Shown: positions 1-44,923 of the stretch, in pieces
Layout: each line of letters begins with the position of its first letter
Position numbering within the stretch: position 1 is the first letter of the stretch
Assembly: GCF_026988655.1 (NCBI RefSeq)
Contig: NZ_JALSKT010000061.1
Location: 1 to 44,923, forward strand
Source of the DNA: Sulfurimonas sp.
GTDB taxonomy: Bacteria; Campylobacterota; Campylobacteria; Campylobacterales; Sulfurimonadaceae
DNA: 44,923 bases
Direction of reading: 5' to 3'
The notes under the pieces: model-generated
Databases searched by the model: none
What the model saw: only the letters and a program-made list of their open reading frames with translations
What the model was told of the DNA's origin: nothing
Program-made: the position numbers and the translations under genes

Positions 1-4
1 AGAG

Positions 5-2605
5 TTATTTCTTCTTTATATCTACTGGAATTTCGATGACAAAAGTTGTTGATCCATCATGACTACTTACAGAAATAGAACCGCTAAATTGCTTTTCTAC
101 AATCATTTTTGACATATACAAACCTAAGCCTGTGCCATTTTTTCCTTTTGTACTCATGTAAGGTTCAAATACTTCAAGTAATATTGTCTTATCTATCCCA
201 CCAGCATGATCTTTGATGGAGATTTTCACTCTCTTGTCTTTCACTTCACAAACTACACTAATATCTTTGAGACTTTGCGATGAAGCTGACTGATAAGCAT
301 CAATAGCGTTATTTATAATATTTAAAAGCACTTGAATAAGTTCATTTGTATAAGTGTTTAGTACAAGTTCCTCTTCACATTCTACTTTTATAACAATATT
401 ATTTTTTTTCAGTCTTGGTGTAATAAAATTGATGACTTTTTGCATCACTTCATTAAACTTCACAGCTGTTGCTTCTTTGTTGGGATGAAAGTATGTTTTA
501 AAATCATCAATAGTATTTGAGAGATACACCATCGTTTGGTTGATGTTTTCTAAAGTTTTAAGTAACTCTTCTTTTTCAACCTTTTGTCCAACCATATCTT
601 TGAGTTGTATATTTGAAATTTGCAAAGTAATCATATTTAATGGTTGTCTCCACTGATGTGCTATCATACTTATCATCTCACCCATGACTGCCTGTTTGGA
701 TTGTCTTGTTAGTATCTCATCTTTTTTTATCAACTCATTTACTTTTTCTTGAACAGTGGCTTCAAGTGAGTCATTTATCTCTCGTAACTCTTTTGTTTTG
801 TTATCAACTAACTTTTCTAGTTCAAGATTAAATCTTTTGAGTTTTCTTTGATAATACGCCATGATTAAGAAGATAAGAGACATAATTCCTAGAGTAATCC
901 ACATCAAAGAGTAATCAACTGTTTTTTGATATCTTGATATTTTCCAACTCTGTTCAATATTTTTTATGTCGCTAGGCTCTATCGCATCTATCCCTTTTTC
1001 AAGGATGCTATATAATTGAGTTTCATCTTCTTGCAATCCTATGCTTACAGGCATAGGATTGTCTTTTGCTAAAAAACCATTTATTTTTAGTTTGGAGTAT
1101 CCATATTTATCAATGATATAATCAGCCTTTAAGTCAACAGAAATAAGCCCATACACTTTATTTGAAAGAACTTTTTTTACCATTTTTTCTTCATTAGGTT
1201 CTACTTCAATGTTGAGATAAGGATAGAGATACATAAGATGATCTTTATATGATTCCAGCCTTGTTATTAAAACCTTGTTTTTTAAATCACTTGGATTTCT
1301 GACAAAAGATTTATCAGGTTTACTTATCAAAGTAAAAGTAACTTCTGTAAATGGCTTTGTTGGCTTGAGCGTTTTATAGCGTTTGTCTCTAGTAGCATAT
1401 ATAGCTAATATGTCACACTTTTTTGAAGATAGCAGATCCTCTAACTCTTCTTCAGAACTACTTTTAACAGGTTTAAAATCAAGATAGGTCTTCTTACTTA
1501 GCTCTTTATAAAATTCCGCAATCATACCCACCATCTTACCATTTGACACACCTTCAATGGGGAACTGCTTTGGATGTAAACAGACTCTAACACTTGGATG
1601 TGTATCAATATATTCAAAATCTTTATTAGTAAACTTTAAACTTTCTTCTTTCTTTTTAAAAACAAAATTGCGCAGTTCTCGTTCTGAGTCAAGGTTGTGA
1701 TTTTTTTGAAAAATTCTATACTGCTTGTTTAAAAAGTTCATATCAACAGAACCAACATCATAGATAAATGGCAAAATAAGTTTATCTATAGCATCTGCTT
1801 CATATCTCAAATCTTTAATAGAGATATGAGGTGCATATTTTTTATGAATAATTTCAATAATTTCATCTTTATGCTCTAAAGCATACTGCCATCCTCGTAT
1901 GGAAGCATCCCTAAATGCAGTAGCTCTTTTTTCGTGATGTAGAATTTCATTCTTGGATGTAAACAACTCTTCTTGCAGGGAAAAAGTGTTCTCATTTGAG
2001 GGGTCAAGAATATTATACTTTACCCCTAATTCATCAAGTTTATATGGTTGATCTGAAATATATGCTGTCATGGCATCAACTTTGCCTTGTACAAATTCTT
2101 TTACCCTAAAAGTGTGTTGAACCAAAATAAGATCATCACAGGTAATCTGGTGTCCATTAAAATAAGGTTTAAAATTTAACTCCAAATCTTTTCTACTTGA
2201 AGCCATCACACGCTTAGCTCTAAGGTCTTCAACTCTTTTAATCTCTGGTTTTGTAATAAGCACTAAAGCAGAACGTTTAAAAAATGAAGCAAGTAACACA
2301 ACAGGCTTACCCCGCATATACTCAAGTAAAGTATTCGAGTTATAAACCCCATAAGTTGCTTTTCCTGATACGACATTTCCAATAATATCAATGTCATTTT
2401 CATACTCTTTCAATGTCACATCTAAGCCAGCATCACGATAAAAGCCTTTCTCTTTTGCTGCTATAAATCCAGCAAATTCAAACTCATACTTCCAATGAAG
2501 TTGTAGGGAAACTTTTTCTAATTTCGTGTGTAATCTTTCATCAACAATAGTATAGGCATTGAGTATGCCACTATAAAAGATAACAAATAAAACTATTCCT
2601 CGCAT
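5..2605 (-). CDS. NMT1-domain hybrid sensor histidine kinase
   Basis: Membrane sensor kinase of 866 residues. A hydrophobic N-terminus (about 1-18) looks like a signal peptide. An NMT1/ThiY-like substrate-binding domain (about 30-300) and a second periplasmic binding domain of the SBP_bac_3 type (about 335-560) come next. One membrane segment lies near 567-587, then a coiled coil. The HisKA-type H box (AHQWRQP, His near 650) and the HATPase N box (NNAIDA, near 766), G1 (DHAGGID) and G2 (GTGLGLY, near 822) are all intact, so it should be an active kinase. It probably senses a small periplasmic ligand and phosphorylates an unlinked response regulator; none is adjacent. The sensory half is closely similar to the diguanylate cyclase at 29487-31802. 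It starts immediately next to the stop of the upstream deoxyribosyltransferase-like gene, so the two are probably cotranscribed. Ligand unknown. Confidence 0.9.
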   Translation of the reverse strand: MRGIVLFVIFYSGILNAYTIVDERLHTKLEKVSLQLHWKYEFEFAGFIAAKEKGFYRDAGLDVTLKEYENDIDIIGNVVSGKATYGVYNSNTLLEYMRGKPVVLLASFFKRSALVLITKPEIKRVEDLRAKRVMASSRKDLELNFKPYFNGHQITCDDLILVQHTFRVKEFVQGKVDAMTAYISDQPYKLDELGVKYNILDPSNENTFSLQEELFTSKNEILHHEKRATAFRDASIRGWQYALEHKDEIIEIIHKKYAPHISIKDLRYEADAIDKLILPFIYDVGSVDMNFLNKQYRIFQKNHNLDSERELRNFVFKKKEESLKFTNKDFEYIDTHPSVRVCLHPKQFPIEGVSNGKMVGMIAEFYKELSKKTYLDFKPVKSSSEEELEDLLSSKKCDILAIYATRDKRYKTLKPTKPFTEVTFTLISKPDKSFVRNPSDLKNKVLITRLESYKDHLMYLYPYLNIEVEPNEEKMVKKVLSNKVYGLISVDLKADYIIDKYGYSKLKINGFLAKDNPMPVSIGLQEDETQLYSILEKGIDAIEPSDIKNIEQSWKISRYQKTVDYSLMWITLGIMSLIFLIMAYYQRKLKRFNLELEKLVDNKTKELREINDSLEATVQEKVNELIKKDEILTRQSKQAVMGEMISMIAHQWRQPLNMITLQISNIQLKDMVGQKVEKEELLKTLENINQTMVYLSNTIDDFKTYFHPNKEATAVKFNEVMQKVINFITPRLKKNNIVIKVECEEELVLNTYTNELIQVLLNIINNAIDAYQSASSQSLKDISVVCEVKDKRVKISIKDHAGGIDKTILLEVFEPYMSTKGKNGTGLGLYMSKMIVEKQFSGSISVSSHDGSTTFVIEIPVDIKKK

Positions 2606-3103
2606 CTATTCTCCATTTAAAGTTTTTAATACAGTTTCAAAATCACCTTGAATTACTTTTGCACTATGCGCTATCATAAGGTTCACTGGATTGGAAAAAT
2701 CTTCTATAAAACGGTTTTCATTATCCCAAAACATACCATTTTCTTCTCTTTTTTCTTCGGCAGAAAAACTCTCGATATACTCTTTTGTTTCTTGCATGTA
2801 TCCATAGACTTCTTTGCCTATTCCATAGCCATAACCACATTCCCAAACAGTTCCACTATCAGGTTCTTTTCCTCGAAAAGCATTGAGATTTGCAACAATT
2901 ATATCACTCTCTTGAATCATTTTCACATTAGCCTTGAAAATATCTGTAGCTATTTTATGTTTTGGCTGTGAAAAATCAACCACATTATCTAATGGATACA
3001 GACCAATATAGCCATACTTTTCACATAAAGAAACAAGTTTCTTCCCTATTTCTATGGAGTTTTGCTCAAAAACATCAGGTCCTGCGATATATATTTTTTT
3101 CAT
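2606..3103 (-). CDS. nucleoside 2-deoxyribosyltransferase family protein
   Basis: Soluble protein of about 165 residues. The N-terminal KKIYIAGPDVF motif and the DSGTVWECGYGYG segment carry the family's nucleotide-binding loop and catalytic glutamate. Family members transfer deoxyribose between bases or hydrolyse deoxynucleotides, so this may be a salvage or house-cleaning enzyme. Two ATGs are available. The one at 3103 is preferred because an AGGA lies five bases upstream of it, while the ATG at 3109 overlaps that AGGA. It lies directly upstream of the NMT1 kinase with no gap. The substrate cannot be told from sequence. Confidence 0.85.
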   Translation of the reverse strand: MKKIYIAGPDVFEQNSIEIGKKLVSLCEKYGYIGLYPLDNVVDFSQPKHKIATDIFKANVKMIQESDIIVANLNAFRGKEPDSGTVWECGYGYGIGKEVYGYMQETKEYIESFSAEEKREENGMFWDNENRFIEDFSNPVNLMIAHSAKVIQGDFETVLKTLNGE

Positions 3104-3304
3104 AAACATCCTAAATTATTTTTTCAAATTATATCATCTTTAGATTGAATCATTTCGCTTGACATAAATTTAATACGCTAAATCAAAACTCAAGTCATTC
3201 TCAGCTTGACTGTGAATCTAGCTTTTGATTGACCGTGTAAATTTAAGCATATTATTAGAGTATTTTTCATATTCTACTAAAAATCAAATATAAAGAATAA
3301 ACTT

Positions 3305-5236
3305 ATGTCAAATAGATTACAAACAGAAGATTCCCCTTACCTACAACAACACAAAGACAATCCAGTTGATTGGTGGCCTTGGTGCGATGAAGCCTTTGTT
3401 AAAGCAGAAGCTGAAAATAAAGCTATATTTATCTCTATAGGGTACAGTTCATGTCACTGGTGTCATGTTATGGAAAAAAATGTTTTCGAAGATGAGGAGT
3501 GTGCACAAATACTTAACGAAGACTTTATCTGCATAAAAGTTGATCGTGAAGAGCGTCCAGACATTGACAAATATTACCAAGAAGTACATCTTCTTTTAAA
3601 TCGTCGTGCAGGTGGCTGGCCAACAAGTATCTTTTGTACCCCACAAAACAAGCCTTTTTTTGCAGGAACTTACATTCCGCCTGAATCCAATTCAGGAAGT
3701 ATTGAAGGAATGGGTTTTAAGGAGCTTACTCGTCTTATAGCAAACAAAACAAAAGAAATAGATGCAAAACTTTTTGAGAATGCTGATGAAATTGAAGGTT
3801 TTTTAAACCATATTGAGCATCCAAAAGAGGCAACTGTTTTAAAAGAGGACTTTTATAAAAATCTTCTCCTACAAGCAAAAAATAACTATGACACAAGAAA
3901 TGGTGGTTTTTCTGATAAACCAAAATTTCCACAAAGTTCAACACTTTTAGCACTTATGGTTATAGACAGACTTTATAATGATGCATCTGCTAAGGCTATG
4001 GTTACAAACACACTTGAACATATGAGCAAAGGAGGAATGTATGACCTTGTGGATGGTGGTTTTTGCCGTTACAGTGTTGATGAGCGCTGGCTGGTACCTC
4101 ACTTTGAAAAAATGCTCTATGACAATGCTCTTTTATGTGGTGTTTATACCGAAGCCTATCTCAGTTATGAAGATGAAAAATATCTCCGCATTGCAAGAGA
4201 GATAGCAGATTTTTGGTATAACTTTATGAGCGAAGATGATCTTTTTTACAGTGCAAGTGATGCAGATAGTGATGATGCAGAGGGCACATATTTTGTTTAT
4301 AGCTACGAAGAAGTTTATACCGTCTTAGCAGAGCATGGTTATGAAGATGCAAAAGCTATGTGTGAGCAGATGAGTGTCACACACCATGGAAACTTTGAGA
4401 CTAAGAATATCATTCGTTTTGAAGGTGAAATGCCTCAATGGTTTGACGAGGTTCGAGTACTCTTACAAAAGATAAGACAAAACAGAAGCTACCCTTTTAT
4501 AGATAAAAAAGTGCAAACTTCATGGTCAGCTATGATGATTAACTCACTTTTTAAACTTGGTGCAGTCGATAACAATTACAAAGACAAAGCCATCAAAAGT
4601 TTAGACAAACTTTTAGAAACAATGTTTCTTGATGGTGTGCTTTATCACACAACACTCATACATAAAACACCAAAAGTTGAAGCTTTTTTAGAAGACTATG
4701 CTTTTTTAAGTCAAGCTCTCCTTACTGCGTTTAAGTACACACAAAATGAACTTTATCTCATCAATGCACAAAGATTTGCAAACAAAGCCCTTGAAGAGTT
4801 TTATGACAAAGGTTTATGGAACTTTAGCAATGGCGAATTTGCTGTAAAAGCGGAGATAACAGATAGTACATATACTAGTTCTGTCAGTATTATGATTGAT
4901 ACACTGATGCGTTTAGGTACGATTCTTGAAGATGAAAAATATACACATTTTGCTTTTAAAACTATGGAGTACAACTCTTATGAACTTGGACGCCGACCTA
5001 TTTACTATCCATATATGCTCATCCAGGCATTACGTTATGTCAAAGGAGATAGAATCGTAAAATCGCAAGAACATAATCTTACTAACAATGCACTTGCACT
5101 TTCAAAACTCAAATATCCTTTTATAGAATTAAAAAAGAGTGAAGATCAAGATTTTATGGTTTGTGGGCAAATGAGTTGTTTTGCACACACTAGCAATATC
5201 AATGAGATAGAAAATATCATTAAAAACTCTTTTTAA
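3305..5236 (+). CDS. thioredoxin domain-containing protein (YyaL/DUF255, SSP411-like)
   Basis: Protein of 643 residues with the full YyaL/SPATA20 family architecture. The N-terminal thioredoxin-like DUF255 domain has a CHWC redox motif at residues 50-53 in the typical [14 protein letters not shown] setting. A long (alpha/alpha)6-barrel region follows, resembling N-acylglucosamine 2-epimerase and glycosidase folds (motifs SPKFPQSS-like near 205 and [10 protein letters not shown] near 263). No signal peptide, so it is cytoplasmic. The exact function of the family is not established; a redox or carbohydrate-linked role is only inferred. It starts a plus-strand series leading to ppk2. Confidence 0.9.
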
Positions 5237-5284
5237 TCTTTATTGATTTATAATCTAATAAGAGCGAATAAAAGGAAAATGAAT

Positions 5285-6223
5285 ATGGGACATAAAAGAA
5301 ATATTTTAGATGATGAGTTAACAGATGGTGCAGTACTGCAAGAGATTACGCATGAGGATAGACGAGAAAAAAAATCTCAAAATAACAAATATGACAAAAG
5401 AGATAAAGACCCACATAAAAAGCGTGTAGCAGTATGGGTTAAAGATGAAGTGTTGCAGTATGAGGATGAACTTAAAACTTTGCAAATAGAACTCCTCAAG
5501 ATGCAAAACTATGTTAAAGATACGGGACAAAAAGTTTTGATGATTTTTGAAGGTCGTGATGCAGCTGGAAAAGGTGGAACGATCAAACGAATCACAGAAC
5601 ACCTTAATCCTCGTGGTGCAAGAGTTGTAGCGCTTGATAAACCTAGTGATAAAGAGAGAACACAGTGGTATTTTCAAAGATATGTGCAGCATCTTCCATC
5701 AGCTGGTGAGATTGTACTCTTTGACAGAAGTTATTACAATCGTGCTGGTGTTGAGCCTGTTATGGGATTTTGTACGCAGGAGGAACATAAAGAGTTTTTA
5801 CACGAAGTTCCAGAGTTTGAAAAAATGCTTGTCAATTCAGATATTAAAATATTCAAATTTTATTTTTCTGTTTCAAAAGCTGAGCAAAAAAAACGTTTTG
5901 ACAAACGTAGAACAGATCCACTCAAGCAGTATAAGCTCTCTCCTGTTGATGAAAAATCTCAAGGCTTGTGGGACAAGTACACGATTGCTAAATACTCTAT
6001 GCTTTTAGCATCCCATACAGATCATGCTCCATGGACTATCATACGTTCAGATAACAAAAAAAGAGCGCGAGTCAATTGTATCAAACATATTCTCAACCAT
6101 TTTGATTACCCTAATAAAATAAGCAAGAAAAAACTCAAAGCTGATGAGGAGATTAGAATCTTTGCCAATGATGAGATAAAACTTATGGAAACTGAGATGA
6201 CACTCAAGAAAAATAATGCTTAA
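5285..6223 (+). CDS. ppk2: polyphosphate kinase 2 (PPK2 family)
   Basis: Transfers phosphate between polyphosphate and nucleotides. Walker A (GRDAAGKGG, residues 90-98) and the Walker B-like VLFDRSYYNRAGVE segment are intact, and the lid and C-terminal WDKYT, HAPWTII and SDNKKRAR-type motifs of one-domain class I PPK2 are present. The ATG at 5285 is preferred because an AAAGGA ends eight bases upstream; the ATG at 5279 lies only two bases from it. This gives 312 residues. The charged N-terminus before residue 50 is typical of longer PPK2s. PPK2 subclass, and hence direction (GDP/ADP phosphorylation or polyphosphate synthesis), is not resolved. Confidence 0.93.
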   Translation: MGHKRNILDDELTDGAVLQEITHEDRREKKSQNNKYDKRDKDPHKKRVAVWVKDEVLQYEDELKTLQIELLKMQNYVKDTGQKVLMIFEGRDAAGKGGTIKRITEHLNPRGARVVALDKPSDKERTQWYFQRYVQHLPSAGEIVLFDRSYYNRAGVEPVMGFCTQEEHKEFLHEVPEFEKMLVNSDIKIFKFYFSVSKAEQKKRFDKRRTDPLKQYKLSPVDEKSQGLWDKYTIAKYSMLLASHTDHAPWTIIRSDNKKRARVNCIKHILNHFDYPNKISKKKLKADEEIRIFANDEIKLMETEMTLKKNNA

Positions 6224-6250
6224 AGTATAAAATAATTAAATATATTTGGC

Positions 6251-6256
6251 TATAAT
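6251..6256 (+). promoter_or_regulatory. putative -10 element for plsC
   Basis: A perfect TATAAT sits 28 bases before the plsC start in an AT-rich gap after ppk2. I see no good -35 at normal spacing. Poor -35 regions are usual in Campylobacterota, so the call rests on the -10 alone. Confidence 0.4.
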
Positions 6257-6283
6257 TTTTCTTTAAAAGTAAAAGAGGATTAT

Positions 6284-6997
6284 ATGCTAAAAGATTTCAG
6301 AAAATTTTTCTTTATGATTAAGCTTGGTTACAAGTATATTAGAATTTTTAAAGAGACTTACTTTCACCCTTTCATAACGCTAAAATATGCCTATCAAGAC
6401 CTATCAAAAGCCAGACAAAGTTACTCTAACAATGTGCTAGAATTTTTAAATATCAAAGTAAATATCATCGGAGAACTTCCCAAAAAAGACAAAATTCTCT
6501 ATGCTATCAATCATCGTTCCCTACTTGATATCCTCGTTATGGAAAATGTTTTTTCAAGATACGAGAAAAATGGAACATGGATAGCGAAACAAGAGTTATT
6601 TGATGACCCTATTTATGGTAAATTTTTCCAATACAGCGGTTGTATTTCAGTTGATTTAGAAAATAAAAGAGGTTTATTGAGTTTTTTTAAAACGATTAAA
6701 AAGACTTTTTCAAAAGTAGATGATATGAACCTATACATTTTTCCAGAAGGTGAAAGATTTAAAGGTGATGGCATAAAATCATTTCAAAGTGGTGCACAAA
6801 AGATTGCTAAAGCAAACAAGCTTGACATTGTTCCAGTCTACATTAATGATAAACTTGAACAAGTCTTTAAAGATGCTCCATTTTCTGAACAATACACCGT
6901 CAATGTACATATCGGAGAGATCATCTCTCATGATGACTTAGAAGAAAAATATCGTGATTTTTACAAATCAGTAAAAGAGAAAAAAATAGATGAATAA
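6284..6997 (+). CDS. plsC: 1-acyl-sn-glycerol-3-phosphate acyltransferase
   Basis: Converts lysophosphatidic acid to phosphatidic acid at the inner membrane in phospholipid synthesis. The acyltransferase H-x4-D motif (NHRSLLD, near residue 80) and the FPEGER motif that binds the glycerol phosphate are intact. The 237-residue length is normal. An AGAGG lies upstream of the ATG. It overlaps pdxJ by 8 bases, so plsC-pdxJ-pdxA is a tightly packed operon. Confidence 0.92.
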   Translation: MLKDFRKFFFMIKLGYKYIRIFKETYFHPFITLKYAYQDLSKARQSYSNNVLEFLNIKVNIIGELPKKDKILYAINHRSLLDILVMENVFSRYEKNGTWIAKQELFDDPIYGKFFQYSGCISVDLENKRGLLSFFKTIKKTFSKVDDMNLYIFPEGERFKGDGIKSFQSGAQKIAKANKLDIVPVYINDKLEQVFKDAPFSEQYTVNVHIGEIISHDDLEEKYRDFYKSVKEKKIDE

Positions 6998-7796
6998 AAT
7001 GAAACTCGGAGTAAATATAGACCATGTTGCAGTTTTGCGAGAAGCACGACAAGTGAATGACCCTGATATATTACAAGCCCTTTATGTTGCTTGTGAAAAT
7101 GGCGCAGATCAGATAACTATCCACCTCAGAGAGGACAGAAGACATATTCAAGACAGTGATGTCAAAAATATCATGATGTTCTCAAAACTTCCTGTAAACT
7201 TAGAATGCTCAATCAATAAAGAGATACTCAACATCGTCAGTGAGCTTAAACCCCACCGTGCAACTTTGGTACCTGAAAAAAGAGAAGAAGTTACAACAGA
7301 AGGTGGTCTTGATGTTTTTACATATGAAGATGAGATAGCCTATGCGATAGAGCAGTTACATGACTCTATCATTCCTGTTTCACTCTTTGTTGATCCAACT
7401 ATAGAAGCGATGGAAAAGTCAAAAGAACTTGGTGCTGAAATGGTTGAGCTGCATACCGGACTTTTTGCTAATCTTTTTGCAATGCTCAACTCTTCACTAC
7501 CACACTCAAATCATGCAGTTAAAGAGCTTGATTTTCCAAGACATCAACTCAGCGAAAAACTTGAGCAGGCAATAGAGCAGATAAAACTCTCCTCCATCCA
7601 TGCCAAAAAACTTGGACTTGAGGTTGCAGCTGGACATGGGCTTAATTATCATAATGTTCATGAAATGATGAAAATTGAGGAGATAGTTGAGCTAAATATC
7701 GGTCAAAGTATCATAGCTAGAAGTGTTTTTACAGGTCTTAGTGAAGCTATAAAAGAGATGAAAAAGCTAACAACGCGATGCATAAACCTAAAATAG
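6990..7796 (+). CDS. pdxJ: pyridoxine 5'-phosphate synthase
   Basis: Final ring-closing enzyme of DXP-dependent vitamin B6 synthesis: condenses 1-deoxyxylulose 5-phosphate with 3-amino-2-oxopropyl phosphate. Hallmarks are the N-terminal LGVNIDHVAVLREARQ, HLREDRRHI and NLECSI segments and the C-terminal AAGHGLNYHN and IGQSIIARS phosphate-binding motifs. At 268 residues it is slightly longer than the enterobacterial enzyme, as in other Campylobacterota. ATGs at 6990 and 6999 are both possible. It overlaps plsC by 8 bases and pdxA by 19. Confidence 0.96.
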   Translation: MNKMKLGVNIDHVAVLREARQVNDPDILQALYVACENGADQITIHLREDRRHIQDSDVKNIMMFSKLPVNLECSINKEILNIVSELKPHRATLVPEKREEVTTEGGLDVFTYEDEIAYAIEQLHDSIIPVSLFVDPTIEAMEKSKELGAEMVELHTGLFANLFAMLNSSLPHSNHAVKELDFPRHQLSEKLEQAIEQIKLSSIHAKKLGLEVAAGHGLNYHNVHEMMKIEEIVELNIGQSIIARSVFTGLSEAIKEMKKLTTRCINLK

Positions 7797-8689
7797 CTAT
7801 CAGCGTAGGAGATCTCAATGGTGTGGGTATTGAAATAGCTCTAAAAGCACATGATGAAGTATCTCAGATGTGTGAACCTCTTTATTGTATCAATGAGGCT
7901 ATGCTTGAGCAGTCTGCCAAACTTCTAAACGCAGTCATACCAAAAGATTTCAATCTAAACGCAGTAGATGGTGACTTTAGCATTGAAGTAGGAAAAGTCA
8001 CAAAGAAAAGTGGACTTTACTCTTACAACTCTTTTATGTCTGCTGTCAAACTCTGTGAAGAAAAAAAAGCAGATGCTGTTGTCACACTTCCGATACATAA
8101 AGAAGCTTGGATGATGGCAGGACTTGAGTACAAAGGTCATACTGACCTACTTCGTAAGCACTTTAACAAAGATGCAATTATGATGTTAGGTTGTCCTGAG
8201 ATGTTTGTTGCCCTTTTTACAGAACATATACCACTCAAAGAAGTTGCTAGTTCTATAAAGTACAAAAAGCTAAAACAATTTTTCTTAGACCTACACAACT
8301 CTGTCGCAACAGAGCAAATCGCAGTGCTTGGGCTTAATCCTCATGCGGGAGATAATGGTGTACTAGGTCATGAAGAGCTTATCATTACAAAAGCGATTAA
8401 AAGTGCAAATAAAAAAATAGGTTTTGAGCAGTTTGTTGGACCTGTTGTTCCAGATGTTGCTTTTGCACCCTACTTTCGTAAAAACTTTCACTACTTCGTA
8501 GCAATGTATCACGATCAGGGTCTTGCACCACTCAAAGCACTTTATTTTGATGAAAGTGTCAACATTTCGCTCAATTTACCAATCATAAGAACCTCAGTAG
8601 ATCATGGAACTGCGTTTGACATAGCCTACAAAGAAGAAGCCAAAACCCTTAGCTATCTAAACGCAGTAGAGAGTGCTCTACAATTATGA
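7778..8689 (+). CDS. pdxA: 4-hydroxythreonine-4-phosphate dehydrogenase
   Basis: NAD-dependent enzyme making the 3-amino-2-oxopropyl phosphate used by PdxJ. The SVGDLNGVGIEIAL start, the metal-ligand histidines in GHTDLL, MYHDQGLAPLK and SVDHGTAFDIAY, and the PDVAFAPYFRK segment identify it. It has 303 residues, shorter than the E. coli protein of about 329. The 19-base overlap with pdxJ suggests translational coupling. The gene carries four copies of the over-represented AAACGCAG word. Confidence 0.95.
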   Translation: MHKPKIAISVGDLNGVGIEIALKAHDEVSQMCEPLYCINEAMLEQSAKLLNAVIPKDFNLNAVDGDFSIEVGKVTKKSGLYSYNSFMSAVKLCEEKKADAVVTLPIHKEAWMMAGLEYKGHTDLLRKHFNKDAIMMLGCPEMFVALFTEHIPLKEVASSIKYKKLKQFFLDLHNSVATEQIAVLGLNPHAGDNGVLGHEELIITKAIKSANKKIGFEQFVGPVVPDVAFAPYFRKNFHYFVAMYHDQGLAPLKALYFDESVNISLNLPIIRTSVDHGTAFDIAYKEEAKTLSYLNAVESALQL

Positions 8690-8701
8690 AAATAATTACC
8701 T

Positions 8702-8724
8702 AAAAGATACTAATTGTCTTTAAA
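8702..8724 (+). repeat. upstream copy of 23-bp dyad repeat (putative operator 1)
   Basis: This 23-bp block is repeated exactly at 8752-8774. Its core AAAGATACTAATTGTCTTT is an imperfect 19-bp inverted repeat (AAAGA/TCTTT arms), as expected of a dimeric repressor site. It contains the predicted -35 hexamer of the cytochrome c peroxidase promoter. The regulator is unknown. Confidence 0.65.
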
Positions 8725-8742
8725 GATTTTATTTGCTATACT
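8714..8742 (+). promoter_or_regulatory. predicted sigma70 promoter of the cytochrome c peroxidase gene
   Basis: TTGTCT (8714-8719) and TATACT (8737-8742) are separated by 17 bases, and a TG precedes the -10 (TGCTATACT, extended -10). Transcription should start near 8749, about 45 bases before the ATG. One 23-bp repeat covers the -35 and the other sits just downstream of the predicted start. Confidence 0.65.
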
Positions 8743-8751
8743 TCTTCTGAA

Positions 8752-8774
8752 AAAAGATACTAATTGTCTTTAAA
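8752..8774 (+). repeat. downstream copy of 23-bp dyad repeat (putative operator 2)
   Basis: Exact copy of 8702-8724. The copies are offset by 50 bp, close to five helical turns, so bound proteins would sit on the same DNA face, with the -10 element between them. The arrangement suggests repression of the peroxidase gene. Confidence 0.65.
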
Positions 8775-8794
8775 TAATAAATAGAAGGTATAAA

Positions 8795-9811
8795 ATGAAA
8801 TCAGTAATCGTGTTATCAATACTCACAACAGCGTCACTTATGGCAAGTCCACTGACAAAAGATGCAAAAAATGCAGGTTTACTTCCTATCCCTGCTTCAA
8901 AAACTGCACTCTTAAAGCTAATAGATAATCCTAAAAATCACATCACAGATGCGAAAGTAAAACTTGGAAAGAAACTCTATCTTGATCCAAGACTATCACG
9001 TAGTGGTCTTATCTCTTGTAATACATGTCATAATGTAATGGAAGGTGGAGATGATGGTGTTGGTGCTGCTACTGGTCATATGTGGAGACATAATCCACAT
9101 CACCTAAACTCACCTACTGTTTATAATGCTGTCTTTTTTGGTTCACAATTTTGGGATGGACGTGCAAAAGACTTAGAAGAACAAGCACAAGGTCCAACAC
9201 TTGCACACCCTGAAATGGCAGCAACAAAAGAGCATATAGTAGCAGTCGTAAAGTCAATGCCAGAATATGTCAAAGAATTTAAACAAGCCTATGGCGACAA
9301 TGTAAAAATCACTTTTGCAAAAGTAACCGATACTATTGCAAGTTTTGAGCGAACACTTGTAACACCTGCACCATTTGATGCATTTATGAATGGATATAAA
9401 GAAGCTATGACTCCAAAACAAAAAGAGGGTCTTAAAACATTCATCCAAATTGGATGTGCGTCTTGTCATAATGGTGTTGCACTTGGTGGAGAGATGGGTG
9501 CCTTTAATGTAACAGCAACCTACAAATATATGAGTACAGGTGACTTCAAAGGTGATAAAAACGGTATGGTAAAAGTACCAACACTTAGAAATATCACGGA
9601 AACTGCACCCTACTTTCATAACGGTATGATTTGGAATTTAAAAGATGCTATTAAAGAGATGGGACGTATCCAACTTGGCACAAAAATTTCTGATAAACAA
9701 GCAGAATCTATAGAAACTTTTTTAGGTGCCTTAACAGGGAAAAAACCACATATGATGATGCCTATGCTTCCAGCTTCTACTGCAACTACTCCAAAACCTG
9801 ATCTTAACTAA
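8795..9811 (+). CDS. di-haem cytochrome c peroxidase
   Basis: Periplasmic enzyme reducing hydrogen peroxide with electrons from cytochrome c. An N-terminal signal peptide (about residues 1-18, ending LMASP) is followed by two CxxCH haem sites, CNTCH (near 74) and CASCH (near 226), plus the family segments GLISCNTCHN, FWDGRA, FDAFM and VPTLRNITETAPYFHNG. A Met/Pro-rich C-terminal tail of about 15 residues looks flexible. The GAAGG upstream supports the start. It is probably controlled by the two dyad repeats at its promoter, fitting peroxide or redox control. Confidence 0.93.
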   Translation: MKSVIVLSILTTASLMASPLTKDAKNAGLLPIPASKTALLKLIDNPKNHITDAKVKLGKKLYLDPRLSRSGLISCNTCHNVMEGGDDGVGAATGHMWRHNPHHLNSPTVYNAVFFGSQFWDGRAKDLEEQAQGPTLAHPEMAATKEHIVAVVKSMPEYVKEFKQAYGDNVKITFAKVTDTIASFERTLVTPAPFDAFMNGYKEAMTPKQKEGLKTFIQIGCASCHNGVALGGEMGAFNVTATYKYMSTGDFKGDKNGMVKVPTLRNITETAPYFHNGMIWNLKDAIKEMGRIQLGTKISDKQAESIETFLGALTGKKPHMMMPMLPASTATTPKPDLN

Positions 9812-9813
9812 AA

Positions 9814-9840
9814 AACATAGCAAGCTTGACTTGTTATGTT
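9814..9840 (+). terminator. hairpin after the cytochrome c peroxidase gene
   Basis: An 11-bp stem (AACATAGCAAG with CTTGTTATGTT, one G-U pair, 5-base loop) follows the stop codon directly. No T-run follows on the plus strand, so termination efficiency is uncertain. Confidence 0.4.
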
Positions 9841-9895
9841 AATAGATGCATAATCGTTATTAATAATTATTTAATAACTTTTAAGGATTATTACT

Positions 9896-10456
9896 ATGAA
9901 CGAGAACAATGGAGACTTTTTTTTAACAGATGAAGAGAAGAAAGCACTTAAAGAGATAGCAAAACTAGCTCTTTATGAAGCAGTTTTACATGATAAGAAG
10001 ATAAAAATTGACCCAAGTACTATGCCTAAAAAGTTCCAAGAACATCTTGGGGCTTTTGTTACACTCCATGAAGATGGCAAGCTTCGAGGTTGTATAGGAA
10101 GATTTGAACCTGACCAACCCCTTTATGATGTCATCATTGATATGGCAGTATCTGCATCAAGATATGACAATAGGTTCTCACCTGTCACGCCCAATGAACT
10201 TGATAATATAGATATAGAAATCTCAGTTCTAACACCCAGAAGAAAAGTGAACTCCATAGAAGACGTTGTCGTTGGTAAACATGGTATATATGTAAAATAC
10301 GGCTCTCGTAATGGAACCTACTTACCACAAGTTGCAACAGATATGAAATGGAATGCCCAAGAGTTTGTCAGAAGTTGTTGTGTAGAAAAAGCAGGGATAC
10401 CGCCAGAACATTGCAAAGATGCAATGCTCTATGTTTATGAGGCTATAGTCTTTTAA
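9896..10456 (+). CDS. AMMECR1 domain protein (AmmeMemoRadiSam system protein A-like)
   Basis: Protein of 186 residues covering one complete AMMECR1 domain, including the signature GAFVTLHEDGKLRGCIGRF (near 50-68) with the invariant LRGCIG, followed by DNRFSPVTPNEL and ISVLTPRRKV. The biochemical role of AMMECR1 proteins is not firmly established. The usual partners (Memo and a radical SAM protein) are not in this window. An AAGGA lies upstream of the ATG. Confidence 0.88.
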   Translation: MNENNGDFFLTDEEKKALKEIAKLALYEAVLHDKKIKIDPSTMPKKFQEHLGAFVTLHEDGKLRGCIGRFEPDQPLYDVIIDMAVSASRYDNRFSPVTPNELDNIDIEISVLTPRRKVNSIEDVVVGKHGIYVKYGSRNGTYLPQVATDMKWNAQEFVRSCCVEKAGIPPEHCKDAMLYVYEAIVF

Positions 10457-10469
10457 ATACTATAGCTTC
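10439..10469. terminator. weak convergent hairpin
   Basis: An 11-bp stem with one G-U pair (arms 10439-10449 and 10459-10469) spans the 3-base gap between two convergent genes and overlaps both 3' ends. There is no T-run on either strand, so it is only a candidate bidirectional stop. Confidence 0.3.
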
Positions 10470-10717
10470 TCTGGCGTCAGATTTACTTCTTCTAAGAAGT
10501 GGCGAAGTTTTACTATCGCGTCTTTAGAGAGTTCTGGTCTATGAGAAAGTGTCATAGAGTGCTCTTTTCCATTTAAGTGGATTATTGCACGATGTTCTTT
10601 GTTTAAATCAACAGTTGCACCATAGTGCTCTAAAGCTGATAAAAGCTTTTTACTATCAATATTCCCTGACATTGGGTGCTCAAATATTTTTTGAATTTTT
10701 GTTTTGTGTTTACTCAT
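10460..10717 (-). CDS. HicA-like small protein without HicB
   Basis: Protein of 85 residues. The segment KIFEHPMSGNIDSKKLLSAL, followed by GATVDL, a basic beta region and HLNGKEHSMTLSH, resembles the dsRBD-like HicA mRNA-interferase fold found in many single-gene annotations. No HicB antitoxin is adjacent, so it is either an orphan relative with another role or a diverged protein. A strong AAGGAG precedes the ATG. It lies 27 bases downstream of the methyltransferase start region's operon partner on the opposite side and converges with the AMMECR1 gene. Confidence 0.7.
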   Translation of the reverse strand: MSKHKTKIQKIFEHPMSGNIDSKKLLSALEHYGATVDLNKEHRAIIHLNGKEHSMTLSHRPELSKDAIVKLRHFLEEVNLTPEKL

Positions 10718-10744
10718 TTTAACTCCTTTGTTTATATACTCTTA

Positions 10745-11428
10745 TTATCGTCTTTTAAAGATTAAAAGTGTCTTATCTTCAGTGTCATAGAGAGAAAAAG
10801 TTTGTTTTTCTACAAGCTTTAAACCAGTAAGTTTTTGAAAAAACTGTACTTTATGAAAGTACTGTACAATGGTATCTTGATACTTTGTAAATCTTCCATC
10901 TTCTTCTTGCTCAAAAAGTGTAAATTTTGTATGCAATTGATTGTTTTCAAACGCAGCATCTACACTCAAAAATTCCTTTTCATTATCACTGCTCATCGTT
11001 CCCTCAGCAACATCACTAAAACCATACAAAGTGTTAATGTCAGCGATAAAAACACCATCATCACTAAGCTTTTGTGCAACAGCATCTAAAAATGATGTCA
11101 ATGCCTCTTTATCCATAAAATTAAGCACATCAAAGATACTCACAATAGCATCATATTTGCCATCTACATCTTTAACATCTACGCACTCTGCATTAAGTCC
11201 TTGGGCTTGACACTCTGCAACCATGAGAGAACTTAAGTCTATCCCTTTACACTTTACACCATCACTAATCATACGTTGCATAAAGCCACCACGTCCACAA
11301 CCTACATCAAGAAGTGTTTTTACATCATACTCTTCAAGTTCTGAACGATACAAGTCATACAAAGCTTCAGTAGCTTCTTCAATCCCTAAAAGATGTTCAG
11401 CTTTAGCATATAAGTCAAGATTAGTCAT
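10745..11428 (-). CDS. class I SAM-dependent methyltransferase
   Basis: Protein of 227 residues with a clear SAM-binding motif I (LLDVGCGRGGFM, near 40-51), an acidic end of strand beta-2 (GIDLSS) and a motif IV-like DAIVSIFDVLNFM. The substrate is not evident. The start overlaps the end of hisG by 8 bases, making it the last gene of a coupled operon. It might act on a small molecule, but nothing in context fixes this. Confidence 0.82.
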   Translation of the reverse strand: MTNLDLYAKAEHLLGIEEATEALYDLYRSELEEYDVKTLLDVGCGRGGFMQRMISDGVKCKGIDLSSLMVAECQAQGLNAECVDVKDVDGKYDAIVSIFDVLNFMDKEALTSFLDAVAQKLSDDGVFIADINTLYGFSDVAEGTMSSDNEKEFLSVDAAFENNQLHTKFTLFEQEEDGRFTKYQDTIVQYFHKVQFFQKLTGLKLVEKQTFSLYDTEDKTLLIFKRR

Positions 11429-12044
11429 TTTCAGCTTTAATGATTGTATTTATCTTTTCATAAATATCAAGCACTTCATCTTTTTTAGCGATATAGCTAT
11501 TTTTGTTTGCGATAAGATATGTTGAACTTGTCATAATATCTTGTACAACTTCTAAACCATTTTGCTTCATAGTCGTTCCAGTTTCTACAATGTCAACTAT
11601 CATATCAGCAAGCCCGATAAGAGGAGCAAGCTCAATTGAACCATAAAGCTTGATAATCTCAACGCTCACAGCTCTCTCTTCAAAGTAACGTTTTGTGATA
11701 TTTACCATTTTTGATGCAACTTTGAGTTCAGGTTTTGTAAGGTCTAACTTCTCCCCTTTTCTCATCCCTATGGCAACTTTACATACACCACGTCGTAAGT
11801 CTAAAAGGCGAACAACATCAAGACCTTGTTCTTCTAAAGTATCAAGTCCAACAACACCAATATCTGCTGCTTGATGATACACATATGTTGCAACATCTTG
11901 ATTACGAACAAGTAAAAAACGAAAGTTTGGAGTTTCTAAGATTAGTTTTCTATCATCAAATTTAAAATCTTCGCCAAAAATTGTTTCAAAAATCTCTAAA
12001 GTTTCTTTAGCAATACGCCCTTTTGGAAGTGCAACTGTTAACAT
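11421..12044 (-). CDS. hisG: ATP phosphoribosyltransferase, short form
   Basis: First enzyme of histidine synthesis (ATP + PRPP to phosphoribosyl-ATP). At 207 residues it is the short HisG form, which needs the HisZ regulatory subunit; hisZ is not in this window. Recognisable are the N-terminal VALPKGRIAKETL, GVVGLDTLEE, the central KVASKMVNITKRYF and the PRPP-loop motif DIVETGTTMKQNGL. It overlaps coaX by 7 bases and the methyltransferase by 8. Confidence 0.94.
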   Translation of the reverse strand: MLTVALPKGRIAKETLEIFETIFGEDFKFDDRKLILETPNFRFLLVRNQDVATYVYHQAADIGVVGLDTLEEQGLDVVRLLDLRRGVCKVAIGMRKGEKLDLTKPELKVASKMVNITKRYFEERAVSVEIIKLYGSIELAPLIGLADMIVDIVETGTTMKQNGLEVVQDIMTSSTYLIANKNSYIAKKDEVLDIYEKINTIIKAEND

Positions 12045-12661
12045 AATTTTTCCTCATTTTCTTTTATAATCTTTTTCATAGAATTAAAAATCAACTGTGT
12101 GTCAATTTTAGCATTCTGAAATATTTGCTTTAACTTTGATGCATCACCACCTGTTAAAACGACAGGCATTTTATGTGACATCACTTCACAATAAAACGTT
12201 TTTAAATAGCCATAGCTTATAGCATCTTGTGAATTTTTCGGCATTATATCCAAGTCACACTCAAAGTTAAATGAATATGCTAAAGCAGGAGAAATGTTTT
12301 CATAAGTTTTTTGCATAGCGCCAATGCCAGGATAGATAAATCCGCCTAAAAAAACTTCATCTTTTACAATGTCAACAGTGATCGCACTCCCTGCATCTAT
12401 GACCACTGCATTACTCAATGCTTCAACAGCAAATATTCTATCAATGCCCATTGTCTTGTAATATTTACTCATATCTATAAATGCAGCTAAGTCTATCCAA
12501 TTTTCTAAAGATGAGAGTTTTTCACTGACTACTTGATTCACGCATATAAAATAGACCTTCTCTTGTATGGTCTCAGGCTCAAACAGAGCGACATCTTCTT
12601 TATACTCTCTTTCTTCATCTAAAAAATGAAAAGAAGTATTTCCTATATCGCACAGTAGCAT
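12038..12661 (-). CDS. coaX: type III pantothenate kinase
   Basis: Phosphorylates pantothenate in the first step of coenzyme A synthesis. The N-terminal phosphate loop LLCDIGNTSFHF (D-x-G-N-T), the VIDAGSAITVDIV loop with its catalytic acidic residue, the GGFIYPGIGAM segment and the TGGDA motif identify CoaX. At 207 residues it is shorter than most CoaX proteins (about 250), typical of Campylobacterota. It overlaps the upstream gene in a TAATG arrangement and hisG by 7 bases. Confidence 0.92.
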   Translation of the reverse strand: MLLCDIGNTSFHFLDEEREYKEDVALFEPETIQEKVYFICVNQVVSEKLSSLENWIDLAAFIDMSKYYKTMGIDRIFAVEALSNAVVIDAGSAITVDIVKDEVFLGGFIYPGIGAMQKTYENISPALAYSFNFECDLDIMPKNSQDAISYGYLKTFYCEVMSHKMPVVLTGGDASKLKQIFQNAKIDTQLIFNSMKKIIKENEEKLC

Positions 12662-12981
12662 TATTGGATTTTCCAGCCAGCTTCTTTAAAAGCTTTTGCC
12701 GCTTTTGAACAGAGTGGAGCATCAATAAAAATAACTTTATGCTTAAAATTGTGTTCAAAGAAGAGTGAAAGTTTCGCATAAATCTCTTCAAACTTATGTA
12801 CATCTTTCATTAAAAGCCTACTTTTTTGACTTACAGCAAATATCGCCCAAAAATAGCCATTTATATCTGTAGCCTTATAAATTTTTATTTTGTTTCGTAT
12901 GCCTAAATCTTTTGGCGCTACTTCTTGCATTTTTTTAAATATTTTTCCCTTTTGTCTCAGAGAATCAACAACCATTTGCAT
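12661..12981 (-). CDS. small protein of unknown function upstream of coaX
   Basis: Soluble, basic protein of 106 residues that I do not recognise. It has no signal peptide or membrane segment. Alternating hydrophobic stretches (GYFWAIFAVSQ and HKVIFIDAPLCSKAAKAFKEAGW) suggest a small alpha/beta fold. Its stop overlaps the coaX ATG by one base, so it is the first gene of the coaX-hisG-methyltransferase operon. It may be a lineage-specific Campylobacterota protein. Confidence 0.75.
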   Translation of the reverse strand: MQMVVDSLRQKGKIFKKMQEVAPKDLGIRNKIKIYKATDINGYFWAIFAVSQKSRLLMKDVHKFEEIYAKLSLFFEHNFKHKVIFIDAPLCSKAAKAFKEAGWKIQ

Positions 12982-13002
12982 ATCTATTTTATAGCCTTTT
13001 AT

Positions 13003-15222
13003 TTAAGAGTTTTCAATGAGGTATTCCTTCAAATCCTCTGCACAAAGAGGTTTTGAAAAATAATACCCTTGTATATTTTCACATCCTTCTTCAACTAAGA
13101 AGTCAACTTGTTCTTTTGTTTCAACACCCTCAGTAATAATATCTAAACTCAAGTTCGTTGCCATAGCAATAATTGTTCTCACAAGAGTAACATCATACTC
13201 ATTTTCAGGTACATCTATGATAAAACTACGATCAATTTTAAGCCTTGTAATTGGAAGCTTATTAAGATAGGACAAAGAAGAGTAGCCTGTTCCAAAATCA
13301 TCAATAGATATAGAAATTCCTAAGTCTCGTAATGATTGAAGAATTTTGATAGAATTTTCAGGATCTTTCATAATCTGTCCTTCAAGAATTTCAAGTTCCA
13401 AATCTTTTGGATTGAAATTTTCACTCAACATAATTTGCTTTAGTTGACTGATAAAATTCGGGCTCTCAAGTTTTTTTGCTGAAATATTTACAGAGAGTTT
13501 ACCAGTCTTTATACCTATACTTTGCCACTTAGCAACCTGTCTTATTGACTCAACTAACATAAATCTATCTATATCAATAACTAAACCTGTCTCTTCACAA
13601 AATGGTATAAACTGTGCAGGACTTACCACACCATTTTCACCATCATTCCAACGAATAAGCGCTTCTATCCCTATAACCTTATTTGTCACAGCATTCATTT
13701 TTGGCTGATAATATGGCTCAAACTCTTTATTTCTCAAAGCAGCTCTAATGTTTAAGTCCAACTCCATTCTCTTTTTAGAAAATTTTGTCATCGACTCATC
13801 ATAAAATTTATAATTATTTTTAGCAAAATTTTTCGAAGCATACATAGCTGTTTCTGCATTTCCAAGGAGTATCGCCGTTGTATCCCCATCTTTTGGATAG
13901 ATACTCAAGCCTATACTAAAAGTAATGTAAATATCTTGATTTTGAATCAAAAATTGCTTTTTCATCTCCAACAAAATTTTTTCTGTAAGATTACTTATGC
14001 CAGTATCAGTCATTTTATCATCTATAATGACAAATTCATCTCCGCTCAGTCTTGAGAGCACAGTAGTCTGTTTTATACACTCTTTTAATCTACTAGCAAC
14101 CTGCTTGAGTAAGATATCACCTATTTCATGACCATAGGTGTCATTTATCTCTTTAAATTTATCCAAATCCATAAAGAGTATACCTACACGATAATCATTT
14201 ATTTTGGCATTATCAATTGAAGCTTGTAGCTTATCTATCAATGCAAGTTTGTTTGGTAAACCAGTTAAAGGATCATTATGAGCAATAAATCTTAATACAT
14301 CTGCTTGTTTTTCAAGCTCAAGGCTTTTATTCTCTAAGTCTTTTTCTAATTCATCACTATAAAATTCTATACTCTTTTTATAGTTCACCATATAAACGTA
14401 ATATAAAAGAATAAAAAATGCTAGTATCAACAATGTAAATACTAATATAGTTTTATCTTTTTCTCTCGCCACACTTGACATATCTATCTCTTTTAGATCT
14501 TTTGCTAAAAGAACATAGCCCTGCGTTGTACCATTAATATTGTCAAGTTTTAACGTAGTTATTAGTATCCCATTTTTCTTATCTACCTTGTACTTGTTAA
14601 TACTTTCTAGTTCAGTTTTAGACATTCGATAGGCAACATCAATAAGATTTTTGTTGTAAAATGGATTTGTAACATAGAATTTTTTTGCATCATTGACAAC
14701 AATAACGGCATTGTATTTTTTTGCATGTATATTTGAACTTATAGAGTCAAAGATAGCTTTTGCACTAAAATATCCTTCCATGCTTCCATTTATGTATATT
14801 GGGATTATAGATTTAAATGCCAAAGAGTCTTCATTTTTTGGAAGTTCTAGATAGACTACAGGTTTTTCAATCAAAGGTTTTTCTTGAGCGTTTACTCTGA
14901 GTACCTTAAATGTAATATCTTCAAAAAGAGAATATTTTGTTAATTGTAAAGAAATATCATCAAAGTCAGGGTAAGTTTTTTTCTTTTTATTAAAAAGTTT
15001 TTTGATATCCTGTGTTGCACCTAAAGCAACAGAGAGTATCAGCACATCTTGTGACTTTGAGGATAACTCTTCTTGTATATCATCCTGCATAGTTTTTGCA
15101 GTATGAAGATATATTTTATTTGTTAGACTGTCTGTAAGCTGAGAGATGTAGACATACGACATACTAACCAAAATAGCTGCTAGTAAAAATCCTAATAATT
15201 TTGCTCTTGCACTTACATACAT
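13003..15222 (-). CDS. membrane GGDEF-EAL protein (c-di-GMP turnover)
   Basis: Protein of 739 residues. A membrane segment (about 8-27), a periplasmic sensory region with no recognised domain, a second membrane segment (about 257-280), a short coiled coil, then GGDEF and EAL domains. The GGDEF signature reads SGDEF (near 393) and the inhibitory RxxD site five residues upstream is missing. The EAL domain has EALIRW (near 520) and DDFGTGYSS intact. It therefore looks mainly like a c-di-GMP phosphodiesterase, with cyclase activity doubtful. It is the last gene of the minus-strand run from 20.8 kb, 12 bases after a 70-residue ORF. Confidence 0.9.
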   Translation of the reverse strand: MYVSARAKLLGFLLAAILVSMSYVYISQLTDSLTNKIYLHTAKTMQDDIQEELSSKSQDVLILSVALGATQDIKKLFNKKKKTYPDFDDISLQLTKYSLFEDITFKVLRVNAQEKPLIEKPVVYLELPKNEDSLAFKSIIPIYINGSMEGYFSAKAIFDSISSNIHAKKYNAVIVVNDAKKFYVTNPFYNKNLIDVAYRMSKTELESINKYKVDKKNGILITTLKLDNINGTTQGYVLLAKDLKEIDMSSVAREKDKTILVFTLLILAFFILLYYVYMVNYKKSIEFYSDELEKDLENKSLELEKQADVLRFIAHNDPLTGLPNKLALIDKLQASIDNAKINDYRVGILFMDLDKFKEINDTYGHEIGDILLKQVASRLKECIKQTTVLSRLSGDEFVIIDDKMTDTGISNLTEKILLEMKKQFLIQNQDIYITFSIGLSIYPKDGDTTAILLGNAETAMYASKNFAKNNYKFYDESMTKFSKKRMELDLNIRAALRNKEFEPYYQPKMNAVTNKVIGIEALIRWNDGENGVVSPAQFIPFCEETGLVIDIDRFMLVESIRQVAKWQSIGIKTGKLSVNISAKKLESPNFISQLKQIMLSENFNPKDLELEILEGQIMKDPENSIKILQSLRDLGISISIDDFGTGYSSLSYLNKLPITRLKIDRSFIIDVPENEYDVTLVRTIIAMATNLSLDIITEGVETKEQVDFLVEEGCENIQGYYFSKPLCAEDLKEYLIENS

Positions 15223-15234
15223 CTAATCAACTCA

Positions 15235-15447
15235 CTACTTCGTTAAACCAAGTTCGGCAAACAAAACTTCAAAATATTCACTCACTTCTAATAACTCTTC
15301 TTTTAAAGTACCAAAAGCTTTATCTTCTGCAATCCACTCTTCTATTCTTTTAACACTATCACTTTTTTGACTTTCATCTAGTTCTTCAGTGTTTACAACC
15401 GCGTCTTTAATTTTTTCTAAATGTTCTCTATGTTTGTGTGCACTCAT
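15235..15447 (-). CDS. small acidic helical protein (70 residues)
   Basis: Charged protein with no signal peptide, predicted almost wholly helical (HREHLEKIKDAVVNTEEL, SDSVKRIEEWIAEDK, LEVSEYFEVLFAELGL). It somewhat resembles DUF4404-type small proteins, but I do not assign it firmly. A strong AAGGAG precedes the ATG. It sits between another 70-residue gene and the GGDEF-EAL gene with gaps of 11-12 bases. Confidence 0.7.
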   Translation of the reverse strand: MSAHKHREHLEKIKDAVVNTEELDESQKSDSVKRIEEWIAEDKAFGTLKEELLEVSEYFEVLFAELGLTK

Positions 15448-15458
15448 TTTATTGCTCC

Positions 15459-15671
15459 TTAATAAGTATCGTATTTTCCGGCTTTTACATCCGCTCTCAG
15501 TTCTTGAATCTTCTTGTCCATGATATTCAAAATCAAATCAGCAGCCTCTTTGTCGTTTGCTTCTGGGACATCCCAATCCGTAATCTTCATATTTGTTTTA
15601 AAAAGTAACTCTATTTCATTTTCGATTTCAGTTTTTCTAGCAGCTAGTTCTTTTATAACAGCATCACTCAT
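15459..15671 (-). CDS. small acidic protein (70 residues), unknown function
   Basis: The first half is a helix/coiled coil (KELAARKTEIENEIELLFKT), followed by DWDVPEANDKEAADLIL and a second helix. No signal peptide. Not recognised; probably a conserved Campylobacterota cytoplasmic protein. A good AAGGAG precedes the ATG. It lies between the HIT gene (40-base gap) and the next 70-residue gene. Confidence 0.7.
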   Translation of the reverse strand: MSDAVIKELAARKTEIENEIELLFKTNMKITDWDVPEANDKEAADLILNIMDKKIQELRADVKAGKYDTY

Positions 15672-15711
15672 AACAATCTCCTTAGTTTTGTTTTAGTATA
15701 CATCAAAAATA

Positions 15712-16209
15712 TTAAATAGTAATATATTTTGGAACTAAACTTTTTATTTTGTTATATATTTTTTCAAAATCAGTTGAGTATACCCTCGTTTGTGCAGTGG
15801 AAGTTATAAAATTTGTATCTCTCTCCCAACGTGGTACCAAATGCATATGAATGTGTTCAGCTATGCCAGCTCCACCTGCTTTTCCTAAATTCATACCGAT
15901 GTTGACACCCTGAGCACCAAAACCTTCTTTAAGAAGTCGTACACCTTGCTGTGCAAGCTTTGCCATATGTAGCCAAGTCTCAGTTGAGAGTTCTTCAAGC
16001 TTGTCTGTATGAAGATGAGGAATAATCATAAAATGACCCGGTGTATAAGGATAGCGATTCATCACTATAAAACAATGCTCATCTCTGTATAACACATGTA
16101 GTTTTACATCATCTTTTTCATGTGTGCTAATATGACAAAACACACATCCATCTATCTTTTCTCCTGTCACATATTCATCTCGCCAAGGCGCGTAGAGTAT
16201 ATCTTCCAT
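15712..16209 (-). CDS. HIT family hydrolase
   Basis: Histidine-triad nucleotide hydrolase/transferase of 165 residues, longer than the roughly 110-120 of Hint proteins and closer to the AP4A-phosphorylase-like HIT group. The catalytic triad motif HIHMHLVPRW, the NRYPYTPGHFMIIPHLH segment and an N-terminal CVFCHI (the putative zinc-binding FCxI region) are present. It lies 18 bases downstream of dctM. Probable substrates are dinucleoside polyphosphates or nucleoside phosphoramidates. Confidence 0.9.
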   Translation of the reverse strand: MEDILYAPWRDEYVTGEKIDGCVFCHISTHEKDDVKLHVLYRDEHCFIVMNRYPYTPGHFMIIPHLHTDKLEELSTETWLHMAKLAQQGVRLLKEGFGAQGVNIGMNLGKAGGAGIAEHIHMHLVPRWERDTNFITSTAQTRVYSTDFEKIYNKIKSLVPKYITI

Positions 16210-16227
16210 GTTTTAAGTACCTATCCT

Positions 16228-17523
16228 TTATAAAAATGCAAATACTAAATTTGGAAAAAGGATTACAAGTCCTAAACCCAAAAGTTGTAAAAGAATGAAA
16301 GGGATTATCCCCTTATAAATATCCATAGTGCTCACACTATTTCCAGCTGCCCCTTTTAAAAAGAAGAGCGAGAGTCCAAAAGGTGGAGTTAAAAATGAAG
16401 CTTGTAAATTCATCGCTATCAAAACCCCAAACCAAATAGGGTCTATGCCAAACGCAGCCATAACCGGCACTAAAATCGGCACGATGATAAAACTAATCTC
16501 AATAAAATCTATGAAAAAACCAAGTATAAATATACTGAGCATTGCCACAGCTATAAATACCCAAACATTCCCTATGTCATTTGAAAAGAAGTCAAGTATC
16601 AAGTCTGTTCCACCAAGTTCATTAAACACAAGGCTAAACGCAGTAGCACCGATAAGTATCATAAATATCATTCCGCTGAGCTTCATTGTCTCAAAAAGTG
16701 CATATTTAATCATCTCAAAGTTTAATGTTTTATTGAGTGCAGAGAGCATTAATCCCCCTACTACACCAAAGGCAGCCGACTCTGTAGGTGAAGCAATTCC
16801 CGCGAATATACTCCCTAAGACTGTCAACATTAACACCATTGGTGGCACTATTGCAGCAAAGATTTGATACAAACTCACTTTTTCATTACTTACTAATGCA
16901 GGAGCATCATCTTTGTTGACATAAGCACGTACAAGTATGTAAGTGATATAGAGTGAGACTAAAGTTAAGCCTGGTAAAACAGCACCCATAAACAAATCTC
17001 CAACACTCACACTCATTACATCGCCTAAAACGATAAGGATGATAGAAGGAGGAATGATCTGTCCAAGTGTGCCACTCGCTGCGATTGTGCCACTTGCTAG
17101 ACCTTTATTGTATCCAGCATTAAGCATTAAAGGAAGTGCTATGACACTCATCATCACAACCGAAGCTGAGACTATACCTGTTGAAGCTGCCAAAATAGCG
17201 CCAACTAAAACGACACTCACACCCAGTCCACCACGCACACCTTTAAAAAGTGCGCTCATAGAGAGTAACAGTTTTTCTGCCATCCCTGATTTTTCTAAGA
17301 TCAAACCCATCATGATAAAGAGTGGTACAGCCATAAGTGTTGTGTTACTCATAATGCCATAAATTCTAAATGGTAAAATGTTAAAGACCTCAAAGCCAAG
17401 TGAAGGAATAAAAAAAGCAAACATCATAGCCACCCCACCAAAGGCAAAAGCAACAGGAATGCCAAATAAAAGAAGTGCCAAAGCTACAAAAAACATAATC
17501 AAAGCTATCATAATGACTTCCAC
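16228..17523 (-). CDS. dctM: TRAP transporter large permease
   Basis: Integral membrane protein of 431 residues with about 12 hydrophobic segments and DctM motifs: FGGVAMM near the start, PLFIMMGLILEKSGMAEKLL, ASGTLGQIIPPSIILI and LTPPFGLSLFFLKG. It forms the sodium-driven channel of a tripartite transporter for organic or other anionic acids. It overlaps dctQ by 16 bases. No DctP binding protein is encoded nearby; an outer-membrane-like DUF4105 protein is next to dctQ instead. Confidence 0.93.
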   Translation of the reverse strand: MEVIMIALIMFFVALALLLFGIPVAFAFGGVAMMFAFFIPSLGFEVFNILPFRIYGIMSNTTLMAVPLFIMMGLILEKSGMAEKLLLSMSALFKGVRGGLGVSVVLVGAILAASTGIVSASVVMMSVIALPLMLNAGYNKGLASGTIAASGTLGQIIPPSIILIVLGDVMSVSVGDLFMGAVLPGLTLVSLYITYILVRAYVNKDDAPALVSNEKVSLYQIFAAIVPPMVLMLTVLGSIFAGIASPTESAAFGVVGGLMLSALNKTLNFEMIKYALFETMKLSGMIFMILIGATAFSLVFNELGGTDLILDFFSNDIGNVWVFIAVAMLSIFILGFFIDFIEISFIIVPILVPVMAAFGIDPIWFGVLIAMNLQASFLTPPFGLSLFFLKGAAGNSVSTMDIYKGIIPFILLQLLGLGLVILFPNLVFAFL

Positions 17524-17993
17524 TTTTGAATATTACTAATGAGTTCTTTTACTGCTTGGAGTGACAAAAATATAAAAGCAAGTGGCATAAGAGATTTGAC
17601 TATCCAACGATATTTAAGCCCACCAGGGTCTGAAGAAGCTTCATGTTGAACAAAACTCATCTCTACAAACCCTATGCCTATATAGACAATGAGCAAAGAA
17701 AGAGGCAGTACAAAAAATACAAAACTAATGATATTTACCAAAGCTTTCATTTTTGGCGAAAACTTATCGTAAAAGATATCTACTCTTACATGTGCATTAT
17801 GTCGTAGCGTAAAGGCTATGCTCAATAAAATAACAACATCAAAAAAATGCCATTCAAGCTCTTGGAGTGCTGTTGAGCCATGAGAAAAGAGATAACGACT
17901 CGTTGCATCAAATACAATCAAAACAACCAAAAGAGCCATAATAAACGCAGTAAAATAGGATATGTATCTTAAAAACTTATCTATAAAATGCAA
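17508..17993 (-). CDS. dctQ: TRAP transporter small permease
   Basis: Protein of 161 residues with four membrane helices and the DctQ pattern (FDATSRYLF, ALQELEWHFFDVVILLSIAFTLRHNAHVRVDIFYDK). It partners with DctM at the inner membrane. The gene overlaps dctM by 16 bases and starts 14 bases after the DUF4105 gene. Confidence 0.9.
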   Translation of the reverse strand: MHFIDKFLRYISYFTAFIMALLVVLIVFDATSRYLFSHGSTALQELEWHFFDVVILLSIAFTLRHNAHVRVDIFYDKFSPKMKALVNIISFVFFVLPLSLLIVYIGIGFVEMSFVQHEASSDPGGLKYRWIVKSLMPLAFIFLSLQAVKELISNIQKWKSL

Positions 17994-18007
17994 ATATAAA
18001 ATCCTTA

Positions 18008-19792
18008 CTAAAAATAATAGTGAAACATTGCTTTAAAAGTTTGTTCTTCTTTTTTATATTCGTATTTTAGCATTATTTGTGTGTTTTGCGATGTATTAAA
18101 CCCTTGTGCTACTTTTACAAGTGTTTGATTTTGCCCATTTGTATATTTTTTTTGTGTTGCTTCTACTTTTGTATTTATAAATTTATATTTATCAATAATA
18201 AAACCAACACTTCCACCAAGACTCGCTTCAACTCTTGCATCTGCATAATAAACACTAGGGTCAGCTAAAATATATGCAAAACCAAACGCATTTCCCCAAC
18301 TATACCCTGCTCCTACGCTTAGATGAAAAGTTCTCTTGTTCGTCAAATAATCTCTATCCCAACCTAGATTTGTTCTCCATGAAAGATTATGAAAAAACTC
18401 ACTTCTTTGTGCCAAAGAGACGATAGAGAGTATCGTTGCTTTCTCCACTTCTAGCTTTTCTTTTGAATATGCAAGTAAAAGATTCATAAACTCAATCTGT
18501 GTTCCTCTTAAAAATCCATAATTTGAATCTTCAAGGTCATGATACGCAGGACGAATTCCCACATAAGAAACAAGTGCATTCTCTCTTGAGCCTAGACCAA
18601 AAGTCGCACGAATAGCTCGGTGACTCTCTATAGGATTGGCTGGTGTTTTTATCTCGATTTTTTTTCCTAGTCCAAGTTTTGCACGACTTGAAGTCAGTTC
18701 ATGAAACAGTGCAAGATAGTGCTCTTTTTGCACTTTAGATTTACTATACTGATACTCAAGATACTCTACAGCTGCTTCAAGTATATAACGTTTTTGCTGC
18801 GTTTGAATCTCTTTGTTTTGCATAATATCTACTGTTTTCATCTCAGCATTTACAAGTAAAACTGGATACTCTACAAATTTTTTATCTATCAAAGATTCAT
18901 ATTTTAAAAGTTTTGTTCTTTTAGAAGGTCTGTAACTCATTGACTTTATCAAACCAGCAGTTTTTGTTTCATGTACAGTTTCAAGTGGAATAACCTGAAA
19001 ATGAAATTGCTTGCGGAGTTTTACAGATGGTCTTGCAGCTTCAAGGAGCCATAACATCTCATAAGAACAATTTTGTGTAAAAAAATAGTAGTTTGTTTGA
19101 ACATTATTGAGTTCCCATATATGACGAAACATTCTAAGCGTTTCTAATCGTGTCAAATTTAAATCATACTCCCAAATGTCCCTTTGCTCTGAGTCACGAT
19201 ACTCTTTGAGTTTATCATAATATGGCAGTAGTGAATATTTTCCAAAATATCCCCCAGTCAATCCTTTTATGGCAAACATAACCCCATTTTCTTTGTTTTT
19301 ATCGGCATCAGCTGCATAGTTAATAGCATAAGAGAGTAGTTTTGAGCTATATGAAGAGTTTATTCTCACAAAAGTATGTCCAAACATCGAAGCAGGAGAA
19401 TTAATATGCGCAGATGGAAATACAAGCGTAGCCGATTGTGGGTCGACACGTTGTAAAACTTTGTCGTACTCCACACAGTTCGCTTCAGGAAAATCATCTA
19501 CTGCGTTTAGCTTTTCTTTCAGCCAAAAGTACCTTGCAGGGAACCTACAAATGCTCGAATTATCATCTTTTATTTTCTTGCTAAAAAAGGCATCAAGTGT
19601 TGCAAACATTTCAGCTTTTGGATCTGCAGCTCCATCAACTGCAAAGAAAAAGTTTCTATCTTTTATCTCGCTCTCATTAGCGTTCATATGCAATAAAGTA
19701 TGCCAATAATTCTCATCGTAAAGATGTAATTTTTCTGCTTTGTTTTTATATAACTGAGAATTTGATGCATTCAAGGCCGTAATGCTCAACAA
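18008..19792 (-). CDS. DUF4105 protein, probable outer-membrane or periplasmic protein
   Basis: DUF4105 region near residues 100-280 (VFPSAHINSPASMFGHTFVRI, YDLNLTRLETLRMFRHIWEL, YYFFTQNCSYEMLWLLEAA). The C-terminal part (about 380-594) alternates polar and hydrophobic residues and ends in a terminal Phe, as in beta-barrel outer-membrane proteins. The only canonical start in frame is the TTG at 19792, which cuts into what looks like a signal peptide. The frame stays open upstream to 19879, and an ATT at 19820-19822 would give MFRFKFILFILLSITALNAS, a good signal sequence. The biochemical role of DUF4105 is not known to me. It leads the dctQ-dctM run. Confidence 0.85.
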   Translation of the reverse strand: MLSITALNASNSQLYKNKAEKLHLYDENYWHTLLHMNANESEIKDRNFFFAVDGAADPKAEMFATLDAFFSKKIKDDNSSICRFPARYFWLKEKLNAVDDFPEANCVEYDKVLQRVDPQSATLVFPSAHINSPASMFGHTFVRINSSYSSKLLSYAINYAADADKNKENGVMFAIKGLTGGYFGKYSLLPYYDKLKEYRDSEQRDIWEYDLNLTRLETLRMFRHIWELNNVQTNYYFFTQNCSYEMLWLLEAARPSVKLRKQFHFQVIPLETVHETKTAGLIKSMSYRPSKRTKLLKYESLIDKKFVEYPVLLVNAEMKTVDIMQNKEIQTQQKRYILEAAVEYLEYQYSKSKVQKEHYLALFHELTSSRAKLGLGKKIEIKTPANPIESHRAIRATFGLGSRENALVSYVGIRPAYHDLEDSNYGFLRGTQIEFMNLLLAYSKEKLEVEKATILSIVSLAQRSEFFHNLSWRTNLGWDRDYLTNKRTFHLSVGAGYSWGNAFGFAYILADPSVYYADARVEASLGGSVGFIIDKYKFINTKVEATQKKYTNGQNQTLVKVAQGFNTSQNTQIMLKYEYKKEEQTFKAMFHYYF

Positions 19793-19845
19793 TATAAAAA
19801 GTATAAATTTAAATCTGAAAATAAGAAAACCCCAATGAAGATATC

Positions 19846-19871
19846 CACAAAAGTAGCAAGCTACTTTTGTG
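19846..19871 (-). terminator. 12-bp perfect palindrome between DUF3015 and DUF4105 genes
   Basis: Two perfect 12-base arms (CACAAAAGTAGC and its complement) flank two bases. The element sits just downstream of the DUF3015 stop and about 55 bases before the DUF4105 start. It lacks a good T-run on the minus strand, so it could be a partial terminator or an mRNA-stabilising hairpin. Confidence 0.5.
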
Positions 19872-19879
19872 AGTGAAAA

Positions 19880-20326
19880 TTATAATGCAGTTGTAGAAAT
19901 ATTATCTAAAACATCAGCCATTTTAACTGATTTGCTACTATAAATTTTATTGTAGTTTGCTTGAAGCGCTGTGTTAAAAGCCAATGTATCTTCAACATTT
20001 AGAAGTTCATCTAAAGTATCTAAAGTTTCACCATGACCTACAGCTATCTCTTTTGCTAAGATGTCCATATTTGATGCAACGAACTCAGAAGCTCTTTCAT
20101 TCATAACAAATTTTGTTTTTTTACATCCCAAAGTACCAGAAGTGATACCAAATGTTTGATTTCCTGAAGTCCCATTTGTAGTCGCTTGAAGCGCTAATAA
20201 AACTGCTGATGAATCATCTTTAATAATCATAGAACCAAGACCACAACCCGTTTGACTATTTACACCTGCAAATGCAACTGAACTCAGAGCAGCCACTGCT
20301 GCTAAACTAACCAATAACTTTTTCAT
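19880..20326 (-). CDS. DUF3015 family exported protein
   Basis: Protein of 148 residues with a clear signal peptide (about 1-20, ending VAFAG). The family pattern TGCGLGSMII, TTNGTSGNQTFGITSGTLGC and a C-terminal helical region around EFVASNMDILAKEIAVGHGETL follow. Conserved cysteines suggest a periplasmic disulfide. Function of the family unknown. An AAGGAA precedes the ATG and TATAAT-like sequence lies at 20355-20360 on the minus strand. I believe DUF3015 and DUF4105 genes occur together in other proteobacteria. Confidence 0.85.
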   Translation of the reverse strand: MKKLLVSLAAVAALSSVAFAGVNSQTGCGLGSMIIKDDSSAVLLALQATTNGTSGNQTFGITSGTLGCKKTKFVMNERASEFVASNMDILAKEIAVGHGETLDTLDELLNVEDTLAFNTALQANYNKIYSSKSVKMADVLDNISTTAL

Positions 20327-20435
20327 ATGTATTCCTTAAAATTGATATACGAACATTATAAGAAATTAAAACTTAATAGTTTCTGTGTTTATCATGATTT
20401 TTAAAAAAGCTAGAAAATGTGAGAAGAAAAGAAAG

Positions 20436-20468
20436 AAAAATATTTACAGCTAAAAATCTAGCTGTAAA
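20436..20468 (-). terminator. rho-independent terminator after the TRL-like lipoprotein gene
   Basis: A 10-bp perfect stem (TTTACAGCTA with TAGCTGTAAA, 6-base loop, 20443-20468) starts ten bases after the stop codon. On the minus strand it is followed by TATTTTTCTTTC. This separates the lipoprotein gene from the DUF3015 gene. Confidence 0.75.
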
Positions 20469-20477
20469 TAAAAGGAA

Positions 20478-20795
20478 TTAGTTTCCTGTAACCACAGTGT
20501 TACCAGTTGAGTAAAGACCAAGTATATTTGTTCCTTTCCAATCTACAGTAGAAACTGATTTGATATTACCATTCTTTTTAGCATTTGCAATACTACAATC
20601 ACCAGTAGCTATGAGACCAAGAATATTAGTACACCTTTCTGATTCACCTTTTTTTGTTGTATCAGCATTTACATTAGTTAAACCCATTGGAGCATTTGTA
20701 CTTGAATAGAGCAATGCGTGTGTAGGTTGCACTGCACAACCTGACATTAAAGCAGCTGCTGCTACTACTGAAGCTAAAGTTAGAGATTTAATCAT
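20478..20795 (-). CDS. TRL-like family lipoprotein
   Basis: Protein of 105 residues with a lipoprotein signal peptide and lipobox LMSGC (Cys20), placing it in an envelope membrane. The mature part carries the TRL pattern of paired glycine-rich motifs (CTNILGLIATGDCSI and GTNILGLYSTGNTVV), an internal duplication. Function of the family unknown. A good AAAAAGGAA precedes the ATG, and its own terminator follows. Confidence 0.82.
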   Translation of the reverse strand: MIKSLTLASVVAAAALMSGCAVQPTHALLYSSTNAPMGLTNVNADTTKKGESERCTNILGLIATGDCSIANAKKNGNIKSVSTVDWKGTNILGLYSTGNTVVTGN

Positions 20796-20871
20796 ATTTG
20801 ATTCCTTTTTGTTTTTTTTTACAAGCTGATTATTTCTAAAAAAAGCTTAAATTAATATTAATCAACATTAA

Positions 20872-22317
20872 TCATATAAAATTCGGAGCATCATTAGCAA
20901 AAAGTATGATATCTCCTGCTTTTGTTTGATTTGCTAGAACATCTACCATAGCAGATTTATCACGTAACATTATTTTATTTTTCACTTTTAGGTGTTTATC
21001 AAAGAGTGCTGCGTTTAGTGCGCCTGTTACTATGACTATGTCAAACACCTCATTAATGGCATCTATGAGTTTACGGTTGAGTGCATCACTGCTCTCTACA
21101 AGACCTGGGGTTACTATAACTTTTCTGCCTTGATGCAAAGAGCAAAGACGTATGCCCTCAAGCATCCCATCAATATTGCCGTTATAGCCATCATCAAGAA
21201 TTATTTTTCCACCAGCTTTTATGATTTGAAGTCTATGTTCTACTGGTTCTAAGGTTTTTACTGCTTCTATGATTTGTGCATTACTCATTCCAAAATCTTT
21301 TGCGATTCTTACCGCTACAGCGATATTCATCGTCTGAAACTCACCAAGAATATCCGTATGCAGTTTTAAGATCTCACCATCTAACTCAAGCTCAAAGTCT
21401 GTTCCCTCTAAGGTAGCATTTACATTTTGTATTTCATTACCAAAAAATGTTACTTTTTCATGCGGTTCATCTGTGACAGATGTATGGATATAGGCTTTTT
21501 CTAAACGCGGTGATTGCATAATCTCAAGCTTTGTAGCGATGATGTTTTTTAAAGATTTAAAGTACTCGATGTGTGCTTCACCAACTTTTGCTACTACCAC
21601 AGTTTGTGGTTCTAAAAATGTCGTTATGGCGTAGATATCTCCATTTTCACGAGCACCTGCTTCAGCGACATAAATCTCTGTATCTTCTTTTAAACTGTTG
21701 TTAACATCCGCCATAATTCCGCCTAAAGTATTTACACTTCTAGGTGTTGCATAGACATTAAACTTGGATGCCAAGATTTGAGCTACAAAGTTTTTGATAC
21801 TCGTTTTTCCATAACTCCCCGTGATACAAACAATACGCAAGTCTTTCATGCTTTGTAACTTTTTCTTCGCCTCTTTTTTGTATATCTTAAACAAAAACTT
21901 TTCTATGATATAGCTACCGATGTAAGCTAAAGCCAAAGGCATAAACACCCCATATGTGGCGCAGCCATCTTTTAAAGTACAAAGAACATCTTGAAAAAGT
22001 GTCAATGAAACTAAAAGAATTAAAAATCTTTTTACACGCCAAGTAAGCACAAGCTTTTTATCAAGTTTTTTGTACCAAATAAATATCCCAGGGATGTAAG
22101 CAAAGATAAAAAAGATAAGAAAAAACTTTCCAGTTGTGTAGTAAGCGATAAAAGGAATGATAAAATAAAGTATGTGCCATAAAGGTTTATGGTGTTTTAA
22201 AATGACACGCTCAAGCTTATAATCATACCACTGCAGATTCGTTATGAGATACCAACCTAAGAGTGTTACAAAAACAACATTCGTTACAAACGCAGCAAAT
22301 AGTTCATATTTTTCCAT
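20872..22317 (-). CDS. murF: Mur ligase, MurF-type, with N-terminal membrane segments
   Basis: Adds D-Ala-D-Ala to the UDP-MurNAc-tripeptide. The Mur ligase ATP loop CITGSYGKTSIKNF (near 163-177), VAEAGARENGDI, the HRLQII segment and the ILDDGYNGN motif are present. Unusually, the first 145 residues hold several hydrophobic helices and not the soluble substrate-binding domain of E. coli MurF, as I recall for Campylobacter MurF. At 481 residues it has the lineage's normal length. It is abutted by the hydrolase gene and lies with ddl, whose product it uses. Confidence 0.9.
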   Translation of the reverse strand: MEKYELFAAFVTNVVFVTLLGWYLITNLQWYDYKLERVILKHHKPLWHILYFIIPFIAYYTTGKFFLIFFIFAYIPGIFIWYKKLDKKLVLTWRVKRFLILLVSLTLFQDVLCTLKDGCATYGVFMPLALAYIGSYIIEKFLFKIYKKEAKKKLQSMKDLRIVCITGSYGKTSIKNFVAQILASKFNVYATPRSVNTLGGIMADVNNSLKEDTEIYVAEAGARENGDIYAITTFLEPQTVVVAKVGEAHIEYFKSLKNIIATKLEIMQSPRLEKAYIHTSVTDEPHEKVTFFGNEIQNVNATLEGTDFELELDGEILKLHTDILGEFQTMNIAVAVRIAKDFGMSNAQIIEAVKTLEPVEHRLQIIKAGGKIILDDGYNGNIDGMLEGIRLCSLHQGRKVIVTPGLVESSDALNRKLIDAINEVFDIVIVTGALNAALFDKHLKVKNKIMLRDKSAMVDVLANQTKAGDIILFANDAPNFI

Positions 22318-23052
22318 CTATTTTCCTAAAGTTTCTAAAAAACAGCCTACGATTTTTCCAGAAATATCTTCGGCATTTTTCATAAAAAAGTAATGATCAC
22401 CATCATATACTTCTAGTTTTGAATCTTTGATGAGTTCATGAATCTTATCTGCTGAACTCAGAGGTGTAGCCATATCTTCTTTTCCCCAAAAGAGCAGAGC
22501 TTTTCCCTCATATTTAGAAAACTCATCACTAAAATCTTCATTCACAACATTTTTAAAAGTCTGATACATATATTCACTTAATTTTTTCGCATCATCTGCA
22601 ACAAATAATGAACGTAATTTAGAAAAACCAAAAATTTTCAGTGCCTTAAAAACTGCTATTTTTGCTTGCACTTTTAAACTTTTTTGTGTGTAGATGCCAG
22701 CACTTGCAACGAGTACCAAAACTTGCGGTTCAAGTAAAAGTGCAACTTTTCCACCAAATGAATGTCCAAGTATAATATCTTTACTCGCATTGATATGAAT
22801 CATAAACAGTTCAACAACTCTTGCGACATCAGAAGTTTTCATAGAAGTAGAGCAAGTTGAATTTCCAAAACCTGGCAAGTCAATATAAATATGACGAAAC
22901 GACTCCATATAGGGAGCAAAAGTCTGTTTCATGAGATTTTTATTGCTTCCCCAACCATGCAAGATAATAATATCTACCTTTGCCTGAGGGTTTACAATCT
23001 CATAACTAATGTCAAAGGTATGTTGCTTATACTGTATTGACTTGACTGCCAT
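22318..23052 (-). CDS. alpha/beta hydrolase
   Basis: Protein of 244 residues with an alpha/beta hydrolase fold: oxyanion loop HGWGSNK (near 36), nucleophile elbow GHSFGGK (Ser near 98), an acid in the LLFWGKEDMATP region and a catalytic His in GDHYFF. No signal peptide. It sits directly between ddl and murF with no gaps, a position conserved in Campylobacter. The substrate is unknown; a cell-wall role is only suggested by context. Confidence 0.88.
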   Translation of the reverse strand: MAVKSIQYKQHTFDISYEIVNPQAKVDIIILHGWGSNKNLMKQTFAPYMESFRHIYIDLPGFGNSTCSTSMKTSDVARVVELFMIHINASKDIILGHSFGGKVALLLEPQVLVLVASAGIYTQKSLKVQAKIAVFKALKIFGFSKLRSLFVADDAKKLSEYMYQTFKNVVNEDFSDEFSKYEGKALLFWGKEDMATPLSSADKIHELIKDSKLEVYDGDHYFFMKNAEDISGKIVGCFLETLGK

Positions 23053-24090
23053 CTATTTACCTTTTGCTTTTGAGATAGAGTGAATATATTCATAATTCAC
23101 TTTTACTTTTTGTTTATGAGGTAAAGATTGTGAGAGTTCTTCTATAGCTTTAGCAAAGTCTTCAAAAAGGTAGTTTGCCATTGAACCTGGGATTGGGTTA
23201 ATTTCATTGAGTAAAACTTGGTCATTATGCACAAAAAAGTCACAACGAATCAAAGCACCCTCAAACATTCTGTCATACACTTTCTTAAAATTATGTTGCA
23301 ATTTAGCTGTTAGTTCTTCGCTGATTACTGCGCCTAAAACCTGCTCACTTCTTGAAAAATCCATATATTTTTTTTCAAAATCTAAAAATTCTTCTTTATT
23401 TGGCTCTTCGACGATAGAAAAGTGCATTGCATCTTTGGCACAGTAACCTGCGAGGTTGTACTCTTTTACACCTTCTAAAAATGGTTCAACTATCACTGTC
23501 TCATCAAATTCAAAAGCAACATCAAGAGCATAGTCTAGTTCACTCTCCTCTTTTACTATACTTACACCTATGGAGCTGCCAAGTCTAGCAGGTTTTACAA
23601 TGATAGGATATGCAATATGAAGATTATTTAGCTCATTTTTTCTCAAGACTTGATACTCTACTGTTTTTACATCAAGAGCTTCACAAAGATACTTTGTATA
23701 TCTTTTGTCATATGAAAAAGTACAAGCATCTACACGTGGCCCGATAAATGGGATAGTATAAAAGTCTAAAAGTGCTGCGACTGTTCCATCTTCTCCATCT
23801 GCACCGTGAATGAGATTTAAAACAGTGCCATCGATTTGCGTTTTAGAAAACATACTTTTTTGAAAAAAGCATCCTTTTTCAAGATGTAATACAGGCATTT
23901 TTTTATGCGCACCACTTGAAAATGTTTTTGCTTTCATTTTTGATGCCTCTATCAAATAAAAAGTATGATCTGTGTCACAAAAAATAAATGTTAAATTAAA
24001 AGTAGAGAGTTTTTCTTTTAAAGTGATAGCACTTACAATGCTGATTTCATGTTCAAAACTAGCACCGCCAAATAAGATAGATAAGTTCAA
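23053..24090 (-). CDS. ddl: D-alanine-D-alanine ligase
   Basis: ATP-grasp enzyme making D-Ala-D-Ala for peptidoglycan. Motifs: LFGGASFEHEISIVSA at the N-terminus, HGADGEDGTVAALLDFYTIPFIGP, the glycine-rich KPARLGSSIGVSIV loop and the metal site LLNEINPIPGSM. At 345 residues it has the length usual for Campylobacterota. It lies next to murF's operon and 17 bases after ruvA. Confidence 0.95.
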   Translation of the reverse strand: MNLSILFGGASFEHEISIVSAITLKEKLSTFNLTFIFCDTDHTFYLIEASKMKAKTFSSGAHKKMPVLHLEKGCFFQKSMFSKTQIDGTVLNLIHGADGEDGTVAALLDFYTIPFIGPRVDACTFSYDKRYTKYLCEALDVKTVEYQVLRKNELNNLHIAYPIIVKPARLGSSIGVSIVKEESELDYALDVAFEFDETVIVEPFLEGVKEYNLAGYCAKDAMHFSIVEEPNKEEFLDFEKKYMDFSRSEQVLGAVISEELTAKLQHNFKKVYDRMFEGALIRCDFFVHNDQVLLNEINPIPGSMANYLFEDFAKAIEELSQSLPHKQKVKVNYEYIHSISKAKGK

Positions 24091-24106
24091 TATAAATTTC
24101 CTTGCA

Positions 24107-24676
24107 TTAAATTGTTTGTAATAATTTCAGAGCACCCTTAACAAGTGAAGCAGTATCACTGCCTTCACATGCACTCAGGGCTTTAGATATTTTATCTTTT
24201 TTGAAGCCTAAAGCTTCAAGAGCCTCACTCGCTTCACTAAACGCAGTAGACGCTTGTGTAGTATCCCCTGCTGTTAATATCTCAGCATCAAATCCATTAA
24301 GCTCGACTAAAATACGTCCTGCACTCTTAGGTCCTATCCCTGGTACTTTTTTAACACCGTTAACATCTTTGTTATTGATAACTGTTGCAAATTGCGTCGG
24401 TGTATATGTCGAACAAATTGCCATAGCAACTTTTGGACCTACTCCATTTATTTTGATAAGACGAGCAAAAAGTTTTTTCTCACTCATCTCTAAAAAGCCA
24501 AAAAGTAACTGTGCATCTTCACGTATGATATGTGTAATATACAGAGACACCTCATCTTTTGGCAAGGCAGAAAAAGTATGTAAAGAGATAAACACTTCAT
24601 ACACTACACCTTGAACATCCATATGTACAAAAGATGGCTCTTTATGTACTATTTTTCCATTTAATCCAACTATCAT
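24107..24676 (-). CDS. ruvA: Holliday junction DNA helicase subunit RuvA
   Basis: Binds four-way junctions and loads RuvB. The OB-fold domain starts [27 protein letters not shown]. Two helix-hairpin-helix motifs follow ([18 protein letters not shown] and [22 protein letters not shown]), then a flexible linker and the small C-terminal RuvB-binding domain ([18 protein letters not shown]). At 189 residues it has normal length. ruvB and ruvC are not in the window. Confidence 0.96.
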
Positions 24677-24691
24677 TATTTCTTATTTTCC

Positions 24692-26599
24692 TTATTCACT
24701 TACTGGACGAATCGCATATTCATCTTCTGATATTTGTTTAAGCGCAAAGATATGCTCTTGTGAGCCTTCCATTGGTTTATACACAAGTTCCATAGGAGGA
24801 TCAACAAGTTTAAACCTAATCTCATTGTATCCTTTCCAAGTATCATGGTTAATCACTCTTGCATCAAAAATATTATCTTGAAAAGAAGCGGTTCGAGTCG
24901 TTAAGAGATGTAATTGATCTTGCAACATTTCATAACTTGTTTTGAGTTCCTTATATTTAGCCTGCATCGTTTGAAATTTTTTATATTTTTGCACAAAACT
25001 CTGTGGCATTTTTACACCATTTTTTTTATAATACCATAAACGTTTTTTAATCTCTAAAAAAGCAGGTGTCCCCTCTTTGATGAGTACTGTATACTTTTTC
25101 AATTCCATCTTTGTATTTTTGAGTTTATCTTCGATTTTTTTCACTGCTTCTTTATGCTTACTCATACCTGCAAGATCATCTTTTTTCAAAAGCGGATCAA
25201 TAGTAAAAACGTTTTCACTACCCATCATTCTTTTAATCTCTATAAATCTTGACGCAGTTGCTTTGACATGTGATGCACAGCTACTTATAGTTATCTCTTT
25301 TGCACGGATATGTCCGCCTAGAGCTTGTGTAACTTCTACTATATCACCATCAATTTCGCCATGTTCGAGTCTCTCAACACGGATATGTTTGCCATAGGCT
25401 TTGCCCTTATGAACATTAATACTCAGCTCATCAGCGCGTATCATAGAACTTTTATGTGTTTGTCCACCAACGGAAGCTTTTTTCGCTATGACTTTTGCAT
25501 TTGAGCCGACATTCCCATCTATCTCTATCTCACTCACCTCAACACTCATTCCCGTACCTATGGCATCTTTAACGGCATCTGATTCTCTTACAGAGATATT
25601 AACATCAGAATCTACACCACTTGCTATAGACCCTGTTGTCTTAAAGCTAATCTCTCCGACATCAACATCTGTTTTTATTGTATATGTGTTGTCATTAAAT
25701 GCGATATAGCCATTCTCTTTTGCTATGTATTTTATAGAATCATCATCTTCTTTGATTTGGATAGTGTCATCTGTTTTAAAAGTTGGCTCAAACTTGACAA
25801 CGGGCTCTGCAGGTTTCATATACTCCCCACGACAGTTCCGTCCAGGTTTTCCAGGTTTTGCTTTGATATACTCTATAAGCAGGTCATCTTGCTTTACACT
25901 TTGGATAAAACCACGTGCAGCATAGTCAATCTTTGCATTTTCATCTATCTCTTGGTTGTTCTCATAATGTAAGATAAGAGCATCATCACGCGTAGCAGTA
26001 GGTTCTAATCCCTCAGCAATTAAGTGTGTCTCAGACTGAACAAAGTCAACTTTCTCATCGACTCTCACTTTAGCTGTTAGCATTTTCACAAAGCGTTCTA
26101 CCATTGTATCAAACAGATAGACAAGTATGCCTGCTCTAATTTTCTTCTTACTTATCATAGTAGAAAATTCATGTTCAAATTGAGAAAAGTAGTTGATGGA
26201 TGAGCCTGCACTTATACTCAAATAAACTTTACACTTTGTAGCATTTGCACCTACAGCTGTTTTCATTGTAGAACAAGGATTTGAAGCATCCATAACTTTA
26301 GAGTAAATTTCTACTTCATAAAGTTGTTTTATTTGAAAGTTAGGGTTAAGAAGTTGTGTATCAGGGTCAAGTTCGTTTAAGGCTTCATTGGGAATCTCTT
26401 CCCACTCTATCTCAGTATCACCCTCTTTGACACGTACATAACTTTGTACTTCAAGAAGATTAAAGTCAAGAGTCTCAGGTTTGACCTCATACAACTTCGC
26501 TAGTTTAAATATCTCTTTAGCAACATTTTGTGTGCGCACTACTGTTGGTCTTACCTGTAGAAGTTTTTTTGTTTTTTTACTTGAACCAAAAAGTGCCAT
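24692..26599 (-). CDS. FapA/DUF342 family polymer-binding-like protein
   Basis: Protein of 635 residues. The centre (about 215-460) has the DUF342/FapA pattern with right-handed beta-helix repeats (GSIASGVDSDVNISVRESDAVKDAIGTGMSVEVSEIEIDGNVG). A helical coiled-coil region at about 470-570 follows. No signal peptide, so it is cytoplasmic. FapA homologues are described as polymer-associated or envelope-linked, but this member's role is not known. It is the first gene of the ruvA-ddl-hydrolase-murF run and is divergent to murJ. Confidence 0.85.
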   Translation of the reverse strand: MALFGSSKKTKKLLQVRPTVVRTQNVAKEIFKLAKLYEVKPETLDFNLLEVQSYVRVKEGDTEIEWEEIPNEALNELDPDTQLLNPNFQIKQLYEVEIYSKVMDASNPCSTMKTAVGANATKCKVYLSISAGSSINYFSQFEHEFSTMISKKKIRAGILVYLFDTMVERFVKMLTAKVRVDEKVDFVQSETHLIAEGLEPTATRDDALILHYENNQEIDENAKIDYAARGFIQSVKQDDLLIEYIKAKPGKPGRNCRGEYMKPAEPVVKFEPTFKTDDTIQIKEDDDSIKYIAKENGYIAFNDNTYTIKTDVDVGEISFKTTGSIASGVDSDVNISVRESDAVKDAIGTGMSVEVSEIEIDGNVGSNAKVIAKKASVGGQTHKSSMIRADELSINVHKGKAYGKHIRVERLEHGEIDGDIVEVTQALGGHIRAKEITISSCASHVKATASRFIEIKRMMGSENVFTIDPLLKKDDLAGMSKHKEAVKKIEDKLKNTKMELKKYTVLIKEGTPAFLEIKKRLWYYKKNGVKMPQSFVQKYKKFQTMQAKYKELKTSYEMLQDQLHLLTTRTASFQDNIFDARVINHDTWKGYNEIRFKLVDPPMELVYKPMEGSQEHIFALKQISEDEYAIRPVSE

Positions 26600-26696
26600 A
26601 CTGTTACCATACTTTATTTAGATTTATAATGTGCTTATTTTAACCAAACCTTTGTTAAACTTTCGTAAAGTTACCATCTTATCACGAAAGAAGCCC

Positions 26697-28103
26697 ATGT
26701 TTAAAGCCATTTTTACCAATAGTTCAGGAATATTATTTTCAAGAATTTTAGGATTTATTAGAGATTTACTTACCGCTTCCGCACTCGGAGCCAATGTTTA
26801 CAGCGATATCTTTTTTATTGCCTTTAAACTCCCGAACCTTTTTCGTCGCATATTTGCAGAGGGTGCTTTTTCTCAAGTCTTTATACCCGCTTTTGCACGA
26901 AGCCGACACAAAGCTGTCTTCTCTGTCAATATCTTTTTACTCTTTGTCTCTATCATTTTGATTATCGCTCTTTTAGTGAACCTTATCCCTCAACTTTTCA
27001 CAAAAGTAATCGCAACAGGATTTGATGCACAGACAATTGAACTCGCCGCACCCTATGTTGCTATAAACTTTTGGTATTTACCTCTTATCTTTATTGTTAC
27101 TTTTTTAAGTTCAATGCTGCAGTATAAAGGCCATTTTGCAACTTCAGCTTTTTCAACTGCCCTACTGAACTTATCCCTTATTTTAGCACTTTACTTTTCA
27201 CATAATCGCTCTGAGAGTGAGATAGTTTATTATCTCAGTTATGGTGTCATTATTGGTGGGATGCTACAAGTTTGTCTGCATCTCATCGCCATTTATAAGA
27301 TGGGCTTACTGCGTTTACTTATCGGGGGAGTTCGGTATTTAAGCCTAAAGTCAAAAATCATTCAACAAGATACAAGAAAATTTCGTAATAACTTCTTTCC
27401 TGCGATGTGGGGAAACTCCACAGCACAGGTTTCTGCCTTTTTAGATACTTTTTTAGCTTCCTTTTTAGCCACAGGTTCTATCTCGTATCTTTACTACGCT
27501 AACAGAATATTTCAGCTTCCTTTAGCCCTATTTGCCATTGCAACCTCTGTGGCACTTTTTCCAAGAATCGCTAGATATCTTAAAAACAATGACGAAGCCA
27601 AGGCAAAAGCAAATCTTGAAAAAGCTTTTTGGTTTTTAACATTCATCTTAAGTGCTAGTACCATTGGCGGCATCATCTTTGCTCATGAAATTATCTGGTT
27701 ACTTTTTGAGCGTGGAGCATTTACTACTTTAGACACAAGTAATACAAGTAGTGTTTTACAAATGTATATGATAGGACTCCTCCCTTTTGGTATCCAAAAA
27801 CTTTTCGTTTTATGGCTTTATGCAAAAGAGTTGCAAATGCAAGCCGCAAAGATAGCTACACTCTCTCTTATTTCTTATACTGTTTTAGCTCTTACTTTCA
27901 TCTCACCTTTTGGCGTGGCTGGCTTAGCTCTTGCTGGAACACTCGGTGGTTTTGTGAGTTTTTTCTTTACTATCAAGGCTTTTGGTGTAGCGGATTTTTT
28001 AGATATACTTCGTTCAAAAAAACTCATCTACCTTCTTGTAGGTTCTGTTTTATTTAGCTTACTTCTAATAATACTCAAGGATATAATCAGTGCATATATT
28101 TGA
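26697..28103 (+). CDS. murJ: lipid II flippase MurJ
   Basis: Flips lipid II across the inner membrane. Multi-spanning (about 14 helices) with the MVF-family start MFKAIFTNSSGILFSRILGFIRDLLTA and motifs FAEGAFSQVFIPAF and ANRIFQLPLALFAIA. The ATG at 26697 is preferred because it matches the usual MurJ start. A GTG at 26631 would add 22 residues that do not look like part of the protein. At 468 residues it has typical epsilon length. It overlaps cysS by 14 bases. Confidence 0.93.
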   Translation: MFKAIFTNSSGILFSRILGFIRDLLTASALGANVYSDIFFIAFKLPNLFRRIFAEGAFSQVFIPAFARSRHKAVFSVNIFLLFVSIILIIALLVNLIPQLFTKVIATGFDAQTIELAAPYVAINFWYLPLIFIVTFLSSMLQYKGHFATSAFSTALLNLSLILALYFSHNRSESEIVYYLSYGVIIGGMLQVCLHLIAIYKMGLLRLLIGGVRYLSLKSKIIQQDTRKFRNNFFPAMWGNSTAQVSAFLDTFLASFLATGSISYLYYANRIFQLPLALFAIATSVALFPRIARYLKNNDEAKAKANLEKAFWFLTFILSASTIGGIIFAHEIIWLLFERGAFTTLDTSNTSSVLQMYMIGLLPFGIQKLFVLWLYAKELQMQAAKIATLSLISYTVLALTFISPFGVAGLALAGTLGGFVSFFFTIKAFGVADFLDILRSKKLIYLLVGSVLFSLLLIILKDIISAYI

Positions 28104-29490
28104 TTCAGTACAAAAAACAAAAAGAGAATTCATACCACTCCAAGAGGGAAAAGTTACCCTCTATGTTTGTGGTCCAACTGTCTATGATGATGCTCATCTT
28201 GGTCATGCAAAATCAGCATTAGTCTTTGACCTTTTAACACGTGTTTTAGAAGCAAATGCTTATGATGTTACCTATGCAAGAAATATCACTGACATTGATG
28301 ATAAAATCATCAAAAAAGCGATAGAGCAAAAAAAAGATATCAAAGAGATTACTGATTTTTATACAGAGGCTTTTCATAAAGAGATGGAGCTTATCGGTGT
28401 TAAACGTCCAAGTATCGAGCCAAAAGCGACACAAAGTCTTCAAGCTATGTATGAACTTATCCAACAGCTCATCGACAAAGGTCATGCCTATAAAACACCA
28501 GAGGGTGATGTTTACTTTGACACAGCGAGTGATAGCGAGTACCTCAGCCTTTCTCATCGTGTACAAAATGAAGATGAAAGACAAGAACGTGTTGCAAGTT
28601 CAGCTTCAAAACATAATCCTGCCGACTTTGCCTTATGGAAAAGTGTCCATGATGATAGCATCACTTTTGATTCTCCTTTTGGTGCAGGTCGTCCGGGCTG
28701 GCACTTAGAGTGTTCTGCTATGATTGAAAAACATTTAGCTTATAAAGACAAACCTTATGCTATCGACATCCATGGTGGAGGAGCTGACTTACTTTTTCCC
28801 CATCACGAAAATGAAGCAGCACAAACGCGTTGCGCGACAAACCATGCACTAGCAAACTACTGGATGCACAATGGTTTTGTAAACATTGACGGCGAAAAAA
28901 TGAGTAAATCTTTAGGCAATAGTTTCTTTTTAAAAGATGCGCTTAAAGAGTATGACGGGGAAGTATTACGTTTTTATCTTTTAAGCACGCACTACAGAAG
29001 TAACTTCAACTTTAATACACAAGATTTGATGCATGCAAAAAAACGACTCGACAAACTTTACAGACTCAAAAAACGTCTTTTTGGATTAGCCCAAAATGAA
29101 GAAGAGACTGCGTTTACTAAAGAGCTTTTAAGCGCTTTAAATGATGATATGAATATATCTTCAGCTTTAGCACTTATAGATGAGATGATAAGTCATGCTA
29201 ATGAAACGCTTGATACAGCAGGAAAACATAAGCTTCTTAAACGTGAAACTATGGCTAATCTTGCATACATTCAAAAGGTCTTGGGTTTTGGAGTGAAAAA
29301 TCCTTATGAATATTTTCAATTTGGTGTAGATGAGACAACAAAAGAGAGTTTAAACACTCTTATAGAGCAACGAAACGCAGCAAAAAAGGAAAAAAACTTT
29401 GAGCTATCAGACAAACTTCGTGATGAAATCTTAGCCTATGGTGTCAATCTTATGGATACACCACAGGGAACATTTTGGGAAAAGGTCTAG
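28090..29490 (+). CDS. cysS: cysteinyl-tRNA synthetase
   Basis: Class I aminoacyl-tRNA synthetase charging tRNA-Cys. The HIGH-type motif is in GPTVYDDAHLGHAKSALVFD (near 29-48), KMSKSLGNSF is near 266, and zinc/cysteine-recognition residues appear in VCGPTVYD, GWHLECSAM and HHENEAAQ. At 466 residues it has normal length. It begins with GTG inside the murJ 3' end, implying translational coupling. Confidence 0.97.
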   Translation: MHIFDSVQKTKREFIPLQEGKVTLYVCGPTVYDDAHLGHAKSALVFDLLTRVLEANAYDVTYARNITDIDDKIIKKAIEQKKDIKEITDFYTEAFHKEMELIGVKRPSIEPKATQSLQAMYELIQQLIDKGHAYKTPEGDVYFDTASDSEYLSLSHRVQNEDERQERVASSASKHNPADFALWKSVHDDSITFDSPFGAGRPGWHLECSAMIEKHLAYKDKPYAIDIHGGGADLLFPHHENEAAQTRCATNHALANYWMHNGFVNIDGEKMSKSLGNSFFLKDALKEYDGEVLRFYLLSTHYRSNFNFNTQDLMHAKKRLDKLYRLKKRLFGLAQNEEETAFTKELLSALNDDMNISSALALIDEMISHANETLDTAGKHKLLKRETMANLAYIQKVLGFGVKNPYEYFQFGVDETTKESLNTLIEQRNAAKKEKNFELSDKLRDEILAYGVNLMDTPQGTFWEKV

Positions 29491-31802
29491 CTTAAGCAAA
29501 CTCTATCTTTCCCACTGCGTTTAGCTTCATAGAGTGCATCATCTGCACGTTTTATGCTCTGTTCTATCGTCTCTTCTTTTGCAAGATCTACCTCTGAGAC
29601 GCCAATACTTACCGTAAACTTCACATCGTGATTTACTCGTAACTCGTGTATCTTTTTTCTGATCTTTTGCGCAATAACATACGCACCTTTTATATCTGTA
29701 TTTGGTAAAAGCAAGATGAACTCTTCACCTCCAAATCTACATATGATGTCACTTTTTCTACTTTCTTCTTTTAGGGTTTTTGCAAGACTTACAAGCACAT
29801 CATCGCCCACTTTATGCCCAAAAGTATCATTTATCTTTTTAAAGTCATCTATATCGAGCATCATCACAGAGAGTGCTTCTTTATTTCTTTTTGCAAGATT
29901 TAAAATTTTTTCACTGATTTGCGTGAAGTATCGTCTGTTATAAAGTTTGGTCAAGGGGTCAGTTGATGCCAAGAGTTCTAACTCTTTTTGTTTCTCTTTT
30001 AAGAGTTCATGACTTTGCATCAGTTCTTTTGTTTGCTTTTGCAGTCTGTTTTTTAAACGCAGTAGTTGTAAATACATCAGAGTTCCGATACTAATTATCA
30101 AAAGAAAAACAGCTACAATCCAGTAAATAAGTGTGTAATCCACATCTTTTTTATTTTCAGAGGCAACCCAATGGTTTAGTATCTCTTCTTGTTGTAAATG
30201 AGAAACACTTTTAACAGCTTTATCAAAGATATGCAGTAATGTGGCATCATCATTGCGTACACCTACACCCAAATCCCACGTCCCATCAAACTTTCCTGTA
30301 ATCTTTAGCTCATCATCATTATATTTATGCTTAAAAGCATATCGTATCGTTGCCAAGGTTCCGATATAGCCATATACTTCACCTAGAAGTACCTTCTGTA
30401 GGCCTTCATCTAAATTTTCTACCTCAACGATATTTAGATAAGGATATTTCTCTTTGAGTATTTCCATATAAGCATACCCTTTTGTTATCGCTAGTTTTTC
30501 ATTTCCTAAAGAAGCAAAGTCAACTATAAAAGGTTTATCTGTTTTTGTTGCCATAACAATAGGGATCTTCAAATACGGTGCCGTAACATTGATGTACTTT
30601 TTTCTTGAAGATGTTGGCATCACTAAAGATAAAATATCACATTTTCTTTTTTTTGCAAACTTTATTGATTCACTCCAGTTTTTTGTTGGAATGAGTTCTA
30701 TTTTTGTACCAATAAAATCTTCAAAAATTTTAAAATATTCCGCACTCATGCCAATATGCTTAGCCTTGTCAATCTTTTCAAATGGCATCCAATGAGGATC
30801 TACACACATAGTAATGACTTTTTTCTTTTGAAGATATGCTTTTTCTTTTGTTGTTAAAGCCTCATTTTTAGGAAGTTTGTATATCAAATCATCTACATCT
30901 ACTTGCTCATGTAAAAGTCCTAAAAATCTATATGCTTCAAAAATTTTGTCTATCTTTTGTTTCTCTATATTCCCTATAGACTTATCTTTTGCTAGTATCA
31001 AAGGCTTAGATGCCATGGCTTCATACAAAAGTGCACCTTCCCTCTTATGTTGTGAATTATACTTTTTCAAAATCACATCTACCGTCTCATTTATATGCGA
31101 CAAAGCATACTCCCAACCTTTGAGTGAAGCTCTTGTGAAGTTTTCTACCTGCTTTGGATGTTTTTGTAACTCTTCTTTTGAAGTAAAAAGAAGATTGTCA
31201 TAAAAATCATAGCCATATTTTTTTGGATGCCATACTTTGTAGCCAACACCCATTTTATCAAGAGCATAGAGTTCATTCGTTATATAACAAGAGGATATAT
31301 CTACCTTATGCTCAAGTAAATCTCCTAAATCAAAAGTCGGTTCAGTCACTTTCATATCCTCAAAAGAAAAACCTGCACTTTGAAGCATAGAATTGAGTGC
31401 AACATTAAGTGTTCCCTCTTTTTCTATCATGACTTTTTTGTTTTTTAAATCTTCTAAAGATTGTATATTTGAAGAGTTTAATGAGACTAAAGCAAGTGGA
31501 GAAGTTTGATAGATTGCAGATAAAAGCACAATTTCATGACTATATAGTAAAACATTGGTATAAGAGATGCCAAAGGTACTGTTGCCATCTACAACAGATT
31601 TCATAATGTCTAAACCATTTTCATACTCTTTTAGTGTAACATCAAGTCCAACATCTTGATAATACCCTTTCTCTTTTGCCATATAAAAACCAGCAAATTC
31701 AAACTGATGTTTCCATAATAATTGCAGTGAAACCTTTTCAAGTGTTTCATGATTAGCAAATAAACTCAAAGTAAAAACGACCAATAACAAGATATATCTC
31801 AT
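29487..31802 (-). CDS. NMT1-domain membrane diguanylate cyclase
   Basis: Sensor cyclase of 771 residues with a signal-like N-terminus (about 1-17), an NMT1/ThiY-like periplasmic domain (about 24-290), an SBP_bac_3-like domain (about 325-540), one membrane segment near 555-578, a coiled coil and a GGDEF domain. The active site reads GGEEF (near 693) and the inhibitory RxxD site (RKSD) is intact, so active, product-inhibited c-di-GMP synthesis is expected. The sensory half closely matches the histidine kinase at 5-2605, sharing the start LEKVSLQL and AGLDVTLKEYEN-type blocks. It overlaps cysS's last bases tail to tail. Confidence 0.92.
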   Translation of the reverse strand: MRYILLLVVFTLSLFANHETLEKVSLQLLWKHQFEFAGFYMAKEKGYYQDVGLDVTLKEYENGLDIMKSVVDGNSTFGISYTNVLLYSHEIVLLSAIYQTSPLALVSLNSSNIQSLEDLKNKKVMIEKEGTLNVALNSMLQSAGFSFEDMKVTEPTFDLGDLLEHKVDISSCYITNELYALDKMGVGYKVWHPKKYGYDFYDNLLFTSKEELQKHPKQVENFTRASLKGWEYALSHINETVDVILKKYNSQHKREGALLYEAMASKPLILAKDKSIGNIEKQKIDKIFEAYRFLGLLHEQVDVDDLIYKLPKNEALTTKEKAYLQKKKVITMCVDPHWMPFEKIDKAKHIGMSAEYFKIFEDFIGTKIELIPTKNWSESIKFAKKRKCDILSLVMPTSSRKKYINVTAPYLKIPIVMATKTDKPFIVDFASLGNEKLAITKGYAYMEILKEKYPYLNIVEVENLDEGLQKVLLGEVYGYIGTLATIRYAFKHKYNDDELKITGKFDGTWDLGVGVRNDDATLLHIFDKAVKSVSHLQQEEILNHWVASENKKDVDYTLIYWIVAVFLLIISIGTLMYLQLLRLKNRLQKQTKELMQSHELLKEKQKELELLASTDPLTKLYNRRYFTQISEKILNLAKRNKEALSVMMLDIDDFKKINDTFGHKVGDDVLVSLAKTLKEESRKSDIICRFGGEEFILLLPNTDIKGAYVIAQKIRKKIHELRVNHDVKFTVSIGVSEVDLAKEETIEQSIKRADDALYEAKRSGKDRVCLS

Positions 31803-31924
31803 ATACCATCCATATTTTTATAGTTTCTATCATTCTACTATAAGCAAACTTAGTTTATTAATATCAAACTAATCTTCTTTTGAATATGATTCAACTTTAA
31901 AACTCAGGAGCAAGGATAAACTAC

Positions 31925-32845
31925 ATGCTTAGTATCACGCAACTTCAAACGCAGCTACAAGAAAGTTCGCTAAACGCAGCGAATGAATTTAAACGTCTTT
32001 TTCACGGTCGAGGTGGTTTATATGAAGGCTACAAGCATCTCATAGTTGATTCTATAGACGAAGTTCTTAGTGCTGCGTTTTATTTTGAAGAGGCAAATGA
32101 AGCAGAGATTATCACGATGCTCAAAAACTTTACAAACAACTCCGAGCAATACAAAACCTTGGTTATTCAAAGAAGATATCTCCCTGGTGCACCAAGTGAA
32201 GTACTTATCGGTGAAATCCCAGACGATCTATATGTGCAAGAAAATGGTATGAAGATAAAACTCAACCTCCTCTCAAACAAAAACAGTGGTTATTTTCCTG
32301 ATATGAAAAACGGAAGAGCTTTTGTAAAAACAAACGCGGTAGATAAGCATGTACTCAACCTTTTTTCTTACACCTGTGCTTTTTCTCTTGCAGCAAAACT
32401 TGGTGGTGCAAAGAGTGTTCTTAATGTGGACATGAGCAAAGGGGCACTCAAAACTGGTATGGCAAATCATTCTCTAAATAACATTGACCCAAAAGGTGTG
32501 AGTTATCTCCCTTACAATATTTTAAAATCCTTCTCCTCACTCAAACGCAGAGGTCCGTATGATATGATTATCATTGATCCACCAAGTTTTCAACGTGGCA
32601 GTTTTGAAGCGACAAAAGATTATGAAAAAATCATCAAAAAACTTCCACAAATTGCTAGTGAAGATTGCATCCTTTTAGCCTGTTTAAATTCTCCCGATTT
32701 AACTAGTGATTTTATCATCAAAATGATACAACAATGGGCACCAAGTTTTAAGTTCCAACTGCGTTTAGAAAACCTCGAAGAGTTCAAAAGTTCTGACGAA
32801 GAAAAAAGCCTTAAAAACCTCGTATTTCAGCGCCTTATCAAATAA
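31925..32845 (+). CDS. class I SAM-dependent rRNA-type methyltransferase (RlmI/RlmK-like C-terminal family)
   Basis: Protein of 306 residues. Motifs: NLFSYTCAFSLAAKLGGAKSVLNVDMS (SAM-binding motif I and post-I, near 142-168), NHSLNN and the catalytic-type IIIDPPSF (near 218). It matches the SAM-dependent methyltransferase part of RlmI/RlmK without a clear N-terminal PUA domain. The target is probably 23S rRNA, but the base is not determinable. The gene holds five copies of the AAACGCAG word. It has no close partner; the cyd operon starts 101 bases downstream. Confidence 0.85.
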   Translation: MLSITQLQTQLQESSLNAANEFKRLFHGRGGLYEGYKHLIVDSIDEVLSAAFYFEEANEAEIITMLKNFTNNSEQYKTLVIQRRYLPGAPSEVLIGEIPDDLYVQENGMKIKLNLLSNKNSGYFPDMKNGRAFVKTNAVDKHVLNLFSYTCAFSLAAKLGGAKSVLNVDMSKGALKTGMANHSLNNIDPKGVSYLPYNILKSFSSLKRRGPYDMIIIDPPSFQRGSFEATKDYEKIIKKLPQIASEDCILLACLNSPDLTSDFIIKMIQQWAPSFKFQLRLENLEEFKSSDEEKSLKNLVFQRLIK

Positions 32846-32946
32846 ATATCACAAATAAAAAATTTATAAATTATATAACTAAAACTTATTGATTTTATAA
32901 AAAAGATTTAATTGTTTGTTAAGTTTTATTGGAATAACATTGCGGC

Positions 32947-33174
32947 ATGAAAAATCGTATAGTTAACTTTTTCAAATGGATTTACTTTTTATATTATGAC
33001 GGGTTCACTAGTATGAAAGTAGGCAAAACACTTTGGTTGCTTATAGTCATTAAACTGTTTGTCATGTTTGTCATTGTAAAATGGCTTTTTTTTCCAGATG
33101 TACTCAAAGAAAATTTTCATTCCGATGAAGAAAGAAGTGCGTATATTTTAGACACATTAACAAAGGAGAGATAA
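32947..33174 (+). CDS. DUF4492 small membrane protein upstream of cydA
   Basis: Protein of 75 residues with one hydrophobic helix (about 27-46: LWLLIVIKLFVMFVIVKWLFF) after an aromatic, basic N-terminus (FFKWIYFLYYDGF). DUF4492 proteins are found just ahead of cytochrome bd genes in Campylobacterota and Bacteroidetes, which suggests a role in oxidase assembly or as a subunit. It lies 3 bases before cydA in the same operon. I see no good ribosome binding site, so its translation start is not certain. Confidence 0.85.
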   Translation: MKNRIVNFFKWIYFLYYDGFTSMKVGKTLWLLIVIKLFVMFVIVKWLFFPDVLKENFHSDEERSAYILDTLTKER

Positions 33175-33177
33175 GAT

Positions 33178-34707
33178 ATGGAACACACTGAATTGCTGAC
33201 TGATTGGTCGCGTGCACAATTTGCACTTACGGCACTCTATCACTGGCTCTTTGTACCACTAACTTTAGGTTTGACATTTATAGTTGCGATTATGGAAACT
33301 ATCTATGTAAAAACAGGTGATACGAAATGGAAGGAGACAACAAAGTTCTGGATGGGACTTTTAGCGATTAACTTTGCTATTGGGCTTGCTACTGGTATCA
33401 TTATGGAGTTTGAGTTTGGTACGAACTGGTCAAACTACTCTTGGATTGTAGGAGATATCTTTGGTGCACCACTTGCTATTGAAGGGCTTATGGCTTTCTT
33501 TTTAGAATCAACATTTTTTGCTGTCATGTTCTTTGGTTGGAATAAAGTAAGCAAAAAAACACACCTTGTTTCTACGTGGCTTGTGGCAGTTGGGTCTAAC
33601 CTTTCAGCGCTTTGGATTTTGATCGCAAATGGTTGGATGCAAAATCCTGTAGGGATGAAATTTAACCCAGATACCGCAAGACATGAGATGGTTGACTTTT
33701 GGGCACTTGTTTTTAATCCAAACGCAGTCAGTAAGTTTTTGCATACAATCAGTAGTGGTTATGTTTTAGCTTCTTTATTTGTCATCGGTATCAGTGCTTG
33801 GTACTTAATCAAAAAACGTGATACACAATTTGCAAGACGTAGTATCATTGTAGCTTCAAGTTTTGGTCTTATTACTTCCCTTTTCTTACTTACAACAGGG
33901 GATGAGTCAGCACATCAAGTAGCTCTCAATCAACCTATGAAACTTGCAGCGATGGAAGGTCTGTATGATGGAGAAGAGCGAGCGGGCATTGTTGCCTTTG
34001 GTCTTCTTGATCAAACAAAAGAGATAGGTGATGAAAAAGATCCTTTTCATTTTTCATTTGAAATTCCAGGAGCACTTTCATTTTTAGGTTATCATGACCT
34101 CAATGCCTTTGTTCCAGGAATTGACAACCTTATAGAGGGAAGCGAGAAGTATGGACTCATCTCTGTAAAAGAGAAAATGAAACGAGGTAAAATTGCTGTA
34201 GCTTCACTTGCTGCGTATAAAAGATATAAAAAACAAAACAATATGCCTGAAGCGCAAAAGGCACTCAAAGCATTTGAAGCTAATCAAAAATATATGGGCT
34301 ATGGTTATTTGAAAAAACCTGAAGATGCAGTACCAAATGTAGCGCTAAGTTTTTATAGCTTTCATATTATGGTTGGACTCGGTACTTGGTTCTTAGTCTT
34401 GTTTGCTATGTCACTTTATCTCTCAATGATAAATGAAATGCACAAGAAAAAATGGTTTCTTTATCTAGCACTTCTTACAATGCCTTTAGCATGGGTTGCT
34501 CAAGAGGCAGGATGGATTGTTGCAGAAGCTGGTCGTCAACCTTGGGCTATTCAAGACCTTTTACCAGTTGGTATGGCATCATCAAATATTAGTACGACAA
34601 GTGTTATGATTACTTTCTGGTTATTTGCTGTTCTTTTTACAGCTTTATTAATAGCGGAAGTGAAGATCATGTTAAAACAGATAAAAATTGGGCCGGAGGG
34701 ACATTAG
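33178..34707 (+). CDS. cydA: cytochrome bd-type quinol oxidase subunit I
   Basis: Haem-bearing, quinol-oxidising subunit of 509 residues with about nine helices. Visible marks are RAQFALTALYHWLFVPLTLGL (a haem-ligand His), the GDESAHQVALNQPMKLAAMEG Q-loop start and the conserved EAGRQPWAIQDLLP. The periplasmic Q-loop is short to medium. Some epsilonproteobacterial bd oxidases (the Campylobacter CioAB) are reported to lack haem d; I cannot tell from sequence. It couples oxygen reduction at low oxygen to the proton gradient. An AAGGAGA precedes the ATG. Confidence 0.95.
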   Translation: MEHTELLTDWSRAQFALTALYHWLFVPLTLGLTFIVAIMETIYVKTGDTKWKETTKFWMGLLAINFAIGLATGIIMEFEFGTNWSNYSWIVGDIFGAPLAIEGLMAFFLESTFFAVMFFGWNKVSKKTHLVSTWLVAVGSNLSALWILIANGWMQNPVGMKFNPDTARHEMVDFWALVFNPNAVSKFLHTISSGYVLASLFVIGISAWYLIKKRDTQFARRSIIVASSFGLITSLFLLTTGDESAHQVALNQPMKLAAMEGLYDGEERAGIVAFGLLDQTKEIGDEKDPFHFSFEIPGALSFLGYHDLNAFVPGIDNLIEGSEKYGLISVKEKMKRGKIAVASLAAYKRYKKQNNMPEAQKALKAFEANQKYMGYGYLKKPEDAVPNVALSFYSFHIMVGLGTWFLVLFAMSLYLSMINEMHKKKWFLYLALLTMPLAWVAQEAGWIVAEAGRQPWAIQDLLPVGMASSNISTTSVMITFWLFAVLFTALLIAEVKIMLKQIKIGPEGH

Positions 34708-34708
34708 G

Positions 34709-35830
34709 ATGTTTGATTTACTTACATTACAAGAATACTGGTGGTTTTTAGTCAGTGTTATAGGTGCGTTATTTGTATTTATGACCTTTGTACAGGGTGG
34801 ACAAATGCTCCTTTATACTTTAGGTAAAACTGAAGATGAAAGAGACCTTTTAGTCAACTCTCTTGGACGTAAATGGGAACTCACATTTACAGCCTTAGTT
34901 ATGTTTGGTGGTGCACTTTTTGCTGCGTTTCCACTTTTTTATGCTGTTAGTTTTGGTGGTGCGTACTTTGTTTGGATGGCGATACTCTTTTGTTTTATCA
35001 TTCAAGCTGTTGCCTATGAATACAGAAAAAAACCAGATAACTTTTACGGAGAGCGTTTTTATGAAACACTTCTCTATATTAATGGTTCTTTAGGAATTTT
35101 TCTCATTGGTGTAGCACTAGGCACACTATTTACTGGAGGAAACTTTACAGTAAATGAGTATAATCTTTCACAATGGACACTTCCAAGTTATGGTTTAGAA
35201 GCGCTTTTAAATCCTTTTAATGTTGCCTTTGGACTTATGCTTGTATTTTTAGCACGTGTTCAAGGAGCTTTATATTTTTTCAACAACTTAAATGAACCTA
35301 CAATTACGGCAAGAATTAAAAAAGTAGTAACTGTAAACTTTGTTATGTTTTTGGTGTTATTTCTGTATGTTTTAGCAACTATTCTTTTTAGTGATGGTTA
35401 TGTTTATGATCCAAACACTGGTGTTGTCAGCATTGAGAGTATGAAGTTTCTTCACAGCTTTTTAGCGATGCCTCTTTTACTTGTTATACTTTTGGTAGGT
35501 GTTTTAACACTTCTTTTTGGTATCTTTATCGCTCTTATAAAAAACTCAACAAAAGCAATCTGGTTTAGCGGTCTTGGAACTGTTTTAACGGTTACAATTT
35601 TAATGCTTATTTTAGGTGTTAATAACTCTGTATATTATCCATCATTAGCAGACTTACAAAGTTCATTAACGATTGAGAATAGTTCGGGAAGTTTTTATAC
35701 TCTCAGTGTTATGAGTGTTGTTTCTCTCCTTGTCCCAGTTGTTCTTGGATATATCATCTACTTCTGGCGTAAAATGGACACAACAAAAATTACAATTGAT
35801 GAGATCAAATCTGATCCTCACCACTATTAG
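34709..35830 (+). CDS. cydB: cytochrome bd-type quinol oxidase subunit II
   Basis: Membrane subunit of about 373 residues, with the CydB start FDLLTLQEYWWFLVSVIGALFVFMTFVQGGQMLL and about eight or nine helices. The ATG at 34709 is chosen because a GGAGGG lies 8 bases upstream and the ATG follows the cydA stop by one base. A TTG at 34688 would add seven residues overlapping cydA and is unlikely. Its stop overlaps the ribosome binding site of the 52-residue downstream ORF. Confidence 0.94.
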   Translation: MFDLLTLQEYWWFLVSVIGALFVFMTFVQGGQMLLYTLGKTEDERDLLVNSLGRKWELTFTALVMFGGALFAAFPLFYAVSFGGAYFVWMAILFCFIIQAVAYEYRKKPDNFYGERFYETLLYINGSLGIFLIGVALGTLFTGGNFTVNEYNLSQWTLPSYGLEALLNPFNVAFGLMLVFLARVQGALYFFNNLNEPTITARIKKVVTVNFVMFLVLFLYVLATILFSDGYVYDPNTGVVSIESMKFLHSFLAMPLLLVILLVGVLTLLFGIFIALIKNSTKAIWFSGLGTVLTVTILMLILGVNNSVYYPSLADLQSSLTIENSSGSFYTLSVMSVVSLLVPVVLGYIIYFWRKMDTTKITIDEIKSDPHHY

Positions 35831-35839
35831 GAGATAAAT

Positions 35840-35998
35840 ATGGAAACAATAGCAGAAATGATATGGTACGCATCTTGGCCTGTGGTTATCTACCTATCGG
35901 TTAAATTTGTTCAACTCAATTTAAATCATTATAAAAAGATGGAAAGATTAGAAGAACTCGAAGAGTATTTCGCTCAAAATGAAGCTGCAAAAAACTAA
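35840..35998 (+). CDS. 52-residue single-helix membrane protein, CydX-like
   Basis: Short gene of 52 residues. An AGGAG lies 6 bases before the ATG. The start METIAEMIWYASWPVVIYL gives one hydrophobic helix (about 8-25) with a Trp-Tyr-x-x-Trp-Pro arrangement reminiscent of CydX and related small bd subunits. A charged amphipathic tail (HYKKMERLEELEEYF) follows. It is 9 bases after cydB. I infer it is a small third oxidase subunit; the resemblance is positional and compositional, not proven homology. Confidence 0.65.
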   Translation: METIAEMIWYASWPVVIYLSVKFVQLNLNHYKKMERLEELEEYFAQNEAAKN

Positions 35999-36006
35999 GC
36001 AGCTTC
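35981..36006. terminator. hairpin between the cyd operon and the DJ-1 gene
   Basis: An 8-bp perfect stem (GAAGCTGC with GCAGCTTC, 10-base loop) spans the 3' end of the small CydX-like ORF and the short gap to the convergent DJ-1 gene. No strong T-run follows on either strand, so it is only a possible bidirectional terminator. Confidence 0.4.
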
Positions 36007-36013
36007 TCACAAT

Positions 36014-36577
36014 CTACTTACAATAAGTCGCTAAAAGACCTTCTTTTAGTGCCTTATAGCTCTCTTGCCCTCGTAATTTTTTGACGATCTCTAGTCCAAA
36101 ACAGATAGCCGTTGCAGGTCCACGTGAAGTCATAACATTTTCATCTTCTACCACCATCGTTTTATCACCCATGTACCCCTCTTCTCTTATTTCATCTTCT
36201 ACTGATGGATAACAAGTATATTTTTGTTTTAAAACTCCTGCTGCGTTTAGAGCATAAGGTGCTGCACAAATCGCTCCGATATTTTTTCCTTTTGCATCCA
36301 TCTCTTTAAGAAGGCTTTGGACATTTTTATCTTCAGCAAGTAAACGTGTACCACCCCAGCCTCCTGGAAGTACCATCATGTCAAGCTCTTGGGCATTGAC
36401 ATCTTTTACCTCCATATCAGCTTGTAAAACAATGCCATTTGCACCTTTTACAAGCATAGCTGCGTTTAGTGAAGCAACAATCACTTCTATCTCTGCGCGA
36501 CGAAGTACATCGATAATACTCACTGCCTCTATCTCTTCAAACCCCTCTGCCAATGGCACTAAAACTTTTACACTCAT
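36014..36577 (-). CDS. DJ-1/YajL/ThiJ family protein
   Basis: Protein of 187 residues from the preferred ATG at 36577, which follows AAGGAG. An upstream ATG at 36634 would add 19 unconserved residues. Motifs: VLVPLAEGFEEIEAVSIIDVLRRA, the LPGGWGGTRLL loop and the nucleophile elbow IGAICAAPYAL (Cys). DJ-1 proteins act in protein and small-molecule deglycation or oxidative stress; the exact substrate is uncertain. Cytoplasmic. Convergent to the cyd operon. Confidence 0.88.
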   Translation of the reverse strand: MSVKVLVPLAEGFEEIEAVSIIDVLRRAEIEVIVASLNAAMLVKGANGIVLQADMEVKDVNAQELDMMVLPGGWGGTRLLAEDKNVQSLLKEMDAKGKNIGAICAAPYALNAAGVLKQKYTCYPSVEDEIREEGYMGDKTMVVEDENVMTSRGPATAICFGLEIVKKLRGQESYKALKEGLLATYCK

Positions 36578-36642
36578 AATTTGCTCCTTGTATCTCTTTT
36601 CATTGTATTTTACACTATTTTCTTTTATAAACATCTATTTAA

Positions 36643-36908
36643 GGGCACCTCTAAAAACCCTAGTATATCTCAGAGGGAAGAAAAAAAGATGAGATTGTGA
36701 AAAATCTTTTTTGAAGCATAGCCGTAGCTATGGTGATAAAAAGTTTTTTGCAATATCGCTTTTTTTATCCCTCCCTTTGGGCACTCCATAGGAGCCTACA
36801 CTCTGCGTTACTCTTTTTCGCCTTAGCTTTGGCTAGGGCTTCAAAAGAGTGCCTTGATTGTAAACTCCTATGCAGTGCTGAGATATGCTAGTGTTTTTAG
36901 AGGTGCCC
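36643..36908. mobile_element. 266-bp MITE-like palindromic element
   Basis: The ends form a 31-bp inverted repeat with 29 identities, beginning GGGCACCTCTAAAAA (left arm 36643-36673, right arm 36878-36908). Both ends are flanked by TTAA (36639-36642 and 36909-36912), consistent with a duplicated target like the YTAR of IS5-type elements. There is no coding capacity. The interior is folded into nested stems: 36682-36690/36704-36712, CATAGC-CGTA-GCTATG (36717-36732), 36735-36743/36759-36769, 36781-36794/36865-36878 and 36811-36817/36843-36849. It sits between the DJ-1 gene and the substrate-binding lipoprotein gene and accounts for most of the 370-base gap. The parent element is not identified. 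Confidence 0.75.
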
Positions 36909-36948
36909 TTAAGTTATTTTACAATAAAATAACATTAAAGGTTAATTT

Positions 36949-37824
36949 ATGTATAAAATTTTTTTACTATTGTTATTTTCATTTATCTTATTTACAGGCT
37001 GTAGCCAAGAAAATGAAAAAGAGATAACTATCTCTACAAACCAGTGGATAGGGTATGCGCCACTTTTTTATGCTTATGAAAAAGGTTATCTCGACAAGCT
37101 CAATATAAAAATCATAAACAATGTCTCTTTAGCAGAAGCAGCAGAACTCTACCGCGTAGGCAAAGCCAACATGGTAACAACAACTCAACATGAATACAAT
37201 ATGCTCAAACATGAAACACAAGATATCATCCCTATTATATTGCTTGACCGATCCAATGGCGGTGATATGGTTCTCTCAAACAAATCCATCCAAGAACTAC
37301 ACTCTGCAGATAAAATTTACGTCTATTTAGAGGTCGATTCAATTAATCAAGAAATCATTAGAGACTTTATTAAACACAATGGTTTAGACATCAAAAAGAT
37401 GACTTTTATCAACCAAGACCAACAACAGATCCAAGATGTAAAATTTAAAAAAAATAGAGCGACACTTATCGTAACATACACACCATACAATATACATTTA
37501 GAGAAAAAAGGCTTTTTTGAAGTGGCTTCTACTAAAAATATTGATGCTATCATTGTCATCGATGCGCTTTGTACTACATCAGAACTTCTAAAACATGACA
37601 AAAAAAGACTACTTGCACTCAAACGCAGTATCGACAAATCTATAGATGTAATTATGAAAGACCCTAAAGCTTCTCACCAAATAATAAAAAAATATATCTC
37701 AAATATGAGCTATAGAGAGTATCTAACTTCATTAGATTCTATCAAATGGATAAACAAACCATCCAAAGAGCTTCTAAACTACATATCAGATCTTGATTAC
37801 AAAGAGGAATATATCATTCAATGA
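36949..37824 (+). CDS. NMT1-like substrate-binding lipoprotein
   Basis: Protein of 291 residues with a lipoprotein signal peptide and lipobox FTGCS (Cys18). The mature part has the NMT1/ABC nitrate-sulfonate-taurine binding pattern (STNQWIGYAPLFYAYEKGYLDKLNI and RVGKANMVTTTQHEYNML). No ABC permease or ATPase is adjacent. Its end overlaps the start of a GGDEF-EAL gene by 4 bases, so it probably delivers a ligand signal to that protein and may not feed a transporter. The ligand is unknown. Confidence 0.85.
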   Translation: MYKIFLLLLFSFILFTGCSQENEKEITISTNQWIGYAPLFYAYEKGYLDKLNIKIINNVSLAEAAELYRVGKANMVTTTQHEYNMLKHETQDIIPIILLDRSNGGDMVLSNKSIQELHSADKIYVYLEVDSINQEIIRDFIKHNGLDIKKMTFINQDQQQIQDVKFKKNRATLIVTYTPYNIHLEKKGFFEVASTKNIDAIIVIDALCTTSELLKHDKKRLLALKRSIDKSIDVIMKDPKASHQIIKKYISNMSYREYLTSLDSIKWINKPSKELLNYISDLDYKEEYIIQ

Positions 37825-39809
37825 AAAAACTCTCTATAAAAACATTTTCACTTATACTATTACTAACTGTTTTATCCATGGAAATAATCGTATTTTATAA
37901 TTTTTACACTTCTACAAAGACAACTATCCATAATCTTATTAAAGAAAATTTGCAAACAGATATTTTAAATCTCAGTCATTATCTTAACAAAACATTTCAC
38001 CCCGGCTCCATCAATAGTGTGGCTTCCCATATTGACAATATTTTAGTTATTAATAACGCCATAAGAGATATTCATATTTTAGATGACAAAGACAAGCTTA
38101 TTTATCATCCAACAACACGTTATGGTAATCAACACGCTTTTGATACAAACTGTTTACCCATTGCTAAAATTATGCAAAGTGACATTTTGAACAACCAATG
38201 TTTTGAATTTCAATTAAAATTTTATAATAATCTTGACCCGTATCATTACAAGGTAAAAATTTATCTTGACAGTGAGTATATTCACAATATTCTTATAGAA
38301 GAAGCAAAAAAGATTTTTCTACTTTTTCTAATTGTTTCTCTAGTTTCTGTAGCTTTTCTTATTTTTATTGAAAAAATTTATATCATTATTCCGCTTGAAC
38401 AGCTAAGACGATACGCCTACTATAGTGAGTATCCACCAAAGAACTTTTTTATCAGTGAACTTGAATCTATACGATACTCATTACAAATCACATTTGAAAG
38501 ACTCAAACGCGAGCAAGAAAACCTCTACACACTCTCTACAAAGGACCCTCTTAGCGGTTTATACAATAGACTGAGTTTAAAAGAAAAAGTCGAGTGGCTT
38601 ATCTCAAAAGCACAAAGAGATGGAGATCAATTTGCCCTTATCTTTTTAGATTTGGATAATTTTAAAAATATTAATGACTCTCGTGGACATACCTTTGGAG
38701 ATAAAGTTCTTTTGCACGTCTCAAAAGTACTTCTAAACGCAGTCAGAGAAAATGATATCGTTGCAAGACTTGGAGGAGATGAGTTTGTCATTGTGCTACC
38801 GAAATTTGAAAATGAAGCACAAATTACTGAAGTTGCGCAAAGAATCAAAGAAGAGCTCAGTAAAACATATAATATTAATGATATAAATGAGAGCATTACA
38901 GCTAGTATGGGGATCACTATCTTTCCAAAAGATGGAAAAGAGTTTACAACACTCCTTAAAAATGCAGATATAGCTATGTACAAATCAAAAGATTTAGGTA
39001 AAAATAATTATCATTTTTTCACCCAAGGCTTAGATAAAATTGTTCAAGATAAAATCACTATGCATAGATTGATGGAAAAAGCACTACAAAACAATCACTT
39101 TGAGCTTTTTTATCAACCTAAAGTTGATATACAAACAAACAAGATAGTAAGCTGTGAAGCACTTATCCGTTTACATGACCCTGTAAAAGGCATCATTGCA
39201 CCAGACAAGTTTATCCCGCTTGCTGAAGAGAGTGATTTTATCATAAAGCTTGGTGATTGGATCATAAAAGAAGCTTGTAAACAACTACGAGAATGGAGTC
39301 AAACGCAGCTCGCAGACGTTAAAATCTCTATCAATGTTTCAAGTAGACAGTTAAATGCTGATATTGTGCAAACACTAATAGAAAATCTTCGCAATATAGA
39401 TGATAAAAAACTTGACCTTGAGATAACAGAGTCAGTCTTTTTAGATGATTTTAAGACGAAACTAAAAGTCATTAAACAACTAAAACGTTTTGGCATTACT
39501 TTTTCTCTCGATGACTTTGGAACGGGGTACTCTTCTTTATCATATCTCAAAAACATTCCTTTTTCTACACTAAAAATTGATAAAGCATTTATAGATGAGC
39601 TAAAATCAAAGCAAGGAAAAAGTTTTGTCAATATGATTATTGGTATAGCAAATGATTTAGAGATGGATGTAGTCGCTGAGGGCGTTGAAACACAAGAGCA
39701 ACTCAGCTACCTCAAAGCTGCAAAATGTGAAATGTATCAAGGATATCTTTGTTCAAAACCACTTCCTCCAAAAGAGTTTGAAGAGCTTTTTGCATCAGAT
39801 AAGTGTTGA
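37821..39809 (+). CDS. membrane GGDEF-EAL protein coupled to a substrate-binding lipoprotein
   Basis: Protein of 662 residues: a membrane segment (about 9-28), a periplasmic region of about 140 residues, a second segment (about 165-190), a linker, then GGDEF and EAL domains. The GGDEF motif is intact (near 318) with an RxxD inhibitory site (REND). EALIRL (near 446) and DDFGTGYSSLSYL are intact, so both cyclase and phosphodiesterase activity are possible. The 4-base overlap with the binding lipoprotein gene implies translational coupling and a shared pathway, resembling known binding-protein/c-di-GMP sensor pairs. Confidence 0.9.
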   Translation: MKKLSIKTFSLILLLTVLSMEIIVFYNFYTSTKTTIHNLIKENLQTDILNLSHYLNKTFHPGSINSVASHIDNILVINNAIRDIHILDDKDKLIYHPTTRYGNQHAFDTNCLPIAKIMQSDILNNQCFEFQLKFYNNLDPYHYKVKIYLDSEYIHNILIEEAKKIFLLFLIVSLVSVAFLIFIEKIYIIIPLEQLRRYAYYSEYPPKNFFISELESIRYSLQITFERLKREQENLYTLSTKDPLSGLYNRLSLKEKVEWLISKAQRDGDQFALIFLDLDNFKNINDSRGHTFGDKVLLHVSKVLLNAVRENDIVARLGGDEFVIVLPKFENEAQITEVAQRIKEELSKTYNINDINESITASMGITIFPKDGKEFTTLLKNADIAMYKSKDLGKNNYHFFTQGLDKIVQDKITMHRLMEKALQNNHFELFYQPKVDIQTNKIVSCEALIRLHDPVKGIIAPDKFIPLAEESDFIIKLGDWIIKEACKQLREWSQTQLADVKISINVSSRQLNADIVQTLIENLRNIDDKKLDLEITESVFLDDFKTKLKVIKQLKRFGITFSLDDFGTGYSSLSYLKNIPFSTLKIDKAFIDELKSKQGKSFVNMIIGIANDLEMDVVAEGVETQEQLSYLKAAKCEMYQGYLCSKPLPPKEFEELFASDKC

Positions 39810-39890
39810 AGCTAAAATCAGTATGTAAATATCAACTTCTCTTTACGAAGTTTTTTGTATAATAAGTAAACTTTTAAATACTGGATGATT

Positions 39891-40949
39891 ATGCTCAACT
39901 ATGAATCAATAAAACCCTTACTTTTTAAACTTCAGCCAGAAAATGCGCATCATGTAGCTGCTTCTGTACTGCGTTTACCAAACCTCTGCCCTACGCCTTT
40001 TAACTTTTTTTTACGATCACATTTCGTTCATGACCCGATTTTACGTCAAGAAATTTTTGGACGTACTTTTTACAATCCCATAGGTCTTGGTGCAGGTTTT
40101 GATAAAAATGCAACGATGATACGTGGTATCCAGATCTTAGGATTTGGTTTCACAGAAATTGGTACAGTAACACCAAAACCACAAGATGGCAATCCAAAAC
40201 CGAGAATGTTTCGTCATATAGAAGAAGAGAGTATTCAAAATGCCATGGGATTTAACAATGAAGGCGCATATAAAGTTGCCAAAAGATTGAAAAATATTTT
40301 CCCTTTTGTAACACCTATTGGTGTCAATATCGGAAAAAATAAAACAACACCTGAAGCAGAAGCTATCAACGACTATATACATCTCATCAAAGCTTTTGAC
40401 GGTCTTGGTGACTACTTCGTTATCAATATCTCTTCACCAAATACACCCGGGCTAAGAGACTTACAAAATGAAGCTTTTATCACCAACCTTTTTGCTCAGG
40501 CAAAAAAACTTACAAAAATGCCTATACTGCTAAAAATCGCTCCAGATATGGAAGTAGAAGATGCAGTAAAACTTACAAAGATGGCCGTTGAAGCTGGTGC
40601 GGATGGCATCATCGCAACAAATACGACCATAGACTACTCACTTGTTAAACATCCAAAAGATATTGGTGGGCTTAGCGGTGCAGTGCTCAAAGAAAAAAGC
40701 TTTCAAATTTTTGACGCGATTGCAGCAGAGCTGTATGGAAAAACTACGCTTATCTCAGTTGGAGGAATTGACTCTGCCCAAGAAGCATACAGACGCATAA
40801 GAGCTGGAGCAAATCTTATTCAAATTTACAGTGGTTTAATTTTTCATGGTCCGGATATGATTCGCGACATTAACAATGGACTGATCCAACTCCTCAAAAA
40901 GGATGGCTTTGAAAACATTTCTCAAGCTGTCGGGGCTGATAGAAAATAA
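39891..40949 (+). CDS. pyrD: dihydroorotate dehydrogenase (quinone), class 2
   Basis: Membrane-associated flavoenzyme of pyrimidine synthesis passing electrons to quinone. About 352 residues from the preferred ATG at 39891 (GGA five bases upstream); an ATG at 39885 adds two residues. Class 2 marks: the N-terminal amphipathic helix region YESIKPLLFKLQPENAHH, the catalytic serine in NISSPNTPGLRDLQ, and FMN contacts NPIGLGAGFDK and GGLSG. Its stop overlaps the next start by one base. Confidence 0.96.
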   Translation: MLNYESIKPLLFKLQPENAHHVAASVLRLPNLCPTPFNFFLRSHFVHDPILRQEIFGRTFYNPIGLGAGFDKNATMIRGIQILGFGFTEIGTVTPKPQDGNPKPRMFRHIEEESIQNAMGFNNEGAYKVAKRLKNIFPFVTPIGVNIGKNKTTPEAEAINDYIHLIKAFDGLGDYFVINISSPNTPGLRDLQNEAFITNLFAQAKKLTKMPILLKIAPDMEVEDAVKLTKMAVEAGADGIIATNTTIDYSLVKHPKDIGGLSGAVLKEKSFQIFDAIAAELYGKTTLISVGGIDSAQEAYRRIRAGANLIQIYSGLIFHGPDMIRDINNGLIQLLKKDGFENISQAVGADRK

Positions 40950-42241
40950 TGAAACTACTTTTTACAATACTACTAAGCATAGGAGCTTTAATGGCATCAT
41001 CACTACCAAACTATGAAACAAAAACACTCAAAAATGGACTACAAATCGTAGTTATTCCCATGAAAAACCACTCAAACGTTATCAGCACTGACATCTTTTA
41101 CAAAGTTGGAAGTAGAAACGAAGTAATGGGAAAAACCGGCATCGCACATATGCTTGAGCATATGAACTTCAAATCAACAAAAAACCTTCAAGCTGGTGAA
41201 TTTGACAAAGAAGTAAAAAGTGTTGGCGGTGTGAACAATGCATCAACAAGCTTTGACTACACGCACTACTACATCAAATCAAGTACAGACAACCTTGACA
41301 CTTCTGTAAAACTTTTTGCAGAACTTATGCAAAACCTAAACTTAAAAGATGAAGAGTTTCAACCAGAGCGTGACGTAGTAACAGAAGAGCGCCGTTGGAG
41401 AACTGACAACAATCCTCTTGGATATTTATACTTTAGACTTTTCAATAACGCCTACCTTTATCATCCATACCATTGGACACCTATCGGCTTTATGAATGAC
41501 ATTCGTACGTGGAGCATCAAAGATATCAGAGATTTTCATGCGACATACTACCAACCACAAAACGCCATCTTAATGGTAACAGGCGACGTGAAACCAAAAG
41601 AAGTTTTTAGAAGTGCAAAAGCTGCCTTTGCTAAGATAAAAAATGATGGAGAAATCCCTAAAGTCAAGTTTATCGAACCTGAACAAGATGGTGCAAAAAG
41701 AGTTATCGTACATAAAGATAGTGAAGTGGAAATGCTCGCTATCACTTTTCACATACCTGACTTTAAAGACCCTGACCAAGTAACACTGAGTGTAATTTCT
41801 GAGATACTTTACTCTGGAAAAAGCTCACGTCTTTACAAAGAGCTTGTAGATAAAAAACGTCTTGTAAACTCTATCTATGCCTACAATATGGAGAACACCG
41901 ACCCAGGACTTTTTATCTTTATGGCGACTTGTAATCCAGGTGTCAAAGCAGAAGATGTTGAAGCCGAACTTATCAAACAAATCAACCTTATGAAAGAGAC
42001 AAAAGTAACAAAAGCCGAACTAGAAAAAGTGAAAATCAATACAAAATCAGACTTTGTCTATTCACTAGAGAGTTCAACTTCTGTGGCAAATCTTTTTGGA
42101 AGTTATCTTGTTCGCGGAGACCTAACGCCGCTCTTAAACTATGAAGATGACATCAACAAAGTAACAGCAAAAAAAGTACAAGAAGTTGCTAAGAAATACT
42201 TCAACTTTGACAAATCTACAACACTAATACTAAAGAAGTAA
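40949..42241 (+). CDS. M16 family zinc metallopeptidase
   Basis: Exported peptidase of 430 residues with a signal peptide (about 1-18). The zinc motif HMLEH (HxxEH, near 66-70) and the downstream EERRWRTDN glutamate region are intact, and the C-terminal inactive M16 domain is present. M16 peptidases process peptides. It is the last plus-strand gene before the peptide cassette, and its 3' end carries a TTGACA too far from the cassette's -10 to act with it. A cassette role is possible but not shown. Confidence 0.9.
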   Translation: MKLLFTILLSIGALMASSLPNYETKTLKNGLQIVVIPMKNHSNVISTDIFYKVGSRNEVMGKTGIAHMLEHMNFKSTKNLQAGEFDKEVKSVGGVNNASTSFDYTHYYIKSSTDNLDTSVKLFAELMQNLNLKDEEFQPERDVVTEERRWRTDNNPLGYLYFRLFNNAYLYHPYHWTPIGFMNDIRTWSIKDIRDFHATYYQPQNAILMVTGDVKPKEVFRSAKAAFAKIKNDGEIPKVKFIEPEQDGAKRVIVHKDSEVEMLAITFHIPDFKDPDQVTLSVISEILYSGKSSRLYKELVDKKRLVNSIYAYNMENTDPGLFIFMATCNPGVKAEDVEAELIKQINLMKETKVTKAELEKVKINTKSDFVYSLESSTSVANLFGSYLVRGDLTPLLNYEDDINKVTAKKVQEVAKKYFNFDKSTTLILKK

Positions 42242-42246
42242 ATATA

Positions 42247-42255
42247 TGCTATAAT
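42247..42255 (+). promoter_or_regulatory. extended -10 promoter of the precursor peptide gene
   Basis: TGCTATAAT is a perfect extended -10 (TG-N-TATAAT, with TATAAT at 42250-42255). Transcription should start near 42262, about 23 bases before the precursor ATG. No good -35 at normal spacing, as allowed for extended -10 promoters. It gives the cassette its own promoter separate from the M16 gene. Confidence 0.6.
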
Positions 42256-42284
42256 AACAATAGTAATTTGAAAAGGATAAAAAT

Positions 42285-42464
42285 ATGAAAAATAGTGAAC
42301 AAAATAAGATTGACTCGACCAAGAGAGAGTTTATAAAAAAATTTGGCACGTATGCCTCAACTGCACCTGTTGGTATGTATATGCTTATGACCCCAAGCAG
42401 TTCAGCCGCTCATACATCTGGAAACTTCACACTAATGTCTAATAATCAGAGACGTGGTTCTTAG
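42285..42464 (+). CDS. 59-residue putative RiPP precursor peptide
   Basis: Residues 8-19 are basic and contain TKREFIK, close to the twin-arginine consensus with Lys replacing the first Arg. A hydrophobic, Met-rich stretch (about 22-36) and SSSAA (38-42) follow, then a polar C-terminal segment ending QRRGS, with Ser59 as the last residue. AAGGA lies 8 bases before the ATG. It is followed by an HprK-related kinase gene and a nucleotidyltransferase gene. HprK-type kinases phosphorylate the C-terminal Ser of some lasso precursors, and this peptide ends in Ser. There is no Asp/Glu after residue 15, so a classical lasso ring cannot form. Function inferred from context. Confidence 0.65.
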   Translation: MKNSEQNKIDSTKREFIKKFGTYASTAPVGMYMLMTPSSSAAHTSGNFTLMSNNQRRGS

Positions 42465-42517
42465 GGACATGGCAAGTAAGTTCTCCTCAAAAAGTTAATT
42501 ATATTTAAGGATTCAGT

Positions 42518-43651
42518 ATCAACTTTACAAAGATACCTTTAAAATGTAAATTTTTACATGCTTGTATCTTAAGAGATTCTCTCTTAATTTTTTCAGAAAT
42601 TAATGATGTGGTTTATGGATTTGAACGTCAGAATGCAGCTCTTTTTTTAGAAGTAGATTCTTTAATATCTTCTAATATTACAAAGGAGAATATTTTTCTC
42701 CAATTCCCTAATATTTCATTAGATATACTGGAAAGAATTTACACACTAGCTACTTGTGATCCTAATCAAAAAAAAGAATCATACACTCAAAAACTAGATA
42801 TTAAAAAATATACTAAAGATGATTGTAAGAGAATTTCATATGTTGCACAAGGGACAACATTTTTTTTGAACTATAAAGATGAATCGCTATACAAACTAAT
42901 TCATCCTGTTTTGTCGCACATGTGTAGTGAAGATTATACAACTCACAAAATTTCTGTTGATTTTATTTATCATAAAAAGGATTATTGGGTAATACATTTC
43001 AATAATACAGAGGTTTGCGAACCTACACATATTTCCAAAATTATGTTAGTTTTACAAGATATAATGCTTATTGCTTTATACCAATCAAAAAAACATCTTA
43101 TATCTATACACGCAGCGACTTTAGAATATCATAAAAATGTTTTTTTATTTCCTGCAATAAGCGGATCTGGGAAAACCACTCTTGCTGCTGCACTTATGAA
43201 AAGTAACTTTACTTTATACTCTGATGAATTAGCGATCATAGATCTCAAAGGAAATATTCTACCTTTACCCTTTCCTCTTAGTATTAAGGAAGGGAGCTGG
43301 AAGATCCTTAAAGACAGTTATCCAATATTATCAAAAACTGATTATCATATCCGTTTTGACAACCAAAAAGTAAAATATTTACCACCCGAACATAAAGCAG
43401 CTTCCTTCAATAAACCAACACACATTATATTTCCAAAATATACTAAAAATGTAGCAACTAAACTTACTACTCTCAGTGTATGTGAAGCAATGTATCAAAT
43501 CAAAGAAGCTGGATATGAATTGAATGAACCTCTTAATATAGAAAATTTTGAAAAAATTTTAGATTATTTAATGTTACTTCCAGCATACCAGTTAGAATAT
43601 TCATCTTTAGATGAAGCTATAACACTTATTAAAAGCTTCTCAAATGAATAA
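42518..43651 (+). CDS. PqqD-like/HprK-related kinase fusion
   Basis: About 377 residues. Residues 1-90 resemble a PqqD-like peptide-recognition (RRE) domain, with the VVYGFERQNAALFLEVDSLI block. From about 95 on, the HprK-related kinase family is clear: HAATLEY, Walker A FPAISGSGKTTLAAAL (near 213), YSDELAIIDLKGNILPLPFPLSIKEGSW, YLPP and the PAYQLEYSSLDEAI end. The frame is open from 42509 but has no ATG, GTG or TTG before the GTG at 42608. The AAGGA at 42507-42511 lies 6 bases from ATC at 42518, which I take as the start. If 42608 is used, about 30 residues of the domain are lost. It overlaps the next gene by 8 bases. Confidence 0.8.
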   Translation: MNFTKIPLKCKFLHACILRDSLLIFSEINDVVYGFERQNAALFLEVDSLISSNITKENIFLQFPNISLDILERIYTLATCDPNQKKESYTQKLDIKKYTKDDCKRISYVAQGTTFFLNYKDESLYKLIHPVLSHMCSEDYTTHKISVDFIYHKKDYWVIHFNNTEVCEPTHISKIMLVLQDIMLIALYQSKKHLISIHAATLEYHKNVFLFPAISGSGKTTLAAALMKSNFTLYSDELAIIDLKGNILPLPFPLSIKEGSWKILKDSYPILSKTDYHIRFDNQKVKYLPPEHKAASFNKPTHIIFPKYTKNVATKLTTLSVCEAMYQIKEAGYELNEPLNIENFEKILDYLMLLPAYQLEYSSLDEAITLIKSFSNE

Positions 43652-44765
43652 TGTCAATTCTTTCAAAATTTTATGTTCAATACTAGAAACAGCACATGAT
43701 ACTAATGTAATCAAATTGAAAAAAGATATTATCACTAATACTATTCCATGGAATGAAGTGATAAAAATAGCTAATAATACATATCTAATTCCTGCAGTGT
43801 ATTATTCATTACAAGAAAAAAAGCTTTTTCAATATATTACCGACCAACAGCTCTGTGAATATTTATCTACAATTTTTGAATTTAATACCCAACGCAATAT
43901 AGAAATATTAAATCAACTTTTAGATTTAAATAATACTCTACATGATCTAAATATCTCACCAATTTTTTTAAAAGGTTCAGCACTATTATGTGAAAATACT
44001 TATGAAAAAATAGGTATAAGACATTTAACTGATATAGATATATTAATCGAAAAAAATAAAATAGAAATTGCATTAAATGAACTTTTTGACCATGGTTATA
44101 GTTATCTAAACAAAAATACGACAAATAACATAGATATAAATTCACATCATGTAAGTCCAATATCAAAAGAAGGAATGCCCACATCTGTAGAAATACATCG
44201 AACTGTTCTTGGAGAGAGTGCTGTAAAATTCATGCCTAATCCTCAAAACTATACAGTAAATTGTTCCCATCCAGATTTTATAAATGCAAAAATATTTAAA
44301 CCTACTTACATTATATATCATGCCTTTTTACATACTGAATTACAAGATGAAAACCATAAATATAAAAGATTAGATTTACGGCATCTATATGATTTTGTGA
44401 CCATAGTAAACAAATATAATAATGAAATAAACTGGAAATTATTACATCATTTGACAACAAAAATAAATTGCCAAGAGATTTTATATGATTACTTATATCT
44501 TGCAAAGATGTTTTTTTTCTTAGATACACCTTTAACAATTGAAAATAAACATACAATTCTACATTATAAAAAAGTTTTAAAAGGTATTGCATTAGAAAAC
44601 ACAATTTTAGAGAAATTTTATCCTTTGTCATGTTTTATACCTAAATTAACAAAAGCCTACTCTCGCAAAAGATTAGAAAAAATATATGGATTTAATTCTA
44701 ATATAGGATATTTTATAGCAACTTTGAAATATATGTTCTTTCATATAAAAAATATAAAACTTTAA
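43644..44765 (+). CDS. nucleotidyltransferase, NTP_transf_5-type
   Basis: Protein of 373 residues with a nucleotidyltransferase core: a GS motif in FLKGSALL (near 109-115) and the metal-binding DxD in RHLTDIDILIE (near 129), spaced as in NTP_transf_5 family members. No signal peptide or membrane segment. This family accompanies HprK-related kinases in peptide-modification loci. It overlaps the kinase gene by 8 bases. It could add a nucleotide or further phosphate to the kinase product. The gene is clearly more AT-rich than the chromosome around it, suggesting acquisition. Confidence 0.8.
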   Translation: MNNVNSFKILCSILETAHDTNVIKLKKDIITNTIPWNEVIKIANNTYLIPAVYYSLQEKKLFQYITDQQLCEYLSTIFEFNTQRNIEILNQLLDLNNTLHDLNISPIFLKGSALLCENTYEKIGIRHLTDIDILIEKNKIEIALNELFDHGYSYLNKNTTNNIDINSHHVSPISKEGMPTSVEIHRTVLGESAVKFMPNPQNYTVNCSHPDFINAKIFKPTYIIYHAFLHTELQDENHKYKRLDLRHLYDFVTIVNKYNNEINWKLLHHLTTKINCQEILYDYLYLAKMFFFLDTPLTIENKHTILHYKKVLKGIALENTILEKFYPLSCFIPKLTKAYSRKRLEKIYGFNSNIGYFIATLKYMFFHIKNIKL

Positions 44766-44852
44766 AAAATGAAACTGCTTTGTAGTACTTCTGTATAGTA
44801 TAATGCACCCCAAAATCAAGACCAGTAAATCAAATATTTTAATTTCACCTCT

Positions 44853-44923
44853 CTATGATACCAGTGGTAACAGATTTACTCCTTTTTCATCTAAATTATT
44901 ATCAGCTTGATAGTAAACTTCAT
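44853..44923 (-). CDS. partial C-terminus of a gene running off the window
   Basis: The minus-strand frame entering from the right edge encodes EVYYQADNNLDEKGVNLLPLV-Ser before a TAG at 44853-44855. The reading is open with plausible codons, but it is only 23 codons and I do not recognise it. It may be unrelated to the peptide cassette. Confidence 0.3.
   Translation of the reverse strand, partial: EVYYQADNNLDEKGVNLLPLVS

Follow-up and report, generated by a model that had tools for sequence, protein, structure and literature searches.

The window analysed here, 44,923 nucleotides of a Sulfurimonas genome, is a whole contig (C61:1-44923), the final ~124 bases of which are shared with the ends of contigs C73 and C63. 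Downstream of an M16 peptidase gene, it carries three genes encoding a small peptide, an HprK-related kinase and a nucleotidyltransferase (Table 1). When checked against the sequence, the reading frames, the promoter element, the ribosome-binding site and the motifs were found at the positions first read. As reported in an earlier note on this DNA, the 59-residue peptide has its own extended -10 promoter and ribosome-binding site, the kinase contains SGSGKTT and SDELAIID, and its frame overlaps by 8 bases that of the nucleotidyltransferase. In a profile search, the latter is an NTP_transf_5 protein (PF14907, 1.8e-35). The promoter element has a counterpart, TGTTATAAT, at the matching place of another Sulfurimonas locus (L032). 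A consensus promoter scan did not list the site of the window and returned 19 promoter-like sites vs. 21.4 in shuffled sequences, hence no excess. The M16 peptidase gene is present in 30 of the 31 genomes searched (own genome counted) and is followed by other genes in the six same-genus copies with a readable downstream side (L112, L113, L115, L118, L119 and L120). The kinase was not found in any of the 20 other same-genus genomes listed, and the cassette in the window is read as accessory.

Table 1. Features of the cassette, with positions in the window.
Feature	Position	Strand	Basis
Extended -10 promoter element TGCTATAAT	42247..42255	+	Sequence
Ribosome-binding site AAAAGGA of the precursor gene	42271..42277	+	Sequence
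Precursor peptide of 59 aa; cleavage after Ala42 would give leader 1-42 and core 43-59	42285..42464	+	ORF; relatives with conserved leader and variable core
Tat-like motif KREFIK (K13-K18)	42321..42338	+	R14, F16, K19 and G21 invariant (14/14)
Ser40 codon, presumed -3 position of an S-x-A cleavage site	42402..42404	+	Invariant (14/14)
Codon of Ser45 (core position 3), the leading candidate for the phosphate acceptor	42417..42419	+	12/12 standard precursors
AAGGA, six bases ahead of ATC 42518, probable ribosome-binding site of the kinase gene	42507..42511	+	Sequence
RRE (PqqD-like) domain, kinase residues 1-79, predicted	42518..42754	+	Models; L036 and L045 have Pfam PqqD in the corresponding part of the fused kinase
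RRE-HprK fusion kinase, start codon uncertain (ATC 42518)	42518..43651	+	Profiles, homologues, models
Walker A SGSGKTT	43160..43180	+	S217, G218, K219 and T221 invariant (18/18)
NTP_transf_5 (PF14907) protein, conserved K110, G111, D130 and D132	43644..44765	+	Profile, alignment

A kinase search in 398 genomes of the same order gave 14 matches, 12 of them strong (own genome included) and two borderline (G107, 3.5e-4; G241, 4.8e-4), the other 11 strong matches all coming from a single genus in another family. In 11 of the 12 strong loci, the kinase gene is immediately preceded by one or two small ORFs of consensus DEAKREFMKKFGKYAATAPLGMYLLMGPGASKA; in the twelfth (L023), three small ORFs are located 3-5 kb upstream. 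A small ORF adjoins the kinase gene as well in metagenome-assembled genomes of Sulfurimonas (L032) and of a Campylobacterota bacterium (L033). The earlier note had staked its proposal in part on whether the small ORF is kept next to homologous kinases. It is: of 14 Campylobacterota loci, 13 have ORFs with a common leader of ~33 residues adjacent to the kinase gene, and the remaining one has them at a distance of 3-5 kb. The small ORF is confirmed as a real gene, more than a chance reading frame, and its profile matched only 3 of 397 genomes of the phylum sample.

All 14 precursors have nine residues in common without exception (D10, R14, F16, K19, G21, G30, L34, S40 and A42), and the 12 standard ones share the leader block DxxKRxFxxKxGxxAxxAPxGxYxLxxxxxSxA. 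Among these 12 precursors (66 pairs), pairwise identity reaches 77.5% in the 33-residue block vs. 31% over aligned positions of the core, which ranges from 17 to 93 residues in length. Their codons differ by 881 synonymous vs. 490 nonsynonymous changes, with 1192 changes at position 3 vs. 403 and 246 elsewhere; the identity and codon counts exclude L029 and the precursors of L023 and L033, whose leader blocks deviate. These alignments, with a near-fixed front followed by a widely varying tail, have the form of a leader plus variable core, as expected of a modified and exported peptide. Several cores are rich in His, Gly and Cys, and the matches to HxsA4 obtained for two of 14 precursors (best 2.4e-6) were put down to such His/Gly-rich cores and dismissed. 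Stop read-through from the precursor into the kinase was also rejected, as the frames differ or, in L025, two stops intervene.

Tat signals follow the consensus (S/T)RRxFLK, with a hydrophobic region and an A-x-A type site. The precursor has a similar arrangement, K-R-x-F, a short hydrophobic stretch and S-x-A, in which K replaces the first R. This KR variant, found in most Campylobacterota precursors while RR occurs in many distant relatives, had already been proposed as a Tat motif, which the invariance of R14 and F16 supports. Similarly, the suggested site near S-S-A-A, which would leave ~17 residues, is consistent with the strict conservation of S40 and A42. Tat models from NCBIfam and Pfam matched none of the 14 precursors, nor eight and five distant Tat-like proteins; TatC is present in the genome. 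Should cleavage occur after the conserved S-x-A, cores would start with QAS, QQS or HTS, and Ser would thus occupy core position 3, as counted from this assumed site, in 12 of 12 standard precursors and in L029. It is not clearly at this position in four of 17 precursors (three of L023 and one of L033).

The kinase scored 103.5 bits (1e-29) against TIGR04352 (HprK_rel_A), below the curated cut-off of 200, and L041, the only distant relative scored, 405.8 bits. In the AlphaFold2 model of the 377-residue kinase (pLDDT 92.5), residues 1-79 form strands followed by three helices, and the remainder is an HprK/PEPCK-type kinase, which aligns with PEPCK (Z 16.1 over 271 residues, rmsd 4.7) and is matched to HprK by Foldseek (6e-4) and by profile (1.6e-4). 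PEPCK ranks above HprK as a fold match, which we read as reflecting the known kinship of the two and not as an indication of function. H198, K219 and D236 are invariant in 18 of 18 kinases, and our guess is that they correspond to the His-Lys-Asp-Asp set reported for lasso kinases (PMC9266682).

Since the structural matches of the whole kinase covered the kinase domain only, its N-terminus was modelled alone (pLDDT 88.4). Foldseek placed TbiB1 with its leader peptide at ranks 1-3, with weak E-values (0.03-0.06). VIA-align retrieved MccB (Z 7.2 over 75 residues, rmsd 4.3), along with a sactipeptide enzyme, TfuB1, TbiB1, TigE, McbBCD and ThcOx. Among its first 14 entries, 11 are RRE-carrying RiPP proteins, with Z of 4.5-7.2, values which, being under 8, may by the tool's own note reflect merely a common arrangement. 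Both AlphaFold2 models rest on alignments with PqqD-bearing rows. Support at the sequence level is indirect: Pfam PqqD occupies the same N-terminal place in two fused relatives, L036 from a gammaproteobacterial metagenome-assembled genome (4.7e-11) and L045 from Vineibacter (1e-7), and an N-terminus profile including such relatives finds TbiB1, TfuB1 and a lasso PqqD-family chaperone. A profile built from Campylobacterota N-termini alone found no RRE in the PDB, Pfam PqqD gave no match in the group's 12 kinases or anywhere in the genome, and hhalign of the kinase N-termini with PqqD proteins was weak (Prob 12). The N-terminus is predicted to fold as an RRE, in line with the PqqD-HprK fusion which the earlier note had proposed.

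The nucleotidyltransferase is invariant across 14 members at K110, G111, R126, D130, D132, L147, G151, H185, H226 and H230, and on account of this conservation it looks active. Its gene adjoins that of the kinase in the 12 loci with a readable contig, although in L025 it is truncated and in L023 it lies on the other strand; L024 and L033, whose contigs end too soon, are outside this count. In L027, a single-contig genome, the unit is located between ObgE with an amino acid kinase and V-type ATPase subunits. With these flanks, the cassette there consists of a probable beta-propeller lipoprotein, the precursor, the RRE-kinase and the nucleotidyltransferase, without peptidase or exporter. The neighbouring proteins scanned, 10 from L027, L021 and L026, six from L032 and the eight encoded ahead of the cassette in the window, included no SipW-like peptidase or MsbA-like exporter.

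A conserved-leader, variable-core precursor thus lies beside an enzyme bearing, by predicted structure, an RRE, an arrangement which supports the reading as a RiPP-like cassette, as had been suggested. It has much in common with the LPP pathway of Bacillota. As reported for LPPs (PMC13381572), the HprK-like LppK adds several phosphates to a linear peptide at Ser3 of its core, genes for an RRE and an NTP transferase accompany that of the kinase, deletion of the NTP transferase had no visible effect, and LPPs are considered by the authors as restricted to Bacillota. Both systems combine an HprK-like kinase, an RRE (predicted here) and an NTP transferase, this last feature corresponding in the cassette to PF14907. 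Both have one to three precursors of 35-200 aa per locus with a fixed N-terminus and a variable C-terminus, lack a cyclase of their own, are often near capsule genes and have a patchy distribution. Ser is at core position 3 in LPPs (AQS), as it would be here with cleavage after Ala42. However, the RRE is fused to the kinase in the cassette and is a stand-alone protein in the LPP system, and the LPP leader motif, YxxPxVLxHQxIxFETxxS, is absent from the cassette, whose leader is Tat-like. No counterpart of LppS (SipW-like) and LppD (MsbA-like) occurs among the cassette neighbours scanned, and a probable beta-propeller lipoprotein, a further difference from LPPs, is encoded upstream of the cassette in one clade.

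HPr-rel-A cassettes (TIGR04352, HprK_rel_A; TIGR04353, PqqD_rel_X) share with the window the kinase family, here below cut-off, a PqqD-like domain, which in the window is fused to the kinase, and an NTP_transf_5 neighbour; the NCBI model descriptions consulted name no substrate. Phosphorylated lasso peptides, paeninodin and pseudomycoidin, also involve an HprK-type kinase, and pseudomycoidin a nucleotidyltransferase-like protein which is reported to act on the phosphopeptide (PMC9266682, PMC8498205). In contrast to these systems, the cassette has no lasso B2 protein and no C-terminal Ser rule, and its leader is different. Transglut_core3 (lasso B2) has no match in the genome, estimated to be 96% complete, and the single full Asn_synthase, on contig C73, scores as an ordinary asparagine synthase (415.8 bits vs. 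a cut-off of 267.1) and below the cut-off of the lasso cyclase model (199.3 vs. 525). A lasso reading was hence rejected, and the non-lasso product of the earlier note fits these data.

We therefore favour, with reasonable though far from full confidence, a linear, non-lasso, RiPP-like phosphopeptide pathway resembling that of LPPs, in which the leader doubles as a Tat-type signal. The RRE domain at the kinase N-terminus would bind the leader and bring the HprK-type domain to Ser45, which would be (poly)phosphorylated in the cytoplasm. The NTP_transf_5 protein may then add a sugar or a nucleotide to this phosphate; in view of work on PsmN (PMC9266682), sugar transfer onto the phosphate is an alternative to nucleotidylation. 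The modified peptide would exit the cytoplasm via the general Tat pore, and signal peptidase would cut it after Ala42. It is from a Ser at core position 3, as in LPPs, a Tat-like leader and the presence of TatC that we propose this succession of phosphorylation, decoration, export and cleavage. The general pore and signal peptidase would serve the pathway, which would account for the lack of a dedicated peptidase or transporter among the cassette neighbours scanned. Counting against this reading are the TIGR04352 score below cut-off, the missing Pfam PqqD match, the weak E-values and low Z of the RRE comparisons, the dependence of both models on PqqD-bearing alignments, the lack of any matching Tat model, K in place of the first R, a kinase gene devoid of a usual start codon, the four precursors with no clear Ser at core position 3, the distant loci that show no Tat-like ORF upstream, and the neutral deletion of the NTP transferase in LPP.

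The phosphate acceptor first suggested was Ser59, the last residue of the peptide, which would make the product a short phosphopeptide of the paeninodin kind. Paeninodin-type HprK kinases are reported to act on a C-terminal Ser (PMC9266682, PMC8498205), but only two of 14 precursors end in Ser and seven end in Pro, against 12 of 12 standard precursors with Ser45, so that modification of Ser59 is quite unlikely. Alternatively, the small proteins could be ordinary Tat substrates, with the PqqD-like domain acting as a chaperone which holds the signal until folding or metal binding, and the kinase and nucleotidyltransferase working elsewhere, for instance on polysaccharide. The NCBI name of the stand-alone domain is "peptide chaperone", the cores rich in His, Gly or Cys are in line with this possibility, and the L032 cassette is beside exopolysaccharide genes (Poly_export, Wzz and CpsB_CapC). 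However, fusion of the domain to the kinase ties leader binding to phosphate transfer, and those relatives of the kinase that have been characterised act on the peptide encoded in the same cluster (PMC13381572, PMC9266682). We consider such a chaperone role unlikely.

The copy in the window could also be a decaying cassette, inactive after loss of the kinase start codon. The kinase frame is open from the TAA at 42506-42508, and its first ATG, GTG or TTG is GTG 42608, none preceding residue 31 of the aligned kinase; this, like the lack of the kinase in the other same-genus genomes listed, would agree with decay. The frame nonetheless extends ~30 codons 5' of GTG 42608, and alignments with the best homologues begin near 42521, so that GTG 42608 is probably not the start; ATC 42518, six bases after AAGGA, is the best candidate. 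The orthologue in L032, 48% identical, likewise has AAGGA, six bases and ATA, but with an in-frame TTG seven codons later. TTG fits the aligned kinase start in L011, L020, L022, L024, L026, L027 and L028, and ATG is found there in L023, L029 and L033, with L021 and L025 showing no clear start; the kinase genes of the Campylobacterota group seem to avoid ATG, and weak initiation would, we infer, hold the kinase scarce relative to the peptide. Furthermore, the three frames are otherwise intact, and the leader codons of the window and L032 show 14 synonymous differences and four that are not. We consider decay quite unlikely.

Relatives of the kinase extend well beyond the phylum. A scan of genome contigs with the single kinase as query gave no match, and an alignment-based scan of 84,980 species genomes gave at least 74 loci. 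A loose Tat regular expression applied within 4 kb was dropped as not discriminating (39 of the 74 listed loci vs. 20 with the opposite strand and 17 with the sequence reversed; 39 vs. 16 in an earlier form). It was replaced by a test limited to same-strand ORFs in the 2.6 kb upstream, with residue-shuffled ORFs as the comparison. A Tat-like ORF was found there in 34 of the 74 listed loci vs. a mean of 2.0 and a maximum of 7 in 300 shufflings. The other 40, four of them with <800 bases upstream, showed none in this test, and Tat-like ORFs were seen by eye in L041, L042, L045 and L071, which are outside the 34. Besides four Campylobacterota, the 34 comprise 21 Sphingomonadales, because of which they are not independent, two betaproteobacteria (L039 and L040), L044, L049 and L076 (L044 and L076 titled alphaproteobacteria), L084 and L093 (Alteromonadaceae, Alteromonas) and two Planctomycetota (L047 and L048).

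A Tat-like substrate may therefore be common to HPr-rel-A cassettes. More tentatively, and with somewhat less than even confidence, these loci could represent a phylum-spanning RiPP-like class in which one N-terminal sequence is both the RRE-bound leader and the Tat signal; the Tat pore would export the kinase-modified product, a phospho- or phosphoglycopeptide or a small protein of this kind. If correct, this would offer a substrate for the kinase/PqqD/nucleotidyltransferase cassettes of the HPr-rel-A type, add Gram-negative bacteria to the Bacillota as carriers of linear phosphopeptide RiPPs, and suggest that a Tat signal is able to double as a RiPP leader. Searches of the open literature, which leaves out most subscription papers, turned up no comparable Tat-leader system.

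YxxPxV is the kind of motif bound by discrete RREs. It occurs in exact form inside the Tat-like hydrophobic region of the planctomycete loci L047 and L048, and as YxxPxM in the alphaproteobacterial loci L042 and L044; in Campylobacterota leaders its Pro is kept and its spacing is not. The sphingomonad loci encode mostly proteins of 130-180 aa with a Tat-like N-terminus, then the kinase and the nucleotidyltransferase. In L097, a PqqD-like ORF lies between the Tat-like protein and the kinase, and the stand-alone PqqD of L041, the only locus on which the model was tested, matches TIGR04353 (7.2e-21).

Directly 5' of the precursor genes in eight loci belonging to one clade lies an ORF of about 320-430 aa, which probably encodes a beta-propeller lipoprotein, with weak matches to YNCE or Cytochrom_D1 in the four ORFs scanned. 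Such a protein, which was not seen in the window or in L032, a Sulfurimonas MAG, is a possible partner of the exported peptide.

Coordinates of the upstream ORF and of the histidine-rich cores in same-order genomes
Locus	ORF of about 320-430 aa	GHH/GHG-repeat core
L020	9998-11239	
L021	9788-11035	
L022	3594-4679	
L024	2035-2994	
L025	6993-8273	
L026	7033-8292	6648-6869
L027	9680-10957	9386-9580
L028	6569-7840	7989-8204

In three of these loci, the core following SGSC is made up of GHH/GHG repeats, a composition which suggests metal binding. Another same-order locus, L023 (12237-14073), carries three longer precursors (160 and 182 aa for the two measured), whose leaders are of this type and whose cores resemble one another, and a single kinase may thus serve several substrates; glycosyltransferase-like genes, as judged by eye, lie nearby. 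In L059 (3645-4085) and similar Sphingomonadales loci, small Tat-like proteins with endings like SGFTCYASLQMPR are encoded 5' of HprK/NTase genes. Those of L059 and L053 had no NCBIfam match, nor had that of L059 any in Pfam.

The kinase gene itself apparently starts at an ATC (window 42506-42610) or an ATA (L032 5985-6025) that AAGGA precedes by six bases, and at TTG in most relatives. Such starts would be unusually weak for an enzyme gene 3' of its presumed substrate gene. The Sulfurimonas cassette adjoins the exopolysaccharide export genes Poly_export, Wzz and CpsB_CapC (L032 1503-5505), and LPPs in Bacilli have likewise been reported beside such genes.

At the right end of the window, positions 44799-44922 form a repeat common to the right ends of two other contigs of this genome, C73 and C63, and matching a third, C58, over 37 bases; this repeat probably caused the assembly break. 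An ordinary asparagine synthase is encoded on C73, close to its repeat-bearing right end.
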